64,000 nucleotides of DNA, from positions 1,736,001-1,800,000 of the forward strand of contig NZ_CCBB010000003.1 in the NCBI RefSeq assembly GCF_000613185.1. Direction: 5' to 3'. This document shows positions 1-64,000 of this stretch, piece after piece; positions within the stretch are counted from its first letter, which is position 1, and every line of letters starts with the position of its first letter. Source of the DNA: Mycolicibacterium cosmeticum (GTDB taxonomy: Bacteria > Actinomycetota > Actinomycetes > Mycobacteriales > Mycobacteriaceae). Made by a program: the position numbers and the translations under genes. The notes under the pieces were generated by a model. It was not told the origin of the DNA. It did no database searches and was given only the letters and a program-made list of their open reading frames with translations.

Positions 1-930
1 CTCGTCGCCGGGGAACGGTGCCGAGAAGGAGTTCCACGACCCGTGCAGGCTGGCCTCCAACCGCATGAACTGGTTGAAGGTGTCCTTGCCCAGCGGGACC
101 GGGGCATGCGGGATGCCGATGAACACCGCGTGCCCGTGCGGGCCGGTCAGCCCGGCCGCCATGTCGGCGGTCGCCGGCACCCCCGCGGATTCCAGCACGA
201 TGTCGAAGCCGCGCCCGCCCAGTGCCCGGGCCTCGTCGGCGCTCTGCACGGCGGCGGTGGCACCGGCCTCCCGCGCCATGGCGGCCTTCTCCTCGCTCAG
301 GTCGACGGTGACCACCTCGGTCGCGCCGTGCAGCCGCGCCCATTGGACGGCGAACAGCCCGATCGGTCCGGCGCCGATGACCAGCACGCGGTGCCCGGCG
401 CGTAGCCCGGTCTTCCACAACCCGTGCAAGGCGATCGCCGCCGGGTCGATCATGGCCGCGGCACGGGGATCGATCCCGGCGGGCAGTTTGAGCAGATTGC
501 CCACCGGCGACACCACATACTGCGCGTAGGCGCCGTCGCTGCGACTGCCGAAGTAGTCGTAGTTCTCGCACAACCCGAACGCACCCTTGAGGCAGAAATC
601 GCAGGTGCGGCAGGGGATCAGCGGCGGCACCGAGACCAGCTCGCCGACCTCGAAACCGGTGACACCGGCGCCGAGTTCGGCGATCCACCCGGAGAATTCG
701 TGACCGCAGATGATCGGCATGACGTAGCCACCGTTGCGCAACATGCGGGGAATGTCGGATCCGCAGACCCCGCAGGCGGCCACCTTGAGCAGCACCTGCC
801 CCGGCCCGGGCCTGGGTACCGCGACGTCTTCGACCCTGATGTCGCCGGGGGCGTGCATCACGGCGGCGGTCATGGTCTGCGGGAGGACATCGTCGCCCGC
901 CAGGCCGCGGGTCGGTGCTTCAGTGGTCAT
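1..930 (-). CDS. Zinc-dependent polyol/alcohol dehydrogenase, C-terminus cut by window edge
   Basis: This is a medium-chain dehydrogenase/reductase read from ATG at 930 (MTTEAPTR) that is still open at base 1, so 310 codons are visible. The N-terminal GroES-like domain carries the catalytic zinc Cys in AACGVCGSD and the GHEFSG segment. A structural-zinc loop with four cysteines (CRTCDFCLKGAFGLC) follows. The Rossmann glycine motif is VIGAGPIGLFAVQ. The overall pattern resembles sorbitol, threonine or butanediol dehydrogenases. It lies 47 bp downstream of a sugar-binding lipoprotein gene on the same strand, which suggests oxidation of an imported sugar or polyol. The exact substrate cannot be read from the sequence. 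Confidence 0.85.
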   Translation of the reverse strand, partial: MTTEAPTRGLAGDDVLPQTMTAAVMHAPGDIRVEDVAVPRPGPGQVLLKVAACGVCGSDIPRMLRNGGYVMPIICGHEFSGWIAELGAGVTGFEVGELVSVPPLIPCRTCDFCLKGAFGLCENYDYFGSRSDGAYAQYVVSPVGNLLKLPAGIDPRAAAMIDPAAIALHGLWKTGLRAGHRVLVIGAGPIGLFAVQWARLHGATEVVTVDLSEEKAAMAREAGATAAVQSADEARALGGRGFDIVLESAGVPATADMAAGLTGPHGHAVFIGIPHAPVPLGKDTFNQFMRLEASLHGSWNSFSAPFPGDE

Positions 931-977
931 GAATGGGGATCTCCTGAGCTCTCGGGTTGGCGAAATCGGGGGCCGGG

Positions 978-1976
978 TCAGGCCGGCGGCGCGGGCGCCT
1001 TGGCGAACGTGGTGTCACCCACCAGTGCCGCGGCATTCGCCTTGTCGACCAAACCGGTTCCGGCGTCGATGAATTCGGGGACCGATTCGCCCTTGGCGAC
1101 CTTCACGGCGGTCTGCACGGCGAGCTGGCCCTCGGTGTTGGGATCGTTGAGCGCGGTGGCCACGTACTGGTTGCCACCGGCGATGGCGCGCACGGCCTCC
1201 ATCAGCCCGTCGACACCGAACACCAACACGTCACGGCGGTTGTTCTCGTCGAGCACCTGCAGCGCGCCCAGCGCCATGTCGTCGTTCTGGGCGTACACGG
1301 CCTTCACATCCGGGTGGGCCTGCAGCAGATCCTGCATCGCGGTGACCGCCTTGGACCGGATGTAGTCACAGTAGGGGCCGTCGATCACGCTGATGTTGGG
1401 CCGGCCCGCCACCGCGGCGGCGAAACCGTCGTGACGATCGCGGGCCACGGCGCCACCGGCGTCGCCCTGGATCTCGATGATCTTGCCGCCGGTCGGACCC
1501 AGCGCCGCCACCGCGGCCTCGCCCACCGTCTGGCCCATCGCCTTGTTGTCCCGTCCGACGAATGCCGCCGCGCCGTTCTCGACGGGCCGGTCGACGGTGA
1601 CCACCTTGATGCCCGCGGCCGCCGCGGCGGCCATGGACGGGGCGACGCCCTTGGGGTCGACGGGATTGATCACCAGCACGTTGATGCCGCGGGTGATGAG
1701 GTCTTGGACGTCGTTGTTCTGTTTGGTGACATCCCCGTTGGCGTCGGCGAAGAAGAGCTGGTTGCCGTCCCGCTCGGCGGTCTGCTTGGCAGCATCGGTG
1801 AGCGCGACGTAGAAGGGGCTCTGCTGGGTGGCCTGGCTGAACCCGATCTTGATGGGCCCGTCACCCGTCGCGCCGCCACCGCCGGTGCCCTTGTCGCCGG
1901 GCATCGTGCAGGCGGCCGAACCGATCACCGTGGTCGCCGCGATGGCCACCGCCGCCGCCACCCTTGCCAGTCTCAT
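978..1976 (-). CDS. Sugar ABC transporter substrate-binding lipoprotein (RbsB-like)
   Basis: This 332-residue periplasmic binding protein family 1 member (ribose/xylose type) delivers a sugar or polyol to an ABC importer. I chose ATG 1976 (MRLARV) because AGGAGG sits directly upstream. Residues 1-22 form a signal peptide ending in GSAAC, with Cys23 the likely lipidation site. The mature part has the family's motifs: IGFSQATQQSPFY at the start, LITRGINVLVINPVD, VFGVDGLMEAVR and a hinge-rich C-terminus. No permease or ATPase gene is visible in the window; they may lie beyond the left edge after the dehydrogenase. The leader carries an inverted repeat, a promoter and an operator-like palindrome, annotated separately. 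Confidence 0.85.
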   Translation of the reverse strand: MRLARVAAAVAIAATTVIGSAACTMPGDKGTGGGGATGDGPIKIGFSQATQQSPFYVALTDAAKQTAERDGNQLFFADANGDVTKQNNDVQDLITRGINVLVINPVDPKGVAPSMAAAAAAGIKVVTVDRPVENGAAAFVGRDNKAMGQTVGEAAVAALGPTGGKIIEIQGDAGGAVARDRHDGFAAAVAGRPNISVIDGPYCDYIRSKAVTAMQDLLQAHPDVKAVYAQNDDMALGALQVLDENNRRDVLVFGVDGLMEAVRAIAGGNQYVATALNDPNTEGQLAVQTAVKVAKGESVPEFIDAGTGLVDKANAAALVGDTTFAKAPAPPA

Positions 1977-1982
1977 CGCTCC

Positions 1983-2032
1983 TCCTAACGTGCGCCTCGT
2001 CATCGGGGCGCGTGACGGCCATCACGTTAGGA
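1983..2032 (-). repeat. 10-bp inverted repeat around the binding-protein leader
   Basis: TCCTAACGTG (1983-1992) and CACGTTAGGA (2023-2032) are perfect inverted copies separated by 30 bp. On the coding (minus) strand the proximal copy runs straight into the AGGAGG ribosome-binding site of the binding-protein gene. The distal copy contains the proposed -10 element. It may be a pair of operator half sites or, in a longer transcript, a stem that hides the ribosome-binding site. Confidence 0.55.
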
Positions 2033-2053
2033 AGGGCAAAGAGACCGCGTCAA
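2024..2053 (-). promoter_or_regulatory. Candidate promoter of the sugar-binding protein gene
   Basis: On the minus strand TTGACG (2053-2048) is followed after 18 bp by TAACGT (2029-2024), a reasonable housekeeping -35/-10 pair. Transcription would start near 2017, about 40 nt upstream of the ATG at 1976. Confidence 0.45.
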
Positions 2054-2068
2054 CACATGCGCATATTT

Positions 2069-2084
2069 TTGCTCATACGAGCAA
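2069..2084. promoter_or_regulatory. Operator-like palindrome TTGCTC-N4-GAGCAA
   Basis: The perfect 6-bp inverted repeat TTGCTCATACGAGCAA lies 15 bp upstream of the proposed -35 of the sugar-binding gene and 3 bp past the stop codon of the crotonase gene. The bases after it on the minus strand are A-rich, not T-rich, so it does not look like an intrinsic terminator. A sugar-responsive regulator (DeoR, SorC or LacI type) is a plausible binder, but none is encoded nearby. Confidence 0.45.
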
Positions 2085-2087
2085 CGG

Positions 2088-2849
2088 TCAGGGGCGAACC
2101 TGCGCGCGTCCTCGCTCGACCACCGACGCCCGGTTGGCGGCGATATCGTCGCCGGAGGTGTCGGCCATCCAGGCGCGTGCCGACTCGGCCTCGATCCACA
2201 GCCCGGCCTGGGTCTGCGCGGCATCGATGCGATGATACGAATCCAGCAGGGCGCGAACGGCTTTCTGGTTGTTCCCGACGATCGCGGCGGCCACCTTGCG
2301 GGCCGTGGGCAGCAATTGCTCGTGCGCAACCACCTCGGTGACCAGGCCGGCCCGCAGCGCGTCGGCGGCCGACAGGTAGTCACCGGTCAGACTCATCCGG
2401 CGGGCCAGTCCGACGCCGACCTTCTGGGGCAGCCGCACCGACAGGCCCCAGGTGGGCAGCAGGCCGACCCGGGCGTGGGTGTCGGCGAAGCGGGCCTTCT
2501 CCGACGCGACGAGGATGTCGCAGTACAGGGCGAGTTCCAACCCGCCGGTGACCGCGGCGCCGTTGATCGCCCCGATGACGGGTTTGGTCATCGGCGGCCA
2601 CTTCGGCGAGATGTCCGGCAACTCGGAGCGCTCGCCCAGTTCCTTGAGGTCCAGTCCCGCGCAGAACACCGGGTCGGCCCCGGTCAGGATCACCACGTCG
2701 ACCTCGGCGTCGGCCTCGGCGGCCCGCAGTGCGGCGTAGAACGCGGTGCGCAGCTGCGCCGACAGCGCGTTGCGGGCCTGTGGCCGGTTGAGGGTGAGGG
2801 TGCGCACCCGGTCGGTGGTGTCGACGAGCAGAACGTCCGCAGATGTCAT
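2088..2849 (-). CDS. Enoyl-CoA hydratase/isomerase family protein
   Basis: This 253-residue crotonase-fold enzyme acts on acyl-CoA thioesters in fatty-acid type metabolism. Family signatures are present: RPQARNALS near residue 21, the oxyanion segment FCAGLDLKEL, and VTGGLELALYCD, which holds the first catalytic Glu of classical hydratases. The second catalytic Glu, normally in a GQPE-type segment, is replaced by FADTHARVG. The protein may therefore be an isomerase or another crotonase variant and not a standard hydratase; I recall mycobacterial EchA16-like proteins sharing the THARVG form. The gene starts at ATG 2849, only 23 bp from the divergent DUF2277 gene. Confidence 0.85.
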   Translation of the reverse strand: MTSADVLLVDTTDRVRTLTLNRPQARNALSAQLRTAFYAALRAAEADAEVDVVILTGADPVFCAGLDLKELGERSELPDISPKWPPMTKPVIGAINGAAVTGGLELALYCDILVASEKARFADTHARVGLLPTWGLSVRLPQKVGVGLARRMSLTGDYLSAADALRAGLVTEVVAHEQLLPTARKVAAAIVGNNQKAVRALLDSYHRIDAAQTQAGLWIEAESARAWMADTSGDDIAANRASVVERGRAQVRP

Positions 2850-2872
2850 GCCGATGAACCTATCGTGGAGCC

Positions 2873-3139
2873 ATGTGCCGAAACATCACCGAGTTGCGGG
2901 GGCTGGAGCCGGCCGCCACCGCCGAGGAGATCGAAGCCGCGTCGCGCCAGTACATCCGCAAGGTCAGCGGCATCACCCGGCCCACCGCCGCCAACGAGGC
3001 GGCTTTCGAGGCCGCCGTCGCGGAGGTCACCGAGGTGACCACGCGGTTGTTGCGGCAACTGCCCCCGCGCCGCCAGCCACCCAAGACGGTGCCCCCGCTG
3101 CGCCGCCCGGAGGTGCGGGCGCGCCTGGCCGCCAAGTGA
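2873..3139 (+). CDS. DUF2277 family protein
   Basis: This 88-residue protein opens with MCRNITELRGLEP and continues with ATAEEIEAASRQYIRKVSG and TRPTAANEAAFEAAV, the recognisable pattern of the short actinobacterial DUF2277 family. The tail is Pro/Arg-rich. No function is known. It is translationally coupled to the DUF1802 gene through a GTGA overlap (3136-3139). The divergent crotonase start is 23 bp away, so the two promoters must overlap or reach into coding sequence. Confidence 0.75.
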   Translation: MCRNITELRGLEPAATAEEIEAASRQYIRKVSGITRPTAANEAAFEAAVAEVTEVTTRLLRQLPPRRQPPKTVPPLRRPEVRARLAAK

Positions 3140-3690
3140 ATTCACCCGCGCTCAAGGAGTGGGGTGCGGCGGTGCGGGCGTTGCTCGCCGGTCGCCAGAC
3201 GGTGCTGCTGCGCAAGGGCGGAATCCACGAGAAGCGGTTCGAGGTGCAGGCCGGCGAGTTCCTGCTGTTCCCGACGGTCGCGCACAGTCACGCCGAGCGG
3301 GTACGCCCCGAGCACCGCGACCTGCTGGCCGCCGCGACCGCGGAAGGCGACAGCACCGAGGAGGCGGTGCTGCTGCGCGCCGGTGCCCGCGTGGTGGCGG
3401 CCGTCGCGGTGAACCGGCCGCAGGCCCTCGACGAGATCGCCGACCTGCACATCTGGACCGCCGAATCCGTGCGCGCCGACCGGCTGGACTTCCGTCCGCG
3501 GCACCGGCTGACGGTGCTGGTGGTGCAGGCCTACCCGCTGGTGCGGCCGGTGCGGATGCCCCGGATGCCGGAATACGCGGGCTGTGCCAGTTGGCTGCAG
3601 CTGCCGGTGCGCCCGGTTTACGGCGCGCCCGTTCATGACGAGGGCACCCTGGCCGGTGTCGCCGAACGGGTGCGCCGGTCAGTCGGCTGA
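3136..3690 (+). CDS. DUF1802 family protein
   Basis: The protein has 184 residues from GTG 3136. The start is set by the GTGA overlap with the DUF2277 stop codon. The N-terminus (ALKEWGAAVRALLAGRQ, then LLRKGGIHEKRFE and FLLFPTVAHSHAERV) matches the DUF1802 pattern; the function is unknown. Charged and Pro-rich residues dominate the C-terminus and no membrane segment is evident. The 3' end overlaps the convergent CocE-type hydrolase gene by 12 bp. Confidence 0.75.
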   Translation: MNSPALKEWGAAVRALLAGRQTVLLRKGGIHEKRFEVQAGEFLLFPTVAHSHAERVRPEHRDLLAAATAEGDSTEEAVLLRAGARVVAAVAVNRPQALDEIADLHIWTAESVRADRLDFRPRHRLTVLVVQAYPLVRPVRMPRMPEYAGCASWLQLPVRPVYGAPVHDEGTLAGVAERVRRSVG

Positions 3691-5349
3691 CGGCGGTGCG
3701 GACCCGGCGGGCAGGATCACCCGGGACCGCTCGTCATGGCTGACGGTGTGGATGGACGCCCGCAGGGCCTGCCCGGTTTCGGTGGGTTCGCCGGTGCCCA
3801 GGTTGCGGGCGAACCGCGGATGCGACCCGCCGGCCACCAGCACCCGGATCCGGGAGCCGGCCGCGAAGCGGTGGGCGATCGCGTCGAGCTCGATGCGCAC
3901 GGTGTCACCGGATGCCACGGAAGCCGCGGAAGCCGAAGTGTAGCGCCGAAATCCGTCGGTCACGTTGCGTGACCGGCCGGCGCCGTCCACCTCGCTGATC
4001 CGGACGAACAGATCGTGGTGCGGATTGTCGCTGTGGTGGGCCAGCTCGATCACCGGCACCCCCACCGAATACAGGTCGGCGGGCAGCGGGCCGCCGGTGA
4101 ACGTCAGCACGTCCGCGCGGGCCGCCAGCGCGGAGTCCTCGCGGTAACCGCCGTTGCCCGACAGCAGCCGGCCGCCGACGGTCGGGGTCGGATCGGCCGG
4201 TTGGTAGGTGAACGTCGAGGTGCGTCCGTCGGCGCCCGGAACGTCGGCCAGGCCGCCGCCGGCTCGCAGATAGAGCACCCGCTCCCCGGTGACCGGGGGC
4301 CAGTCGGGCAGCTCGACCCAGCCGTCGCCCGGGGCGCCGCCGTTGACGTGCACCCGCACCGGACTGCGTGGTGCGCTCGGGCGGCCCGCCAGATGCGTGC
4401 CCAGCCAGTCCAGCGTCTCGCGCAGGACCACCGGTGCGCCGTCGCGCATCAGCTGGGTGTGCGTCCATGAGCCCACGGTCAGTGCCGTGGTGACGTTGCG
4501 CTCGCGCAGGCGCCGGTACTGCGCCAACGTCTGATCCAGGAACAGGTCCTGCCAGCCGCTGATCAGCAGGACCGGGACGTCGGCCCGGTCCAGTGCCTCG
4601 GTGACGGCCAGCCGGGCCCAGTGCTGCGGATCTTCGTCGGGCGGCTGCAGCCACGACTCGTACCAGGGCGCGCCTTCGCCGAGTAGCCGCCGCCCCGCCG
4701 CGCCGACCGGCAACGCCATCGTCGCGGCCTCCAGCTGCCGGCCGGCGAGGGCCTGGCGGGCGATCGCCCGCACCGGGTTGGGGTCCTCCTGATACGACAT
4801 CATGTGGCTCCAGCCGAGGAAGTCGTTCAGCGAGAACGACCCTGTGCCCCACGATGATTCGGCGAAATCATGCGGGCCGACGCTGATCACCGCGGCGGCC
4901 AGTTCCGGCGGTGGATCGGTGAGCAGCGCCCACTGGGTGAAACCCAGGTAGGACAGCCCGATGGTGGCAAAGCTGCCCGTGAACCAGGGCTGCTCGCGCA
5001 GCCAGGCCGCGGTGTCGCGGCCGTCGTCGACCTCGTTGACCATCGGCGTGAACTCACCACCGGACCCGAATGTGCCACGCACACTTTGGAACACGACGTG
5101 GTAGCCGCGGCTGGCATAGATGCTGCCGAACAGGATGGTGAACGGGAACCGGCGCCCGTAGGGGGCGCGCACCAGCAGCGTGCCGGCCGGGCTGTCGGTC
5201 AGCGGCGCGTAGTGGTCGGCGAGCAGTCGCACACCGTCGCGCATCGGGACCTCGACCGCGCGGTGCACCGCGTAATCGGACGTCGGAGGCGGGAGACGAA
5301 GGGCGCGGGCGGCGGCGCGCCGGGACAGCTGCGAGATTCTCGAGCTCAC
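3679..5349 (-). CDS. CocE/NonD family serine hydrolase
   Basis: This 556-residue alpha/beta hydrolase belongs to the X-Pro dipeptidyl-peptidase/cocaine esterase group, similar to recalled Rv2800. The nucleophile is Ser133 in IGLSYLGF. Asp in ISGWQDLF and His in GSWTHTQ complete the likely triad. The C-terminal third (from about residue 330) is the jelly-roll domain of the family. An N-terminal Arg/Ala-rich stretch precedes the catalytic domain, with no clear signal peptide. It lies 27 bp downstream of the DUF3558 gene on the same strand and is probably co-transcribed. The natural ester or amide substrate is unknown. Confidence 0.85.
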   Translation of the reverse strand: MSSRISQLSRRAAARALRLPPPTSDYAVHRAVEVPMRDGVRLLADHYAPLTDSPAGTLLVRAPYGRRFPFTILFGSIYASRGYHVVFQSVRGTFGSGGEFTPMVNEVDDGRDTAAWLREQPWFTGSFATIGLSYLGFTQWALLTDPPPELAAAVISVGPHDFAESSWGTGSFSLNDFLGWSHMMSYQEDPNPVRAIARQALAGRQLEAATMALPVGAAGRRLLGEGAPWYESWLQPPDEDPQHWARLAVTEALDRADVPVLLISGWQDLFLDQTLAQYRRLRERNVTTALTVGSWTHTQLMRDGAPVVLRETLDWLGTHLAGRPSAPRSPVRVHVNGGAPGDGWVELPDWPPVTGERVLYLRAGGGLADVPGADGRTSTFTYQPADPTPTVGGRLLSGNGGYREDSALAARADVLTFTGGPLPADLYSVGVPVIELAHHSDNPHHDLFVRISEVDGAGRSRNVTDGFRRYTSASAASVASGDTVRIELDAIAHRFAAGSRIRVLVAGGSHPRFARNLGTGEPTETGQALRASIHTVSHDERSRVILPAGSAPPSAD

Positions 5350-5376
5350 CTAACAAACTGTACCGGCGGCGTCGCG

Positions 5377-5949
5377 TCAGAACTTGTAGTAGGGCACCAG
5401 CTCGTTGGCTCGTTGCAGGTTGACCTGCAGGCAGTCCGGGCCGTCCGGGGAGTGGATCGGCGAGTAGAACACCGACTGCTGCAGCACGCCGTAGCTCGTC
5501 TTGAACGCGATCATGCAGGTGATCCACCACCGGTCGTTCCAGTCGGTGGGCTTCATGATCCAGTACTGGGCCGCGCGGTGGCCGGCGATGTCGAGCTCGA
5601 CGGCGTCGGCGGGCAGGGTTTGCTCGTAGGTTCGCCACACGAACGCCTCGACGGCCATCTGATAGTTGCCGGCGTCGTAGTGACAACGCAGGCCGTCCTC
5701 CGGCGTGGGCGGGGTGAACGCCAGCCCGATGCGCTGCACGACATCCAGCGGGATGTCGCGGCACGGATCGAACGGGGACGGGTCGGTGGTCTCGATGACC
5801 GGCCATTTGATGCTGGTCGACACGTTCGTCAGGGGCAGATCGGCCGCCCGGACCTGTGTCGGAGCGCCGGCCGGGTTGGCCTGCCACACCACGATCACGG
5901 CCGCGACGAGCGCGCACAGCGCCGACAGCAGACGCAGCTTGGCCGCCAT
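5377..5949 (-). CDS. DUF3558 family secreted/anchored protein (LppV-like)
   Basis: This 190-residue protein starts at ATG 5949, preceded by GGAGGGG. Residues 5-25 form one hydrophobic segment. The mature part has the DUF3558 cysteines (DPCRDIP, LRCHYD, ITCMIAF, PDCLQV) and the WW pair. M. tuberculosis has the DUF3558 lipoprotein LppV at the equivalent place next to the pptH-pptT-truB operon. Here the hydrophobic segment ends without a proper lipobox (the only Cys is in LSALC), so it is either secreted or a membrane-anchored protein and not a lipoprotein. The function is unknown. Confidence 0.75.
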   Translation of the reverse strand: MAAKLRLLSALCALVAAVIVVWQANPAGAPTQVRAADLPLTNVSTSIKWPVIETTDPSPFDPCRDIPLDVVQRIGLAFTPPTPEDGLRCHYDAGNYQMAVEAFVWRTYEQTLPADAVELDIAGHRAAQYWIMKPTDWNDRWWITCMIAFKTSYGVLQQSVFYSPIHSPDGPDCLQVNLQRANELVPYYKF

Positions 5950-6029
5950 CACATCCCCTCCACGGGCTCGGAACTTCCGAGCACTGCGGGGGAGTGTACA
6001 AGGGTGCGCCCGGCGTCCGGACGAGAAAT

Positions 6030-6044
6030 GAGAACAGGTTCTAG
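6030..6044. promoter_or_regulatory. KstR-like palindrome ahead of pptH
   Basis: The sequence GAGAACAGGTTCTAG contains AGAAC-AG-GTTCT, a perfect inverted repeat. It fits the mycobacterial KstR motif TNNAACNNGTTNNA except for the first T. It is 56 bp upstream of the pptH start and 81 bp upstream of the divergent DUF3558 gene. The site is read directly; assignment to a KstR-type TetR repressor is an inference. Confidence 0.45.
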
Positions 6045-6099
6045 TTGCTCGCACGGTGGCCGTGCCGTGACCCGGGCAGCGCAAGTAGGCTGGACCGTT

Positions 6100-7062
6100 G
6101 TGTCCGCGACGTCACGAGAACAGCGCAGGCCCGTGCTGTGGGCCATCAGCGACCTGCACACCGGTCACACCGGCAACAAGCCGGTCACCGAATCGCTCTA
6201 CCCGTCCTCGCCGGAGGACTGGCTGATCGTCGCCGGCGACGTCGGGGAGCGCACCGACGAGATCCGCTGGGCGCTGGATCTGCTGCGCAAACGGTTCGCG
6301 AAGGTGATCTGGGTGCCGGGCAATCACGAACTGTGGACCACCAACAAGGACCCGATGCAGATCTTCGGGCAGTCCCGCTACGACTACCTGGTCACCATGT
6401 GCGACGAGATGGGCATCGTCACCCCGGAGCACCCGTTCCCGGTGTGGAACGAAGAGGGCGGCCCGGCCACCATCGTGCCGATGTTCCTGCTCTACGACTA
6501 CACGTTCCTGCCCGAGGGCACCGCCACCAAGGCCGAGGGCCTGGCCCTGGCCCGGGAACGCAATGTCGTCGGCACCGACGAGTTCCTGCTGTCGGCCGAG
6601 CCCTACGCCACCCGCGATGCCTGGTGCCGCGACCGGGTGGCCAAGACGCGCAAGCGGCTGGAAGACCTGGACTGGATGAACCCGACCGTGCTGGTCAACC
6701 ATTTCCCGTTGGTGCGCGAACCCTGCGATGCCATGTTCTACCCCGAGTTCTCGCTGTGGTGCGGCACCACCGCCACCAGGGACTGGCACACCCGGTACAA
6801 CGCCATCTGCTCGGTCTACGGGCACCTGCACATCCCGCGCACCACGTGGTATGACGGCGTGCGGTTCGAGGAGGTCTCGGTCGGTTATCCGCGAGAGTGG
6901 CGCCGCCGCAAGCCCTATCGCTGGTTACGTCAGATCCTGCCGGACCCGGTGTATGCGCCCGGCTACCTCAACGAGTTCGGCGGGCATTTCGAGATCACCG
7001 CCGAGATGCGGGACAACGCCCAGAAGATGCAGGAGCGCATCAAAGCCCGGCGGGGGTACTGA
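6100..7062 (+). CDS. pptH: Phosphopantetheinyl hydrolase PptH (metallophosphoesterase)
   Basis: This 320-residue calcineurin-type phosphoesterase is the homologue of Rv2795c. That enzyme removes 4'-phosphopantetheine from acyl and peptidyl carrier proteins, opposing PptT. Metal-binding motifs are all present: SDLHTGH near residue 14, IVAGDVGER, VPGNHELW, VNHFPL and the final YGHLHIPR. GTG 6100 is chosen because it gives VSATSREQRRP just before the first motif. The gene ends 2 bp before pptT, so the two opposing enzymes share one transcript with truB. Confidence 0.9.
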   Translation: MSATSREQRRPVLWAISDLHTGHTGNKPVTESLYPSSPEDWLIVAGDVGERTDEIRWALDLLRKRFAKVIWVPGNHELWTTNKDPMQIFGQSRYDYLVTMCDEMGIVTPEHPFPVWNEEGGPATIVPMFLLYDYTFLPEGTATKAEGLALARERNVVGTDEFLLSAEPYATRDAWCRDRVAKTRKRLEDLDWMNPTVLVNHFPLVREPCDAMFYPEFSLWCGTTATRDWHTRYNAICSVYGHLHIPRTTWYDGVRFEEVSVGYPREWRRRKPYRWLRQILPDPVYAPGYLNEFGGHFEITAEMRDNAQKMQERIKARRGY

Positions 7063-7064
7063 CC

Positions 7065-7724
7065 GTGGCCCTGTTGCGTGCCCTGGTGCCCGATGTCGTG
7101 GTGTCGGCCGAAACCTACGACGACCCGCCCGGTCTGGCGCCGTTGCCGGAGGAGGAGCCGCTGGTGGCGCGTTCGGTGGCCAAGCGGCGCAACGAGTTCG
7201 TCACCGTTCGCTACTGCGCCCGGCAGGCGCTCGGTGAGCTGGGTGTGGCGCCGGCCCCGATCCTCAAGGGCGACAAGGGCGAACCGTGCTGGCCCGACGG
7301 CGTCGTCGGCAGCCTGACGCACTGCGAGGGTTTCCGCGGTGCGGTGGTGGGCCGCAGCACCGAGGTTCGTTCGCTGGGCATCGACGCCGAACCGCATGAC
7401 GTGCTGCCCAAGGGTGTGCTCGACGCGATCAGCCTGCCCGCCGAACGCGCACACCTGTCCGGCCTGCCGGGCGGCCTGCACTGGGATCGAATCTTGTTCT
7501 GCGCCAAAGAGGCCACCTACAAGGCCTGGTTCCCGCTGACGCACCGGTGGCTCGGCTTCGAGGATGCCCACATCACGTTCACCCCCGATTCGTCCGGTGC
7601 GGCAGGGACTTTCGAGTCGCGGATCCTGATCGATCCGGCCGCCGAGTCCGGTCCTCCGCTGACCGCGCTGTCCGGGCGCTGGTCGGTGGCCGACGGAATC
7701 GCACTGACGGCGATCACCCTGTGA
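7065..7724 (+). CDS. pptT: 4'-phosphopantetheinyl transferase PptT
   Basis: This 219-residue Sfp-type transferase moves phosphopantetheine from CoA to type I carrier proteins of mycolate, polyketide and siderophore synthesis. Magnesium and catalytic motifs are clear: GIDAEP with Asp107 and Glu109, then [11 protein letters not shown] with Glu149. The GSLTHCEGF segment is also typical. The GTG start at 7065 follows the pptH stop by 2 bp. The stop overlaps the truB GTG in a GTGA quadruplet, so translation is coupled. Confidence 0.93.
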
Positions 7725-8605
7725 GTCCGGCACCCGGTCTGGTGATCGTCGACAAGCCCGCCGGCCTCACCAGCCACGACGTCGTCGGGCGGTGCCGGCG
7801 GTTCTTCGGCACCCGCAAGGTGGGACACGCGGGGACGTTGGATCCGATGGCCACCGGGGTGCTGGTGGTCGGTATCGAACGGGCCACCAAGATCCTCGGA
7901 CTGCTCACCGCCACCGACAAGTCCTATGCGGCCACGATCCGCCTCGGCCGCACGACGTCCACCGAAGACGCCGAAGGTGAGGTGCTGCAGGATGTTTCCG
8001 CGGCGCACGTCACCGATGACGCGATCGAGGCGGCGGTGGCCGCGCTACGCGGCGACATCGAGCAGGTGCCCTCGGCGGTCAGTGCCATCAAGGTGGCGGG
8101 CCAGCGCGCCTACAAGTTGGCGCGCGAAGGCCAGACCGTCGAGCTGGCCGCCCGGCCGGTGCGCATCGACCGGTTCGACGTGCTGGCGGTGCGCAGGCTG
8201 GATACCTTCGTCGATGTCGACGTCGAGGTGGACTGCTCGTCGGGCACCTACATCCGGGCGCTGGCCCGCGATGTCGGTGCCGCCCTGGGTGTCGGTGGGC
8301 ACCTGACGGCGCTGCGCCGCACCAAGGTCGGCCGGTACGGCCTGGACGAGGCCCGCACCATCGAACAGTTGGAAGCCGACGCGCGGTTGTCCTACGGCCT
8401 GGACGAGGCCTGCCTGCTGGGCTTCCCGCGCCGCGACCTGACCGCCGCCGAAACCGAGGACGCGCGGCACGGTCGGGCGCTGGGGCCCGCGGGGATCGAC
8501 GGGGTGTACGCGGCCACCGCGCCGGACGGCCAGGTCATCGCGCTGCTGCGGGACGGCGCATCGCGCACCTCATCGGTGGTCGTACTCCGGCCGGCCACCC
8601 TGTGA
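7721..8605 (+). CDS. truB: tRNA pseudouridine(55) synthase TruB
   Basis: This 294-residue enzyme makes pseudouridine 55 in the T-loop of tRNAs. The TruB catalytic block [16 protein letters not shown] contains the nucleophile Asp41. The later family motifs [20 protein letters not shown] and [13 protein letters not shown] are intact. GTG 7721 overlaps the pptT stop. It is the last gene of the pptH-pptT-truB operon; the next gene begins 149 bp further on. Confidence 0.95.
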
Positions 8606-8721
8606 TCCTGTGGCCGGTGTGGCTGCTGCAACCGACGTGACCGGTGGTGAGCATGCGGTTTGCGGTGTGGCGCTTTCCGCTTCGTGATCAATTCGAGACC
8701 ACGGCCACAACAATTCCTGGG

Positions 8722-8731
8722 AACCGCGGTT
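8722..8731. promoter_or_regulatory. Palindrome in the truB to SRPBCC gap
   Basis: AACCGCGGTT is a perfect 10-bp palindrome in the otherwise plain 149-bp gap between truB and the SRPBCC gene, 24 bp before the ATG at 8755. It may be an operator or a weak transcript end. Nothing else recognisable is in the gap. Confidence 0.25.
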
Positions 8732-8754
8732 ATTCGCGGTGCGTTGTTTCAGAT

Positions 8755-9366
8755 ATGACAGTGCAGCTGCCTGCGTATCCCTCCGAGTGGTTCGGTTATG
8801 CCGCGGATGGACGGCGAGCGGCGCCCAAGCGCGATGGCGCACGCATCTTCTCGCACCGCGAGCGTGAGGTGCAGATCGGGCATATCGACGCCGCATCACA
8901 CCTGGTCGCCGCGCCGGCCGCGGTGTGGCAGGTGCTCACCGATCCGCGCACCTGGGACCAGTGGTTCGCCGTGCACGACAGCTGGGTCGCCGAACCGCCG
9001 GACAGCCTGGAGGTCGGCACCCGGCTGAGCGCCAAGATCTGCATGCTGGGCATCACCGACACCCTGGACTGGGTGGTCGAGATCGTTGACGACGGCGCCC
9101 GCATCGAGTTGGCCGGCACGGGCCTGCAGGGGTTGTCGGTGCGGTTGATGTTCCGGCTCTCACCCGCGGGCTCCGGGTCGTGGATCACCGCCAGCGGGCA
9201 GTTCAGCGGTGCCTTGCTGAGCCCGGCGATCCTCGATGCCGTCGAAGCCGACGGCGTGTGCCAGTTGATCGGCAGTCTGGCCGGCCTCGACGGGTTGGCC
9301 CGGCAGGCGCAGGCGCAGGCCGTTGCGGCCCGCCCACAGTTGCGCCTGGTGCACTCGGTTCGCTGA
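8755..9366 (+). CDS. SRPBCC (polyketide cyclase/lipid-binding) family protein
   Basis: This 203-residue protein has a START-like helix-grip fold: SHLVAAPAAVWQVLTDPRTWDQWF (around residues 44-67) is the typical opening and the alternating strands that follow fit. It probably binds a hydrophobic ligand; no catalytic residues can be assigned. ATG 8755 is preferred over in-frame codons further upstream because the upstream extension is not protein-like. It faces the mntR-type gene tail to tail with 7 bp between stops. Confidence 0.7.
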   Translation: MTVQLPAYPSEWFGYAADGRRAAPKRDGARIFSHREREVQIGHIDAASHLVAAPAAVWQVLTDPRTWDQWFAVHDSWVAEPPDSLEVGTRLSAKICMLGITDTLDWVVEIVDDGARIELAGTGLQGLSVRLMFRLSPAGSGSWITASGQFSGALLSPAILDAVEADGVCQLIGSLAGLDGLARQAQAQAVAARPQLRLVHSVR

Positions 9367-9373
9367 TCGAACC

Positions 9374-10087
9374 CTAGGGGACAACCCAGATCGCCTGCGC
9401 AGCAGGACTTCCCAAATCCACCGTGGCCTCGACATCGGTCGAGCCATCGGTCGAGCCGTCGGTCGACTCGATGCCCACCGAGATCATGCCGGCGAAGTCG
9501 CGCCGGGCCAGCACCCGCAGCCGCGAGTCCAGACTGATACCGACGCTGTCGAAATAGCGCAGCATCTCGGGATCGGCGTCCGAAATCCGGGCCACCGTCC
9601 CGGTTTCGCCGTCATGACACGCCGACAGCTGCCGCGCCGGCGGGGTCGGCACCCGGCCGTCGGCCGCCGGGATCGGATCCCCGTGCGGATCCCGGGTCGG
9701 ATATCCGAGTTTCGCGTCGATCCGGTCCAGCATCCGGTCGGACACGGCGTGCTCTAGGATCTCGGCCTCGTCGTGCACCTCGTCCCAGCCGTAGCCGAGT
9801 TCGCGCACCAGGAAGGTCTCCATCAGCCGGTGCCTGCGCACCATGGCCAGCGCCGCGCGCCGCCCGGCCTCGGTGAGCGTCACCGCCCCGTACTTCTCGT
9901 GATCGACCAGGCCCTGGTCGGCGAGCTTGCGGATGGATTCCGAGGCCGTGCTCGCCGACACCCCGATCCGTTCGGCGAGCAACTTGGTGCTCACCTTCTC
10001 CCTGGACCACTCCTGGGCGGTCCAGATGACTTTGAGGTAGTCCTGCGCAACCGTCGTCAGGTCTTGCGGGGTGCCGTTGGGACTCAC
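9374..10087 (-). CDS. mntR: DtxR/MntR-family metal-dependent repressor (SirR homologue)
   Basis: The 237-residue regulator matches recalled Rv2788 (SirR) of M. tuberculosis. Residues about 8-70 form a winged helix with recognition helix VSASTASESIRKLADQGLV. The dimerisation helix contains the metal ligands in HRLMETFLV and EAEILEHAVSD. A C-terminal FeoA/SH3-like domain follows. GTG 10087 (VSPNGTPQDL) is chosen because homologues begin at the same point. The gene is divergent from ribF. Relative to the recalled M. tuberculosis protein the C-terminal domain contains an extra TDGS repeat, annotated separately. Confidence 0.85.
   Translation of the reverse strand: MSPNGTPQDLTTVAQDYLKVIWTAQEWSREKVSTKLLAERIGVSASTASESIRKLADQGLVDHEKYGAVTLTEAGRRAALAMVRRHRLMETFLVRELGYGWDEVHDEAEILEHAVSDRMLDRIDAKLGYPTRDPHGDPIPAADGRVPTPPARQLSACHDGETGTVARISDADPEMLRYFDSVGISLDSRLRVLARRDFAGMISVGIESTDGSTDGSTDVEATVDLGSPAAQAIWVVP
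9431..9464. repeat. Short tandem repeat inside the mntR-type gene
   Basis: The 12-bp unit GAGCCATCGGTC (9441-9452) is repeated as GAGCCGTCGGTC (9453-9464) after a partial copy from 9431. On the coding strand it encodes Ser-Thr-Asp-Gly repeats within the FeoA-like domain. The copies are in frame, so the protein stays intact. Confidence 0.75.
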
Positions 10088-10178
10088 TGGGGCCTCACAC
10101 CGACAAAGTTTAGGCAATCGTCACCTGATCCGGGGATCCAGCGCAGACGGCACGGCCGGCGCGCCGTAGGCTTGCGCT

Positions 10179-11171
10179 GTGCAGCGGTGGCGGGGCCTGG
10201 AAGACATCCCCACGGACTGGGGGCGATGTGTCATCACGATCGGTGTGTTCGACGGGGTGCACCGTGGTCACGCCGAACTGATCAGCCACGCGGTCAAATC
10301 CGGCCGCTCGCGCGGCGTGCCGACGGTGCTGATGACCTTCGATCCGCACCCCATGGAAGTGGTGTTCCCCGGCAGCCATCCCGCGCAGCTGACCACCCTG
10401 ACCCGGCGCGCCGAGCTGGTCGAGGAGACCGGCGTGGACGTGTTCCTGGTGATGCCGTTCACCGCCGATTTCATGAAACTGACGCCCGAGCGCTACATCC
10501 ACGAACTCCTGGTGGAAAGCCTGCACGTGGTGGAGGTCGTGGTCGGTGAGAACTTCACCTTCGGCAAGAAGGCGGCCGGCAACGTCGAACTGCTGCGCAA
10601 GGCGGGCGAGCGATTCGGCTTCGCCGTCGAGGGGATGTCGCTGGTTTCCGAAATCTCCGCGGCGGCCGCGACCAACCGCGACGAGACGGTGACGTTCTCC
10701 TCGACCTACATCCGCTCCTGTGTGGACGCCGGCGACGTGGTGGCCGCGGCCGAGGCGCTGGGCCGCCCGCACCGGGTCGAAGGCGTGGTGGTGCGCGGTG
10801 ACGGCCGCGGCCGGGTGCTCGGCTTCCCGACCGCCAACGTGGCGCCGCCCATGCATTCGGCCATCCCGGCCGACGGGGTGTACGCGGCCTGGTTCACCGT
10901 CCTGGGCCACGGCCCGGTGGTCGGCACCGTGACACCCGGGCAGCGCTATCAGGCGGCGGTGTCAGTGGGCACCAACCCGACCTTCTCCGGACGCACCCGC
11001 ACCGTCGAGGCGTTCGTACTGGACACCGAGGCCGACCTGTACGGCCAGCACGTCGCCGTCGACTTCGTGGCCCGCATCCGTGGCCAGGAGAAATTCGACT
11101 CGGTGGACGACCTGATCGTCGCGATGCAGGGCGATACCGCCCGGGCCCGCACGATTCTTGCTGCGCAGTAG
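10179..11171 (+). CDS. ribF: Bifunctional riboflavin kinase/FAD synthetase RibF
   Basis: This 330-residue enzyme converts riboflavin to FMN and FMN to FAD. The N-terminal nucleotidyltransferase half shows [16 protein letters not shown] near residue 19 and [10 protein letters not shown]. The C-terminal kinase half shows [10 protein letters not shown], the GVYAAWF segment and [11 protein letters not shown] 10179 fits the family's usual N-terminus. Three genes, ribF, rpsO and an LppU-like gene, run in the same direction, with an apparent separate promoter for rpsO. Confidence 0.93.
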
Positions 11172-11185
11172 GGTGCTGCTAGACT
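11158..11185 (+). promoter_or_regulatory. Candidate rpsO promoter
   Basis: TTGCTG (11158-11163) and TAGACT (11180-11185) are spaced by 16 bp and overlap the end of ribF. Start of transcription near 11192 would give a leader of about 77 nt before the rpsO GTG. Confidence 0.4.
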
Positions 11186-11268
11186 TCCCGGCGACCCAGC
11201 GCGTGCTGCAGTTCGCGGCGGCCGCGCCCCAGATGATCCTCGCGGACCTTTTTGATGGAGTTGTATTC

Positions 11269-11538
11269 GTGGCGCTCACTGCCGAACAGAAGAAGGAAAT
11301 CCTCGGCCAGTACGGCCTGCATGACACCGACACCGGCTCGCCGGAGGCTCAGGTTGCTCTGCTGACCAAGCGGATCTCCGACCTCACCGAACACCTCAAG
11401 CTGCACAAGCACGACCACCACTCGCGGCGGGGGCTGCTGCTGCTGGTCGGTCGCCGGCGCCGGCTGCTCAAGTACGTCGCGCAGGTCGACGTCGAGCGTT
11501 ACCGGTCGCTGATCGAGCGCCTCGGTCTGCGTCGCTGA
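11269..11538 (+). CDS. rpsO: 30S ribosomal protein S15
   Basis: This 89-residue protein ([12 protein letters not shown]...) is a full-length S15. It carries the family blocks [32 protein letters not shown] and [12 protein letters not shown]. It binds 16S rRNA in early assembly of the 30S platform. GTG 11269 is preceded by GGAG about 10 nt upstream. A longer in-frame reading from 11158 is not protein-like and lies over the promoter. Confidence 0.97.
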
Positions 11539-11573
11539 CTCCCGGGGCCGCGGCCGGTCTGGCCGCGTTCTGC

Positions 11574-12029
11574 TTGTTGGGGGGACTGGCCACCGGCTGT
11601 TCGTCGGCCGCCGCCGCGGATCTGCGCGCCGGCGACTGCCTGAAGGTCGGTGGACCGGTCGACCGCCCGGAGGCCATCAAGGCACAGTGCGGTAGTCCGG
11701 AGTCCAATTACAAGGTCGTCGCTGCCGTCGCCACCGGTGACGACTGCCCGACCGACGTCGACTCGTACTACTCCATGCACAGCACCTTCGGTGACGTGGG
11801 CGGCACCATCTGCATGGATATCGACTGGGTGGCCGGTGGCTGCATGAGCATCGACCCGGACCACGGTCGTGACCCCGTCCGCGTCGACTGTGGCGACACC
11901 GCTCAGCCGCACCGGCAGCGGGCGACACAGATCCTGCAGGGCGTGGCCAATGTCGACCAGTGCGCCAGCGGGATCGGTTACCCCTATGACCAACGAGAGT
12001 TCACCGTGTGCGTCGAGGACGTCGCCTGA
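11574..12029 (+). CDS. lppU: LppU-like cysteine-rich lipoprotein, start uncertain
   Basis: The mature domain (DLRAGDCLKVGG, KAQCGSPESNYKVV, VDSYYSMHSTFGD, CMDIDWVAGGCMSIDPDH) matches recalled M. tuberculosis LppU, encoded at the same place between rpsO and gpsI. A lipobox LATGC is present. The start is odd: no ATG or GTG lies upstream in frame, and TTG 11574 leaves only eight residues before the lipidated Cys. In-frame hydrophobic codons extend upstream to CTG 11535 ([17 protein letters not shown]), overlapping the rpsO stop. A CTG start, or coupled initiation there, would give a 22-residue signal segment. The function is unknown. Confidence 0.65.
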   Translation: MLGGLATGCSSAAAADLRAGDCLKVGGPVDRPEAIKAQCGSPESNYKVVAAVATGDDCPTDVDSYYSMHSTFGDVGGTICMDIDWVAGGCMSIDPDHGRDPVRVDCGDTAQPHRQRATQILQGVANVDQCASGIGYPYDQREFTVCVEDVA

Positions 12030-12294
12030 CGGGGGCGGCAACGTCGCGGTGTAGCATGGGGATGTTTTAGGCCACAGGCCTTGACACTTTGGTGCGGTTC
12101 GCGCGTGTGAAGCGCGCACCGTTCCTGCGCGTCACGCATCGTCCGAGGGATCGGGCGGTCTTCGGTAGTGGCTGCCGGGAATTCTGACTCCCGGCCGCTT
12201 CGATCGACGGCCGTAGCCGCATCCAGGACGGGAATCTGTTGCGCTCGACGCGCGAAACAGTTGAATACCCGACAGAGAGGCTGTACGGACACCT
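12030..12294 (+). promoter_or_regulatory. Structured leader of gpsI
   Basis: This 265-bp gap holds no gene. A -10-like TAGCAT lies at 12053-12058, without a convincing -35. Three hairpins can be drawn: GGTGCG/CGCACC (12091-12096 with 12115-12120), GCCGGGA/TCCCGGC (12174-12180 with 12189-12195), and TGTTGCGC with GCGC-G-AACA (12237-12259). In E. coli the pnp leader is the target of RNase III and PNPase autoregulation; a similar role here is only an inference. Confidence 0.4.
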
Positions 12295-14550
12295 ATGTCT
12301 GCAGTTGAAACCGACGAAGGCGTCTTCGAATCGACCGCCGTCATCGACAACGGGAGCTTCGGCACCCGCACCATCCGCTTCGAGACCGGCCGGTTGGCCC
12401 GGCAGGCCGCCGGCTCCGTCGTCGCCTACCTCGACGACGAGACCATGCTGCTCAGCGCCACCACCGCGAGCAAGACCCCGAAGGATCACTTCGACTTCTT
12501 CCCGCTCACCATCGACGTCGAGGAGCGGATGTACGCCGCGGGACGCATCCCCGGCTCGTTCTTCCGTCGTGAGGGCCGGCCCTCCACCGACGCGATCCTG
12601 ACCTGCCGGCTGATCGACCGGCCGCTGCGCCCCACCTTCGTGTCGGGGCTGCGCAACGAGATCCAGGTCGTGGTCACCGTGCTGAGCCTGGATCCCAAGG
12701 ATCTGTACGACGTGCTGGCCATCAACGCCGCCTCCGCGTCGACCCAGATCGCCGGTCTGCCGTTCTCCGGCCCCGTCGGCGGCGTGCGCGTCGCATTGAT
12801 CGAGGGCCAGTGGGTGGCGTTCCCCACCGTCGAGCAGCTGGAGAAGGCCGTGTTCGACATGGTGGTCGCCGGCCGTGTGGTGGGTGACGGCTCCGAAAAA
12901 GACGTGGCGATCATGATGGTCGAGGCCGAGGCCACCGACAATGTCATCGAACTGATCAACGGTGGCGCCGGGGCGCCGACGGAAGCCGTGGTGGCCGAGG
13001 GCCTGGAGGCCGCCAAGCCGTTCATCGCCACGCTGTGCAAGGCGCAGGAAGAGCTGCACGCCGCCGCGGGCAAGGAAACCGCCGACTATCCGCTGTTCCC
13101 GGACTACGCCGACGACGCCTTCGACGCCGTGGCCGCGGTGGCCACCGACGCGCTGTCCGAGGCGCTGTCGATCGCGGGCAAGGCCGAGCGCGACGCCCGC
13201 ACCGACGAGATCAAGGGCGAGGTGCTCGAACGCCTGGCCGAGACTTTTGCCGGCCGCGAGAAGGAGATCGGCGCGGCCTACCGCTCGCTGACCAAAAAGC
13301 TTGTGCGCCAGCGGATCCTGACCGATCACTTCCGGATCGACGGCCGCGGCATCACCGACATCCGGGCGCTGAGCGCCGAGGTCGCGGTCATCCCGCGGGC
13401 CCACGGCAGCGCCCTGTTCGAGCGCGGCGAGACCCAGATCATGGGTGTCACCACGCTGGACATGGTCAAGATGGCCCAGCAGATCGACTCGCTGGGGCCG
13501 GAGACCACCAAGCGCTACATGCACCACTACAACTTCCCGCCGTTCTCGACCGGTGAGACCGGTCGGGTGGGTTCGCCCAAGCGCCGCGAGATCGGCCACG
13601 GCGCGCTGGCCGAGCGCGCCCTGATGCCGGTGCTGCCGTCCGTCGAAGAGTTCCCCTACGCCATCCGTCAGGTGTCGGAAGCGTTGGGCTCCAACGGTTC
13701 CACCTCGATGGGCTCGGTGTGCGCCTCGACGCTGTCGCTGCTGAACGCCGGTGTGCCGCTGAAGGCGCCGGTGGCCGGTATTGCCATGGGCCTGGTGTCC
13801 GACGAGGTTGACGGTGAAACCCGTTACGTCGCGTTGACCGACATCCTGGGCGCCGAGGATGCCTTCGGCGACATGGACTTCAAGGTCGCCGGCACCAAGG
13901 ACTTCGTCACCGCGCTGCAGCTGGACACCAAGCTGGACGGTATCCCGTCCCAGGTGCTGGCCGGTGCGCTGAGCCAGGCCAAGGATGCCCGCACCACCAT
14001 CCTCGAGGTGATGGCCGAGGCCATCGACGAGCCCGACGAGATGAGCCCGTACGCGCCGCGGATCACCACCATCAAGGTGCCGGTCGACAAGATCGGCGAG
14101 GTGATCGGGCCCAAGGGCAAGATGATCAACTCGATCACCGAGGAGACCGGCGCCTCCATCTCCATCGAGGACGACGGCACCGTGTTCGTCGGCGCCAGCA
14201 ACGGCGAGGCGGCCCAGGCCGCGATCGACAAGATCAACGCCATCGCCAACCCGCAGCTGCCCAAGGTCGGCGAGCGGTTCCTCGGCACGGTCGTCAAGAC
14301 CACCGACTTCGGCGCCTTCGTGTCGCTACTTCCGGGCCGCGACGGCCTGGTGCACATCAGCAAGCTGGGCCGCGGCAAGCGCATCGCCAAGGTCGAGGAT
14401 GTGGTCAAGGTCGGTGACAAGCTGCGCGTCGAGATCGCCGACATCGACAACCGCGGCAAGATCTCGTTGGTCCTGGTCGCCGAGGAGGGCGAGGCCGGCG
14501 CCGAGGCGCCCGCCGACGCACCCGCCGATGCCGCGACCGCTGACGCGTAG
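12295..14550 (+). CDS. gpsI: Polyribonucleotide nucleotidyltransferase (PNPase/GpsI)
   Basis: This 751-residue phosphorolytic 3'-to-5' exoribonuclease has two RNase PH domains, a KH domain from about residue 590 ([20 protein letters not shown]) and an S1 domain from about 655 ([26 protein letters not shown]). The FFRREGRPS and [14 protein letters not shown] segments are the phosphate and RNA binding loops. The length is normal for actinobacteria. ATG 12295 follows a long structured leader. The last 23 bp overlap pepR, so the two are probably coupled. Confidence 0.97.
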
Positions 14551-15871
14551 TTCGGGATTGCGTCGCGGTTCCGGCGGCGCGCAAACCTCCGAGGCAGTGC
14601 GGACCACCACGCTGCCCGGAGGGTTGCGGGTGGTCACCGAGTACATCCCGTCGGTGCATTCGGCATCGGTCGGGGTGTGGGTCGGGGTCGGATCCCGTGA
14701 CGAGGGCCCGTCGGTGGCCGGCGCCGCGCACTTCCTGGAGCATCTGCTGTTCAAGTCGACGCCGACGCGCTCGGCGGTCGACATCGCGCAGTCGGTGGAC
14801 GCGGTGGGCGGCGAGCTCAACGCGTTCACCGCGCGCGAGCACACCTGCTACTACGCGCATGTGCTGGACACCGACGTGGAACTCGCGGTCGACCTGGTGG
14901 CCGATGTCGTGCTGCGCGGCCGCTGCGCCCCCGAGGACGTCGAGGTGGAACGCGACGTGGTGCTCGAAGAGATCGCCATGCGTGACGACGATCCGGAAGA
15001 CACCCTCGGCGACGTGTTCCTCACCGCCATGTTCGGCGATCACCCGGTCGGCCGTCCGGTGATCGGCAGCACGGAGTCCATCGAGGCGATGACCCGTGCG
15101 CAGCTGCATTCCTTCCACGTCCGCAGGTACACGCCCGAACGCATGGTGCTCGCCGTGGCCGGCAACATCGATCACAAGCACGTGGTCGCGCTGGCCCGGG
15201 AGTACTTCGGCCCGCACCTGGTGGCCGGGCGCAGCCCGCAGCCGCACCGCAAGGGCACCGGTCGCGTCCCCGGACGGCCGGGTCTGCTGCTGGTCAACCG
15301 GGACTCGGAGCAGAGCCACGTGCTGGCCGGTGTGCGTACCCCGGGGCGGTACTGGGAACACCGCTGGGCGTTGTCGGTGCTGAACAACGCGATCGGCGGG
15401 GGACTGAGTTCCCGCCTGTTCCAACAGATCCGGGAAACCCGGGGGCTGGCGTACTCGGTGTACTCGACCATCGACATGTTCTCCGACGCCGGTGCGCTGT
15501 CGGTGTACGCCGGGTGCCTGCCGGAGCGTTTCGACGAGGTGGTGCGGCTGGCCACCGATGTGCTCGCCGAGGTGGCCCGCGACGGTATCACCGAGGCCGA
15601 ATGCCGGATCGCCAAGGGCTCGCTGCGCGGCGGATTGGTACTGGGCCTGGAGGATTCGGGCTCACGGATGCACCGGATGGGCCGCAGTGAACTCAACTAC
15701 GGTGCGCATCGCACCATCGCCCAGACCCTGGCGCAGATCGACGCGGTGACCCTGGACGAGGTCAACGCGGTGGCGCGCAAGCTGCTGACCAAACCGCTGG
15801 GTGCCGCGGTGCTGGGTCCGCACAAGTCGAAACGCTCGCTGCCGCAACGTCTCCGGAATATCGCCGGCTGA
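14528..15871 (+). CDS. pepR: M16-family zinc protease PepR
   Basis: The 447-residue protein is an M16 (pitrilysin/mitochondrial processing peptidase-like) protease. The inverted zinc motif HFLEH is at residues 68-72, and the distal Glu ligand lies in [12 protein letters not shown] near residue 148. The second half has the conserved [19 protein letters not shown] block. ATG 14528 (MPRPLTRS) lies inside the end of gpsI and matches the start of the M. tuberculosis homologue. The in-cell substrate is unknown. Confidence 0.92.
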
Positions 15872-15888
15872 TCGGTAGAGTCGGGGGC

Positions 15889-16782
15889 ATGCGACTGTCG
15901 CGACGTAGCGCTCTCATCGGTGGCCTGACCTTCGCCGCGGCCGTGTGCACCAGTGCGCCGGTGCACGCCGACCCCGGAACCCCGCTCGATCAGCGGATCG
16001 CGGCGTTGGAGCGTCGCCACGGTGCCAAAATCGGGTTGTCGGCGGTGGATCTGGACGGGCCGGGCGCGGTGTCGCACCGCGCCGACGAGTCCTTCGCCAT
16101 GTGTTCGACGTTCAAGGCCTACGCGGCCGGCCGGATATTGCGGGGTGTCGAACGCGGTGAATTCCCGCTGGACGCAACCGAATACGTCGATCCGGCCGCG
16201 GTGGTCGCGAACTCACCGCGGACCGGGCCGCGAGCGGGCACCGAGATGACGCTTGCCGACCTGTGCCAGGCGGCGCTGCAGGTCAGCGACAACACGGCGG
16301 CGAATCTGTTGCTCAAGCGGCTCGGCGGTCCGCCGGCGATCACCGCGTTCGCCCGCAGCATCGGGGATGAGCGTAGCCGGTTGGACCGCTGGGAGACCGA
16401 ACTCAACTCGGCCGTTCCCGGTGATCCCCGGGACACCAGCACCCCCGCCGCGCTGGCCGGTGGGTACCGCGCGCTGCTCACCGGTGATGCGTTGGCACCG
16501 CCGCAGCGGTCGCTGCTGGAACAGTGGATGCGGGCCAACGAGACGTCGAGCATGCGGGCCGGCCTGCCCCAGGGGTGGACCACGGCGGACAAGACCGGCA
16601 GCGGCGACTATGGCAGTACCAACGATGTCGGCGTCGCCTACGGGCCCGACGGCCGGCGGGTGCTACTGGCGATCATGACGCGCTCGGCCGCCGACGATCC
16701 GAAAGCCGCCGGGCTGCGTCCGCTGATCGGCGAGCTCGTCGGCCTGGTGTTGCCGTACCTGCTGGACCCGAACCACCCGTGA
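15889..16782 (+). CDS. blaS: Class A beta-lactamase with Tat-type signal
   Basis: The 297-residue serine beta-lactamase has all class A motifs: S73-T-F-K76, S133-D-N135, E169-T-E-L-N173 of the omega loop, and K235-T-G237. Its N-terminus carries the twin-arginine pattern [10 protein letters not shown] followed by a hydrophobic stretch and an Ala-X-Ala-like cleavage site near residue 27, so export through Tat is likely. As I recall, M. smegmatis has its chromosomal beta-lactamase BlaS in this pepR neighbourhood. The gene begins 17 bp after pepR and ends before a strong terminator hairpin. Confidence 0.92.
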
Positions 16783-16790
16783 ACGCACTC

Positions 16791-16821
16791 GTCGCCCGGC
16801 CGGAAGATCCAGCCGGGCGAC
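16791..16821. terminator. Bidirectional terminator between blaS and ald
   Basis: GTCGCCCGGC (16791-16800) and GCCGGGCGAC (16812-16821) form a perfect 10-bp stem with an 11-nt loop. It lies exactly between two convergent stop codons. There is no T run, as is common for mycobacterial terminators. Confidence 0.85.
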
Positions 16822-16837
16822 GGTAGGGGTGAAAAGG

Positions 16838-17953
16838 TCAGGCCAGCACGGTCGCCGGATCGGTGAACGGCAGGTCGAGGTCGTGGGCGACGTGCTCGTT
16901 GAGCAGTGCGCCCTCGTGGGTGGACAGGCCCTTGGCCAGTGCGGTGTCGGCGGCACAGGCTGCCCGCCAGCCCTTGTCGGCCAGCTTGAGCACGTACGGC
17001 ATGGTCGCGTTGGTCAGCGCGTAGGTCGACGTGCGCGGCACCGCGCCGGGCATGTTGGCGACACAGTAGAAGACGGTGTCGTGCACGGCGAAGGTGGGGT
17101 CGTCGTGCGTGGTGGGCCGCGAATCCTCGAAGCAGCCCCCCTGGTCGATCGCGATGTCGACCAGCACCGCGCCGGACTTCATCTGTGCCACAGTCGCATT
17201 GGTGACAAGCTTGGGTGCCTTGGCGCCGGGCACCAGCACCGCACCGATCACCAGGTCGGCCTGCTTGACGGCCTCTTCCAGGTCCAGGCTGGACGAGTAA
17301 CGGGTCTCGATGGCGCCGCCGTACTCGGCGTCGATCTTGCGCAGGGTGTTGACGTTCAGGTCGAACACCGTGACATGGGCGCCCATGCCCCAGGCGACGG
17401 CGGCAGCGTTGTCGCCGGCCATGCCGCCGCCGATGACGACGACCTTGGCCGGGGCGACACCGGGCACGCCGCCCATCAGGACGCCGCGGCCGCCCTGGGT
17501 GCGCATCAGATGGTAGGCGCCGACCTGGGCGGACAGCCGGCCCGCGACCTCACTCATCGGGGCCAGCAGCGGCAGTGCTCCCTCGGCGGTCTGCACCGTC
17601 TCGTACGCGATCGAGGTGGTGCCCGAGGCGAGCAGTGCATCGGTGCACGGCTTGGACGCGGCCAGGTGCAGGTACGTGAACAGGGTCTGGCCCTTGCGCA
17701 GGCGGGCGTATTCGGCCTCGATGGGCTCCTTGACCTTGAGCAGCAGATCGGCCTCGGCCCACACCTGGTCGGCGGTCGCCACGATCTGGGCGCCGACGGC
17801 CTTGTAATCGCTGTCCGACAGCGCCGAGCCCTCGCCGGCGCCGGCCTGGATCAGCACGTCGTGACCGCGGCGGGTCAGTTCGGCCACACCCGCGGGGGTG
17901 ATGGCGACGCGGAACTCGTTGTTCTTGATTTCGGTCGGGATGCCGACGCGCAT
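16838..17953 (-). CDS. ald: L-alanine dehydrogenase
   Basis: This 371-residue NAD-dependent enzyme interconverts alanine with pyruvate and ammonia. It shows [18 protein letters not shown] at the start, catalytic Lys in LLKVKEP, His in LFTYLHLAA, and the NAD fold [17 protein letters not shown]. The length equals the M. tuberculosis enzyme. It is divergent from the AsnC-type gene, the expected arrangement for AldR-activated ald. Confidence 0.97.
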
Positions 17954-18050
17954 TTCATGCTCCTGGGTGGACCGGTGATTTCTCGTATCAGTGTGAAGAA
18001 CCTTCGGCCCTTGGGCAATGACTCTGATGTTAATTCGCTAAGATCGCGGC
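17954..18050. promoter_or_regulatory. ald/aldR divergent control region
   Basis: This 97-bp gap separates the two start codons. It is AT-richer than its surroundings and contains the inverted repeat GAAG-AAC-CTTC (17995-18005) and an AT-rich tract TTAATTCGCTAA near 18030. AldR is known to bind several sites between these genes; the individual boxes are not assigned here. Confidence 0.5.
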
Positions 18051-18566
18051 ATGCGTGAACAATCACCGTCGGCGCGCGCGCGTCTGGCTCCCGGGCCGAA
18101 GGATGTTCGGCCCGCCGAGCTCGACGACATCGACCGGCGGATGCTGCTGGCCCTGCATGCCGATGCCCGCATCTCCAACAGCGCGCTGGCCGAGATCGTG
18201 GGCATCGCCCCCTCCACCTGTCACGGCCGGCTGCGCCGGCTCCAGGAGATCGGGGTGATCCGCGGTTTCTACACCGATATCGACCCGGCCGCGGTGGGGC
18301 TGACCATGCAGGCCATGATCTCGGTGAGCCTGCAATCGCACGCACGCGGGCGCATCCGCGACTTCATCGCCCAGATCCGCAAGCGGCCCCAGGTGATGGA
18401 CGTGTACTTCCTGGCCGGCGGTGACGACTTCATCCTGCACGTCGCCGCTCGCGACACCGAGGACCTGCGGTCGTTCGTGGTGGAGAACCTCAACGCCGAC
18501 GCCGACGTGGCCGGCACGCAGACCTCGCTGATCTTCGAGCACCTGCGCGGTGCCTCGCCGCTCTAG
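18051..18566 (+). CDS. aldR: Lrp/AsnC-family regulator AldR
   Basis: The 171-residue protein has an N-terminal helix-turn-helix (LDDIDRRMLLALHADARISNSALAEIVGIAPSTCHGRLRRL, residues about 25-65) followed by the RAM ligand-binding domain (VMDVYFLAGGDDFILHVAARD). It sits divergent from ald, as Rv2779c does, where it senses alanine and controls ald. ATG 18051 is chosen; the Arg/Pro-rich tail of about 20 residues before the HTH is usual for AldR. It overlaps the convergent SDR gene by 4 bp. Confidence 0.9.
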   Translation: MREQSPSARARLAPGPKDVRPAELDDIDRRMLLALHADARISNSALAEIVGIAPSTCHGRLRRLQEIGVIRGFYTDIDPAAVGLTMQAMISVSLQSHARGRIRDFIAQIRKRPQVMDVYFLAGGDDFILHVAARDTEDLRSFVVENLNADADVAGTQTSLIFEHLRGASPL

Positions 18567-19465
18567 CGGGACACCAGCTCCGGGTGGAACGCGGCCACCA
18601 TCCGGCGGATACCGTCGCGCCAGTCCACCGCGGTGGTGCCGACCAGTTCACGCATCAGTGTCGTGTCGGTGGGGCCACCGCGCAGGGCCTGCTCGCTCAC
18701 GTCGAACACCGGCTCGCTGCCGACCAGTTCGCCGATGAAGGTGCACCACTGCTGCAAACTCACCGTCTGATCACCACACCAGTTGACCGTCGTCGCCGGC
18801 ACCGACGCGGCGGCGAGCATGCGTGGCAGCATCGCCAGAATGTCGTCCTGGTGGATGGGGTTGTAATAGGCGGGCCCGCCGGGCGGAACCGGGATCGGGA
18901 TGCCGGTGCGCATCATCTCCATGTGATAGAACGGCCAGCCCCCGTTGTCGCCGTACGGCACATTGAGCCGTGCGATCACCGTCGGCACCCCGAGCGCGCG
19001 CGACATGGTCCGCGCCACCACCTCGCCGGCGATCTTGGAGATGGAGTAGGTCGGCAGCATCGACTTGTGGTTGTCGCCGAGCGCGGCCGACTCGGTGCGG
19101 GGGTCGTCGTCGGGCGGATCGTAGACCGCGGCCGACGAACAGTGCAGGAACGCCTTCGCATCGGCGCAGTGCGCCATCAGCAGGCCCACCGATTCGGCGT
19201 TGGCCGCCAGATCTTTGTCCCAGCGTCCGCTCTTGGCGACCGCCAGATTGAGGACGTAGTCGAAATCCGCGGGCACACCGCTGAAGTCGCCCGCGGCCAG
19301 ATTCACCGGCACGCAGCGAACCCCGGCCCGCTCCAGGTTCTCCCGGGCCGCGGCGTCGGTGAACCGGGCGATGCCCCACACCTCGTTCTCGGCGGCCAGC
19401 GATATCGCCAGCGGTGCGGCGACCTGTCCGGTCGGTCCGGTGATGAGGATCTTCGCGCCACGCAT
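18563..19465 (-). CDS. NAD-dependent epimerase/dehydratase family protein
   Basis: This 300-residue extended SDR carries the Rossmann motif ITGPTGQVAAPLA, the catalytic Ser in LHCSSAAVYD, and YSISKIAGE supplying the YxxxK pair. The substrate-binding part is ordinary. The substrate is unknown. It is a single gene between aldR and the META-domain lipoprotein, with stops and starts close to both. Confidence 0.8.
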   Translation of the reverse strand: MRGAKILITGPTGQVAAPLAISLAAENEVWGIARFTDAAARENLERAGVRCVPVNLAAGDFSGVPADFDYVLNLAVAKSGRWDKDLAANAESVGLLMAHCADAKAFLHCSSAAVYDPPDDDPRTESAALGDNHKSMLPTYSISKIAGEVVARTMSRALGVPTVIARLNVPYGDNGGWPFYHMEMMRTGIPIPVPPGGPAYYNPIHQDDILAMLPRMLAAASVPATTVNWCGDQTVSLQQWCTFIGELVGSEPVFDVSEQALRGGPTDTTLMRELVGTTAVDWRDGIRRMVAAFHPELVSR

Positions 19466-19474
19466 GGCGAGATG

Positions 19475-20245
19475 CTACTCGGCGCGCAGCACCAATCCGT
19501 TGCCTTCGGCGCCGGTCAGGGTCAGGCGGTCGGCGTCGATCGACGCCGTGACCGAACCGGTGAGCACCCGCAGGATCGACCGTTCGATGTCGCCGACCTC
19601 ACCGGCACACGCCGGGCCGCTGCGGTTCAGTGGCCCGAAGGTCACGGTGTCACCGGTGACGTCGGCCCGGCCGTAGAAGGTGTTGCATCCGGTCCAGCCG
19701 GTGACGGTCCCGTCAGGGCGCAGGCTCAGCCCGGGCCTCGCCGCTTCCAGCGCCACCGATGTCATGGCCGCCTGCCCGGTGAGCAGGGTGTCCACCCGCC
19801 AACTGGTGTCGATCAGCGGACGGTCCGGGTTCACCACCGACTTGTCCCGCAGCGTCACCGTCGTCGCCGGGCCGTGCAGCGTGAGGGTGTCCCCGGACAC
19901 CGTCCACGACGGCTGCGCCTGGAACAACCGGTCCACCCAGGCGTCGGCATCGCCGACCGGCGGCGGGCAGGCCATCATCGTGCTGGCCAGCTGGGTGACG
20001 ATCCGGCCGTCGGCGAGATCGACGGGACCGGACCCGTGATTGCAGCCGGCGAACGTGCGGATCTGCCCGTCGATGAAGGCCACGGTCAACGGCCCGCCAC
20101 CGGGAATCGGCTCGCCGGCCACGGCCACCGAGACGAAGGTCCGGCCGTCCAGGTCGTCGCCCTGCTCCGCCGCGGCGGTGCCCGAACAGCCGGCCACGGC
20201 CAGAGCGGCCACCGTGATGGGCAGGGCGGCGGGGTGCAGGCGCAT
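19475..20245 (-). CDS. Lipoprotein with two META/HslJ-type domains
   Basis: The 256-residue protein starts at ATG 20245 (MRLHPAALP) and has a signal peptide ending in lipobox VAGC with Cys20. Two copies of the META (DUF306, HslJ-like) domain follow: residues about 28-140 (FVSVAVAGEPI ... TFAGCNHGSG ... STMMACPP) and 145-250 (DTSWRVDTLL ... GWTGCNTFYG ... RSGPACAGE). Each domain has its own conserved Cys pair. The role of these surface lipoproteins is unknown. The gene is divergent from dapB with a 36-bp gap. Confidence 0.8.
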   Translation of the reverse strand: MRLHPAALPITVAALAVAGCSGTAAAEQGDDLDGRTFVSVAVAGEPIPGGGPLTVAFIDGQIRTFAGCNHGSGPVDLADGRIVTQLASTMMACPPPVGDADAWVDRLFQAQPSWTVSGDTLTLHGPATTVTLRDKSVVNPDRPLIDTSWRVDTLLTGQAAMTSVALEAARPGLSLRPDGTVTGWTGCNTFYGRADVTGDTVTFGPLNRSGPACAGEVGDIERSILRVLTGSVTASIDADRLTLTGAEGNGLVLRAE

Positions 20246-20272
20246 GATCCCACGGTACGGCCACCGCAGTAG

Positions 20273-21015
<743 letters not shown>

Positions 21016-21016
<1 letters not shown>

Positions 21017-21504
21017 TGGCCCACCCGGACAGCCAGGCCGGCCTTCGCAGCCTGCGCATCCAGCTGCTGATCGGCTTCATGTGTGTCGCGATGGTCGTCT
21101 ACTTCGTGATGCTGGGCCGGATCGCGTTCGCCTTCCTGGCGTCGGGGGAGTGGGCGGCCATCGGGCTGGGTGTCGCGCTGCTGTTGTTGCCGATCGTCGG
21201 GGTGTGGGCGCTGGTGAGCACGCTGCGGGCCGGCTTCGCGCATCAGCGGCTGGCCCGGCTGGCCCGGGAGAGCGGCATGGAGCTCGACGTCAGCGCGCTG
21301 GCGCGGATGCCGTCCGGCCGGATCGACCGAAGCGCGGCCGACGAACTGTTCGCGACGGTGCGCGACGAACTCGAGGCCGATCGGGACAACTGGGTGCGCT
21401 GGTATCGGCTGGCCCGCGCCTACGACTACGCCGGGGACCGCAGCCGCGCGCGCGAGACCATGCGTACGGCCGTCGAGATGGAGCGAGCGGTGCACCGGGC
21501 ATGA
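21016..21504 (+). CDS. Conserved two-span membrane protein
   Basis: The 162-residue protein begins in a TGATG overlap with dapB. Two hydrophobic segments (about 17-37 and 45-70) precede a soluble tail rich in Arg and Glu with a TPR-like stretch (NWVRWYRLARAYDYAGDRSRARETM). The M. tuberculosis counterpart after dapB, Rv2772c, is an uncharacterised membrane protein. The stop overlaps the next start in an ATGA quadruplet. Confidence 0.75.
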
Positions 21505-21953
21505 GGCTGCTCGTCGTGCACCACACACCCTCGCCGCACTGCCAGGAGATGTTCGAGGCGGTGCTGGCCGGGGCGACCGACCCGGACATCGAGGGGGTCG
21601 AAGTGGTGCGCCGGCCGGCGCTGACGGTGTCGCCGGTGGACATGCTGTCGGCCGACGGCTATCTGCTCGGCAGCCCGGTGAACCTGGGTTATCTCAGTGG
21701 CGCGCTCAAGCATGCCTTCGACGAGTCGTACTACCAGATCCTGGATTCCACCCGCGGCCGGCCATTCGGCTTGTGGTTGCACGGCAACGAAGGCACCGAA
21801 GGTGCCGAACGCGCCGTCACCGGCATCACCGCCGGGCTGGGCTGGGTGAAAGCGGCCGAGTACGTGGTGGTTTCGGGTAAACCGGGCAAGGCCGATCTGG
21901 AGGCGTGCTGGAATCTCGGCGCGACGGTGGCCGCTCAGCTGATGAGCGACTGA
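21501..21953 (+). CDS. Flavodoxin-like/NADPH-dependent FMN reductase family protein
   Basis: This 150-residue protein opens with the flavodoxin-type strand MRLLVVHHTPSPH, in which TPSPH acts as the phosphate loop. It contains DGYLLGSPVNLGYLSGALKHAFD, the usual FMN-binding loop of WrbA-type proteins. It corresponds to recalled Rv2771c downstream of dapB. It is coupled to the membrane protein by ATGA. The last 19 bp overlap the convergent epimerase gene. Confidence 0.75.
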   Translation: MRLLVVHHTPSPHCQEMFEAVLAGATDPDIEGVEVVRRPALTVSPVDMLSADGYLLGSPVNLGYLSGALKHAFDESYYQILDSTRGRPFGLWLHGNEGTEGAERAVTGITAGLGWVKAAEYVVVSGKPGKADLEACWNLGATVAAQLMSD

Positions 21954-22840
21954 GCCATGGCCCGATAACCCTCGCGCACGCTGGGATACCGCGGCGACCA
22001 CCCGGTGGCCGCCCGGAACCGGGCGTTGCGGACGCGCAGCGAGCGTGTCATCGAGGTGGACCGGTCGCCCAGGAGCAGGGCGGCGCGGCCGGGTCCGTGC
22101 AGCCATGGACCGGCGCCGACCGCCGAGGCCATCGCCCGCATGTTGTCGCCGGCGGTGACGGGCTCGTCGTCGACGATGTTGTAGGTGCCGCCGGCACAGT
22201 CCAGGGCGGCCACCACGGCGTCGGCCGCGTCGGCGAGCTGGATGGAAGACACGTAGCTCTGCGGCCGGCCAGCCGCGAACCCGATGTGGCGGCGCGCCAA
22301 GGACATCAGTTCCTCGCTGTGCGCGGCGCCGGGCCCGTAGAACATCCCGAACCGCAGGATCACCGCACCCGGCCCGAACCGGCGGGCACTGTCCTCGGCG
22401 GCATGGTTGCCCTCGGCGATGAAATACCGCTGTGTGGGCCAGCTTTCGTCGATCCACTGGTCACCGCCGTCGCGGTAGATCATCACCACCGACTCCTGGA
22501 TCACCCGCCCGACGCCGGCGGCAGCCGCGGCGTCGACCACGGCGGCCGATCCGTCCCGCCGGATCCGGTGGCATTGTGTCCACGCCGATTTCAGCAGGAA
22601 CCGCCGCGTCGACGGCAGCGCGGAGGCCAGGTTCGCCACGGCGTCGTGACCGGTGAAGGCCGCGGTCAGGCCGTCGCGGTCGAACAGTGAGACCCGCACC
22701 GGCGTGGCGCCGTGGGCGCGCAGCGCGGCGGCCGTCGCGTCGCTGCGGGCCAGCGCCGACACGGTGTGGCCGGCGGCGATCAGCGCCGGCACCGTGTACG
22801 TACCGATGGCGCCGGTCCCACCGGTGACGAAAACCCGCAC
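21935..22840 (-). CDS. NAD(P)-dependent epimerase/reductase (SDR)
   Basis: The 301-residue extended SDR has VTGGTGAIGTYTVPAL at the N-terminus. The active-site region QESVVMIYRDGG lacks the textbook YxxxK. The C-terminal half (FGMFYGPGAAHSEELM, YVSSIQLADAADAV) is typical of NAD-dependent epimerases. Its GTG start (22840) overlaps the P450 stop in TAGTG, so it is co-translated with the P450 and AarF genes upstream. The substrate is unknown. Confidence 0.75.
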   Translation of the reverse strand: MRVFVTGGTGAIGTYTVPALIAAGHTVSALARSDATAAALRAHGATPVRVSLFDRDGLTAAFTGHDAVANLASALPSTRRFLLKSAWTQCHRIRRDGSAAVVDAAAAAGVGRVIQESVVMIYRDGGDQWIDESWPTQRYFIAEGNHAAEDSARRFGPGAVILRFGMFYGPGAAHSEELMSLARRHIGFAAGRPQSYVSSIQLADAADAVVAALDCAGGTYNIVDDEPVTAGDNMRAMASAVGAGPWLHGPGRAALLLGDRSTSMTRSLRVRNARFRAATGWSPRYPSVREGYRAMAQSLIS

Positions 22841-24024
22841 TAGGTACCGCCGAACACCATCGGCACGGTCAGTGGGCCGCGGATGGCCGGCGTGTCCCGC
22901 CAGCTCACCGGGCCGGCCAACGCGGGGCGGCGGGACAGGAGCCTGGGCAGGGCGATGGACAGCTCGAGCTGGGCCAGCGCCGCGCCCAGGCAGTAGTGCG
23001 CGCCGTACCCGAACGACAGCGGCGCGGGCGCAACGCGATCCAGCCGGAACCGGCCGGGTTCGTCGAACACCGCGGGGTCGCGATTGGCGGCGGCGACCGC
23101 CACGAGCACACTCTGGCCGGCCTCGATGGTGACTCCGTCGAGGTGCTGCCTGCTGGTGGCGGTGCGCACGGTGGACTGCACCGGCGCGTCCAGCCGGATC
23201 AGCTCGGCCACCACCGCCGGGTCCGCCGGCTCGATGCGATCGGCGATCCGGGTGCCGTCGGCATCCGGGGTGAGCAGCGTGAGCATGGCCGCGCCGAGCA
23301 GATTTGCGGTGGTCTCGTGACCGGCAACGGCGATCAGGATGGCGGTCGTCACCACCTCGTCGAGCGACAGGGTCGGATCCCCGGCGATGAAGCTGAACAG
23401 GTCATCACCCGGATGTGCGCGCCGGTCGGCCGCGGTGGGTAGGAACTCCGCCATCAGCGTGGCCGAAGCGGCCGTCCCCGCGGCCATCTCGTCCGGCTCG
23501 GCCAGCGTGCCGAGCATCCGGATGATGACGGGGGACACCTCGCGCAGCAGGTGGGCGGCCTCGCTGTCCAGGTCCAGCCAGGCGCTGATGACGGCGATGG
23601 GCAGCGGCAGGGCGATCTCGGCCATGAAGTCGAATTCGGTTGCCGCCGGCTGATGTTCGATCAGGCTGTCGGCGATCGACTGCACCCCGGCGCCGAGGTC
23701 GGCGACGAAACCGCGGGTGAAGACGTCGCGGACCGATCCGCGCAACCGTCGGTGTACGTCACCGTCGGCGAAAAGCATGGAGGACCGCGCGAATTCGCGG
23801 CCGACGACGTCCGCGGACGCCTGCGCCAGAGCGTTGGCGAACGGGTCGCTGGTCCAGCCGGTTCCCCCGAGTACCTGGCGGGCCGCGTCATACCCCAGCA
23901 CCAGCCAGGCCTGGGCGGTGTCGTCCCACACCACGTTGCCGTGCCGGCGCCGGCTCTCGTAGAACGGGTACGGATCGGCGGCGTCCCAGGGCAGCCGGGC
24001 GGAACGAATCTCAGCGCTGGTCAT
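22840..24024 (-). CDS. Cytochrome P450
   Basis: The 394-residue bacterial P450 has the oxygen-activating I helix AGHETT, the K-helix ELIR, and heme-binding FGYGAHYCLGAALA with Cys345 as iron ligand. It is a soluble class I type that would need a ferredoxin partner; none is encoded next to it. The gene overlaps the AarF gene by 14 bp upstream and the epimerase by one base downstream, a tightly coupled trio. The substrate cannot be inferred. Confidence 0.92.
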   Translation of the reverse strand: MTSAEIRSARLPWDAADPYPFYESRRRHGNVVWDDTAQAWLVLGYDAARQVLGGTGWTSDPFANALAQASADVVGREFARSSMLFADGDVHRRLRGSVRDVFTRGFVADLGAGVQSIADSLIEHQPAATEFDFMAEIALPLPIAVISAWLDLDSEAAHLLREVSPVIIRMLGTLAEPDEMAAGTAASATLMAEFLPTAADRRAHPGDDLFSFIAGDPTLSLDEVVTTAILIAVAGHETTANLLGAAMLTLLTPDADGTRIADRIEPADPAVVAELIRLDAPVQSTVRTATSRQHLDGVTIEAGQSVLVAVAAANRDPAVFDEPGRFRLDRVAPAPLSFGYGAHYCLGAALAQLELSIALPRLLSRRPALAGPVSWRDTPAIRGPLTVPMVFGGT

Positions 24025-25438
24025 GGTGATCCAATCCGAACGGCAGGCCGCGTTCCCGGACCCAGGCGATGTGCCGGCGGCCCAGGTCGCTGGTGGGTTC
24101 GGCCAATCCGTCCATGTCGTCGACGGAGTCGCGGGCGTTGAACGTGGCGTGCAGCGTGGTGAAGATCGCGTTCATCGAGAGGTTGAGCCGGGAGAAGAAG
24201 ACGAAATCCGGCGGCACCGACATCCGCCGCAGCGGATGGTCGGCGGCGCGGACGTCGACCAGGTATTCGATGGCCCGCGCCGACGCCTGCTCGGTGTAGG
24301 TGGCCGGTTGCGGACCGATCAGTTCGTGGATGATCCCGGCGTACCAGGCGTGGGCATCCTCGGCGGTCAGGGTGGAATCCTCGGTGAAGAAGCCACTTTC
24401 GACCATCGAGGCGCGTAACTCGTCCTTGCGGCCGGTGATCGCCGCTTGCAGCATCGTGACGATCCTCCGGCGGGTGCGTTCGGTGAGCACCTTCACACAG
24501 CCGAAGTCGAGGAAGCCGACGGTGCCGTCGGTGCCGAACCGGTAGTTGCCCGGGTGCGGGTCGGCGTGGAACAGGTTGGCGTGCCGGTAGGAACCGGTGA
24601 TGAACCGGCTGATCACCTCGGCCCAGGTGTTCTTCAGGTCCTGCGTCGCGTCTTGTGCTGCGGCCCAGTCCAACCCGTCCAGGTAGGTCATGGTCAGCAC
24701 GCGGTCGCCGGAGGCCTCGGCGATGACGTCGGGCACGCGGATGAACGGGTGTCCGCGGTACAGGTCGGCGAATGCCGTGATGTGGGCGGCCTCCTGCCGA
24801 TAGTCGAGTTCCTCGGAGATGCGCGCCGAGATCTCGGCGGCGGCCTCGCCGATGTCGGGCAGGGCCGCGCCCAGCGTGCCGGCCGCGCCGGCGGCGAACC
24901 GGAACACGGTGGACAGCAGTTCGGTGTTGGACAGATCGTCGCGGATCGCCCGCGCCACCCCCGGGTACTGGATCTTCACCGCGACCCGACGGCCGTCGTG
25001 CAGCACCGCGCGGTGTACCTGCCCGATGGAGGCCGCCGCCATGGGTTCGCTGTCGAACTCGGCGAACAGTTCGCCGGCAGGGCGCCCGAGTTCGGTTTCC
25101 AGAACACGATGGGCCAGAGCGGAATCCATCGGCGGCGCATCGGCCTGCAGGCGGGTCAGTGCCTTCTGATACGGCGAGAGTTCGCCGGCGCCGATGGCCG
25201 CGGCGTCCACCATCGACATCAACTGGCCGGCCTTCATCAGGACGCCCTTGGAGTGGCCGAGCAACTCGACGTATCGCTCGGCGGTGCGTTCGTGGAAACG
25301 CTCGACGGCGCCGGCGTCACCCGCCTTCTCCCGTAATGCTGCCACCACGCGTCCGCCCGCGGCGCGGGCGGTGAACCCCGCCACCGGCATCGTGCGACGC
25401 ACACGTCCGTGCGGGACCGCGCGCTCGCTGCCCGACAT
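24011..25438 (-). CDS. ABC1/AarF/UbiB-family atypical kinase
   Basis: This 475-residue protein has the hallmark KxGQ motif (VLMKAGQLMS near residue 67), an Ala-rich loop AAASIGQVHRA replacing the usual glycine loop, Lys in VAVKIQYPG, the catalytic FHADPHPGNY, and metal-binding FLDFG. UbiB-type proteins act in isoprenoid lipid and quinone metabolism, as ATPases more than as protein kinases. No transmembrane tail is obvious. It is first in the AarF-P450-epimerase operon and divergent from a TetR gene. Confidence 0.88.
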   Translation of the reverse strand: MSGSERAVPHGRVRRTMPVAGFTARAAGGRVVAALREKAGDAGAVERFHERTAERYVELLGHSKGVLMKAGQLMSMVDAAAIGAGELSPYQKALTRLQADAPPMDSALAHRVLETELGRPAGELFAEFDSEPMAAASIGQVHRAVLHDGRRVAVKIQYPGVARAIRDDLSNTELLSTVFRFAAGAAGTLGAALPDIGEAAAEISARISEELDYRQEAAHITAFADLYRGHPFIRVPDVIAEASGDRVLTMTYLDGLDWAAAQDATQDLKNTWAEVISRFITGSYRHANLFHADPHPGNYRFGTDGTVGFLDFGCVKVLTERTRRRIVTMLQAAITGRKDELRASMVESGFFTEDSTLTAEDAHAWYAGIIHELIGPQPATYTEQASARAIEYLVDVRAADHPLRRMSVPPDFVFFSRLNLSMNAIFTTLHATFNARDSVDDMDGLAEPTSDLGRRHIAWVRERGLPFGLDHHDQR

Positions 25439-25456
25439 CGGGCCTCCTCGGGTTAT

Positions 25457-25487
25457 AGTGATGTCCTACCGAATATATGTACTCACT
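25457..25487. promoter_or_regulatory. Candidate TetR operator and divergent promoters
   Basis: AGTGA (25457-25461) and TCACT (25483-25487) are inverted and flank an AT-rich core in the 64-bp gap between the AarF and TetR genes. A -10-like TATAGT (25454-25459) faces the TetR gene, and its complement gives a TATAAC-type -10 toward AarF. The position suits a repressor controlling both directions. Confidence 0.35.
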
Positions 25488-25502
25488 TATGGACGGTCAA
25501 GG

Positions 25503-26102
25503 GTGCAGGTTTCGACGAAGGAACGACTGGTCAACGAGGCCATGCGGCTGTTCGGCGCGCAGGGCTACCGGGCCACCAGCATCAATCAGATCGAGAAGGC
25601 CGCGGGCCTGGTGCCCGGCTGCGGGGCGCTGTACAACCACTTCAAATCCAAGGAAGCCCTGCTCGCCGCGGGGATCGACCGCCAGCTGGACCGGCGCCGC
25701 GCCATGCGCGACATCAGCGCCCTGTTCGCCGGACAGGGGGAGTTGCGCACCGAGCTGACTCTGCTGTGCCGCTATCTGCTCAGCGTGCTGGACCGGGAGG
25801 CCGAGTTCCTCCGGGTCGCCGCACGTACCCCGGCCACCGAATCACCCCGCGTCCAGGACGCCTATGCCGCCCTGGTCGACGGCCTGTACACCGAACTCAC
25901 CGACTGGGTCAGCGCATGTGCACCCGATCTGGGTAAGCCGGCCGCGCGTCGCATCGCCACGTTCGGGGTCAACGCCCTGCTGGGCAAGCGCATGACCCGC
26001 ATCGTGTTCGACGTGCCCGCCGTGGACACCCCCGATGAGGACTATGTCGACGAGTGGACGACCATGCTGGCCGACCGGATCGAGTCCCTGCGTCAAAACT
26101 GA
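25503..26102 (+). CDS. TetR-family transcriptional regulator
   Basis: The 199-residue protein starts at GTG 25503 (VQVSTKERLVNEAMRLFG). The N-terminal helix-turn-helix is clear, with GYRATSINQIEKAAGL and the recognition region ALYNHFKSKEALL. The rest is an all-helical ligand domain with no assignable ligand. It is divergent from the AarF-P450-epimerase operon and most likely controls it. Confidence 0.88.
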   Translation: MQVSTKERLVNEAMRLFGAQGYRATSINQIEKAAGLVPGCGALYNHFKSKEALLAAGIDRQLDRRRAMRDISALFAGQGELRTELTLLCRYLLSVLDREAEFLRVAARTPATESPRVQDAYAALVDGLYTELTDWVSACAPDLGKPAARRIATFGVNALLGKRMTRIVFDVPAVDTPDEDYVDEWTTMLADRIESLRQN

Positions 26103-26124
26103 CGCGGGCGGTAGGCTCCCCGCT

Positions 26125-26583
26125 ATGCCAGGGATCGCTGAACTCGCACTGGGGGCCGCACCGATCGCCGGCGGCGCGCTGCTCGGTATCGCGGCGGGAA
26201 CCTTCAAGGGCCCGGATGTCCGCGCCTCGATCAAAGCGGACATGGAACTGCTGCAAGGCATTCCGGAAGAGGATGTGGAACGCCGTGCCGCGCTGCAGCG
26301 CTCCATCGACACCCGCATCGACGATATCGTCGCCGCGGTGGAGAAGAACCGCGAGATCCGCGCGATCGCGGCCTCCTACACCGGCAACTGGCGCGACATC
26401 GTGGTGTTCGTCTGCGCGGTGCTGTTCACCATCGTGTGGTGGAACGTCAGCCACAGCCGCAGCAACTGGCTGGTGATGTTCGTCGTACTGATCCTGCTGT
26501 CCATCCTCGCGGCGGTCTACGCCGCGCGCGGGATCATCCGGGCGGTGGCCACGTACGCGCACTCCCGCCGGCGATCTCGGTAG
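26125..26583 (+). CDS. Hypothetical membrane protein
   Basis: The 152-residue protein has a glycine-rich hydrophobic N-terminus (residues 5-26), a charged helical middle (RASIKADMELLQGIPEEDVERRAALQRSIDTRIDDIV) and two close membrane spans around residues 93-107 and 113-135. The C-terminus is Arg-rich. I do not recognise a family. It follows the TetR gene by 22 bp on the same strand, so co-transcription is possible. Confidence 0.6.
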   Translation: MPGIAELALGAAPIAGGALLGIAAGTFKGPDVRASIKADMELLQGIPEEDVERRAALQRSIDTRIDDIVAAVEKNREIRAIAASYTGNWRDIVVFVCAVLFTIVWWNVSHSRSNWLVMFVVLILLSILAAVYAARGIIRAVATYAHSRRRSR

Positions 26584-26587
26584 TGGC

Positions 26588-27505
26588 TCAGTAGTGGAAC
26601 GTGTCCGACGGCGCCGGCACGTGATCCGGATCGTCGCCGAAGTCGGACTCGTGGATGCCGTAAGCCTTCGCCAGGTCCAGGATCTTGTTGGCGCGCGCGA
26701 TGCGCGGCAGGTCCGAGCCGTTGCGGATCTCCCCGCCGTCGCGCTGGAACTCCGCGAAAAACTCACGCGCCCAGCTGATCTCCTCCTGTGAGGGGGAGAG
26801 ACCTTCGTTCACGGTGGGGCATTGCTCGGGGGTCAGGCAGATCTTGCCGGTCATCCCGAACTCCGCGGACACCGCGGTCGCCTCGCTGAGCTTGCGGGCG
26901 CTCGACCCGACGGTAGGTCCGTCGATGGCGCTGGGTAGCTGCGCGGCTTTGGCGGCGATGGTGAACCGGGACCGGGCGTAAGCCAGGGTGGCCGGGTTGT
27001 CACCGAAGCCGGTGTCGCGGCGGAAGTCGCCGATACCGAAGGCCAGCCGGAAGGTGCCCTTGGCCGACGCGATCTCGGTGATGCGTTCCAGCCCGCGGGC
27101 CGTCTCCACCAGCGCGACGATCGGCACGTCCGGCAGGCGGCGGGCCGTCTCGGTGACGTGGTCGACGCCTTCGACCATGGCGAGCATCACCCCACCCACG
27201 CCGGTGTTGCTCAGCATCTCCAGGTCATCGGCCCACCACGGGGTGCCGAACCCGTTGATCCGGACCCAATCGGTGTTGCCGTCGGCCAGCCAGCGCACCA
27301 CGTTCTCGCGGGCGTCCACCTTGTCCTTTGGTGCGACGGCATCCTCGATATCGAGGATCACGATGTCCGCGCGGGACCGGGCGGCCGGTGCGAAACGGTC
27401 GTACTGGGCGCCGTTGACCAGCAGCCAGCTGCGCGCGAGTACCGGGTCGATGCGAAATCCGGGTTCGCTGGGATCGGGCTGGAAGGTGCTGGGCTGGTCG
27501 TACAC
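26588..27505 (-). CDS. HpcH/HpaI aldolase/citrate lyase beta (CitE-like) protein
   Basis: This 305-residue TIM-barrel protein resembles CitE-like malyl/citramalyl-CoA lyases. It shows DIVILDIEDAVAPKDKVDARE for metal and substrate binding, WVRINGFGTPWW, PIVALVETARGL with the catalytic Glu, and FGIGDFRRDTG in place of the usual GxxDL segment. The start is GTG 27505. No citrate lyase alpha or gamma genes are nearby, so it belongs to the stand-alone mycobacterial CitE type. The substrate is unproven. Confidence 0.8.
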   Translation of the reverse strand: MYDQPSTFQPDPSEPGFRIDPVLARSWLLVNGAQYDRFAPAARSRADIVILDIEDAVAPKDKVDARENVVRWLADGNTDWVRINGFGTPWWADDLEMLSNTGVGGVMLAMVEGVDHVTETARRLPDVPIVALVETARGLERITEIASAKGTFRLAFGIGDFRRDTGFGDNPATLAYARSRFTIAAKAAQLPSAIDGPTVGSSARKLSEATAVSAEFGMTGKICLTPEQCPTVNEGLSPSQEEISWAREFFAEFQRDGGEIRNGSDLPRIARANKILDLAKAYGIHESDFGDDPDHVPAPSDTFHY

Positions 27506-27538
27506 GCAGTCAATCGTCGCTTACCGGCTCGGCCGGGG

Positions 27539-28288
27539 TCAGGCCGGGGCCAGCGCGGCGCCGAACACCCGCTCGGTGGCCTCCCAATGCCGCTGCGCGG
27601 CGGCCTCGTCGTACACCGCACGGTGGTCGGGCACCGCGAAACCGTGCGCGGCGGGGTAGAACTCGATGGTGTGCTCGACGGCGGCGCCGGACAGCGCGTC
27701 CGCCAGCCGCTTGCCGTCGTCCTCGGTGAAGGAGCCGTCGTTCTCGGCGGCGCCCACATAGACCACGGCCTGGATCTTGTCCGCGAGCAGATGCGGGCTG
27801 TCCGGATCGTCGGCGACCGCCAGCCGGCCGCCGTGGAAGGACAGCGCCGCGGCGACCCGGTCGGGCACCCGGGTGGCGACGATGAGCGACGCGCGTCCCC
27901 CCATGCAGTAGCCGGTGGTGCCGAACTTGGTGCCGGTCACGTCCGGCCGGGCCTCCAGATAGTCGAAGAACGCCTCGGCGTCGGCGGCGATGATCTCCGG
28001 GGTGAGCGTGCCCATCAGCTCGAAGAGTTGCTTGCGCAGTTCCTGGTCGCCGAACACGGTGTTGAGGTCGATCGGTCCCCAGCCCGGGTTGCGGTAGTAG
28101 ACGTCGGGCACCAGCACGACATAGCCGAAATCGGCCAGCGTGGCCGCCATCTGTTCCATGGTGGGCCGCAGCCCGCCGGCGTCGGGGTACAGGACGACGC
28201 CGGGCCAGGGGCCGGTGCCCTCGGGCGTGGCGACGGTGACCGGTGCGGTGCCGTCGGCGGTGGTGATGGTGTCGTGGGTGATCGGCAT
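27539..28288 (-). CDS. Dienelactone hydrolase family protein
   Basis: The 249-residue alpha/beta hydrolase has the nucleophile Cys in GTTGYCMGGRAS, which identifies dienelactone hydrolases. Asp lies near AENDGSFTE and His in YPAAHGFAV. It corresponds to recalled Rv2765, upstream of thyA in M. tuberculosis. ATG 28288 gives MPITHDTITTADG. The physiological substrate is not known. It is divergent from thyA with a 36-bp gap. Confidence 0.87.
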   Translation of the reverse strand: MPITHDTITTADGTAPVTVATPEGTGPWPGVVLYPDAGGLRPTMEQMAATLADFGYVVLVPDVYYRNPGWGPIDLNTVFGDQELRKQLFELMGTLTPEIIAADAEAFFDYLEARPDVTGTKFGTTGYCMGGRASLIVATRVPDRVAAALSFHGGRLAVADDPDSPHLLADKIQAVVYVGAAENDGSFTEDDGKRLADALSGAAVEHTIEFYPAAHGFAVPDHRAVYDEAAAQRHWEATERVFGAALAPA

Positions 28289-28324
28289 GGGGTCCGTTTT
28301 ACTCCTGCGTCCCGGACGTAAGCT

Positions 28325-29131
28325 ATGGGCGTGCCCATCGCCACCCCGTACGAGGATCTGCTGCGTCTGGTGCTGGAGCGTGGCACGCCGAAATCCGACC
28401 GGACCGGCACCGGGACCCGCAGCCTGTTCGGGCACCAGATGCGCTATGACCTCACCGCCGGTTTTCCGTTGATCACCACCAAGAAGGTGCACACCAAGTC
28501 GATCGTCTACGAGCTGCTGTGGTTCTTGCGCGGCGATTCCAACGTGCGCTGGCTGCAGGAGCGCGGTGTCACGATCTGGGACGAATGGGCTTCCGAGACA
28601 GGCGATCTGGGCCCGGTGTACGGCGTGCAGTGGCGGTCCTGGCCGACCCCGTCGGGTGAGCACATCGACCAGATCAGCGCCGCGCTGGAGTTGCTCAAGC
28701 GCGACCCCGACAGCCGCCGCAACATCGTCTCGGCCTGGAACGTCGGCGAGATCCCGCAGATGGCGCTGCCGCCGTGCCATGCGTTCTTCCAGTTCTACGT
28801 GGCCGACGGCCGGCTGAGCTGCCAGCTGTACCAGCGCAGCGCCGACCTGTTCCTCGGGGTGCCGTTCAACATCGCCAGCTACGCGCTGCTGACCCACATG
28901 ATGGCGGCCCAGGCCGGCCTGGGCGTGGGGGAGTTCGTCTGGACCGGCGGGGACTGCCACATCTACGACAACCATGTCGAACAGGTCACCCTGCAGCTTT
29001 CGCGCGACCCGCGACCGTATCCGGAACTTGTTCTGGCCCAGCGTGATTCGATCTTCGACTACACCTACGAGGATATCGAGATCAAGAACTACGATCCGCA
29101 TCCCGGGATCAAGGCGCCCGTCGCCGTATGA
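28325..29131 (+). CDS. thyA: Thymidylate synthase ThyA
   Basis: The 268-residue enzyme methylates dUMP using methylene-tetrahydrofolate. It shows the substrate-binding [14 protein letters not shown], the catalytic Cys151 in [13 protein letters not shown], and [18 protein letters not shown] plus [12 protein letters not shown] 28325 gives five residues more than the recalled M. tuberculosis start. It forms an operon with dfrA, 22 bp downstream, which regenerates the folate cofactor. Confidence 0.97.
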
Positions 29132-29153
29132 GGACTGCTCGCAGGTCCGAATC

Positions 29154-29615
29154 ATGAGTCTGAGGCTGATCTGGGCGCAGTCGGTGTCCGGGGTGATCGG
29201 GCTGGACAACGGCATCCCGTGGCGGCTGCCCGAGGACCAGGCCCGGTTCAAGGAGCTGACCCTGGGCCAGACCGTGATCATGGGCAGGCTCACCTGGGAG
29301 TCGCTGCCGGCGAAGGTGCGCCCCCTGCCCGGCCGTCGCAACGTGGTGGTGACCCGCGATCCGTCGTACCAGGCCGACGGTGCCGAGGTGGTGGGCGAGC
29401 TGCCCACCGACCTGCACGGTTGGGTGATCGGCGGCGCCCAGTTGTACGCGCTGACGCTGCCGCTGGCCGACCGCTGCGAGGTCACCGAGATCGACGTCGA
29501 CGTCGACGGTGATGCCTTCGCGCCCACCCTCGACGATTCCTGGTCGGTGACCCGCGGGGACTGGCTGACCGGTGGTTCGGGGCTGCGCTACCGGTTCTGT
29601 TCGTACCACCGCTGA
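29154..29615 (+). CDS. dfrA: Dihydrofolate reductase
   Basis: The 153-residue enzyme reduces dihydrofolate with NADPH. Key elements are [29 protein letters not shown], including the conserved Trp and Asp of the active site, then [12 protein letters not shown] and [10 protein letters not shown]. The length is normal. It recycles the dihydrofolate made by ThyA encoded just upstream. Its stop lies 6 bp before a putative DNA-damage promoter for the next gene. Confidence 0.96.
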
Positions 29616-29621
29616 GCGTTG

Positions 29622-29644
29622 TTGTCGGTGCCATGCGCAACGAT
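29622..29644 (+). promoter_or_regulatory. Possible RecA-NDp/PafBC-type promoter of the YcaQ-like gene
   Basis: TTGTCGGTG (29622-29630), 8 bp, then AACGAT (29639-29644) matches the mycobacterial DNA-damage promoter TTGTCRGTG-N8-TANNNT except for the first base of the -10. The same 9-mer stands before recA in this window at 49267. A start about 7 bp after the -10 falls on GTG 29651, so the transcript could be leaderless. Confidence 0.5.
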
Positions 29645-29650
29645 GGCCGG

Positions 29651-30847
29651 GTGCCTTCTCTGACCGTCGCTCAGGCCCGTCGCATCGCCGTCGCCGCGCA
29701 GGGTTTCCACGACAGCCGGCCGGCGGGCGCGGTGACGCGTGCACACCTCAAGCGGCTGATCTCCCGGATCCAGGTGCTGCAGCTGGATTCGGTGTCGGTC
29801 GCGGTGCGCGCGCACTATGCGCCGGTGTTCAGCCGGCTCGGCGCCTATGACCGGGACGTGCTGGACCGGGCCGCCTGGAGCCACAGCGCGCGGGCGCCGC
29901 GCCTGCTGGTCGAGTATTGGGCGCACGAGGCGGCGCTGATGGCCGTCGAGGACTGGCCGCTGCTGCGTTGGCGGATGCGGGAGTACACGCACGGCCGGTG
30001 GGGCACCGAGATCGTCCGCAAGAACCAGCGGCTGGCTGAGGACATCATCGCCGCCATCGACGTCTTGGGGCCGTCCACCGCCGGTCAGATCGAGGCGTAT
30101 CTGGAATCCGAACCGCGGGGCCGCAAGGGCCCCTGGTGGGATCGCAGCGACACCAAGTGGGTGGCCGAGGCGCTGTTCGCGTCGGGCCGGCTCACCACCG
30201 CCACCCGGGTCGGCTTCGCGCGGCACTACGACCTGACCGAGAAGGTGCTGCCACCGCACGTGCTGGCCCGCGAGGTCGACGACGAGCAGGCGTTGCGTGA
30301 ACTGATCCTGCGGGCGGCCGGGGCGCTCGGGGTGGCGACCGAGCCCGATCTGCGGGACTACTTCCGGCTGAGTCCCAAGCAGAGCAAGCCCACGGTGGCG
30401 GCGCTGGTCGAGGAGGGCTCGCTGGAAGCCGTCGACATCGACGGGACGCCCGCCTATCTGCGGGCCGGGGTGCGAATCCCGCGGGTGAACCGGGGTACGG
30501 CCCTGCTGTGCCCGTTCGACCCGCTGATCTTCTTCCGGCCGCGGGTGGAGCGCCTGTTCAACTTCCGGTACCGCATCGAGATCTACGTGCCCGCGCCCAA
30601 ACGCCAATTCGGTTACTACGTATGGCCGTTCCTGCTCGACGGTGATTTGGTCGGCCGGGTCGACCTGAAACGCACCGAGGGGGCGCTGCACGTGGTGGGC
30701 GCGTTCGCCGAGGACGGCCAGGACCGATCCCGGGTGGCCGGTGCCCTGGCGTCCGAGTTGCAGTCGATGGCCTCGTGGTTGGGCGTCGGTGCGGTGACGG
30801 TCGGGGAGCGTGGGGATCTGGTGCGCGAGTTGCGGCGCAGGGTCTAG
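29651..30847 (+). CDS. YcaQ-like winged-helix protein (crosslink-repair glycosylase family)
   Basis: This 398-residue protein of the HTH_42/YcaQ (AlkX) group is related to DNA glycosylases that unhook interstrand crosslinks. Signatures include LTVAQARRIAVAAQGF, IQVLQLDSVSVAVRAHYAP, VEYWAHEAALM and LLCPFDPLIFFRPRVERLFNF. GTG 29651 (VPSLTVAQ) is preferred to ATG 29633, which lies inside the proposed promoter; the family usually starts within a few residues of the LTxAQARR block. A DNA-repair role is an inference from family and promoter. Confidence 0.8.
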   Translation: MPSLTVAQARRIAVAAQGFHDSRPAGAVTRAHLKRLISRIQVLQLDSVSVAVRAHYAPVFSRLGAYDRDVLDRAAWSHSARAPRLLVEYWAHEAALMAVEDWPLLRWRMREYTHGRWGTEIVRKNQRLAEDIIAAIDVLGPSTAGQIEAYLESEPRGRKGPWWDRSDTKWVAEALFASGRLTTATRVGFARHYDLTEKVLPPHVLAREVDDEQALRELILRAAGALGVATEPDLRDYFRLSPKQSKPTVAALVEEGSLEAVDIDGTPAYLRAGVRIPRVNRGTALLCPFDPLIFFRPRVERLFNFRYRIEIYVPAPKRQFGYYVWPFLLDGDLVGRVDLKRTEGALHVVGAFAEDGQDRSRVAGALASELQSMASWLGVGAVTVGERGDLVRELRRRV

Positions 30848-30848
30848 G

Positions 30849-30893
30849 CACTCGAGTGTGGAAAGCGATATCGCCGGTGATATCGCTTTCCAC
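30849..30893. terminator. Long perfect hairpin between convergent genes
   Basis: GTGGAAAGCGATATC (30858-30872) and its exact complement (30879-30893) form a 15-bp stem with a 6-nt loop. A separate 10-bp palindrome, CACTCGAGTG (30849-30858), touches its left edge. It lies in the 85-bp gap between the stops of the YcaQ-like gene and the permease gene, and can end transcripts from both sides. Confidence 0.85.
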
Positions 30894-30932
30894 GGTCAAG
30901 CCCAGGCCGAGCGTCGTCGCCGCGTCAGCCTT

Positions 30933-32324
30933 CTAGCCCTCTACGGGCAACGGCGCCCGACGGCCTCGTATCACGTTGATGCCGAACACGATTGCGCCGA
31001 TCGCCAACCACACCAGGCCGCCGATCTTGGCCAGCGGGTCGGCGTTGAACAACACGTAACCGATGATCAGCAGCCCCACCAGCGGCACCACCCCGTGCAA
31101 CAGGTAGTTCTTCGACTTCTTGCGCACCAGGTAGTACCAGGCCACCGAGATGTGCAGCAGGCAGAACCCGAACAGGGCGCCGAAGTTCACCAGGGACGAG
31201 ATCAACCCGATCTGACCGACGAAGAACAGCACCAGCACCAGGCTGAGCGCGCTCACCACCAGGACGGCCGCGAACGGGACCTTGCGGGAGCTGATGTTGG
31301 ACAGGAATGCCGGCAGCTGACGGTCGCGGCTCATCGAGAACAGCAGCCGGCTGGTGGCGGCCTGGGCTGCCATCGCGTTGGCGAAACCGACAGCGAGCAC
31401 GTTGACCACGAAGAAGGCGTTCATCCAGCCGGTGTTGGAGGCCGCCTGCACCAGCAGGAAGAAGGCGTTACCGACCTCGTCGTCGCTGAACGACGCGCGG
31501 CCGCCGGCGAGCAGGCTGGCCAGCCAGGTCTGGGTGATGAACAACCCCGCGACCACGAACAGGGCGATGATCATGGCCCGCCCGGCCGGGTTCTTCTTGC
31601 CGGTCGACTCCTCGGCCAGCGTGGAGATGCCGTCGAAACCGAGGAAGCTCAAGACCGCGATCGACAGGGCGGCCGCGATCAGGGGCGCGCTGATGGCCTC
31701 GGAATTCCAGATCGGGGTGGTGCTCCATCCGACGTTCGGCAGCGACTGCCCGTTGATGGCGCGCACCGCGATGACCACGAACACCACCAGGAACACCAGC
31801 TCGAGCGCCAGGAAGATGCGGTTCACGATCTTCAGTGAGCCCACGCCCAACAGATTGATCGCGGTGTTCACGATCACGAAGACAATCGCCCACAGCCAGC
31901 GTGGTGTTCCGGGGAACAGGCCGATCATCGACTCGGCGGCGAACACGTAGAGCAGGGTGGGAATCAGCAGGTAGTCCAGCAGAATGGCCCAACCGGCGAA
32001 GAAGCCCAGCCCGGGGTGGATGCCGCGGCCCACATAGGCGAACACCGAGCCCGCCAGCGGGAACGACTTGGCCATCTGTGCGTACGCCAGCGCGGTGAAC
32101 ACCATGGCGATCAGCCCGATGAGGTAAACCAGCGGCACCATGCCGGCGGCGCTGTTGTAGACGGTGCCGAAGATCGTCCACGGCGCGATGGGCACCATGA
32201 AGACCAGGCCGTATACGACCAAGTCCAGTGTCGAGATGGACCGGTTGAGTTCCTGTTTGTAGCCGAATGATTCGAGACTTCGCTGCCCCTCACCGGTGGT
32301 GAGGTGGGTGGAGGTGGTGGCCAT
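30933..32324 (-). CDS. APC-superfamily amino acid permease
   Basis: The 463-residue inner-membrane transporter has about twelve hydrophobic spans. The first (STLDLVVYGLVFMVPIAPWTIFG) and the FAGWAILLDYLLIPTLLYVFA region are typical of the APC family. The middle loop FLGFDGISTLAEESTGKKNPAGRAM is a family signature. ATG 32324 (MATTSTHL) is chosen; the upstream frame is not protein-like. It lies 26 bp downstream of a prolyl iminopeptidase gene and is likely co-transcribed, suggesting uptake and hydrolysis of an amino-acid derivative. Confidence 0.88.
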   Translation of the reverse strand: MATTSTHLTTGEGQRSLESFGYKQELNRSISTLDLVVYGLVFMVPIAPWTIFGTVYNSAAGMVPLVYLIGLIAMVFTALAYAQMAKSFPLAGSVFAYVGRGIHPGLGFFAGWAILLDYLLIPTLLYVFAAESMIGLFPGTPRWLWAIVFVIVNTAINLLGVGSLKIVNRIFLALELVFLVVFVVIAVRAINGQSLPNVGWSTTPIWNSEAISAPLIAAALSIAVLSFLGFDGISTLAEESTGKKNPAGRAMIIALFVVAGLFITQTWLASLLAGGRASFSDDEVGNAFFLLVQAASNTGWMNAFFVVNVLAVGFANAMAAQAATSRLLFSMSRDRQLPAFLSNISSRKVPFAAVLVVSALSLVLVLFFVGQIGLISSLVNFGALFGFCLLHISVAWYYLVRKKSKNYLLHGVVPLVGLLIIGYVLFNADPLAKIGGLVWLAIGAIVFGINVIRGRRAPLPVEG

Positions 32325-32350
32325 GGGTGTCCTGTCAGGTGGTGGTGGGG

Positions 32351-33268
32351 TCAGACCCGGGCGGCGGCGGCCAGATCGTGGGAACCGAGAAAATCGGCGA
32401 TGACCGCACGGAACTCGGCGGGCTTCTCCAGATGCGTGCAGTGACTGGTGTCGGGGAAGACGTGACTGCGGACGTCGGCGATGTTGTCGACATAGGGTTG
32501 CCATGTCGCGGGCGTGGCCTCGTCGAACTCGCCGGCGACGACGAGCACCGGTGCGATGATTGCCGGCAATCGCTCGATCACCGTCCAGTCGCGCAGGGTG
32601 CCGATGACGTGAAACTCGTTGGGCCCGTTCATGGTGTGGTAGACGGTCGGTTCGGCCTCCATCTGTGCCTCGCTGTCGGCGAAGTCCTTGGGCATCGGCT
32701 CGACGCGGCACACATGGCGGCGATAGAACTCGGCGGTTGCCGCGAGGTACTCCGGGTCGGTGACGGTGCCGTCAGCCTCGTGGCGTGCCAGGGCGGCCTG
32801 GGTGGCCGCGGGCAGCTGTGCGCGCAGTTCGGCCGCGCCCTCGACCCATAGTTGCATCGAGGCGGGGGAGTTGCAGATGGACAGCGACGCCAGCCCGTCG
32901 GGGCGGCGCACCGCGATCTCGGCGCCGAGCATGCCGCCCCAGGACTGCCCGAGCACGTGGTAGCGGTCGATGGCCAGCGCGGTGCGGATGGTGTGGAACT
33001 CCTCGACGAACAGGTCCGGGGTCCAGAACTCGGCGGGTGCGTCCGGCAGATGGGTGCTGTTGCCGCAGCCGATCTGGTCGTAGTGGATGACGGTGCGGCC
33101 GGTCTCGTCGGCGAGTTCGGCGATGTTGGCCACGTAGTTGTGCGCCATCCCGGGACCGCCGTGCAGGACGAACAGGGGCAGCGTGTCGGGGCGCTCGGAT
33201 TCCGGCGTGGTGATCTGGACCCAGGTCTGGTAATCGCGGAACGGGATGGTGTGCGTCGTGCGGAGCAT
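32351..33268 (-). CDS. Proline iminopeptidase-family alpha/beta hydrolase
   Basis: The 305-residue hydrolase belongs to peptidase family S33. It has the oxyanion loop HGGPG at residues 36-40, HYDQIGCGNS near 62, and nucleophile Ser109 in LGQSWGGMLG. Asp lies in VVAGEFDEATP and His in SHCTHLEKP. It may release N-terminal proline or hydrolyse amino-acid amides. Its start is 19 bp from a perfect palindrome and faces a GntR regulator gene. Confidence 0.87.
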   Translation of the reverse strand: MLRTTHTIPFRDYQTWVQITTPESERPDTLPLFVLHGGPGMAHNYVANIAELADETGRTVIHYDQIGCGNSTHLPDAPAEFWTPDLFVEEFHTIRTALAIDRYHVLGQSWGGMLGAEIAVRRPDGLASLSICNSPASMQLWVEGAAELRAQLPAATQAALARHEADGTVTDPEYLAATAEFYRRHVCRVEPMPKDFADSEAQMEAEPTVYHTMNGPNEFHVIGTLRDWTVIERLPAIIAPVLVVAGEFDEATPATWQPYVDNIADVRSHVFPDTSHCTHLEKPAEFRAVIADFLGSHDLAAAARV

Positions 33269-33286
33269 GAAGGCAGCATGGGCCCG

Positions 33287-33311
33287 TAATGGTCTCGCTG
33301 CAAGACCATTA
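33287..33311. promoter_or_regulatory. Perfect 9-bp inverted repeat, candidate GntR operator
   Basis: TAATGGTCT (33287-33295) and AGACCATTA (33303-33311) are exact inverted copies with a 7-bp spacer, in the 101-bp gap between the iminopeptidase and the FadR-type GntR gene. TGGTC and GACCA half sites are typical of FadR-subfamily GntR repressors, though here the spacer is wider than in FadR itself. Confidence 0.75.
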
Positions 33312-33369
33312 ATCGAGTTTTAACAATCGGCATCGATACTGTGGTCGGGTGCGGGAGAGGGGCAGGGGT

Positions 33370-34137
33370 ATGACACAGCTGATCGGCGCGGGTGTGCCGG
33401 GCTTGCTCGACCGTGAGCTCGAACCCAACACCCGGGTCGACGAGATCACCGACCGGCTGGTCACCGCCATTGCCATCGGCGAATATCTGCCCGGGGCGCG
33501 GCTGCCCGCCGAGCGCGAACTCGCCGCGGCCCTGCGGGTCGGCCGGATGACGGTCCGCGCGGCGCTGGCCCGGCTGGTCGAACGCGGGCTGGTGGAAACG
33601 CGGCGCGGTCGCGGCGGCGGGTCGTACGTGCTGCAGCAGTGGCCGGACTCGTCCACCGAGACCGTCGGCCGGACGCTGACCATGCGAGTGGCCGAACTGC
33701 GCGACCGCTGCGATGCCATCTGCCGGATGCACGGTGCGGTGTGCCGGGCCGCGGCCGAATCCCGCACGCCCGCCGACATCACGCGGCTGCGGTCCGCTCT
33801 GGAGGATTACCGCCGAGCCGACAGCGGGCTCGCCGCTCAGCAGGCGGACAGCGCCCTACACCTGGCCATCATGGAGGCCGCGCACAACGCCGTGCTCACC
33901 CAGGTGCTGCTCGACCTGGAGGCCTCGGTGAGCATCGGTGCACCCGCCCACCTGTGGGGCGAGCCGGCGACGATGCGCGAGATGGAACTGCGTGCCCTCG
34001 ACGAGCACGAGACCCTGGTCGACGCCATCGCCGACGGGCGCGCCGACGATGCCGACGCATTGGCCCGCGCGCACGTCGCCATCGACTTCGAGCACATCTC
34101 CGCCGCCATGCGACGGGCGGGTGTGCTCAGCGACTGA
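33370..34137 (+). CDS. GntR-family regulator, FadR subfamily
   Basis: The 255-residue regulator has an N-terminal winged helix (VDEITDRLVTAIAIGEYLPGARLPAERELAAALRVGRMTVRAALARLVERGLVETRRGRGGGSYV, about residues 22-88) and an all-helical FCD ligand domain with metal-site histidines (ALHLAIMEAAHN, LDEHETLVDAI). ATG 33370 is preceded by a purine-rich GGGAGAGGGG. It is divergent from the iminopeptidase-permease pair and probably represses it through the palindrome in between. Confidence 0.87.
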   Translation: MTQLIGAGVPGLLDRELEPNTRVDEITDRLVTAIAIGEYLPGARLPAERELAAALRVGRMTVRAALARLVERGLVETRRGRGGGSYVLQQWPDSSTETVGRTLTMRVAELRDRCDAICRMHGAVCRAAAESRTPADITRLRSALEDYRRADSGLAAQQADSALHLAIMEAAHNAVLTQVLLDLEASVSIGAPAHLWGEPATMREMELRALDEHETLVDAIADGRADDADALARAHVAIDFEHISAAMRRAGVLSD

Positions 34138-34188
34138 ACAATGCCCCTCGGCGCAGATTTTCGTGCGCGGCGTGTCATACCCGGGTGG

Positions 34189-34209
34189 CATAATCGAACA
34201 CGTGTTCGA
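34189..34209 (+). promoter_or_regulatory. LexA (SOS) box overlapping -10 and start codon
   Basis: TCGAACACGTGTTCGA (34194-34209) is a perfect 16-bp palindrome and an exact match to the mycobacterial SOS box TCGAAC-N4-GTTCGA. A near-consensus -10, CATAAT (34189-34194), touches it. The GTG start codon (34202) lies inside it. Transcription would begin at about 34201, giving a leaderless message that LexA fully covers. Confidence 0.8.
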
Positions 34210-35677
34210 CGTGAATCCGGCGCAGCTCAGTGATGAGGCGTTGATTTCTGCGTTGACGGCGGCGACGCGGGCTGAGGCCAGGGCGGCGGCGTGGCGGTTG
34301 GTGTTGGTGGGTGAGGTGACCGCCCGCCAGTGTGAGGACGAGGATGACGAGTTCGCTCATCAGGTGATCGATGGGTGGGCGTGGGCCAAGGCTCAGGTGG
34401 GTGCGGCGTGCAATCTGAACCCGTATGCGGCGTCCAAGCAGATGGGGATCGCGGTGGCGTTGCGGGATCGGTTGCCGCGTACGGCGGCGTTGTTTGCGGC
34501 CGGGGCGGTGTCGGCGGCGGTGATCGATGCGATCACTTGGCGTACGCGGTTGGTCGAGGATGGCGATGCGTTGGCGTTGATCGATGCCGCGATCGCTGGG
34601 GAGGCTCCCGGGTATGGGTTGCGGTCGGAGTCGGGGCTGATCACGGCGGTCGATGTGTGGGTGGAGAAGTTCGATCCGGCGGCGGTGCTGCGGTCCAAGG
34701 CGGCGGCCTCGGATATCTATGTGGAGTTCGACGATAAGGACGACCCGAACGGGGTGGCGTCGTTTTGGGGTCGGTTGCGGGTGACCGATAAGCAGGCGTT
34801 GCAGCGGCGCCTGGATGCTTTGGCGGCCACGGTGTGCGCCAATGATCCGCGTACGGTGCGCCAGCGCCGCGCCGATGCGCTGGCCACGTTGGGGGTGGTG
34901 GGCCCGCAGTTGGAGCGGTTGACCTGTTTGTGCGGGGATCCGGGGTGTGTGGGCAGCGGTAAGGATCCGCGGGCCACAGCGGTGACCATTCATGTGGTGA
35001 CCGATCACGTCCCGGTGACCGGCGAACAAGCAAACGAGGCCGAGACGGTCGCGGTGGCCCCGGCCGAGGTGCGCCCGCCGGCCGGGCCGGGGGTGCTGCT
35101 CGACGGCGCGGTGATCCCGGCGGCGATGCTGGCTGATCTGGTGGCCACCGGGGCGACGGTGAAACCGGTGGCCGATCCCGCCGATCTGGTGGGTGAGCCG
35201 CGTCATAATCCGTCGGAGAAGTTGACGGCGGTGGTGCGGGCGCGGCACCTGATGTGTGCGTTCCCGGGTTGCGGCCGGGCCGCTGACCGCTGCGATGTGG
35301 ACCATGTGGTTGCGTGGCCGGCGGGGGCGACGCATCCGGGCAATCTGCAGCCGCTGTGCCGTGAACATCATCTGCTCAAGACGTTCTGCGGCTGGACCCC
35401 GCAGCTGGCACCGGACGGGACGGTCACCTGGACCGCGCCGACCGGGCACACCTACGTCAAGGTCGCCGGCGCGTCGCTGCTGTTCGGCGGCGCGATCACG
35501 CCTACCGAGGTCCCGCCGGCGCGGCCGATCACCCGGGCCGCCGGCAATGCCGATCGCGGGCGGATGATGCCGAGGCGGTCACGCACCCGCGCGCAAGAGT
35601 GCGCGCAACGCATCAAAGCCGAACGCGCCCGCAACGCAGCAGAACTCGCCGACAGCGGCAGCGACCCGCCCTTCTGA
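34202..35677 (+). CDS. DUF222/HNH endonuclease-domain protein (13E12 family)
   Basis: This 491-residue protein has an N-terminal DUF222 domain (from FDVNPAQLSDEALISALTAATRAEARAAAWRLVLVGE) and a C-terminal HNH nuclease core near residue 345: CAFPGCGRAADRCDVDHVVAWPAGATHPGNLQPLCREHH. The tail is Arg-rich. GTG 34202 encodes Val-Phe-Asp from within an SOS box, as I recall for several 13E12 genes of M. tuberculosis. These genes are multicopy in mycobacteria and their function is not established. The 5' half favours G-ending codons more than its neighbours. Confidence 0.85.
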   Translation: MFDVNPAQLSDEALISALTAATRAEARAAAWRLVLVGEVTARQCEDEDDEFAHQVIDGWAWAKAQVGAACNLNPYAASKQMGIAVALRDRLPRTAALFAAGAVSAAVIDAITWRTRLVEDGDALALIDAAIAGEAPGYGLRSESGLITAVDVWVEKFDPAAVLRSKAAASDIYVEFDDKDDPNGVASFWGRLRVTDKQALQRRLDALAATVCANDPRTVRQRRADALATLGVVGPQLERLTCLCGDPGCVGSGKDPRATAVTIHVVTDHVPVTGEQANEAETVAVAPAEVRPPAGPGVLLDGAVIPAAMLADLVATGATVKPVADPADLVGEPRHNPSEKLTAVVRARHLMCAFPGCGRAADRCDVDHVVAWPAGATHPGNLQPLCREHHLLKTFCGWTPQLAPDGTVTWTAPTGHTYVKVAGASLLFGGAITPTEVPPARPITRAAGNADRGRMMPRRSRTRAQECAQRIKAERARNAAELADSGSDPPF

Positions 35678-35691
35678 CTGGTCCGGTCCGC

Positions 35692-37251
<1,560 letters not shown>

Positions 37252-37252
<1 letters not shown>

Positions 37253-38928
37253 TGTCGGCTGACCTCGCTCCGCCCGGCCCGCTGGCCCCTGGCGCACTGC
37301 GGGTCACCGCGCTCGGCGGTATCAGCGAAATCGGCCGCAACATGACCGTTTTCGAGCACCTCGGCCGGCTGCTGATCATCGATTGCGGGGTGCTGTTCCC
37401 CGGTCACGACGAGCCGGGCGTCGACCTGATCCTGCCCGACCTGCGGCACATCGAACACCGCCTCGACGATATCGAGGCCCTGGTGCTCACCCACGCGCAC
37501 GAGGACCACATCGGCGCGATCCCGCACCTGCTCAAACTGCGCGCCGACATCCCGGTGGTGGGATCGCGGTTCACCCTGGCGCTGGTGGCCGAGAAGTGCC
37601 GCGAACACCGCATCAAGCCGAAGTTCGTGCAGGTCGCCGAGGGGCAGCGCAGCACCCACGGCGTGTTCGAATGCCAGTACTTCGCGGTGAACCATTCCAT
37701 CCCGGACGCCCTGGCGATCGCCGTGCACACCGGTGCGGGCACCGTGCTGCACACCGGCGACATCAAGCTGGACCAGCTCCCGCCGGACGGCAGGCCCACC
37801 GACCTGCCCGGCATGTCGCGGCTCGGCGACGCCGGGGTGGACCTGTTCCTCTGTGACTCGACCAATTCCGAGCACCCGGGGGTGAGTCCGTCCGAGAGCG
37901 AGGTCGGTCCGACCCTGCACCGGCTGATCCGCGGCGCCGAGGGCCGGGTGATCGTGGCGTGCTTCGCCTCCAACGTCGACCGCGTGCAGCAGATCATCGA
38001 CGCCGCGGTGGCGCTGGGGCGCAAGGTGTCCTTCGTCGGCCGGTCCATGGTCCGCAACATGGGCATCGCCAAAGAGCTCGGCTTCCTGCGGGTCAACGAC
38101 GACGACGTGCTCGACATCGCCGCGGCGGAGATGATGCCGGCCGACCGGGTGGTGCTGATCACCACGGGCACCCAGGGTGAGCCGATGGCGGCGCTGTCCC
38201 GGATGTCGCGCGGTGAGCACCGCAGCATCACGTTGACCGACGGGGATCTCATCATCCTGTCCTCCTCGCTGATCCCCGGCAACGAGGAGGCGGTGTTCGG
38301 CGTCATCGACGAGCTGTCCAAGATCGGTGCCCGCGTCGTCACCAATGCCCAAGCGCGCGTACATGTTTCGGGTCATGCCTACGCCGGTGAGCTGCTGTTC
38401 CTGTACAACGGGGTGCGGCCGCGCAATGTCATGCCGGTGCACGGCACCTGGCGGCACCTGCGTGCGAACGCCGCGCTGGCCGTGCGCACCGGGGTGCCGC
38501 CGGAGAACATCATGCTCGCCGAGAACGGGGTGAGCGTCGACCTGGTCAACGGGGTCGCGTCCATCGCGGGTGCGGTGCCCGTCGGCAAGATGTTCGTCGA
38601 CGGGCTGATCACCGGTGATGTCGGCGAATCCACGCTCGGTGAAAGGCTCACGCTGTCTTCGGGATTCGTGGCCGTCACCGTCGTGGTGCGACGCGGCACG
38701 GGCAAGCCGGCCGGCCCCGCGCATCTGCATTCCCGGGGCTTCTCCGAGGATCCGAAGGCGCTGGAACCGGTCGCCATCAAGGTCGAGGCGGAGCTGGAAC
38801 GCCTTGCCGCAGAACAGGTCACCGACACCGCCCGGATCGCTCAGGCGGTGCGGCGCACCGTGGGCAAGTGGGTGGGGGAGACCTACCGGCGGCAGCCGAT
38901 GATCGTGCCGACGGTCATCGAGATCTAG
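37252..38928 (+). CDS. rnj: Ribonuclease J
   Basis: The 558-residue metallo-beta-lactamase/beta-CASP nuclease has 5' exo- and endonuclease activity on RNA. The two-zinc motif is H81-A-H83-E-D85-H86, followed by HTGDIKLDQ and the beta-CASP block CFASNVDRVQQIIDAA. Length and sequence closely follow Rv2752c. ATG 37252 is in a TGATG overlap with dapA; GTG 37249 is an alternative. The last 4 bp overlap the convergent methyltransferase gene. Confidence 0.95.
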
Positions 38929-39806
38929 TCACGCACGCGCTCGGCCACGGCGGACCATTCGATGGGCGACGCGGACAACGCGCGCCCGGTGGGCCGGATG
39001 TAGGTGTCGCGGTAGTAACTCGGGCCGGCCTGCTCCAGCAGCCGCCACCCGTAGCCGGTCAGCACCTCCTCGACCCGTTCCGGGACGAAACCCGACTTCC
39101 ACACCTGCCGGCGCTGGCGGAAACGCCGGTACAGCGACCGCGAGCCGTACAGGTTGGTACCGTCGATGAAGTCCTGACGCACATAGGTGAAGATCAGCCG
39201 GCTGCCGGGCGCGACGGCACGCAATTGTTGGAAGGTGGCGTGCAGCGCCGCGGGCGTGAGGTACTGGGTGACCCCCTCCCAGATGAACAGGGTGCGGCCG
39301 GTGTCGCGGAACCCGTTGTCCGCCAAGGCGGTCATCACATCGTCGCGCTCGAAGTCGACGCTGACCAGGCGTACCGACGCCGGCACCGCACCGAGGACGC
39401 GTTGTACCGTCGCGGTTTTGCGGTCGATGTTGACCTGCTGGTCCACCTCGTAGACCGGCAGGTCGCTGTACCGCGCGATGCGGTAGGGCCGGGTGTCCAA
39501 GCCGGAACCGAGGATGACGATGGCGTCGAACTCGGTCACCGGATCGGAAACCCGTTCGTCGATATAGCGTTTCCGGCACACGATGCCCGTCCACATGCCC
39601 GGCGCCGACCGGTCGGAGGCGGCCAGCAGCGCGCGGCGCAGCGGCCCGACACTCGTCAGCCGCACGACCGTGCGCAACCCGCCGGGCAGGAACGCCGCGG
39701 CCAGGTCGTCGTCGACCAGGCGGCGCTGCGGCGGTTCGTGATGCTCGATGGCCGACAGCACCATCGGTCCGAAAGCCGTCTGTGCCTCCGGATTCGCTGC
39801 CCCCAT
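38925..39806 (-). CDS. Class I SAM-dependent methyltransferase (leucine carboxyl methyltransferase-like)
   Basis: The 293-residue protein has VILGSGLDTRPYR at the SAM-binding glycine loop, YEVDQQVN and VDFERDDVM, the pattern of the large mycobacterial putative methyltransferase family related to LCMT/PPM1. It corresponds to recalled Rv2751 by position and type. The substrate is unknown. It is followed upstream on the same strand by an SDR and a monooxygenase gene, so a short three-gene transcript is likely. Confidence 0.85.
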   Translation of the reverse strand: MGAANPEAQTAFGPMVLSAIEHHEPPQRRLVDDDLAAAFLPGGLRTVVRLTSVGPLRRALLAASDRSAPGMWTGIVCRKRYIDERVSDPVTEFDAIVILGSGLDTRPYRIARYSDLPVYEVDQQVNIDRKTATVQRVLGAVPASVRLVSVDFERDDVMTALADNGFRDTGRTLFIWEGVTQYLTPAALHATFQQLRAVAPGSRLIFTYVRQDFIDGTNLYGSRSLYRRFRQRRQVWKSGFVPERVEEVLTGYGWRLLEQAGPSYYRDTYIRPTGRALSASPIEWSAVAERVRD

Positions 39807-39821
39807 CGGTCCCCCTCACGC

Positions 39822-40640
39822 CTAGCGTTTGTTCACGTACCCCGCATCCACCGGCAACGCCACCCCGGTGACGTACCGCGCCGCATCGGACACCAACCAG
39901 TACACCGCATTGGCGATGTCTTCGGGTTCCAGTGTCTGCACCGGCAGCGCGTTGGTCATATCGGGGCCACGGAAGTCCTGCTGTGCCATGCCGTCCAGCC
40001 AGGACCGGGTGAACTCGTTGTCGATCATCGGCGTGTTCACCCCGGCGGGGTGCACCGAGTTGACCCGGATGTTGAACTGCGCCAGGAAGTTGGCGTACAC
40101 CCGCATCAGGCCCACGATGCCGTGCTTGGCGGCGGCGTAGCCCACCGACCCGCCGATCGGCGAGCCCAGGCCCACCAGCCCGGCCACCGAACTGGTCAGC
40201 ACCATGGCGCCGCCGTTGCCGAACTTGATCATCGGCTTCATCGCGACGTCGACGGTGTGGTAGACGCCGGTGAGGTTCACGTCGAGCACGTCCTGCCAGG
40301 CGTGCTCGTCGGCCATCGGCGCGATGCCGGCGTTGGCGACCACGATGTCGAGCCGGTCACCGAGGGCCTCGGTACCCGCCCGCAGTGCCGTCTTGAGCGC
40401 GTCCCGGTCCCGGACATCGGCCGCTACGGCGACGATCCGCTGTCCGGTGTCCTCGACCAGCTTCACCGTGGCCGCCAGGTCGTCGGGGGTGGCCAGCGGG
40501 TAGGGCACCGATGCGATCTGGTCGCACAGGTCGACGGCGATGATGTCGGCACCTTCGGCCGCCAGTTTCAGCGCGTGCGCACGGCCCTGGCCGCGCGCCG
40601 CTCCGGTGATGAAGGCGACCTTGCCGGTCAGGGATCCCAC
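39822..40640 (-). CDS. Mycofactocin-type SDR family oxidoreductase
   Basis: The 272-residue short-chain dehydrogenase has [20 protein letters not shown], the catalytic Ser in [10 protein letters not shown] and YAAAKHG. The insert [27 protein letters not shown] after the second strand is the signature of SDRs that hold NAD tightly and pass electrons to mycofactocin. It corresponds to recalled Rv2750. The substrate, probably an alcohol, is unknown. Confidence 0.87.
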
Positions 40641-40646
40641 GGACTG

Positions 40647-40958
40647 CTACCGCAGCTTGCCCTTGGCGGGGTCACCGGCGACCACCGGGGACAGCATCTT
40701 GATGTCGGGTGCGCCGTCGAGGTGCTCGCCGATGGTGCCGAACAGGGCCCCGATCGCCGGTGCGGTGCCGTGCGTCTTGAGCGCCTCCTCGTCGGCCCAC
40801 TGCTCGACGAAGACGAAGGTGCCGTCGGCCTCGTGCAGCGAGTACAGCTCGCAGCCCGGCTCGGAATGCACGGCCTCGATGGCGGTCTTGCAGGCGTCCC
40901 GGACCAGGTCGACGGACTCGGGCTTGGCGGTCAGCGTGGCGACGACGACAACGGGCAT
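40647..40958 (-). CDS. Antibiotic biosynthesis monooxygenase (ABM) domain protein
   Basis: This 103-residue ferredoxin-like fold protein has VVVVATLTAKPESVDLVRDACKTA, SEPGCELYSLHEA and FVFVEQWADEEALKTH, the standard ABM pattern. It corresponds to recalled Rv2749. Such small proteins act as cofactor-free oxygenases or as stress-related quinone oxidisers; which applies here is unknown. It ends 6 bp before the SDR gene start. Confidence 0.82.
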   Translation of the reverse strand: MPVVVVATLTAKPESVDLVRDACKTAIEAVHSEPGCELYSLHEADGTFVFVEQWADEEALKTHGTAPAIGALFGTIGEHLDGAPDIKMLSPVVAGDPAKGKLR

Positions 40959-41106
40959 GGGCGGGCGGCTCCTCGGTAAATGTGACCGGACAGGTGTCTA
41001 GCCTACCTACCTTTGGTGGCGCAGGTCACGGCCCACCGATTGCAACCTTTCTGTGACCTGTGTGGCTGATGGTAAGGATGGGGCTCTTGCGACTAGGCTT
41101 GGACCC

Positions 41107-43683
41107 ATGGCCAACAAGACCGCAGCCAGGTCCACGACCCGTTCGACCAGGTCGAAGGCCGGTTCGGCGAGCTCCACCCGCGGTCGTGCCAAGCCGGCGC
41201 GGCCCGCCGCACCGCGCAAAAAGCCGGCCAAGCCCGCCCCGCGCCGGACGTCGTCGCCACTGGCCGGCGCCGGCGCGGCCGTCGGGCGTGGCACCCGCGC
41301 GGGCTGGATGATGCTGGCCAAGGGCGCCGGTTCCACCGCCCGCTCGGTGGGGCGCGCCCGCGAACTGGAGCCGGGACACCGCCGCGACGGCATCGCCCTG
41401 GCATTGCTCGGTGCCGCCGTGATCGTGGCGGCCAGCTCCTGGTTCGACGCGGCCCGGCCGGTCGGTGGCTGGGTGGACTTCGCCGTCCGCGCGGTGATCG
41501 GTGCAGCGGTGGTGTTGGTGCCGCTGATCCTCGGTGTCGTCGCCGTGGTGCTGATGCGCACCGAGCCCGACCTGGACGCCCGCCCCCGGCTGATCCTCGG
41601 CTCGGCGATGATCGCGCTGCCCGTGCTGGGCCTCTGGCACATCTGGTCGGGCGCCCCGCAGGACCCCGCCGCACGCAGGCAGGCCGCCGGCTTCGTCGGC
41701 TTCGCCATCGGCGGACCGCTGTCCGACGGTCTCACCGTGTGGATCGCCACCCCGCTGCTGGTGATTGGCGTGCTGTTCGGCCTGCTGCTGGTGACCGGCA
41801 CGACCATCCGCGAACTGCCTGACACCTTGCGGGACATGTTCCGCACCAGGGCCTTCGACGATGATTACGACGACGACGAGTACTACGACGACGACGATGC
41901 GGCGCCGGCCGACGACCTCGCCGACGACTTCTCGGATGGCTACTACGACGACCCCGCCACCTACGGCGAAGGCGACGTGCAGACCTGGCCCACCGCCGAG
42001 CTGCCCCGCCCCGCCGGCACGCCGATGGACAACTACCCGCTCCCGGAACCCATTGAGGCCGAAACGCTGCCCGAGCCGCGCGCCATCGAAGCGCCGAAAC
42101 CGGCCCGCAAGAAGCCCGAAGCGCCGAAGAAGAAGCCGGACGACACCCTGGTGCTCGACCGCGTCGTCGAGGGCCCCTACGTCCTGCCGTCGATGGACCT
42201 GCTGGTGGCCGGCGAGCCGCCCAAGAAACTCACCGTGGCCAACCAGCACATGACCGACGCGATCACCTCGGTGCTGCAGCAGTTCAAGGTCGACGCCGCC
42301 GTCACCGGCTGCACCCGCGGCCCGACCGTCACCCGCTACGAGGTCGAACTCGGCCCGGGTGTGAAGGTCGAGAAGATCACCGCGCTGCACCGCAATATCG
42401 CCTACGCGGTGGCCACCGAGAGCGTCCGCATGCTGGCCCCCATCCCGGGCAAGTCGGCCGTGGGCATCGAGGTGCCCAACACCGATCGCGAGATGGTGCG
42501 CCTGGCCGACGTCCTGACCGCGCCCAGCACCCGTCGGGACCACCACCCGCTGGTGATCGGCCTGGGCAAGGACATCGAGGGCGATTTCATCTCGTGCAAC
42601 CTGGCCAAGATGCCGCACCTGCTGGTGGCCGGTTCGACCGGTTCCGGTAAGTCCAGCTTCGTCAACTCCATGCTGGTGTCGCTGCTCGCGCGCGCCACGC
42701 CGGAGGAGGTCAGGATGATCCTGATCGACCCGAAGATGGTGGAACTGACCCCGTACGAGGGCATCCCGCACCTGATCACCCCGATCATCACCGAGCCGAA
42801 GAAGGCCGCGGCCGCGCTGGCCTGGCTCGTCGAGGAGATGGAACAGCGCTACCAGGACATGCAGGCCTCGCGCGTGCGGCACATCGACGTCTTCAACGAG
42901 AAGGTGCGGTCCGGCGAGATCAGCGCGCCGCTGGGCAGCGAACGGGTCTACAAGCCCTACCCCTACATCCTGGCGATCGTGGACGAGCTCGCCGACCTGA
43001 TGATGACCGCGCCGCGCGATGTCGAAGAGGCCATCGTGCGGATCACCCAGAAGGCCCGCGCCGCCGGGATCCACCTGGTGCTGGCCACCCAACGGCCGTC
43101 CGTCGACGTCGTCACCGGTCTGATCAAGACCAACGTGCCGTCGCGGCTGGCGTTCGCCACCTCGTCGCTGACCGACTCGCGCGTGATCCTGGACCAGCCG
43201 GGTGCCGAGAAGCTGATCGGCATGGGTGACGGCCTGTTCCTGCCGATGGGCGCGAACAAGCCCACCCGCATGCAGGGGGCGTTCATCACCGACGAGGAGA
43301 TCCACGCCGTCGTCGAGGCCACCAAGTCCCAGGCCGAGCCCGAGTTCGTCGAGGGCGTCACCAAGGTCAAGCCCAGCGGCGGTGACCGTGGCGATGTCGA
43401 CCCCGACATCGGCGACGACATGGACGTCTTCCTGCAGGCCGTCGAGCTGGTGGTGTCATCGCAATTCGGCTCCACCTCGATGCTGCAGCGCAAGCTGCGG
43501 GTGGGTTTCGCCAAGGCCGGGCGGTTGATGGACCTGATGGAGACCCGCAACATCGTCGGGCCGTCCGAGGGATCCAAGGCGCGCGAGGTGCTGGTCAAGC
43601 CCGACGAGCTGGCCGGCACGCTGGCGCTGATCCGCGGGGGCGCCGACGCCAACGGGGCCGACGCCGACGACGACGAGTTCTAG
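41107..43683 (+). CDS. ftsK: DNA translocase FtsK
   Basis: The 858-residue divisome ATPase has a Lys/Arg/Ala-rich cytoplasmic N-terminus (1-60), four membrane spans between about residues 96 and 240, an Asp/Tyr-rich linker (about 254-285), a motor domain with Walker [12 protein letters not shown] near 508-518, and a C-terminal winged gamma domain ([26 protein letters not shown]) that reads polar chromosome motifs. ATG 41107 matches homologues. The upstream 148-bp gap from the ABM gene holds no recognised site beyond a weak TAGGCT -10 at 41094. Confidence 0.96.
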
Positions 43684-43689
43684 CGCGTT

Positions 43690-44211
43690 CTAGAGGGTGA
43701 GCAGCATCCGGGTGTTGCCCAGGATGTTGGGCTTCACGTAGGACAGGTCGAGGAATTCCGCCACGCCGGTGTCGTACGAGCGGCACATCTCCTCGTACAC
43801 CTCGGCGGTCACCGGGGTGCCCTCGATCTCGGTGAACCCGTGCCGGCCGAAGAACTCGGTCTCGAAGGTCAGCACGAAGATGCGCTGCAGGTGGAGTTCA
43901 CGCGCCACGTCCAGCAGTTGGGCCACCACCCGGTGTCCGACGCCCTTGCCGCGCACCTTGGGATGCACGGCCACCGTGCGCACCTCGCCCAGGTCGGCCC
44001 ACAGCACGTGCAGGGCGCCGCAGCCCACGATCTCGCCGTCGAGCTCGCCCACCCAGAACTCCTGGACCGCCTCGTACAGGTTGACCAGGTTCTTCTCCAG
44101 CAGGATCTTGCCCGCGTAGATGTCGACGAGCGCCTTGATGGCGGGCACGTCCGAGGTGCGAGCCCTGCGCACAATCAGGGGATCGACCGGCTGAGCAGGC
44201 GCCTCATTCAC
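43690..44211 (-). CDS. argA: N-acetylglutamate synthase ArgA (GNAT type)
   Basis: The 173-residue GNAT acetyltransferase makes N-acetylglutamate for arginine synthesis. The acetyl-CoA loop is VAVHPKVRGKGVGHRVV; VRRARTSDVPAIKALVDIYAGKILLEKNLV and FFGRHGFTEIEGTPVT match the short actinobacterial enzyme Rv2747. GTG 44211 is chosen from the homologue start. It is convergent with ftsK (6 bp apart) and divergent from pgsA3. Confidence 0.92.
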   Translation of the reverse strand: MNEAPAQPVDPLIVRRARTSDVPAIKALVDIYAGKILLEKNLVNLYEAVQEFWVGELDGEIVGCGALHVLWADLGEVRTVAVHPKVRGKGVGHRVVAQLLDVARELHLQRIFVLTFETEFFGRHGFTEIEGTPVTAEVYEEMCRSYDTGVAEFLDLSYVKPNILGNTRMLLTL

Positions 44212-44248
44212 AGCAGCGAGAGTATCGGCATCCGCAACCGATATCCTG

Positions 44249-44842
44249 ATGCCCGTGCCGGGCCAACCAGATACAGATCCCACGGTGCCCCGCGCGTCCG
44301 TCGCCAACGTCGCCAACCTGCTCACCGGCATACGCCTGGTGCTGGTCCCGGTGTTCGTCTACGCGCTGTTCATCGGTGACGGACATGAAACAGTGTGGCG
44401 CACAGTCGCATTCGTGATCTTCGCGGTGGCGGTCATCACCGACCACTTCGACGGCGCGCTGGCCCGCAGCTACGGCATGGTCACCGAATTCGGCAAGCTG
44501 GCCGATCCGATCGCCGACAAACTGCTCATCGGCGCGGCCCTGATCGGGCTGTCGGCGCTCGGCGACCTGCCCTGGTGGATCACCGTTGTCATCCTGGTCC
44601 GGGAGATCGGCGTCACGGTGCTGCGGCTGGCGGTGCTGCGTCACGGGGTCATCCCGGCCAGCCGCGGCGGCAAGCTCAAGACCTTGGTGCAGGCGATCGC
44701 CATCGGCCTGCTGATCCTGCCGCTGTCGGGGGTGTGGCTGACCACCGCGATGGCCATCATGTGGCTGGCCGTGGTGCTCACCGTGGTGACCGGCGTCGAC
44801 TACGTGGTGTCGGCGGTCAAGGATTCCCGGATGCGTTCCTGA
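44249..44842 (+). CDS. pgsA3: CDP-alcohol phosphatidyltransferase PgsA3
   Basis: This 197-residue integral membrane enzyme of the phosphatidylglycerol-phosphate synthase family has the complete CDP-alcohol motif: D65-x2-D68-G-x2-A-R73-x8-G82-x3-D86-x3-D90. Around it are five or six hydrophobic spans. It is the Rv2746c homologue upstream of clgR. ATG 44249 is taken; GTG 44255 is possible. Confidence 0.92.
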
Positions 44843-44846
44843 TCTC

Positions 44847-44873
44847 GGGAACCGACGGCGCACCGGTCGCGTT
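44847..44873 (+). promoter_or_regulatory. Sigma-E-type promoter of clgR
   Basis: GGGAAC (44847-44852), 17 bp, then CGTT (44870-44873) matches the ECF sigma-E consensus. It begins 5 bp after the pgsA3 stop. The clgR ATG is only 9 bp past the -10, so the message is leaderless or nearly so. In M. tuberculosis the clgR-pspA operon is known to be sigma-E dependent. Confidence 0.65.
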
Positions 44874-44882
44874 GACCCAGGT

Positions 44883-45218
44883 ATGACCAACACATTGCTG
44901 CGCGAGGTTATCGGCGACGTGCTGCGGCACGCGCGGACCACCCAGGGCCGGACGCTGCGTGACGTGTCCGACTCCGCCCGGGTCAGCCTGGGCTACCTGT
45001 CCGAGGTGGAGCGCGGCCGCAAGGAGCCGTCCAGCGAGCTGCTCGCCTCGATCTGCGACGCCCTGGACGTCCCGCTGTCGCGGGTGCTGACCGACGCCGG
45101 CGAGCAGATGGCCCGTCAGGAGGCCGGCGCGGCCAACGCCATGGGCCGGATCGACGTGACCACCAAGGTCGTCATTCCACAGGTTGCGGCCCAGGTTCCG
45201 TCGATGGCGGTGGCCTGA
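44883..45218 (+). CDS. clgR: Stress regulator ClgR
   Basis: The 111-residue XRE/Cro-type activator has a helix-turn-helix at about residues 23-65 ([39 protein letters not shown]). The C-terminus ends in small hydrophobic residues (SMAVA), a plausible Clp degradation signal. ClgR activates clp protease genes and the pspA operon in mycobacteria. It is the first gene of clgR-pspA-pspM. Confidence 0.93.
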
Positions 45219-45291
45219 CGTGCGTGTGAACCGTTAGGTTGGCACCAAGCAAAACCGCAGACTCGACAGACACGAAGGCGGAAACGTTCCC

Positions 45292-46104
45292 ATGGCCAAT
45301 CCGTTCGTCAAGGCGTGGAAGTACCTCATGGCGCTGTTCAACTCGAAGGTCGACGAGTACGCCGACCCGAAGGTGCAGATTCAGCAGGCCATCGAGGAAG
45401 CGCAGCGTCAGCACCAGGCGCTCACCCAGCAGGCCGCCCAGGTCATCGGTAACCAGCGGCAGCTGGAGATGCGGCTGAACCGCCAGCTCGCCGATATCGA
45501 GAAGCTGCAGGCCAACGTGCGGCAGGCGCTGACGCTGGCCGACCAGGCCACCGCCGCCGGTGACGCCGCCAAGGCCACCGAGTACACCAATGCCGCCGAG
45601 GCGTTCGCCGCGCAACTGGTGACCGCCGAGCAGAGCGTCGAGGACCTCAAAGCGCTGCACGATCAGTCGTTGCAGGCCGCCGGCCAGGCCAAGAAGGCCG
45701 TCGAACAGAACGCCATGGTGCTGCAGCAGAAGATCGCCGAGCGCACCAAGCTGCTCTCGCAGCTGGAGCAGGCCAAGATGCAGGAGCAGGTCAGCGCCTC
45801 CCTGCGGTCGATGAGCGAGATCGCCGCACCCGGCACCACCCCGAACCTGGACGAGGTGCGGGAGAAGATCGAACGCCGCTACGCCAACGCCATGGGCGCC
45901 ACCGAGCTGGCCCAGAATTCCGTGCAGGGCCGCATGCTGGAGGTGCAGCAGGCCAGCGTGCAGATGGCCGGCCATTCCCGGCTGGAGCAGATCCGGGCCT
46001 CGATGCGCGGTGATCAGCTGCCCGCCGGCGGCACCGCCGCCGCGCCGGCCACCCCGGCCGCCAACCCGCCGGCCGCGGCTCCCGAAGACCGGCTGTCCCA
46101 GTAG
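45292..46104 (+). CDS. pspA: Phage-shock protein PspA (35-kDa antigen homologue)
   Basis: The 270-residue PspA/IM30 protein is almost wholly coiled coil after an amphipathic N-terminal helix ([36 protein letters not shown]). A Pro/Ala-rich tail of about 35 residues follows. It is expected to bind damaged inner membrane. It begins 73 bp after clgR; the gap holds no clear promoter. The order clgR-pspA-pspM is that of Rv2745c-Rv2743c. Confidence 0.95.
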
Positions 46105-46112
46105 TTTTCGCC

Positions 46113-46913
46113 ATGGTGGGGAACTCTGCACACGGCCGACGGGAAGTGCTCTCCGGGCTGATCCAGCGCGGTGTGGACACCGCGGCGGAGTTCTCCGACG
46201 TCCTCTCGCAGAGGCTGGCGACACTCGCCGACCCGCGGGCCAAACTGCTGCGCAAGCGGCGCTGGGCGCGCCGACTCTGCTGGTTCTTCGCGGGCGCCAC
46301 CGCGTTCTGGGTGGCGGTCACCGGCCTGCTCGCGTCGTGGAGCACCCCCGTGTGGGCGCTCATCGTCACCGGCGCGATCGCGGCGGCCGCCGCGTTCCCG
46401 GCGACCCTGTTGTTCCTGCGTTACCGGTGGCTGCGCCGTGAGCCGTTGCCCGAGACCGGCGCGCCCCGGCGGTTACCACCCCGCGGGTCGGCAGCGCGGG
46501 CGCCGATGGCGGCGTTGGCATCCGCCGAACGCGGTCTGTTGTCGCTGCTGGGGGTGTTGCAGCGGTCCGGATTGTTGCCCGCCGACGAGTTGCGCGAGAT
46601 TTCCGCGGTGGCGGCGCAGACGGCGTCGGCGATGGCCGCGACGGCCGGCGAGGTGACGGCCATGGAACGGGCCGCCGCGGCGTCCCCGCAGTCCCGGGCG
46701 CACCTGACCCCGACCATCCGCGCGTTCGCCGTCCAGTTGGACTCGGGTGCCCGCCAGTACAACGAAATGGTTACCGCGGCAGCGCAATTGGTGTCATCGG
46801 TGGATTCGCAGATGACGGCGCAGCGGCACCGCAACGAACTGACCGGGGCCACCGACCGGTTGCAGGGCTGGGCGCAGGCCTACGGCGAACTGGGCCGGCT
46901 GCGCGGCGCCTGA
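46113..46913 (+). CDS. pspM: PspM membrane partner of PspA
   Basis: The 266-residue protein has two close membrane spans (about residues 52-75 and 79-102) between a charged N-terminus (GRREVLSGLIQRGVDTAAEFSDVLSQRLATLADPRAKLLRKRR) and a long helical C-terminal domain. By position after pspA it is the Rv2743c (PspM) homologue, which recruits PspA in M. tuberculosis. The next member of that operon, pspN, is not found here; an opposite-strand DUF5313 gene follows instead. Confidence 0.85.
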   Translation: MVGNSAHGRREVLSGLIQRGVDTAAEFSDVLSQRLATLADPRAKLLRKRRWARRLCWFFAGATAFWVAVTGLLASWSTPVWALIVTGAIAAAAAFPATLLFLRYRWLRREPLPETGAPRRLPPRGSAARAPMAALASAERGLLSLLGVLQRSGLLPADELREISAVAAQTASAMAATAGEVTAMERAAAASPQSRAHLTPTIRAFAVQLDSGARQYNEMVTAAAQLVSSVDSQMTAQRHRNELTGATDRLQGWAQAYGELGRLRGA

Positions 46914-46914
46914 A

Positions 46915-47328
46915 CTACAGGTCGTGGGTGCCAGTCTCGACACCATCGGGGCGCGGCCCGAAACGTTCGATGTACGAGCGGTGCTTGTCGGCGTCCTTCT
47001 CCCGCTGGATCTTGTCGATCAGGTGGGGGTCCAGGCCGTGCACCCGCAGCATGTGCTTGCGCCAGATCTTGTTCAGCGCGTGCGAGAAGTAGATGAACGG
47101 GATCAGGATCGGGATCGTCATGCTGGCCCGCGTGACGAAGTCGATGGGGACGAACCAGAACGGGATGAGGATCAACACGGCCGGGATGAGCACCCGCAGC
47201 ATGACCCGTCGGGTGGCGCCCGGGCCGGTGAGGTCGTTGCGGACCCAGTCCAGCATCGAATCCGGCAGTCGCCGGTTGCAGCAGTAGCCGATCAGCTGGA
47301 ACAGGTTGGGTTTGGTGCGTTCGGTCAT
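46915..47328 (-). CDS. DUF5313 family membrane protein
   Basis: The 137-residue protein starts with MTERTKPNLFQLIGYCCNRRLPDSMLDWVRNDLTG and contains two spans (VLIPAVLILIPFWFVP and MTIPILIPFIYFSHAL). The C-terminus (LIDKIQREKDADKHRSYIERFGPRPDG) is charged. This resembles the actinobacterial DUF5313 family of unknown function. Its ATG overlaps the ephG stop by 4 bp, so the two are coupled. Confidence 0.7.
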   Translation of the reverse strand: MTERTKPNLFQLIGYCCNRRLPDSMLDWVRNDLTGPGATRRVMLRVLIPAVLILIPFWFVPIDFVTRASMTIPILIPFIYFSHALNKIWRKHMLRVHGLDPHLIDKIQREKDADKHRSYIERFGPRPDGVETGTHDL

Positions 47329-47768
47329 GTCAGTCGGGGACGCAGCGCGGGGATCACGGCGCCGACCAGGCCGCGCACGACGGCCTTGGCGAAGTCGAAC
47401 TGGTCGAAGTAGTCCCGCCACAGCGTGATGCGCCCGTCGTGCACCTCGAAGACGCCGCACACCCAGAACTGCAGCCGCACCGGCCCGAAGATCAGCACAT
47501 CGGTGCGCTCGTTGAGCACCGACGCACCGTCGGCCGCCGAGCGGTGGATCAACACGTCGAAACCCAGGCTGGGCCGGTCCATGGCGCGGAACAGTTTGAT
47601 GGTGCGGCGGCGGCCGTACACGGTGGGGAAGCCGACATTCTGGTAGACGAGGTTCTCGTCGAGGAGTTCGGCGGCGGCATCCAGGTCGGGTGCGCGCAGG
47701 GAGTTCAGGAACGCCGTGACGGTGGCGATATTGTCGGCCCCGACCGGGACCACCTGCTGCTCGGTCAT
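47325..47768 (-). CDS. ephG: Limonene-1,2-epoxide hydrolase-type enzyme EphG
   Basis: This 147-residue protein of the limonene epoxide hydrolase fold retains all five active-site residues: Tyr42 and Asn44 in VYQNV, Arg88 and Asp90 in NERTDVL, and Asp119 in LWRDYFD. It corresponds to Rv2740 (EphG), active on bulky lipid or sterol epoxides in vitro. It overlaps the DUF5313 gene and is divergent from the glycosyltransferase gene 42 bp away. Confidence 0.9.
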   Translation of the reverse strand: MTEQQVVPVGADNIATVTAFLNSLRAPDLDAAAELLDENLVYQNVGFPTVYGRRRTIKLFRAMDRPSLGFDVLIHRSAADGASVLNERTDVLIFGPVRLQFWVCGVFEVHDGRITLWRDYFDQFDFAKAVVRGLVGAVIPALRPRLT

Positions 47769-47810
47769 GTCCCTCAGGGTAGAGGGTGTGGGGTGTGGCA
47801 GGGTGGGCGC

Positions 47811-48983
47811 GTGCGTGTCGCGGTGGTGGCCGGGCCGGATCCCGGGCATGCGTTCCCGGCGATCGCGCTGTGCCTGCGATTCCTGGCCGCCGGCGACGTC
47901 CCGACCCTGCTGACGGGTGAGCGGTGGCTGCCCACCGCGCGCGCCGCCGGGGTGGACGCGGTGCCGCTGGCCGGTCTGGATGTTCGCGAGGGCGACGACG
48001 ACGGTGACGCCGGGGCCAAGATCCACCGGCGTGCGGCCCGCATGGCGCTCGACAATGTGCCCGTAATCCGTTCGCTGGCACCCGATTTGGTGGTCTCCGA
48101 TGTCATCACCGTGTGTGGTGGGCTGGCCGCCGAACTGCTCGGACTGCCGTGGGTGGAGCTGGATCCGCATCCGTTGTACCGGCCGTCGAAGGGGCTGCCG
48201 CCGCTGGGCAGCGGGCTGGCACCCGGTACCGGATTGCGCGGCCGGGTCCGCGACACGGTGCTGCGGGCGCTGACCGCCCGATCGGTGCGCGACGGTGACC
48301 GGCAGCGGGCGCAGGCGCGGCTCGGGATCGGGCTGCCCGGGCCGGACCCGGGTCCGCTGCGCATGCTCATCGCCACGCTGCCCGCCCTGGAGGTACCCCG
48401 GCCGGATTGGCCCGCCGCGGCGGTGGTGGTGGGACCGCTGCATTTCGAGCCGACCGCCGACGTGCTGGAACCGCCGCCAGGGGCGGGGCCGCTGGTGGCG
48501 GTGGCGCCGTCGACGGCCACCACCGGGGCCGGTGGGCTGGCCGAACTGGCGCTCTCGGCACTGACCCCGGGGCGCAGTGTGCCCGCCGGCACCCGGGTGG
48601 TGATCTCCCGGCTGGGCGGCGCCGAACTGGACGTCCCGCCGTGGGCGGTGGTCGGCCTGGGCCGCCAGGACGACCTGCTGGCCAAGGCCGATGTGCTGGT
48701 GTGCGGTGGTGGGCACGGCATCGTGTCCAAGGCGCTGCTGCACGGCGTGCCGCTGGTGACGGTGCCCGGTGGCGGTGACCAGTGGGAGATCGCCAATCGT
48801 GTTGCGCGCCAAGGCAGCGGGCCGTTTGTCCGGCCGCTGACGGCGGAGTCGCTGGCGGCGGCGGTGTCCGAGGTGCTGTCCGGACCGTCCCACCGCGCGG
48901 CGGCCCGGCGGGCGGCGGCCGGCCTCGCGGAGGTGGCCGATCCGGTACGGGTGTGCCATGACGCGCTGTCGGCGGCTGGGTAG
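47811..48983 (+). CDS. UGT/MGT-type glycosyltransferase
   Basis: The 390-residue GT-B fold glycosyltransferase corresponds to recalled Rv2739c. The N-terminal domain begins VRVAVVAGPDPGHAFPAIALCLRFLAAGD. The C-terminal donor site has VVGLGRQDDLLAKADVLVCGGGHGIVSKALLHGVPLVTVPGGGDQWEIANRV, the usual signature of this family. GTG 47811 fits. Donor sugar and acceptor are unknown. Confidence 0.87.
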   Translation: MRVAVVAGPDPGHAFPAIALCLRFLAAGDVPTLLTGERWLPTARAAGVDAVPLAGLDVREGDDDGDAGAKIHRRAARMALDNVPVIRSLAPDLVVSDVITVCGGLAAELLGLPWVELDPHPLYRPSKGLPPLGSGLAPGTGLRGRVRDTVLRALTARSVRDGDRQRAQARLGIGLPGPDPGPLRMLIATLPALEVPRPDWPAAAVVVGPLHFEPTADVLEPPPGAGPLVAVAPSTATTGAGGLAELALSALTPGRSVPAGTRVVISRLGGAELDVPPWAVVGLGRQDDLLAKADVLVCGGGHGIVSKALLHGVPLVTVPGGGDQWEIANRVARQGSGPFVRPLTAESLAAAVSEVLSGPSHRAAARRAAAGLAEVADPVRVCHDALSAAG

Positions 48984-48993
48984 GTTGGGTGGC

Positions 48994-49185
48994 GTGCGGC
49001 TCACCGAATTCCACGAACGCGTCAGCGCTCAGTTCGGCTCGGCATACGGCGCCTCGGTGCTCGTCGACCACGTGTTGAGCGGGATGGGGCGCACCGCCGC
49101 ACAGGCCATCGAGGCCGGTGTCGAGCCGCGGGACGTGTGGCGGGCGCTGTGCGCCGACTTCGAGGTGCCGCGCGAACAGTGGTGA
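48994..49185 (+). CDS. DUF3046 family protein
   Basis: This 63-residue protein (VRLTEFHERVSAQFGSAYGASVLVDHVL...) matches the short DUF3046 family found just before recA in actinobacteria (Rv2738c in M. tuberculosis). The end DVWRALCADFEVPREQW is conserved. The function is unknown. GTG 48994 lies 10 bp after the glycosyltransferase stop. Confidence 0.85.
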   Translation: MRLTEFHERVSAQFGSAYGASVLVDHVLSGMGRTAAQAIEAGVEPRDVWRALCADFEVPREQW

Positions 49186-49221
49186 GACGGGAGGTGCTTC
49201 CCCGGCGTGTCTCACTTGCCT

Positions 49222-49237
49222 TCGAACACCTGTTCGT
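49222..49237 (+). promoter_or_regulatory. LexA (SOS) box of recA
   Basis: TCGAACACCTGTTCGT matches the mycobacterial SOS box TCGAAC-N4-GTTCGA in 15 of 16 positions. It sits 109 bp before the recA ATG and next to a -10-like TAGGGT (49237-49242). This is the LexA-dependent recA promoter region known in mycobacteria. Confidence 0.85.
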
Positions 49238-49266
49238 TAGGGTGGTGAGCGTTCGACTGAGCTGAC

Positions 49267-49289
49267 TTGTCGGTGGCTGGCCCTAATGT
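49267..49289 (+). promoter_or_regulatory. RecA-NDp/PafBC-dependent promoter of recA
   Basis: TTGTCGGTG (49267-49275), 8 bp, then TAATGT (49284-49289) is a full match to the LexA-independent DNA-damage promoter TTGTCRGTG-N8-TANNNT of mycobacterial recA. It lies downstream of the SOS box, so recA has two damage-inducible promoters. Confidence 0.85.
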
Positions 49290-49345
49290 CGCAGTCAACC
49301 GACCGGAACACCGGTCAACCGAACGACTACCGGAGAGGTATCACC

Positions 49346-50389
49346 ATGGCACCACAGGCTCCCGACCGCGAAAAAGCGCTCGAACTGGCGATGGCGCAGA
49401 TCGAGAAGAATTACGGCAAAGGCTCGGTCATGCGCCTCGGCGAGGAGGTGCGCCAGCCCATCTCCGTCATCCCCACCGGATCCATCTCCCTGGACGTGGC
49501 GCTGGGTATCGGCGGCCTGCCGCGGGGCCGGGTCATCGAGATCTACGGACCGGAATCCTCCGGTAAGACCACCGTCGCGCTGCACGCGGTGGCCAACGCC
49601 CAGGCCGCGGGCGGTATCGCGGCGTTCATCGACGCCGAGCACGCGCTGGACCCGGAATACGCCAAGAAGCTCGGCGTGGACACCGATGCGCTGCTGGTGT
49701 CCCAGCCCGACACCGGTGAGCAGGCCCTGGAGATCGCCGACATGCTGGTGCGCTCCGGCGCCCTGGACATCCTGGTCATCGACTCGGTCGCCGCGCTGGT
49801 GCCGCGTGCGGAGATCGAGGGCGAGATGGGCGACAGCCACGTCGGTCTGCAGGCCCGCCTGATGAGCCAGGCGCTGCGGAAGATGACGGGTGCGCTGAAC
49901 AACTCGGGCACCACCGCGATCTTCATCAACCAGCTGCGCGAGAAGATCGGCGTGATGTTCGGCTCGCCCGAGACCACCACCGGTGGTAAGGCGCTGAAGT
50001 TCTACGCCTCCGTGCGCCTGGACGTCCGGCGGATCGAGACGCTCAAGGACGGCACCGACGCGGTGGGTAACCGCACCCGGGTGAAGGTCGTCAAGAACAA
50101 GGTGTCCCCGCCGTTCAAGCAGGCCGAGTTCGACATCCTGTACGGCCAGGGCATCAGCCGGGAGGGCTCGCTCATCGACATGGGTGTCGAGCACGGCTTC
50201 ATCCGCAAGTCCGGTTCGTGGTTCACCTACGACGGCGAGCAGCTGGGGCAGGGCAAGGAGAACGCCCGAAAGTTCCTGCTGGAGAACGTCGATGTGGCCA
50301 ACGAGATCGAGAAGAAGATCAAGGAGAAGCTCGGCATCGGTGCCGTGGTGACCGACGATGACGTTCTGCCCGCCCCGGTCGACTTCTGA
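49346..50389 (+). CDS. recA: Recombinase RecA, intein-free
   Basis: The 347-residue strand-exchange ATPase is complete and uninterrupted. It has Walker [10 protein letters not shown] near residue 68, the [21 protein letters not shown] loop L1 region, [28 protein letters not shown], and an acidic C-terminus. Unlike M. tuberculosis RecA there is no intein. The Shine-Dalgarno GGAGAGG precedes ATG 49346. The final 32 bp overlap recX. Confidence 0.98.
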
Positions 50390-50891
50390 GACCGGGCCCG
50401 CTGAGGGACCCAAGCGCGAGGAGCAGGCGCGGGACGTGTGTCTGCGCCTGCTCACCGTGCGGGCCCGCACCAGGGCCGAGTTGGTAGCCGCGCTGACCAA
50501 GCGCGGCTACCCCGATGACGTCAGTGCCCGGGTGCTGGACCGGCTGGTCGAGGTCGGGTTGGTCGATGACGCCGCATTTGCCGCCGAGTGGGTCCGCAGC
50601 CGGCGAACCAATGCCGGAAAAGGCAAGCGCGCCTTGCTCGCCGAGTTGCGCACCAAAGGTGTCGATGCAGACGTCATCGCCGAAACCCTCGACGGCGTCG
50701 ACGCGGGGGAGTGGCAGGTGCAGGCCGAGCGGCTGGTGGCCACCAAGCTGCGCCGGGAAAACCTCGACGACGAAGCCAAGGTCACCCGACGTCTGGTCGG
50801 CATGCTGGCCCGCAGGGGCTACAGCCAGACCATGGCCTTCGACGTGGTCAAAACGCAACTGGCCCAAGAGCAGGCGCGGCGGGCCGTCTAG
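50358..50891 (+). CDS. recX: RecA modulator RecX
   Basis: The 177-residue, all-helical protein ([55 protein letters not shown]...) is a typical RecX with three tandem three-helix repeats. It inhibits RecA filaments. ATG 50358 lies 32 bp inside recA, the arrangement also seen in M. tuberculosis. A small hairpin follows its stop. Confidence 0.93.
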
Positions 50892-50905
50892 ACGCGAATC
50901 GCGTC
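50891..50905. terminator. Short hairpin after recX
   Basis: GACGCG (50891-50896) and CGCGTC (50900-50905) form a perfect 6-bp stem with a 3-nt loop, exactly filling the gap between the convergent recX and SDR stop codons. It is a plausible but weak bidirectional terminator. Confidence 0.5.
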
Positions 50906-51658
50906 CTAAATGACGAATCCTCCGTCGATGTTCCACGTGACGCCCGTGACATAGCTGGCCTCCGGTGAGGCGAGATAAGCCACGGCGCTGGCGATGTCGC
51001 TGGGCTGACCGTAGCGGCCGACCGCGATGAACGGTCGCACCTGGTCGGAGAACCCGCCTTCTTCGGGGTTCATATCGGTGGCCACCGGGCCGGGCTGAAT
51101 CGTGTTCACCGTGATGCCGCGCGGCCCGAGTTCCCGGACCAGCCCGCGCGTCAGGCCCGCGACCGCCGCCTTGGTGAGCGCGTACACCGACAGTCCAGCC
51201 ATGGGCGCTCGATCGGCATTCACGCTGCCGATCGTGATGATCCGGCCGCCCTCGTCCAGGTGTGGAATCGCTCGCTGGATCGCCGCGAATACAGCGCGTA
51301 CGTTCACCGCGATGAGCCGGTCGAACTCCTCGAGCGGAAATTCCTCGATCGGGCCGGCGGTCGCAATGCCGGCATTGTTGACCAGAATGTCGATGCCACC
51401 CAGTCGCGAGACGGTCTGGTCGACGGCCGCATTGACCGCGTCGGCGTCGGCGCTGTCGGCCTGGATGGCCACCACCTTCGCGCCGGTCGCGTCGAGTTCG
51501 GCGGCCAGCGCCTCGGCCGGCTCCGGGGAGGAGTTGTACGTGAAAGCGACGGACGCGCCGTCGGCGGCCAACCGCCGGACGATCTCGGCGCCGATGCCGC
51601 GCGACCCGCCGGTGACGAGGGCGCGTTTGCCGGACAGTGGTGCAGTTGTGGTGGTCAT
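50906..51658 (-). CDS. Short-chain dehydrogenase/reductase (FabG-like)
   Basis: The 250-residue classical SDR has LVTGGSRGIGAEIVRRLA, NNAGIATAG, Ser in TIGSVNADRAP, and YALTKAAVAGL (YxxxK). ATG 51658 (MTTTTAPLSGKRAL) is chosen over the in-frame ATG 54 bp upstream because the extra residues are not SDR-like. The substrate is unknown. It opens the accessory block between recX and the glutamate transporter. Confidence 0.85.
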   Translation of the reverse strand: MTTTTAPLSGKRALVTGGSRGIGAEIVRRLAADGASVAFTYNSSPEPAEALAAELDATGAKVVAIQADSADADAVNAAVDQTVSRLGGIDILVNNAGIATAGPIEEFPLEEFDRLIAVNVRAVFAAIQRAIPHLDEGGRIITIGSVNADRAPMAGLSVYALTKAAVAGLTRGLVRELGPRGITVNTIQPGPVATDMNPEEGGFSDQVRPFIAVGRYGQPSDIASAVAYLASPEASYVTGVTWNIDGGFVI

Positions 51659-51730
51659 GACGGAGTCAAGCGGCGCGAGGTCGGGAAGATTCCTTGCTGT
51701 GACCGGCGTCACTCGAGCGGCCTGTGGTGC

Positions 51731-52015
51731 CTATCGCGCCGCGGAATCGGCGGAGTGCGGTCCGAACTCGGTGGTCACCACCGCGACGGTGTCGGCGGGG
51801 AAGCCGCCACACCGAGCGTGCTCGCGGATCGCCTCCTCGCTGGGCGCCTCGTGAAGGCAGTAGATCTTGTCGCCGGCGACGTAGCTGGTGATCCACCGGT
51901 AGGGCACCCCGAGGGTTTCGACAACACCGTTGGATGTGGCGGCGATCTCTGCCAGTTGCGATTCGGTCAGCTCACTGGCGCCTGGGATCTCCCGCTCGAT
52001 GATGTAGCGCTTCAT
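51731..52015 (-). CDS. DUF4242 family protein
   Basis: The 94-residue protein (MKRYIIEREIPGASELTESQLAEIAATSNGVVETLG, then WITSYVAGDKIYCLHEAPSEEAIREHARCGGFPAD) matches the small ferredoxin-fold DUF4242 family, some members of which bind nickel. GGAGG lies 4 bp before ATG 52015. It is upstream of the SDR on the same strand by 72 bp and may share its transcript. Confidence 0.8.
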   Translation of the reverse strand: MKRYIIEREIPGASELTESQLAEIAATSNGVVETLGVPYRWITSYVAGDKIYCLHEAPSEEAIREHARCGGFPADTVAVVTTEFGPHSADSAAR

Positions 52016-52170
52016 TGGTCCTCCATGACTGGGTCGACGGTCCGCGACGGTCGTCGCGTGCCACAAACAATGTCGGCGGCCGTTCTCGGAATGCTGACCA
52101 AATCCTGAAATCCGCAGCTCAGAGTCGCATGTGGCGGCGCTTCGCGCCGGTTTCGCGCTGTTCCCGGGCC

Positions 52171-52215
52171 GTTTCACAACTGCTTCAACTTCAGGCAACG
52201 CCATCGGCGCACGGT
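52171..52215 (+). promoter_or_regulatory. Shared intergenic motif, copy 1
   Basis: GTTTCACA (52171-52178) and CATCGGCGCAC (52202-52212), with CAACTT between them, recur with the same 31-bp offset at 57927. TTCACA and TTCAAC here are also 11 bp apart, reminiscent of SARP direct repeats. The copy lies in the 252-bp gap between the divergent DUF4242 and PGRS genes; nothing else recognisable is in this gap. Confidence 0.5.
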
Positions 52216-52267
52216 TGTACCGTCCGGCGGTCGTCGGGCAACGGCCGGATGAGGAACGGAGACGACA

Positions 52268-53548
52268 ATGCTGGTGGAGACGAGGGCGGTCGGGCGCGTG
52301 GGCGCGCTCGCGATCGCTTTGGGCGTGGGATGTGCGATCGCGCCGGCGTCGTTGGCGCCACCGGATTCCCAACCACGCACCGCAGGCCACGCTGAGGTTC
52401 TGTCCCTCGGCCCCGCGGTGGTGCGACTGGCGTCGGCAGAGACAATTCCGCCGGCCATGCAGCCTGCGTCACCCTGGGTGTTGTCGGCTGTGGAACCGGT
52501 TGCAGGACAACAGTTATCGGAAGTTCTCGACGGCCCCGTCGACGCCTCCGCAGCTGGGATGGCCAACGCGCGGGCCCGCGTGGTCGGGCACACCGCGATG
52601 GTGTTCGGGCCCGCGACAACCGCCGCGGTGACACCAGGGGCCGGCGCCAACCATGCCGGACGGGCGACGACTGCCTTGCAGCCGACCTTTGGTGGCAGTC
52701 ACCTCGGCGACATCATCGGCATCTTCATCGGCAACGGTGACGAGCCCGGCGAGAACGGCGGCTTGTTGATCGGTAACGGTGCCGATGGCGGTCCGGGTCA
52801 GAACGGGGGACGCGGTGGACTGCTCTTCGGGAACGGCGGCAGGGGCGGTGATGCCACGGCGACCCAGGGGGCCGGAAATGGTGGCAACGCCGGGATGTTC
52901 GGGAACGGAGGCGACGGGGGTGCCGGCGCCAACGCGACATCGGCCGATGGCGGTATGGGTCACCCCGGCGGTGCCGGCGGTAATGGCGGCGTCATCGCGG
53001 GTAACGGAGGCGACGGCGGGCGCGGCGGCAACGCCACCAACTCCGGGACCGCTGTGGGCGGCTCCGGCGGGCGTGGCGGCAAGGCCGGGACGCTGTTCGG
53101 GGTGGGCGGTCGCGGTGGAGACGGTGGCAGCGGCGCGAGCAGCCAAGGGGAGGGCGTCGGCGGTAGCGGCGGGCCAGGCGGCGACGGCGGATTCTCGGGA
53201 ACCGGGGGCGACGGCGGTAATGGCGGTAGGGGTGCCGGCGTCACCGGCAGCGGCGGCTATGGCGGTTCGGGCGCGAACTCGCGAGTCGGCCAGGGCGGTG
53301 CGGGAGGCAAAGGCGGCTCGGCGTCGTCGACCACAGGCGCGGCGAAGGCGGGCGGGGGCGGGCACGGTGGCAACGGAGGCACGTTCAGCACCGGTGGACG
53401 GGGCGGTGACGGCGGAAACGCGACAACCACGACCGGTACCGCGAAGGGCGGCGACGGTGGCGACGGCGGCAGGCCGAACGGTACCGGCGGCGCCGGAGGC
53501 CAGGGCAACAACGGCAACGGCAACAACGGCGCCGACGGCGACGCCTGA
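52268..53548 (+). CDS. Secreted PGRS-like glycine-rich repeat protein without PE domain
   Basis: The 426-residue protein has an N-terminal hydrophobic segment (residues about 8-30, VGALAIALGVGCAIAPASLA) likely to be a signal peptide or anchor. A non-repetitive 110-residue region follows. From about residue 145 to the end it is a PGRS-type array of GNGG, GGDGG and GGRGG turns (for example GGLLIGNGADGGPGQNGG). There is no PE domain with its Pro-Glu start. PGRS arrays form glycine-rich sandwich or coil structures on the cell surface; the role of this one is unknown. A strong terminator follows. Confidence 0.8.
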   Translation: MLVETRAVGRVGALAIALGVGCAIAPASLAPPDSQPRTAGHAEVLSLGPAVVRLASAETIPPAMQPASPWVLSAVEPVAGQQLSEVLDGPVDASAAGMANARARVVGHTAMVFGPATTAAVTPGAGANHAGRATTALQPTFGGSHLGDIIGIFIGNGDEPGENGGLLIGNGADGGPGQNGGRGGLLFGNGGRGGDATATQGAGNGGNAGMFGNGGDGGAGANATSADGGMGHPGGAGGNGGVIAGNGGDGGRGGNATNSGTAVGGSGGRGGKAGTLFGVGGRGGDGGSGASSQGEGVGGSGGPGGDGGFSGTGGDGGNGGRGAGVTGSGGYGGSGANSRVGQGGAGGKGGSASSTTGAAKAGGGGHGGNGGTFSTGGRGGDGGNATTTTGTAKGGDGGDGGRPNGTGGAGGQGNNGNGNNGADGDA

Positions 53549-53556
53549 TCTTCGGG

Positions 53557-53592
53557 GGCGCCCGGCAATGATTGCGGCGATTGCCGGGCGCC
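53557..53592. terminator. Terminator after the PGRS-like gene
   Basis: GGCGCCCGGCAAT (53557-53569) and ATTGCCGGGCGCC (53580-53592) form a perfect 13-bp stem with a 10-nt loop. It separates the PGRS-like gene from the regulator gene and supports the regulator start at 53623, beyond it. Confidence 0.85.
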
Positions 53593-53622
53593 GAGCCGAA
53601 ACTTGGGGGACGCTGTACGGCG

Positions 53623-56544
53623 ATGACGGCGGAGTTTCGATTGCTCGGCGAGGTCGAGGTCGTGGTCGATGGCCGGGGCCTCGATGCAGGCCACGCGCGA
53701 CAGCGGTGCGTGCTGGTGGCGTTGCTCGTCGATGTCAATCGTCCGGTATCGGCCGACACGCTCATCGATCGGGTGTGGTCCGACGAGCCGCCCCAAAAGG
53801 CGCGTAATGCGTTGGCTGCTTATATCTCTCGGCTGCGGCAGCTCGTCGCCGGCCACGACGGGGCGCGGATTGTCCGCGGCCCCGGCGGTTACATGCTCCA
53901 AGTCGATGCGCAGACCGTGGATCTCCATCGATTTCGGGACATGGTGTCGCAGGCCAGGGCGGCGCGGAACCGAGCCGACGCGGCCGCCATGTTCGACGCG
54001 GCGCTGCAGTTGTGGCGCGGTGCGCCGTTCGCCACGCTCGACACCCCGTGGACAAATGAGGTGCGGACTTCACTTGAGGCCGAGCGGCTTTCGGCGGTCC
54101 TCGACCGCAATGACGCGGCGCTCGACGCCGGCCGCCACGGTGAGTTGCTCAACGACCTCGCAGCGACGCTGCACGCGCATCCACTCGACGAACGGATCGC
54201 CGGTCAGCTCATGTTGGCGCAGTACCGGAGCGGTAGGCAAGCCGCCGCCCTGGACACCTATCGCGGGATGCGCGAACGGCTGGTCCAGGAGCTGGGTGTC
54301 GACCCGAGCCCGGCGTTGCAGGCTGTGCAGCAGCAGATCCTGGACGGCGATCCGATGCGTCCGGTCGAGCCGGCCGTACCGCCGGCCACCGCGGATCTCG
54401 GCGTCACGCAGTCTGCGGCGGCCGAACCGGTGGTACCTCGCCGGAGGACGCGACTCATCGGCCGAGACGGTGATGTGCTTCGGGTGATTGCCGGGTTGCG
54501 CGACGGACCCGTCGTCACCCTCACCGGCGTCGGAGGTGTCGGCAAGACCCGGCTCGCCTTCGAGACGGCAGCCCGCGCGCAGGACAACTTCGTTGACGGC
54601 GTCTGGGTCTGCGAGTTGGCGCCGCTGAGCGATGGCTCGGCGATCGGGCGTGCCGTGGCGGCCGCCGTGCGGGTGCGGGCCGGCTACGGCCAGGATGTCG
54701 ACGATGCCGTGGTCGAACATCTCCGTCCGCTGGACTTACTTCTGGTCGCCGACAACTGCGAGCACGTGCTTGCGCCGGCGGCCGAACTGATCGACCGGAT
54801 CATCCACGAATGCCCCGGGGTGCGGGTACTGGCCACCAGCAGAGAACCGCTCGGTGTCGAAGGTGAGCGCATCGTGCCGGTGCATCCCTTGTCCGAGGAG
54901 CATGCCGCGGAGCTGTTCGTCGATCGGGCCAGGGCCAGCCGGCCGGACTTCAACCCCGACCGAGAACCGGTGGGCGCGGTCGCCGAAATATGCCGACGGC
55001 TCGACGGGGTACCGCTGGCCATCGAGTTGGCTGCGGCGCGGGTGCGTGCGATGTCGAGCTTGGATATCGCCCGCCGCCTGGATCGACTCCGCTTGCTCAG
55101 CGGCGGCAGTCGGGGTACCCACCCACGTCAGCACAGCGTCGCGGCGACCATCGACTGGTCCTACCGCCTGCTGTCCGACGCCGAACAGAAGATGTTTGCG
55201 CGATTGTCGGTGTTCGCCGGCGGGTTCGACCTCGACGCGCTCCATGGCGTGTGCGCCGCTGACGGCATCACCGACGACGACGCCTTCGACATGCTCATGA
55301 GCTTGGTCGACAAGTCGATGGTCGTGGTACGCAGTGGCCCTGCCGGTACCCGGTACGACGTCCTCACGACGCTGGGTGCCTACGGACTGCAACGTCTGCG
55401 GGACAATGGAACCGTCGATGACGCTGCGTCGCGCCACGCACATTACTTCGTCGAGCTGGTCGAGCGCGCCTCGGTGGGTATGCGTGGGCCCGACGAGGCG
55501 GCCTGGGTGCAGCGGCTACTGCCGAGGGCCGGAACGACCTTTGTCGCACCGGATTTCGACAATCTTCGCACTGCATTCGAATTCGCCATGGCGCGTCACG
55601 ACATCGACCTTGCGCTTCGATTGGTCACGTCACTGCCCGAGATTCACCTTCGTATCGGATATGTCCCGATGGACTGGGTGGAACGGGCAGTCCAGGCCGC
55701 CGACCGCGACCACCCCCTCTTCCCGGCAGCTGTCGGCACTGTCGCTCGCGGCTACCAGGTGCTCGGGGACTTCGGCCACGCACGGGCGATCATCTCGCTG
55801 GCGGAGGGCCGCGAGCCGGCACCCGGTGTCTCCTACCTCGCTCATCCGGCGGATGTGCTCGCCGATGTCGTGATGAACGAAGGCGACGCGATCACGAGCA
55901 CCGCCTACTTCGAGGAGCTGTTCCACGAGTCGCAAGAGGACACCGATCCCCTGAGATTGGTCCTGGCGGGGGAGCGAATCACGCTCGGGCATCAGGAGAT
56001 GGGGACGCTGAGTGCTGCCTTACCGACCGCTGAGGAGGCGATGCGGATCGCTGAGGCCACGGGAAATCCGACGGCGCGGTCACTGGCCGGATCCGCGCTG
56101 GGCCGTGCCCTGTCCGAGACGAACCCGGACCGGGCGCTGAAGATCCTGGCCGAAGCCAGAGGCCTGGCAGCCGCGGTCGAGAACAACTGGCTGATCGCCA
56201 TGGCCATGATGGAGTCGGCCACCATCAACACCGTGCACGGCGACGTGACCGCGGCGGCACGAGACTTCCTCGGCACGCTGGATCTGTTCGTTGTCGGTGG
56301 ACCGGGTCGGGTGATGCCTCTACAGTGGGAAAACCTGCGACGTGTGACGCGATTTCTTTGCCGAGTGGGTGCCGCCCGGGAAGCGGCGGCGCTACACCGC
56401 GCGGTCGTTGCGTCTGGCCGGGCGTCACCGCTGAGCGCCGCCCAGCTGGCCGCCATGAACGGTGCAGACAGCGTCGGGATGAGCGACGACGACATCGTCG
56501 ACTACACGCGGACGGCGCTCCACCGCATCGTTGAGGCCGACTAG
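53623..56544 (+). CDS. AfsR/SARP-type STAND transcriptional regulator
   Basis: The 973-residue protein joins an OmpR-like winged helix (1-95, FRLLGEVEVVVDGRGL ... LIDRVWSDEPPQKARNALAAYISRLRQL), a BTAD bacterial activation domain (96-245), a STAND/NB-ARC ATPase with Walker A TGVGGVGKTRLA near 303 and Walker B LLLVADNCEHVL near 372, and a long TPR-like helical C-terminus. Such proteins bind DNA as SARP activators and switch by nucleotide and ligand binding. ATG 53623 is chosen; the upstream in-frame ATG lies in the terminator. Its targets are probably the neighbouring genes. The last 4 bp overlap the convergent secreted-protein gene. Confidence 0.88.
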   Translation: MTAEFRLLGEVEVVVDGRGLDAGHARQRCVLVALLVDVNRPVSADTLIDRVWSDEPPQKARNALAAYISRLRQLVAGHDGARIVRGPGGYMLQVDAQTVDLHRFRDMVSQARAARNRADAAAMFDAALQLWRGAPFATLDTPWTNEVRTSLEAERLSAVLDRNDAALDAGRHGELLNDLAATLHAHPLDERIAGQLMLAQYRSGRQAAALDTYRGMRERLVQELGVDPSPALQAVQQQILDGDPMRPVEPAVPPATADLGVTQSAAAEPVVPRRRTRLIGRDGDVLRVIAGLRDGPVVTLTGVGGVGKTRLAFETAARAQDNFVDGVWVCELAPLSDGSAIGRAVAAAVRVRAGYGQDVDDAVVEHLRPLDLLLVADNCEHVLAPAAELIDRIIHECPGVRVLATSREPLGVEGERIVPVHPLSEEHAAELFVDRARASRPDFNPDREPVGAVAEICRRLDGVPLAIELAAARVRAMSSLDIARRLDRLRLLSGGSRGTHPRQHSVAATIDWSYRLLSDAEQKMFARLSVFAGGFDLDALHGVCAADGITDDDAFDMLMSLVDKSMVVVRSGPAGTRYDVLTTLGAYGLQRLRDNGTVDDAASRHAHYFVELVERASVGMRGPDEAAWVQRLLPRAGTTFVAPDFDNLRTAFEFAMARHDIDLALRLVTSLPEIHLRIGYVPMDWVERAVQAADRDHPLFPAAVGTVARGYQVLGDFGHARAIISLAEGREPAPGVSYLAHPADVLADVVMNEGDAITSTAYFEELFHESQEDTDPLRLVLAGERITLGHQEMGTLSAALPTAEEAMRIAEATGNPTARSLAGSALGRALSETNPDRALKILAEARGLAAAVENNWLIAMAMMESATINTVHGDVTAAARDFLGTLDLFVVGGPGRVMPLQWENLRRVTRFLCRVGAAREAAALHRAVVASGRASPLSAAQLAAMNGADSVGMSDDDIVDYTRTALHRIVEAD

Positions 56545-57125
56545 GAGCAACACCCGTCGCAGATGCCGGGCGCCCCGAAGTCCCTGACTATCTCCTGGCT
56601 GATCTGAGTTCTCGCCCCGCCGTCAGCATCGACGAATGTCGCGGCGGCATAGATTTCGTCGAAATCCTCGCCGGTGACCCTGTCGGGGTCGTACCACTTG
56701 GTTCCGTCGGCGTCGAGTTCATATGCATATACCGACAGCTCACGTTGGTACTCCAGTCCGCCAGGACCCGCCCTGAGAAAGCCACCGGGATCCGAATGCC
56801 GGTGCGGGACTTGAAGGTAGGCAATGCTGGTGTCGCCTTCGTGGCCGTTGCCGTCATCGTCTTGGAGGTAGTACTTCATGTGGCCCGGTTTTGCCGGATT
56901 GTCATCGATGTGGATGAGGTATCCCTCGGCGTCGGCCTGGGACATCGGGAAGACGCCCCTGATCGTCACGCGGTAGTAGCCGGGCTTCCCGAAATCCGGG
57001 CACAAGAAAAGGGTTGCGCCGCTCGGCTTGGGGGCGGCATCCGCCGGTGCCATAACCGGCAGGGCCAGTGCGACAAGGGCGGTGGCGGCTGCGCCGAGCG
57101 TCGTCAGTCGGTTGCTCGCGTTCAT
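56541..57125 (-). CDS. Secreted protein with C-terminal CDGCC tail, paralogue A
   Basis: This 194-residue protein has a signal peptide (1-31, cleavage near ADA-AP) and no family I recognise. It aligns along its length with the neighbour at 57159: LFLCPDFGKPGYYRVTIRGVFPM, DAEGYLIHIDD, LRAGPGGLEYQREL, DEIYAAATFVDADGGAR and the end GICDGCCS. Four cysteines, one near residue 42 and the CDGCC tail, are shared. It follows the paralogue by 33 bp on the same strand, so the two form an operon. Confidence 0.75.
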   Translation of the reverse strand: MNASNRLTTLGAAATALVALALPVMAPADAAPKPSGATLFLCPDFGKPGYYRVTIRGVFPMSQADAEGYLIHIDDNPAKPGHMKYYLQDDDGNGHEGDTSIAYLQVPHRHSDPGGFLRAGPGGLEYQRELSVYAYELDADGTKWYDPDRVTGEDFDEIYAAATFVDADGGARTQISQEIVRDFGAPGICDGCCS

Positions 57126-57158
57126 GGTGGTGTGCTCCTGGTCTGGTGCGGGTTCGAA

Positions 57159-57740
57159 TCAGTTGCAGCAGCCGTCGCAGACGCCTGCGACCTCGAAGCT
57201 GCGGGTGATCACCTGTGTGACGGCGCGACGTTCGCCGCCGTCACCGTCGCGGAACGTAGCGACGGCGTAGACCTCGTCGACGTCGTCGTCGGATCCGGGC
57301 TGCTTGTGGTCCTCGTTGAAGTTCGGCCGCGGAACCACCATTTCGCGGCGGTACTCCAGGCCTCCCGGACCCGCCTGGAGGTAGCCCTCGCTCGTGGTCT
57401 GCGTCGTCGGGTAGAAGCCGTAGCCGATGTCGTGATCAGAATGGTCGCCGGTGTCGTCGGCCTTGAGTTGCACCCGGAGACCACCGGGGCCAGGGCCACC
57501 GGGATGATTTCCGTCGTTCATGTGGATGAGGTAACCGGCCGCGTCGGGCTGCTGCATCGGGTAGACACCCTTCACCGTGATCCGGTAGCTGCTGGGGTTC
57601 CCGAGATCCTGGCAGACGTACAACATCGCACCGTCGGTCTGCGCCGGCGCGGCGGTGGCGACACCGGCGGTCAAACCGACGGCCGTTGCCAACGCGGCCG
57701 CGCCGCCCACCACCGATACGAATTGTTTGATTCCACTCAT
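57159..57740 (-). CDS. Secreted protein with C-terminal CDGCC tail, paralogue B
   Basis: The 193-residue protein starts at ATG 57740 (MSGIKQFVSVVGG). It has a signal peptide (1-31) and the same layout as the downstream copy: LYVCQDLGNPSSYRITVKGVYPM, DAAGYLIHMND, LQAGPGGLEYRREM, DEVYAVATFRDGDGGERR and a C-terminal GVCDGCCN. A Pro/Gly-rich insert (GNHPGGPGPGGL) distinguishes it. The function is unknown. The Cys tail could bind metal or form disulfides with the N-terminal Cys after export. Confidence 0.75.
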   Translation of the reverse strand: MSGIKQFVSVVGGAAALATAVGLTAGVATAAPAQTDGAMLYVCQDLGNPSSYRITVKGVYPMQQPDAAGYLIHMNDGNHPGGPGPGGLRVQLKADDTGDHSDHDIGYGFYPTTQTTSEGYLQAGPGGLEYRREMVVPRPNFNEDHKQPGSDDDVDEVYAVATFRDGDGGERRAVTQVITRSFEVAGVCDGCCN

Positions 57741-57926
57741 CGCTGATCCCCTCAGACTGTGGGCATGCGCCCTCGTTGTTGACGGCATGACCCTGCCGGT
57801 ACGTCGTTGCTCACCGCTGAAGCAGTCGTGAAAGCCGCAGATCATCGGCCCGGACTCACTTCTGGCCACCCGAAACGGTGCCGCCCTGGAATGTCCGGGT
57901 CGCGCCAAAATCACGCTGACCTCGAT

Positions 57927-57971
57927 GTTTCACAGTGGTGCAACTTTTCGCTAAGGACATCGGCCCACTGT
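57927..57971 (+). promoter_or_regulatory. Shared intergenic motif, copy 2
   Basis: GTTTCACA (57927-57934) and CATCGGCCCAC (57958-57968), again with CAACTT between, match copy 1 at 52171 with an identical 31-bp offset. It lies 52 bp before the methyltransferase ATG, in the 238-bp gap to the divergent secreted-protein operon. The rest of this gap shows nothing recognisable. Confidence 0.5.
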
Positions 57972-57978
57972 CGGGTGC

Positions 57979-58854
57979 ATGAGTGCGACAGAACCGATCC
58001 CGACCGTTGCCGACGACGACCGGCGGCTCAAGGCCAAGCACCGCGCGTTGTGGGCGTCGGGTGACTACCCGGCGATCGCTGCTGAGCTCATAGCCGAACT
58101 GGGACCGCAACTGGTCCATGCCTGCGACATCCGCCCCGGCCATCGTGTGCTCGATGTCGCGGCGGGCACGGGTAACGCAGCCATTCCCGCCGCCGCGGCG
58201 GGAGGCATCGTCACCGCGAGCGATCTGACACCGGAGTTGTTCGAGGCCGGGCGCAGGATCGCGACGCTGCGGAATGTCGACCTCGAGTGGGTGGAGGCGG
58301 ACGCCGAAGCGATGCCGTTCGCGGACAATAGCTTTGACGTGGTCATGTCCTGTGTCGGGGTGATGTTCGCACCGCGCCACCGAGCGGTGGCCGATGAGCT
58401 GATCCGGGTGTGCAGGCATGGCGGAACGATCGGGATGATCAACTGGACGCCGGACGGGTTCATCGGTGCGATGCTCTCGACGATCGGACCGTACGCGCCG
58501 ACGGCGTCGCCGGCCGCGGCCGCGCCCCCGATGTGGGGCGACGAACAGCATGTGCGCAATCTGTTCGGAGACAGGCTCATCGACCTGAAGACACGGCGGC
58601 AGGTGGTTCTGATGGACCGGAGCGGTACCCCGCTGGATTTTCGCGAGTACTGGAAGCGCAATTACGGACCGATCATCGCGGCCTATCGGTTCAACCATGA
58701 CAAACCAGAAAGCGTCGCCGAATTGGACACGCAACTCCTGGATCTGCTCGAGCGGTGGAATCGGAGTTCCGTGTCGGGGCGGGTCGTGTATCCGGCGGAA
58801 TATCTACTGATCACCGCGGTCAAGCGAGAAGGGAAGGAAGGCAATCATGTCTGA
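57979..58854 (+). CDS. Class I SAM-dependent methyltransferase
   Basis: The 291-residue protein has the SAM motif VLDVAAGTGNAAIPAA near residue 57, acidic post-II DLTPELFEAGR, and AEAMPFADNSFDVVMSCVGVMFAPRH, the pattern of UbiE/ArsM-like methyltransferases. The C-terminus is longer than the core fold. The substrate is unknown. It overlaps the small membrane protein gene by 8 bp. Confidence 0.83.
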   Translation: MSATEPIPTVADDDRRLKAKHRALWASGDYPAIAAELIAELGPQLVHACDIRPGHRVLDVAAGTGNAAIPAAAAGGIVTASDLTPELFEAGRRIATLRNVDLEWVEADAEAMPFADNSFDVVMSCVGVMFAPRHRAVADELIRVCRHGGTIGMINWTPDGFIGAMLSTIGPYAPTASPAAAAPPMWGDEQHVRNLFGDRLIDLKTRRQVVLMDRSGTPLDFREYWKRNYGPIIAAYRFNHDKPESVAELDTQLLDLLERWNRSSVSGRVVYPAEYLLITAVKREGKEGNHV

Positions 58855-59119
58855 TCCGAACAAGGGCGACCGCGGCGAGCGCCGGCCCCGTCCCGGCCGC
58901 TGGCTGGGATTCACCCCGTATCAGCAGATGTTGGTGCTCCCGCCGATCCTGTTCCTGGCAGGTACGCTGACCATCCCAGGCGTTCGTCCAGAGCTCTCCG
59001 TTGCCGGGGGAGCCCTGTTGCTGGCACTGGTGCTCGTCGGTTTGCTCTGGCCAGGTCCGGCCGGGCGTCGCAAGCGACGGCCGGGCGGGGAAGAACCCGA
59101 TGACTCCGATCAACGCTGA
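58847..59119 (+). CDS. Small two-span membrane protein
   Basis: The 90-residue protein has a charged N-terminus, two membrane spans (about MLVLPPILFLAGTLTIPG, 28-45, and GGALLLALVLVGLLWPGP, 54-71) and a basic then acidic tail. I do not recognise a family. ATG 58847 lies within the end of the methyltransferase gene, so translation is coupled. It is convergent with gluD; the 34-bp gap holds nothing clear. Confidence 0.65.
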   Translation: MSDPNKGDRGERRPRPGRWLGFTPYQQMLVLPPILFLAGTLTIPGVRPELSVAGGALLLALVLVGLLWPGPAGRRKRRPGGEEPDDSDQR

Positions 59120-59153
59120 CGCAACCGGATCGGGCCAGACCGTGCCCGGCCGA

Positions 59154-60023
59154 CTAGACCGCCGAGCCGTCCTGTACGAACTCCTTCGGCGTCACCGGCT
59201 CCGGGCCCTTCTTGGACCGGCGCAGCCGCGCCTCCAACCAGGTCGCGAACCAGGACAGCCCGAAATTGAGGCTGATCATCAGGACGGCGATCACCATCAG
59301 CGCAGGAATCAGGTTGCCGTACGACGTGCCCACGCTGGTGCCCTGCCGCACCATCTCGATGAACGTGATCTGGTACCCGATCGCGGTGTCCTTGAGCACC
59401 ACCACCATCTGGGACACCAGCACCGGCAGCATCGAGGTGATGGCCTGTGGCAACAGAATCGAACGCATGGTCTGCAACCAGGTCAGGCCCAGCGCCGAGG
59501 CGGCCTCGGCCTGACCGCGCGGCAGCGCGTGCACACCGGTGCGCACGATCTCGGCGATCACCGCGCCGTTGTACAACGTCAGGCCCGTCACCACGCCGGC
59601 CAACGCCAGTTGCTTGGACGGGAACACGTCGTACTCGGCGAACAACGCATACGCGAACAGCATCATGATGAGCACCGGCACCGCCCGGAAGAACTCGACC
59701 ACCGTCGCGCACGTCCAGCTGATCCAGCGCACCGGTGACAACCGGCCCACGCCCAGCACGCACCCGAGCACCAACGCCAGCACGATCGACAGGGCCGCCG
59801 CCGTCAACGTGCCCTGCACGCCCTCCAGGATGTAGTTCTTCCAGAGGTTGGCCGTCAGGAACGGCTCCCACTTGGCGGCGGTGAACTGATCGGCCGCCGC
59901 GAACTTCCAGATCACCCAGCCCAGGATCGCCGCGAACACCAGCACCGTCAGTACGGCGGTGATCATGTTGCGCACCCGGGCCCGCGGCCCCGGTGCGTCG
60001 TAGAGGACCGATGCCCCGCTCAT
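59154..60023 (-). CDS. gluD: Glutamate ABC transporter permease GluD
   Basis: The 289-residue inner-membrane permease has an N-terminal span (ITAVLTVLVFAAILGWVIW) and the HisM-type core with the EAA loop EAASALGLTWLQTMRSILLPQA. It pairs with GluC. ATG 60023 overlaps the gluC stop in ATGA. A Lys/Pro-rich tail follows the last span. The gluABCD order and its place near recA-recX are shared with Corynebacterium, as I recall. Confidence 0.9.
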   Translation of the reverse strand: MSGASVLYDAPGPRARVRNMITAVLTVLVFAAILGWVIWKFAAADQFTAAKWEPFLTANLWKNYILEGVQGTLTAAALSIVLALVLGCVLGVGRLSPVRWISWTCATVVEFFRAVPVLIMMLFAYALFAEYDVFPSKQLALAGVVTGLTLYNGAVIAEIVRTGVHALPRGQAEAASALGLTWLQTMRSILLPQAITSMLPVLVSQMVVVLKDTAIGYQITFIEMVRQGTSVGTSYGNLIPALMVIAVLMISLNFGLSWFATWLEARLRRSKKGPEPVTPKEFVQDGSAV

Positions 60024-60700
60024 CGCAAAACCGCCCAGCGCTTGCCCAACCACCCGAACAGCAACCCCATCGGCAAGGTCAGGATGACGAACCCGGCGGC
60101 GAAGATGGAGCCGACCAGCAGCAGCGCCGCGGTGTTCTCGATCATCTCCTTCATCAGCAGCGCCGCCTCGGCCACGCCGATCGCCGAGGCGATCGTGGTG
60201 TTCTTGGTCAGCGCGATCAGCACCGAACCCAGCGGGATGATCACCGCGCGAAAAGCCTGCGGCAACAAGATGATCCGCAGGTTCTGCCCGAACGTCAGGC
60301 CCAGTGAGCGGGCCGCCTCGGCCTGTCCGATGGGCACCGTGTTCACCCCGGACCGGATGGACTCGCAGACGAAGGACGCCGTGTAGACGGTCAGGCCGAG
60401 CACCGCCAGCCGGAACCCGCTGTCGGCGATCGATGTCGGCGACAGCGGATCGGCCAGCGTGATGTGCAAGGTGTTACCCAGCCCCAGTGAGCAGAACACC
60501 AGGATCAACGTCAGCGGGGTGTTGCGCACCACGTTGACGTAACCGGTGCCCAGCGCCCGCATCACGGGAACGGGGGACAGCCGCATCGCTGCCAGCAGGG
60601 TGCCCAGCACCAGCGCGCCGATGGCCGAGTACACCGTCAGCTGGATCGTCATCCAGAACGCGGCGAAGATCCGGTCCTGGTATTCGGTGAAGATCGCCAC
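60020..60700 (-). CDS. gluC: Glutamate ABC transporter permease GluC
   Basis: The 226-residue permease shows the polar amino-acid transporter signature VVRNTPLTLILVF and the EAA loop EAARSLGLTFGQNLRIILLPQAFRAVI, with about five spans. GTG 60700 starts 14 bp after gluB. It forms the membrane channel with GluD and contacts the ATPase GluA through the EAA loop. Confidence 0.9.
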   Translation of the reverse strand: MAIFTEYQDRIFAAFWMTIQLTVYSAIGALVLGTLLAAMRLSPVPVMRALGTGYVNVVRNTPLTLILVFCSLGLGNTLHITLADPLSPTSIADSGFRLAVLGLTVYTASFVCESIRSGVNTVPIGQAEAARSLGLTFGQNLRIILLPQAFRAVIIPLGSVLIALTKNTTIASAIGVAEAALLMKEMIENTAALLLVGSIFAAGFVILTLPMGLLFGWLGKRWAVLR

Positions 60701-60714
60701 GGGCCCTGCGCGGT

Positions 60715-61521
60715 CTACTTGTCGACGGTCGGCGGCGCGGGTGCGGTGATACCGGCCGGTCCGAGATTCTTGTCGAACGCCGCCTTCCAGGCGCCGTCGG
60801 TCTCCATCTTGGTGATGGCGTCGTTGATCTTGGTGCGCAGCTCGGTGTCACCCTTCTTCAGGCCGATGCCGTAGCGCTCCTCGGAGAACGGCTTGCCGAC
60901 GATCTTGAAGGTGCCGGGGCTCTGGGCCGCGTAGCCGGCCAGGATCACCTCGTCGGTGGTGACCGCGTCGATCGCGCCGGTCTTGAGCGCCTCGACACAC
61001 GCCGAATAGGTGTCGTACTGCTGCAGTTGCACGCCCGGGTACTTGTCCTTGATGCGCTGCGCCGGCGTGGACCCGCTGACCGAGCACAGCCGCTTGTTGT
61101 TCTGCAGCGACTCCGGACCGGTGATGTCGGTGTTGTCGGCCTTCACCAACAGGCTCTGCCCGGTGATCAGGTACGGCCCGGCGAAGTCCACCTTCTCCTT
61201 ACGCGCATCCGTGATCGAGTAGGTGGCGACGATGTAGTCCACCTGCCCGTTCTGGATCAGGTTCTCGCGCTGGCCCGACGGCGCCTCCTTGAACTCGATG
61301 TCCTCCGGCTTGTACCCGAGCTGACCGGCCACATAGGTGGCGACATCGACGTCGAAACCGCTGAACGTGCCGTCCGGGTTCTTCAGCCCCAGCCCGGGCT
61401 GGTCGTACTTGATGCCGACGGTCACCTTCTTGCTGTCGTCACCGCCGCCGCAGGCGGCCAGGGCGAACGGCATTGCGGCGGCGACCAGCGCGGCGGTGAC
61501 CATCCGGAATCGCAGGGACAT
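60715..61521 (-). CDS. gluB: Glutamate-binding lipoprotein GluB
   Basis: The 268-residue periplasmic binding protein family 3 member has a signal peptide ending in lipobox LAAC. The ligand domain shows VTVGIKYDQPGLGLKNPDGTFSGFDVDVATYVAGQLGY, IVATYSITDARKEKVDFAGPY and DAVTTDEVILAGYA, typical of glutamate/aspartate binders. It lies 20 bp after gluA. Confidence 0.92.
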   Translation of the reverse strand: MSLRFRMVTAALVAAAMPFALAACGGGDDSKKVTVGIKYDQPGLGLKNPDGTFSGFDVDVATYVAGQLGYKPEDIEFKEAPSGQRENLIQNGQVDYIVATYSITDARKEKVDFAGPYLITGQSLLVKADNTDITGPESLQNNKRLCSVSGSTPAQRIKDKYPGVQLQQYDTYSACVEALKTGAIDAVTTDEVILAGYAAQSPGTFKIVGKPFSEERYGIGLKKGDTELRTKINDAITKMETDGAWKAAFDKNLGPAGITAPAPPTVDK

Positions 61522-61541
61522 GGAGCGCTCCTTTTGTTGCA

Positions 61542-62294
61542 TCAGTGGTTCAGGATCTTGCCGAGGAAGTCTTTGGCCCGGTTGGACTGCGGATCGGTGA
61601 AGAACCGTTCGGGTTCGGCGTCCTCGACCACGGCGCCGTCGGCCATGAAGACCACGCGCTGGGAGGCCCGCCGGGCGAACCCCATCTCGTGGGTGACCAC
61701 CAGCATCGTCATGCCCTCGGTGGCCAGGTCGGTCATCACCGCCAGCACCTCTTTGATCATCTCCGGGTCCAACGCGCTGGTCGGCTCGTCGAACAGCATC
61801 ACCTTCGGGTGCATGGCCAGCGAGCGGGCGATCGCCACCCGCTGCTGCTGCCCGCCGGACAGCTGGGCCGGGTATTTGTCGGCCTGGTTGGCCACCCCGA
61901 CCCGCTCCAGCAGCGCCAACGCCTCGGTGCGGGCCTTGTCCTTGTCCGTCTTGCGCACCTTGATCGGGGCCAGGGCCACGTTCTCCAGGATTGTCTTGTG
62001 CGCGAACAGGTTGAACGACTGGAACACCATGCCCACGTCCGAGCGCAGTTGCGCGAGCTTGCGGCCCTCCTCGGGCAGCACCTGGCCGTCGATGGAGATG
62101 GTGCCCGAGTCGATGGGTTCGAGCCGGTTGATGGTGCGGCACAGGGTCGACTTGCCCGATCCCGACGGCCCGAGGATCACCACCACCTGCCCGCGCGGCA
62201 CGTCGAGGTTGATGTCCTTGAGGACATGCAGATCGCCGAAATGCTTGTCGACGTCCTGTATCGAGATCATCGGGACCGAGGTCGCGGTGGTCAT
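61542..62294 (-). CDS. gluA: Glutamate ABC transporter ATPase GluA
   Basis: The 250-residue ATPase has Walker [13 protein letters not shown] near residue 43, Q loop [11 protein letters not shown], signature [16 protein letters not shown], Walker [15 protein letters not shown] and the switch His in [13 protein letters not shown] 62294 is chosen; an internal ATG (MISIQDV) is possible. It is first in gluABCD and divergent from miaB across 57 bp. Confidence 0.94.
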
Positions 62295-62351
62295 GGGCTC
62301 TGACCCTACCCAGGGAACGCTCAGCTTGGGGCGTATCGGCGCGCCCGTAAC

Positions 62352-63890
62352 ATGATTGTCGTGACTTCGATGATGGCGCGCGAGGACGAGGCGTCCACCG
62401 GCGCCGACGCGCGCCCACGCACCTACCAGGTGCGCACCTACGGCTGCCAGATGAACGTGCACGATTCCGAGCGCCTGGCCGGACTGCTCGACGCCGCCGG
62501 GTATGTCCGCGCCGCGGACGGTACCGACGCCGACATCGTGGTGTTCAACACCTGCGCGGTGCGCGAGAACGCCGACAACAAGCTCTACGGCAACCTCAGC
62601 CATCTGGCGCCGCGGCGCAGCGCCGACCCGAACATGCAGATCGCCGTCGGCGGGTGCCTGGCGCAGAAGGACCGCGACGCAGTGCTGACCAAGGCGCCCT
62701 GGGTGGACGTGGTGTTCGGCACCCACAACATCGGCTCGCTGCCGGTGCTGCTGGAACGCGCCCGCCATCAGCGGGTGGCGCAGGTGGAGATCGCCGAGGC
62801 GCTGCAGGAGTTTCCGTCGGCGCTGCCGGCATCACGCGAATCCGCTTACGCGGCATGGGTTTCCATTTCGGTGGGCTGCAACAACACGTGCACGTTCTGC
62901 ATCGTCCCGTCGCTGCGCGGCAAGGAGGTGGACCGCAGGCCCGGCGACATCCTGGCCGAGGTGCAGACCCTCGTCGACCAGGGTGTGCTCGAGATCACCC
63001 TGCTGGGGCAGAACGTCAACGCCTACGGCGTGTCGTTCGCCGACCAGGACATCCCGCGCAACCGCGGTGCCTTCGCCGACCTGCTGCGCGCCTGCGGGCG
63101 CATCGACGGGCTGGAACGCGTGCGGTTCACCTCACCGCATCCGGCCGAGTTCACCGACGACGTGATCGAGGCGATGGCGGCCACCCCGAATGTGTGCCCG
63201 ACGCTGCACATGCCGCTGCAGTCGGGCTCCGACCGGATTCTCAAGGCGATGCGCCGGTCCTATCGGGCCGAGCGTTACCTGGGCATCATCGACCGGGTGC
63301 GGGCCGCGATCCCGCACGCCGCGATCACCACCGACATCATCGTCGGCTTCCCGGGGGAGACCGAGGAGGATTTCCAGGCCACCCTGGATGTGGTGCGCCA
63401 GGCCCGGTTCGCCGGCGCGTTCACCTTCCAGTACTCCAAACGGCCCGGCACGCCGGCCGCCGAGCTGCCCGATCAGCTGCCGAAAGCCGTTGTCACCGAA
63501 CGGTATCAACGCCTGATCGCCCTGCAGGAGGAGATCTCCTGGCAGGAGAACAAGGCGCAGATCGGTAGCACCGTCGAGGTCCTGGTGGCCGCCGGCGAGG
63601 GCCGCAAGGACGCCGCCACCGCGCGGATGTCCGGGCGCGCCCGCGACGGCCGACTGGTGCACTTCGCCCCGGGGCAGGCCGACATCCGTCCCGGTGACGT
63701 CGTCACCACCGTGATCACCGGTGCCGCGCCGCATCACCTGACGGCAGACGGTGCCGTGCGCAGCCACCGCCGCACCCGGGCCGGTGATGCGCATGCCGCC
63801 GGGCAGCGCCCGGTGACCGGTGTCGGCCTGGGCATGCCGGGCGTCGGCGCGCCCCCCGCGGCTGCGGCCACGTCGGGATGTGCCCGATGA
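62352..63890 (+). CDS. miaB: tRNA-2-methylthio-N6-dimethylallyladenosine synthase MiaB
   Basis: This 512-residue radical-SAM methylthiotransferase modifies A37 of tRNAs. The N-terminal UPF0004 domain starts [24 protein letters not shown], with further cluster ligands in [10 protein letters not shown] and GGCLAQ. The radical SAM cysteines are 176, 180 and 183 (CNNTCTFC). A TRAM domain and a Gly/Ala/Pro-rich tail of about 50 residues follow. ATG 62352 or GTG 62361 could be the start. The stop overlaps the next gene in ATGA. Confidence 0.95.
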
Positions 63891-64000
63891 GCGACAAGGA
63901 TTTCGAGGCTTACAAGGGCGATATCGAGGCCGCCGAGCGGCGCGTCGCCGCCGAGATCGACCCCGGCGCCCGCGCGGTGGTGGTCGCCGTGCTGGTGTTG
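63887..64000 (+). CDS. Start of a conserved protein (Rv2732c-like), cut by window edge
   Basis: Only 38 codons are visible ([20 protein letters not shown], then [23 protein letters not shown] hydrophobic residues at the edge). It begins in an ATGA overlap with miaB. The place and the acidic start followed by a hydrophobic segment fit the membrane protein gene that follows miaB in M. tuberculosis (Rv2732c). The rest lies outside the window. Confidence 0.55.

Follow-up and report, generated by a model that had tools for sequence, protein, structure and literature searches.

Genes between recX and gluABCD

Between recX and gluABCD, the 64-kb window (the whole stretch of DNA that was analysed) carries the eight genes of Table 1; every reading frame that the first-pass annotation had named in this interval was located. 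We identified gluABCD, miaB and the signal peptides discussed below by reading the sequence alone. The annotation had also stated that gluABCD follows recA-recX directly or nearly so in related actinobacteria, and this synteny holds: our search covered 41 genomes, and in all 15 relatives that gave both recX and gluD at the thresholds used, the two share a contig, with 23 to 5,311 bp between their match coordinates. The gap here, at 8,268 bp, is the largest among the genomes compared. At the same thresholds gluD found no match in nine other genomes of the genus.

Table 1. Genes and putative promoters of the block. Promoter scores are given for the profile trained without the window and, after the solidus, cross-validated.
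Feature	Coordinates	Strand	Basis
SDR oxidoreductase, likely start 51658	50906..51712	-	PF13561/PF00106
SCO4226-like (DUF4242) small protein	51731..52015	-	PF14026, 79.3 bits (cut-off 28.5)
REG-type putative promoter, SCO4226-like gene	52066..52121	-	-10-like box 52067-52072; 41.1/40.9
REG-type putative promoter, PGRS gene	52161..52216	+	-10-like box 52210-52215; 21.2/19.2
PGRS-type protein, signal-peptide-like N-terminus	52268..53548	+	PF21526 alone
REG, wHTH + BTAD + STAND-like NTPase + helical C-terminal region	53623..56544	+	Pfam; Walker A read in sequence; tree
CDG1, secreted-type CDGCC protein	56541..57125	-	No family; alignment A1; beta-rich model, pLDDT 79
CDG2, CDG1 paralogue, first gene of CDG2-CDG1 pair	57159..57743	-	Pairwise comparison and alignment
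REG-type putative promoter, CDG2-CDG1	57789..57844	-	-10-like box 57790-57795; 33.2/32.6
REG-type putative promoter, MT	57917..57972	+	-10-like box 57966-57971; 23.7/24.3
MT, class I SAM-dependent methyltransferase	57979..58854	+	PF13649/PF08241 over cut-off
90-aa membrane-type ORF overlapping MT end	58847..59119	+	ORF list

REG, a protein of 973 residues, is encoded in the same orientation as the PGRS gene and begins 74 bp after it. Pfam places an OmpR-like winged helix ahead of a BTAD domain (Trans_reg_C, 30.8 bits against a cut-off of 26.2; BTAD, 134 bits against 22.1), the arrangement that marks SARP-LAL and SARP-STAND regulators. In the NTPase region the Pfam matches are below their cut-offs (AAA_22, 18.5 bits; AAA_16, 16.9 bits); a Walker A motif is visible in the sequence, and residues 4-586, which include this region, align to the NCBIfam AfsR model. 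We class REG as a SARP-type regulator whose body is probably STAND-like.

CDG1 and CDG2, each of 194 residues and 45% identical over the matched part, resemble no family in Pfam or NCBIfam at E ≤ 0.01; in the alignment, CDGCC proteins terminate in a cysteine-rich motif. The PGRS protein matches PF21526 and no other Pfam family (32.5 bits; cut-off 27), and no PE domain. The N-termini of the CDG and PGRS proteins read as signal-peptide-like, and the CDG copies of relatives satisfy a crude hydropathy rule. The SDR gene follows the SCO4226-like gene in the same orientation after a gap of 18 bp, and the two are possibly co-transcribed; the same may apply to MT and the 90-aa membrane ORF, which matched no Pfam or NCBIfam family.

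A promoter profile and its tie to REG

The 56-bp promoter profile consists of three heptad-like repeats at 11-bp spacing, which stop about 12 bp before a -10-like element. A lag of 11 ranks best among lags 4-19 in the aligned promoters, and positions A15, A26 and A37 are present in 50, 47 and 49 of the 50 aligned regions. The target regions thus show heptad direct repeats 11 bp apart, the spacing given for SARP operators in PMC3367932 and PMC5930380. Trained without the window, the profile matches four places in the 64 kb, all in the block and one per transcription unit, with scores of 21 to 41 bits; the next best score is -0.5. The PGRS promoter is the weakest of the four, its upstream half being degenerate, and its repeat block is kept in Mycobacterium sp. 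ST-F2. The MT mRNA may be leaderless, because the -10-like box lies very near the ATG at 57979.

Two-way cross-validation found 100 profile matches in 56 of 65 REG loci, none in 28 loci without REG and none in reversed sequence; these counts are to be read knowing that the pattern was first noticed in the window and refined on a first locus set, and that the second-set sites were chosen with that pattern. All nine REG loci with no match fall in one clade, and 31 of the 100 matches have no called gene start in reach. The core pattern precedes MT in 21/40 cases in REG loci and 0/25 elsewhere, and the SCO4226-like gene in 4/4 and 0/4, respectively; rates are partial before PGRS (8/36) and CDGCC (6/18) genes. 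Allowed two mismatches, it is present in 12 of 16 genomes that have REG, but also in nine of 16 without. Stray matches score 17.9 (inside a gene of the own genome, L162), 16.1 (L168) and 11.5 (L170), the latter two in genomes without REG, so that a score near 20 is by itself no proof.

Recurrence of the gene set

CDGCC genes occur in 19 of 396 genomes of the genus and close REG relatives in 63. The first-pass annotation had held that homologs scattered independently in other genomes would speak against a system; for REG and CDGCC this is not what we found, since 16 of the 19 CDGCC genomes have REG, and in 12 of the 19 the two lie within 3 kb (Fisher test of co-occurrence, 2e-11, uncorrected for kinship). 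In ST-F2, the SCO4226-like, PGRS, REG, CDG1 and CDG2 genes stand in identical order and orientation at a different site.

MT is far more widely spread than the rest, being detected in 118 of 148 genomes at E ≤ 1e-60 and also where REG is absent; the present genome has a second copy in its nicT locus. The cassette methyltransferase is MddA-type in ST-F2, G348 and G291.

The regulator-centred unit proposed by the annotation therefore stands in part: the REG, CDGCC, PGRS, SCO4226-like and MT genes are found together again in other genomes and share a promoter type tied to REG, while the SDR gene and the membrane ORF were not found within the recurring set. The secreted cargo varies from species to species.

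Interpretation and known systems

We consider the block quite probably a small regulon built around REG, which would be a SARP-type activator whose further parts are a STAND-like NTPase and a helical region for sensing. Upon a signal, REG would bind the three repeats upstream of the -10 box directly, probably as cooperating monomers, and turn on the promoters of SCO4226-like, PGRS-REG, CDG2-CDG1 and MT, the second of these providing feedback on its own gene. Read-through would extend expression from the SCO4226-like gene into the SDR gene and from MT into the small membrane ORF, and the output would be secreted proteins and a methyltransferase. As to purpose, our best guess is that the regulon guards against some small molecule or metal that is toxic.

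The block is more than a chance gathering of genes. The recX-gluD site does hold differing cargo among relatives, and two of the block's genes stand outside the recurring set, but recurrence of the others elsewhere and the four matching promoters make a pile-up of unrelated genes at a variable site very improbable. The promoter code might instead belong to another regulator travelling with REG, such as the ArsR-type of the same loci: ArsR-type genes are frequent there (37), and REG binding is something we only infer. We think this unlikely, because 12 ArsR genes in loci without REG had no site near any gene, the window's block and ST-F2 have sites with no ArsR gene beside REG, and three 11-bp repeats suit a SARP. 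Equally doubtful is the self-contained secretion or surface-remodelling system that the annotation had suggested. The signal-peptide-like N-termini fit it, as do further targets near REG that are small secreted-type proteins; the targets also include MT, the SCO4226-like protein and MddA-type methyltransferases, the cargo is species-variable, and Pfam and NCBIfam find neither transport machinery nor a known envelope enzyme among the eight block proteins.

Somewhat more credible, yet still improbable, is a nickel/cobalt homeostasis unit in which metal would be both the signal for REG and the ligand of the SCO4226-like and CDGCC proteins. The link comes from gene neighborhood, REG often lying in a nicT/cbiMNQO locus: 41 of 70 REG rows are in a locus that also carries one or more of glnA4, nicT, cbiM and cbiO. 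Streptomyces SCO4226 is described in PMC4186839 as nickel-binding and nickel-induced, and the CDGCC terminus is cysteine-rich. Against this, a REG-type site is absent before cbiM (0/18), nicT (0/12) and ArsR (0/37) genes; the SCO4226-like protein is far under the NCBIfam SCO4226 equivalog cut-off (NF033706, 26.5 against 125 bits) and matches the PDB entry at just 18.7 bits; in the alignment, the CDGCC end is missing from several of the distant relatives of these proteins; and the window's REG clade falls outside the nicT locus in the tree.

Returning to the probable REG regulon, we see here a mycobacterial SARP-STAND family whose promoter code can be read and is linked to secreted proteins of no known family. 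With the profile, targets can be predicted in one genome after another, inducers could be screened with reporter genes, and the link to REG is a possible first handle on the CDGCC proteins and on those PGRS proteins that have no PE domain. More speculatively, most members of this sensor family may each control, under one promoter code, a nearby cassette in which secreted proteins and methyltransferases are interchangeable, with a second, LuxR-STAND, family beside like cargo; the two might together form a so far undescribed module, triggered by a signal, that protects against toxicants of the sulfur or metal type, combining intracellular methylation with secreted binders and moving as one piece to new chromosomal sites.

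The best-known SARP-STAND regulators are those of Streptomyces antibiotic clusters. Streptomyces AfsR has the same order of wHTH, BTAD and NTPase as REG, but at 211 bits against the NCBIfam cut-off of 1430 (NF053617) REG is not an AfsR equivalog. The nickel-binding protein SCO4226 shares PF14026 with the block's protein, whose equivalog and PDB scores are low, and PE_PGRS proteins share PGRS repeats with the block's PGRS protein, which has a signal-peptide-like start instead of a PE match. EmbR of Mycobacterium tuberculosis resembles REG in its N-terminal OmpR/PhoB-like domain and BTAD (PMC9239209); it is kinase-controlled and ends in an FHA domain, where REG has its NTPase/helical body. PimR, the SARP-LAL of pimaricin synthesis in Streptomyces natalensis, likewise joins a SARP DNA-binding part to a large ATP-binding body, and its operator is reported to be three heptads with 4-bp spacers (PMC3367932; PMC5930380), the layout of the block's repeats. 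PimR has a single target, in an antibiotic cluster, and an operator clear of the -35 region; the REG block has four putative promoters, serving secreted-protein and methyltransferase genes, with repeats that approach the -10-like box and a heptad sequence of their own.

The REG–CDGCC gene set and its sites

All eight open reading frames that the first-pass annotation had placed between recX and gluABCD are there and match its description. Its statement that these flanking genes lie together in related actinobacteria also holds: recX and gluD are syntenic in all 15 relatives that yielded both genes (41 genomes searched), with gaps, computed from match coordinates, of 23–5,311 bp, against 8,268 bp in the window. 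The site bears differing cargo from genome to genome (eight fetched examples); in G019 (L145) the gap reads, by gene names taken from sequence only, like a cobalt-type nitrile hydratase operon plus a CbtA-like membrane protein.

The further suggestion that the SARP-type regulator (REG) and the secreted-type CDGCC proteins belong together gains support from their joint occurrence. CDGCC is rare, found in 10 of 148 genomes of the genus with a single query and in 19 of 396 with an alignment query. REG relatives (E ≤ 1e-250) occur in at least 63 of the 396, the REG counts being lower bounds because few candidates per genome were scored. REG was found in 16 of the 19 CDGCC genomes, a co-occurrence that kinship inflates, as it does the Fisher tests; the others are G013, G070 (73% complete) and G411. 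Judged by coordinates, 12 of the 19 have REG and CDGCC no more than 3 kb apart: seven in the window's convergent arrangement (G000, G220, G348, G248, G293, G388 and G224, the last with a gap of 2.8 kb), two divergent (G079, G187) and three in tandem (G033, G144, G391). At a different site, Mycobacterium sp. ST-F2 (L139, identical to record G220) carries SCO4226-like, PGRS, REG, CDG1 and CDG2 genes arranged and oriented as they are in the window, with no adjoining methyltransferase (MT) gene; G348 (L221) has this set too, plus one additional called ORF between CDG1 and REG.

A predicted promoter element accompanying REG

One repeated element was found when the window's two divergent intergenic regions were aligned with ST-F2; the pattern from the first scan, TCGTGAAATNCGCAGNTCA, was first recognised in the window itself. 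Allowing up to three mismatches, it matches 30 times, 25 of them in intergenic sequence, across 34 loci selected by REG (606,865 bp), of which 23 carry a match; there is none in 24 MT/nicT-type loci without REG (426,523 bp) or in reversed sequence. A later set of 36 loci (609,398 bp), including three without REG and one ST-F2 repeat (2 of the 32 matches), gave 32 matches in 22 loci and none reversed; three of the 32 fall within a DMGDH gene. In the window's own genome just two matches have one mismatch or none, and both fall inside the block; at three mismatches there are 15, versus 1 for the backward pattern. Among 32 other genomes, the pattern occurs at up to one mismatch in 6 of 16 with REG versus 0 of 16 without, and at two mismatches in 12 of 16 versus 9 of 16.

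We pooled 93 loci (65 with REG), counting matches of up to four mismatches in fixed orientation within 200 bp of a gene. The pattern precedes MT in 21/40 cases in REG loci versus 0/25 elsewhere, SCO4226-like genes in 4/4 versus 0/4 and CDGCC genes in 6/18 versus 0/3; it also precedes sec22 (4/4), sec38 (2/3) and PGRS (8/36), but only 5/315 unlabelled genes. It was not found before GntR (0/37), ArsR (0/37), SDR (0/39), mtr (0/28), cbiM (0/18), nicT (0/12), glnA4 (0/31), ALDH (0/38) or GATase (0/37), nor before REG itself (0/75; 6/75 in the other orientation).

When 50 distinct upstream regions are aligned by means of the pattern, further columns prove conserved: A at 15, 26 and 37 (50, 47 and 49 regions), followed by A50 (44/50) and T54 (45/50), as in a −10 box nAnnnT. 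Lag 11 is the best of lags 4–19, followed by lag 19, and columns that played no part in site selection give the same result. The window's CDG2 heptads are GCTTTCA/TGCTTCA/TGAGCAA. When the window is left out of training, a 56-column profile picks out four places in its 64 kb; all of them lie within the block, one ahead of each transcription unit (table), and the next-best place scores −0.5. Cross-validated by training on one locus set and testing on the other, the profile at scores of 10 or more gives 100 hits in 56 of 65 REG loci (1,139,521 bp), and none in 28 loci without REG (484,264 bp) or in reversed sequence. Genes were called with a simple codon model, and no called start lies within reach of 31 of the 100 hits; one reason is that PGRS starts are miscalled, which also happens in the window. 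The scores call for some caution, since pattern matches elsewhere include values of 17.9 (own genome, inside a gene) and of 16.1 and 11.5 (genomes without REG). The high-scoring promoters away from a REG locus are possible distant regulon members.

Features with coordinates or locus assignments
Feature	Location	Strand	Profile score or remark
Window	G000:C3:1736001–1800000		part of a 6.46-Mb genome
SCO4226-like predicted promoter	52066..52121	−	41.1
PGRS predicted promoter	52161..52216	+	21.2
CDG2–CDG1 predicted promoter	57789..57844	−	33.2
MT predicted promoter	57917..57972	+	23.7
Actino-pnp RNA (RF01688)	12154–12215		59.2 bits; sole Rfam match in window
Second MT copy, in nicT locus L112	G000:C3:1702780–1703589		67% identical
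Thiocyanate hydrolase genes near ST-F2 block copy	L139:6374–8298		adjoin its MddA gene; gamma subunit over cut-off
REG-type promoter away from REG locus	L185 (G079)		52.8
REG-type promoter away from REG locus	L191 (G039)		47.0
REG-type promoter away from REG locus	L194 (G066)		39.8

REG relatives and a second sensor type

All nine REG loci without a profile hit belong to a single clade of 20 rows (support 100), and several members of that clade adjoin PE/PPE genes. REG relatives beside PE/PPE genes without a REG-type promoter are those of L060, L071, L072, L249, L252 and L255; they may read another site.

At least one of glnA4, nicT, cbiM and cbiO is present in the loci of 41 of 70 REG rows. 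Gene names in this neighbourhood are mostly read from sequence; family checks put one NicT and one ArsR over cut-offs, and one CbiM was recognisable below its cut-offs. CDG2-CDG1-REG-MT stands within an ArsR–nicT/cbi locus in M. stellerae (L047), a MAG (L052) and Mycobacteriaceae bacterium 1482268.1 (L142), the last with a third CDGCC gene ahead of REG. The window genome's nicT locus, about 90 kb from the block, carries a separate MT but lacks REG. In the tree the window REG groups with those of ST-F2 and G348 (SH-aLRT 100) and then G291 (99); all four lie outside the nicT locus and are nested among nicT-locus REGs.

MT also stands behind a LuxR-STAND regulator in seven fetched loci (L116, L118, L121, L124, L126, L127, L131), three of them with a divergent SCO4226-like gene, and G411 (L247) has this set with CDGCC added; two sensor types therefore adjoin one kind of cargo. 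These eight loci, with L075 and L076, place a LuxR-type STAND regulator beside MT, SCO4226-like, PGRS or CDGCC genes without the REG promoter.

Proposed regulation and comparison with SARPs

We propose that the helical body of REG would sense a signal, that the STAND-like domain would then be activated in an NTP-driven step, and that cooperative DNA binding and recruitment of RNA polymerase would follow. Through the divergent pairs SCO4226-like/PGRS and CDG2/MT, four promoters of this kind would control all of 50906–59119, with read-through extending to SDR and the membrane ORF.

In ST-F2 and G348 a gene for the methanethiol methyltransferase MddA lies opposite CDG2. A profile hit precedes it by 60 bp in ST-F2 and by 168 bp in G348, where the gene was probably called too short at its start. 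In G291 the MddA gene is flanked by REG and MT, and a hit lies 38 bp ahead of it. This placement hints at an intracellular output, the methylation of a toxic small molecule.

In published work (PMC3367932; PMC5930380), SARPs recognise heptads with an 11-bp spacing that as a rule overlap the −35 region. PimR, in which, as predicted for REG, a SARP is fused with a large ATP-binding body, occupies three heptads lying outside the −35 region. The repeats described here stop some 12 bp short of the −10-like box and are therefore predicted to cover the −35 region.
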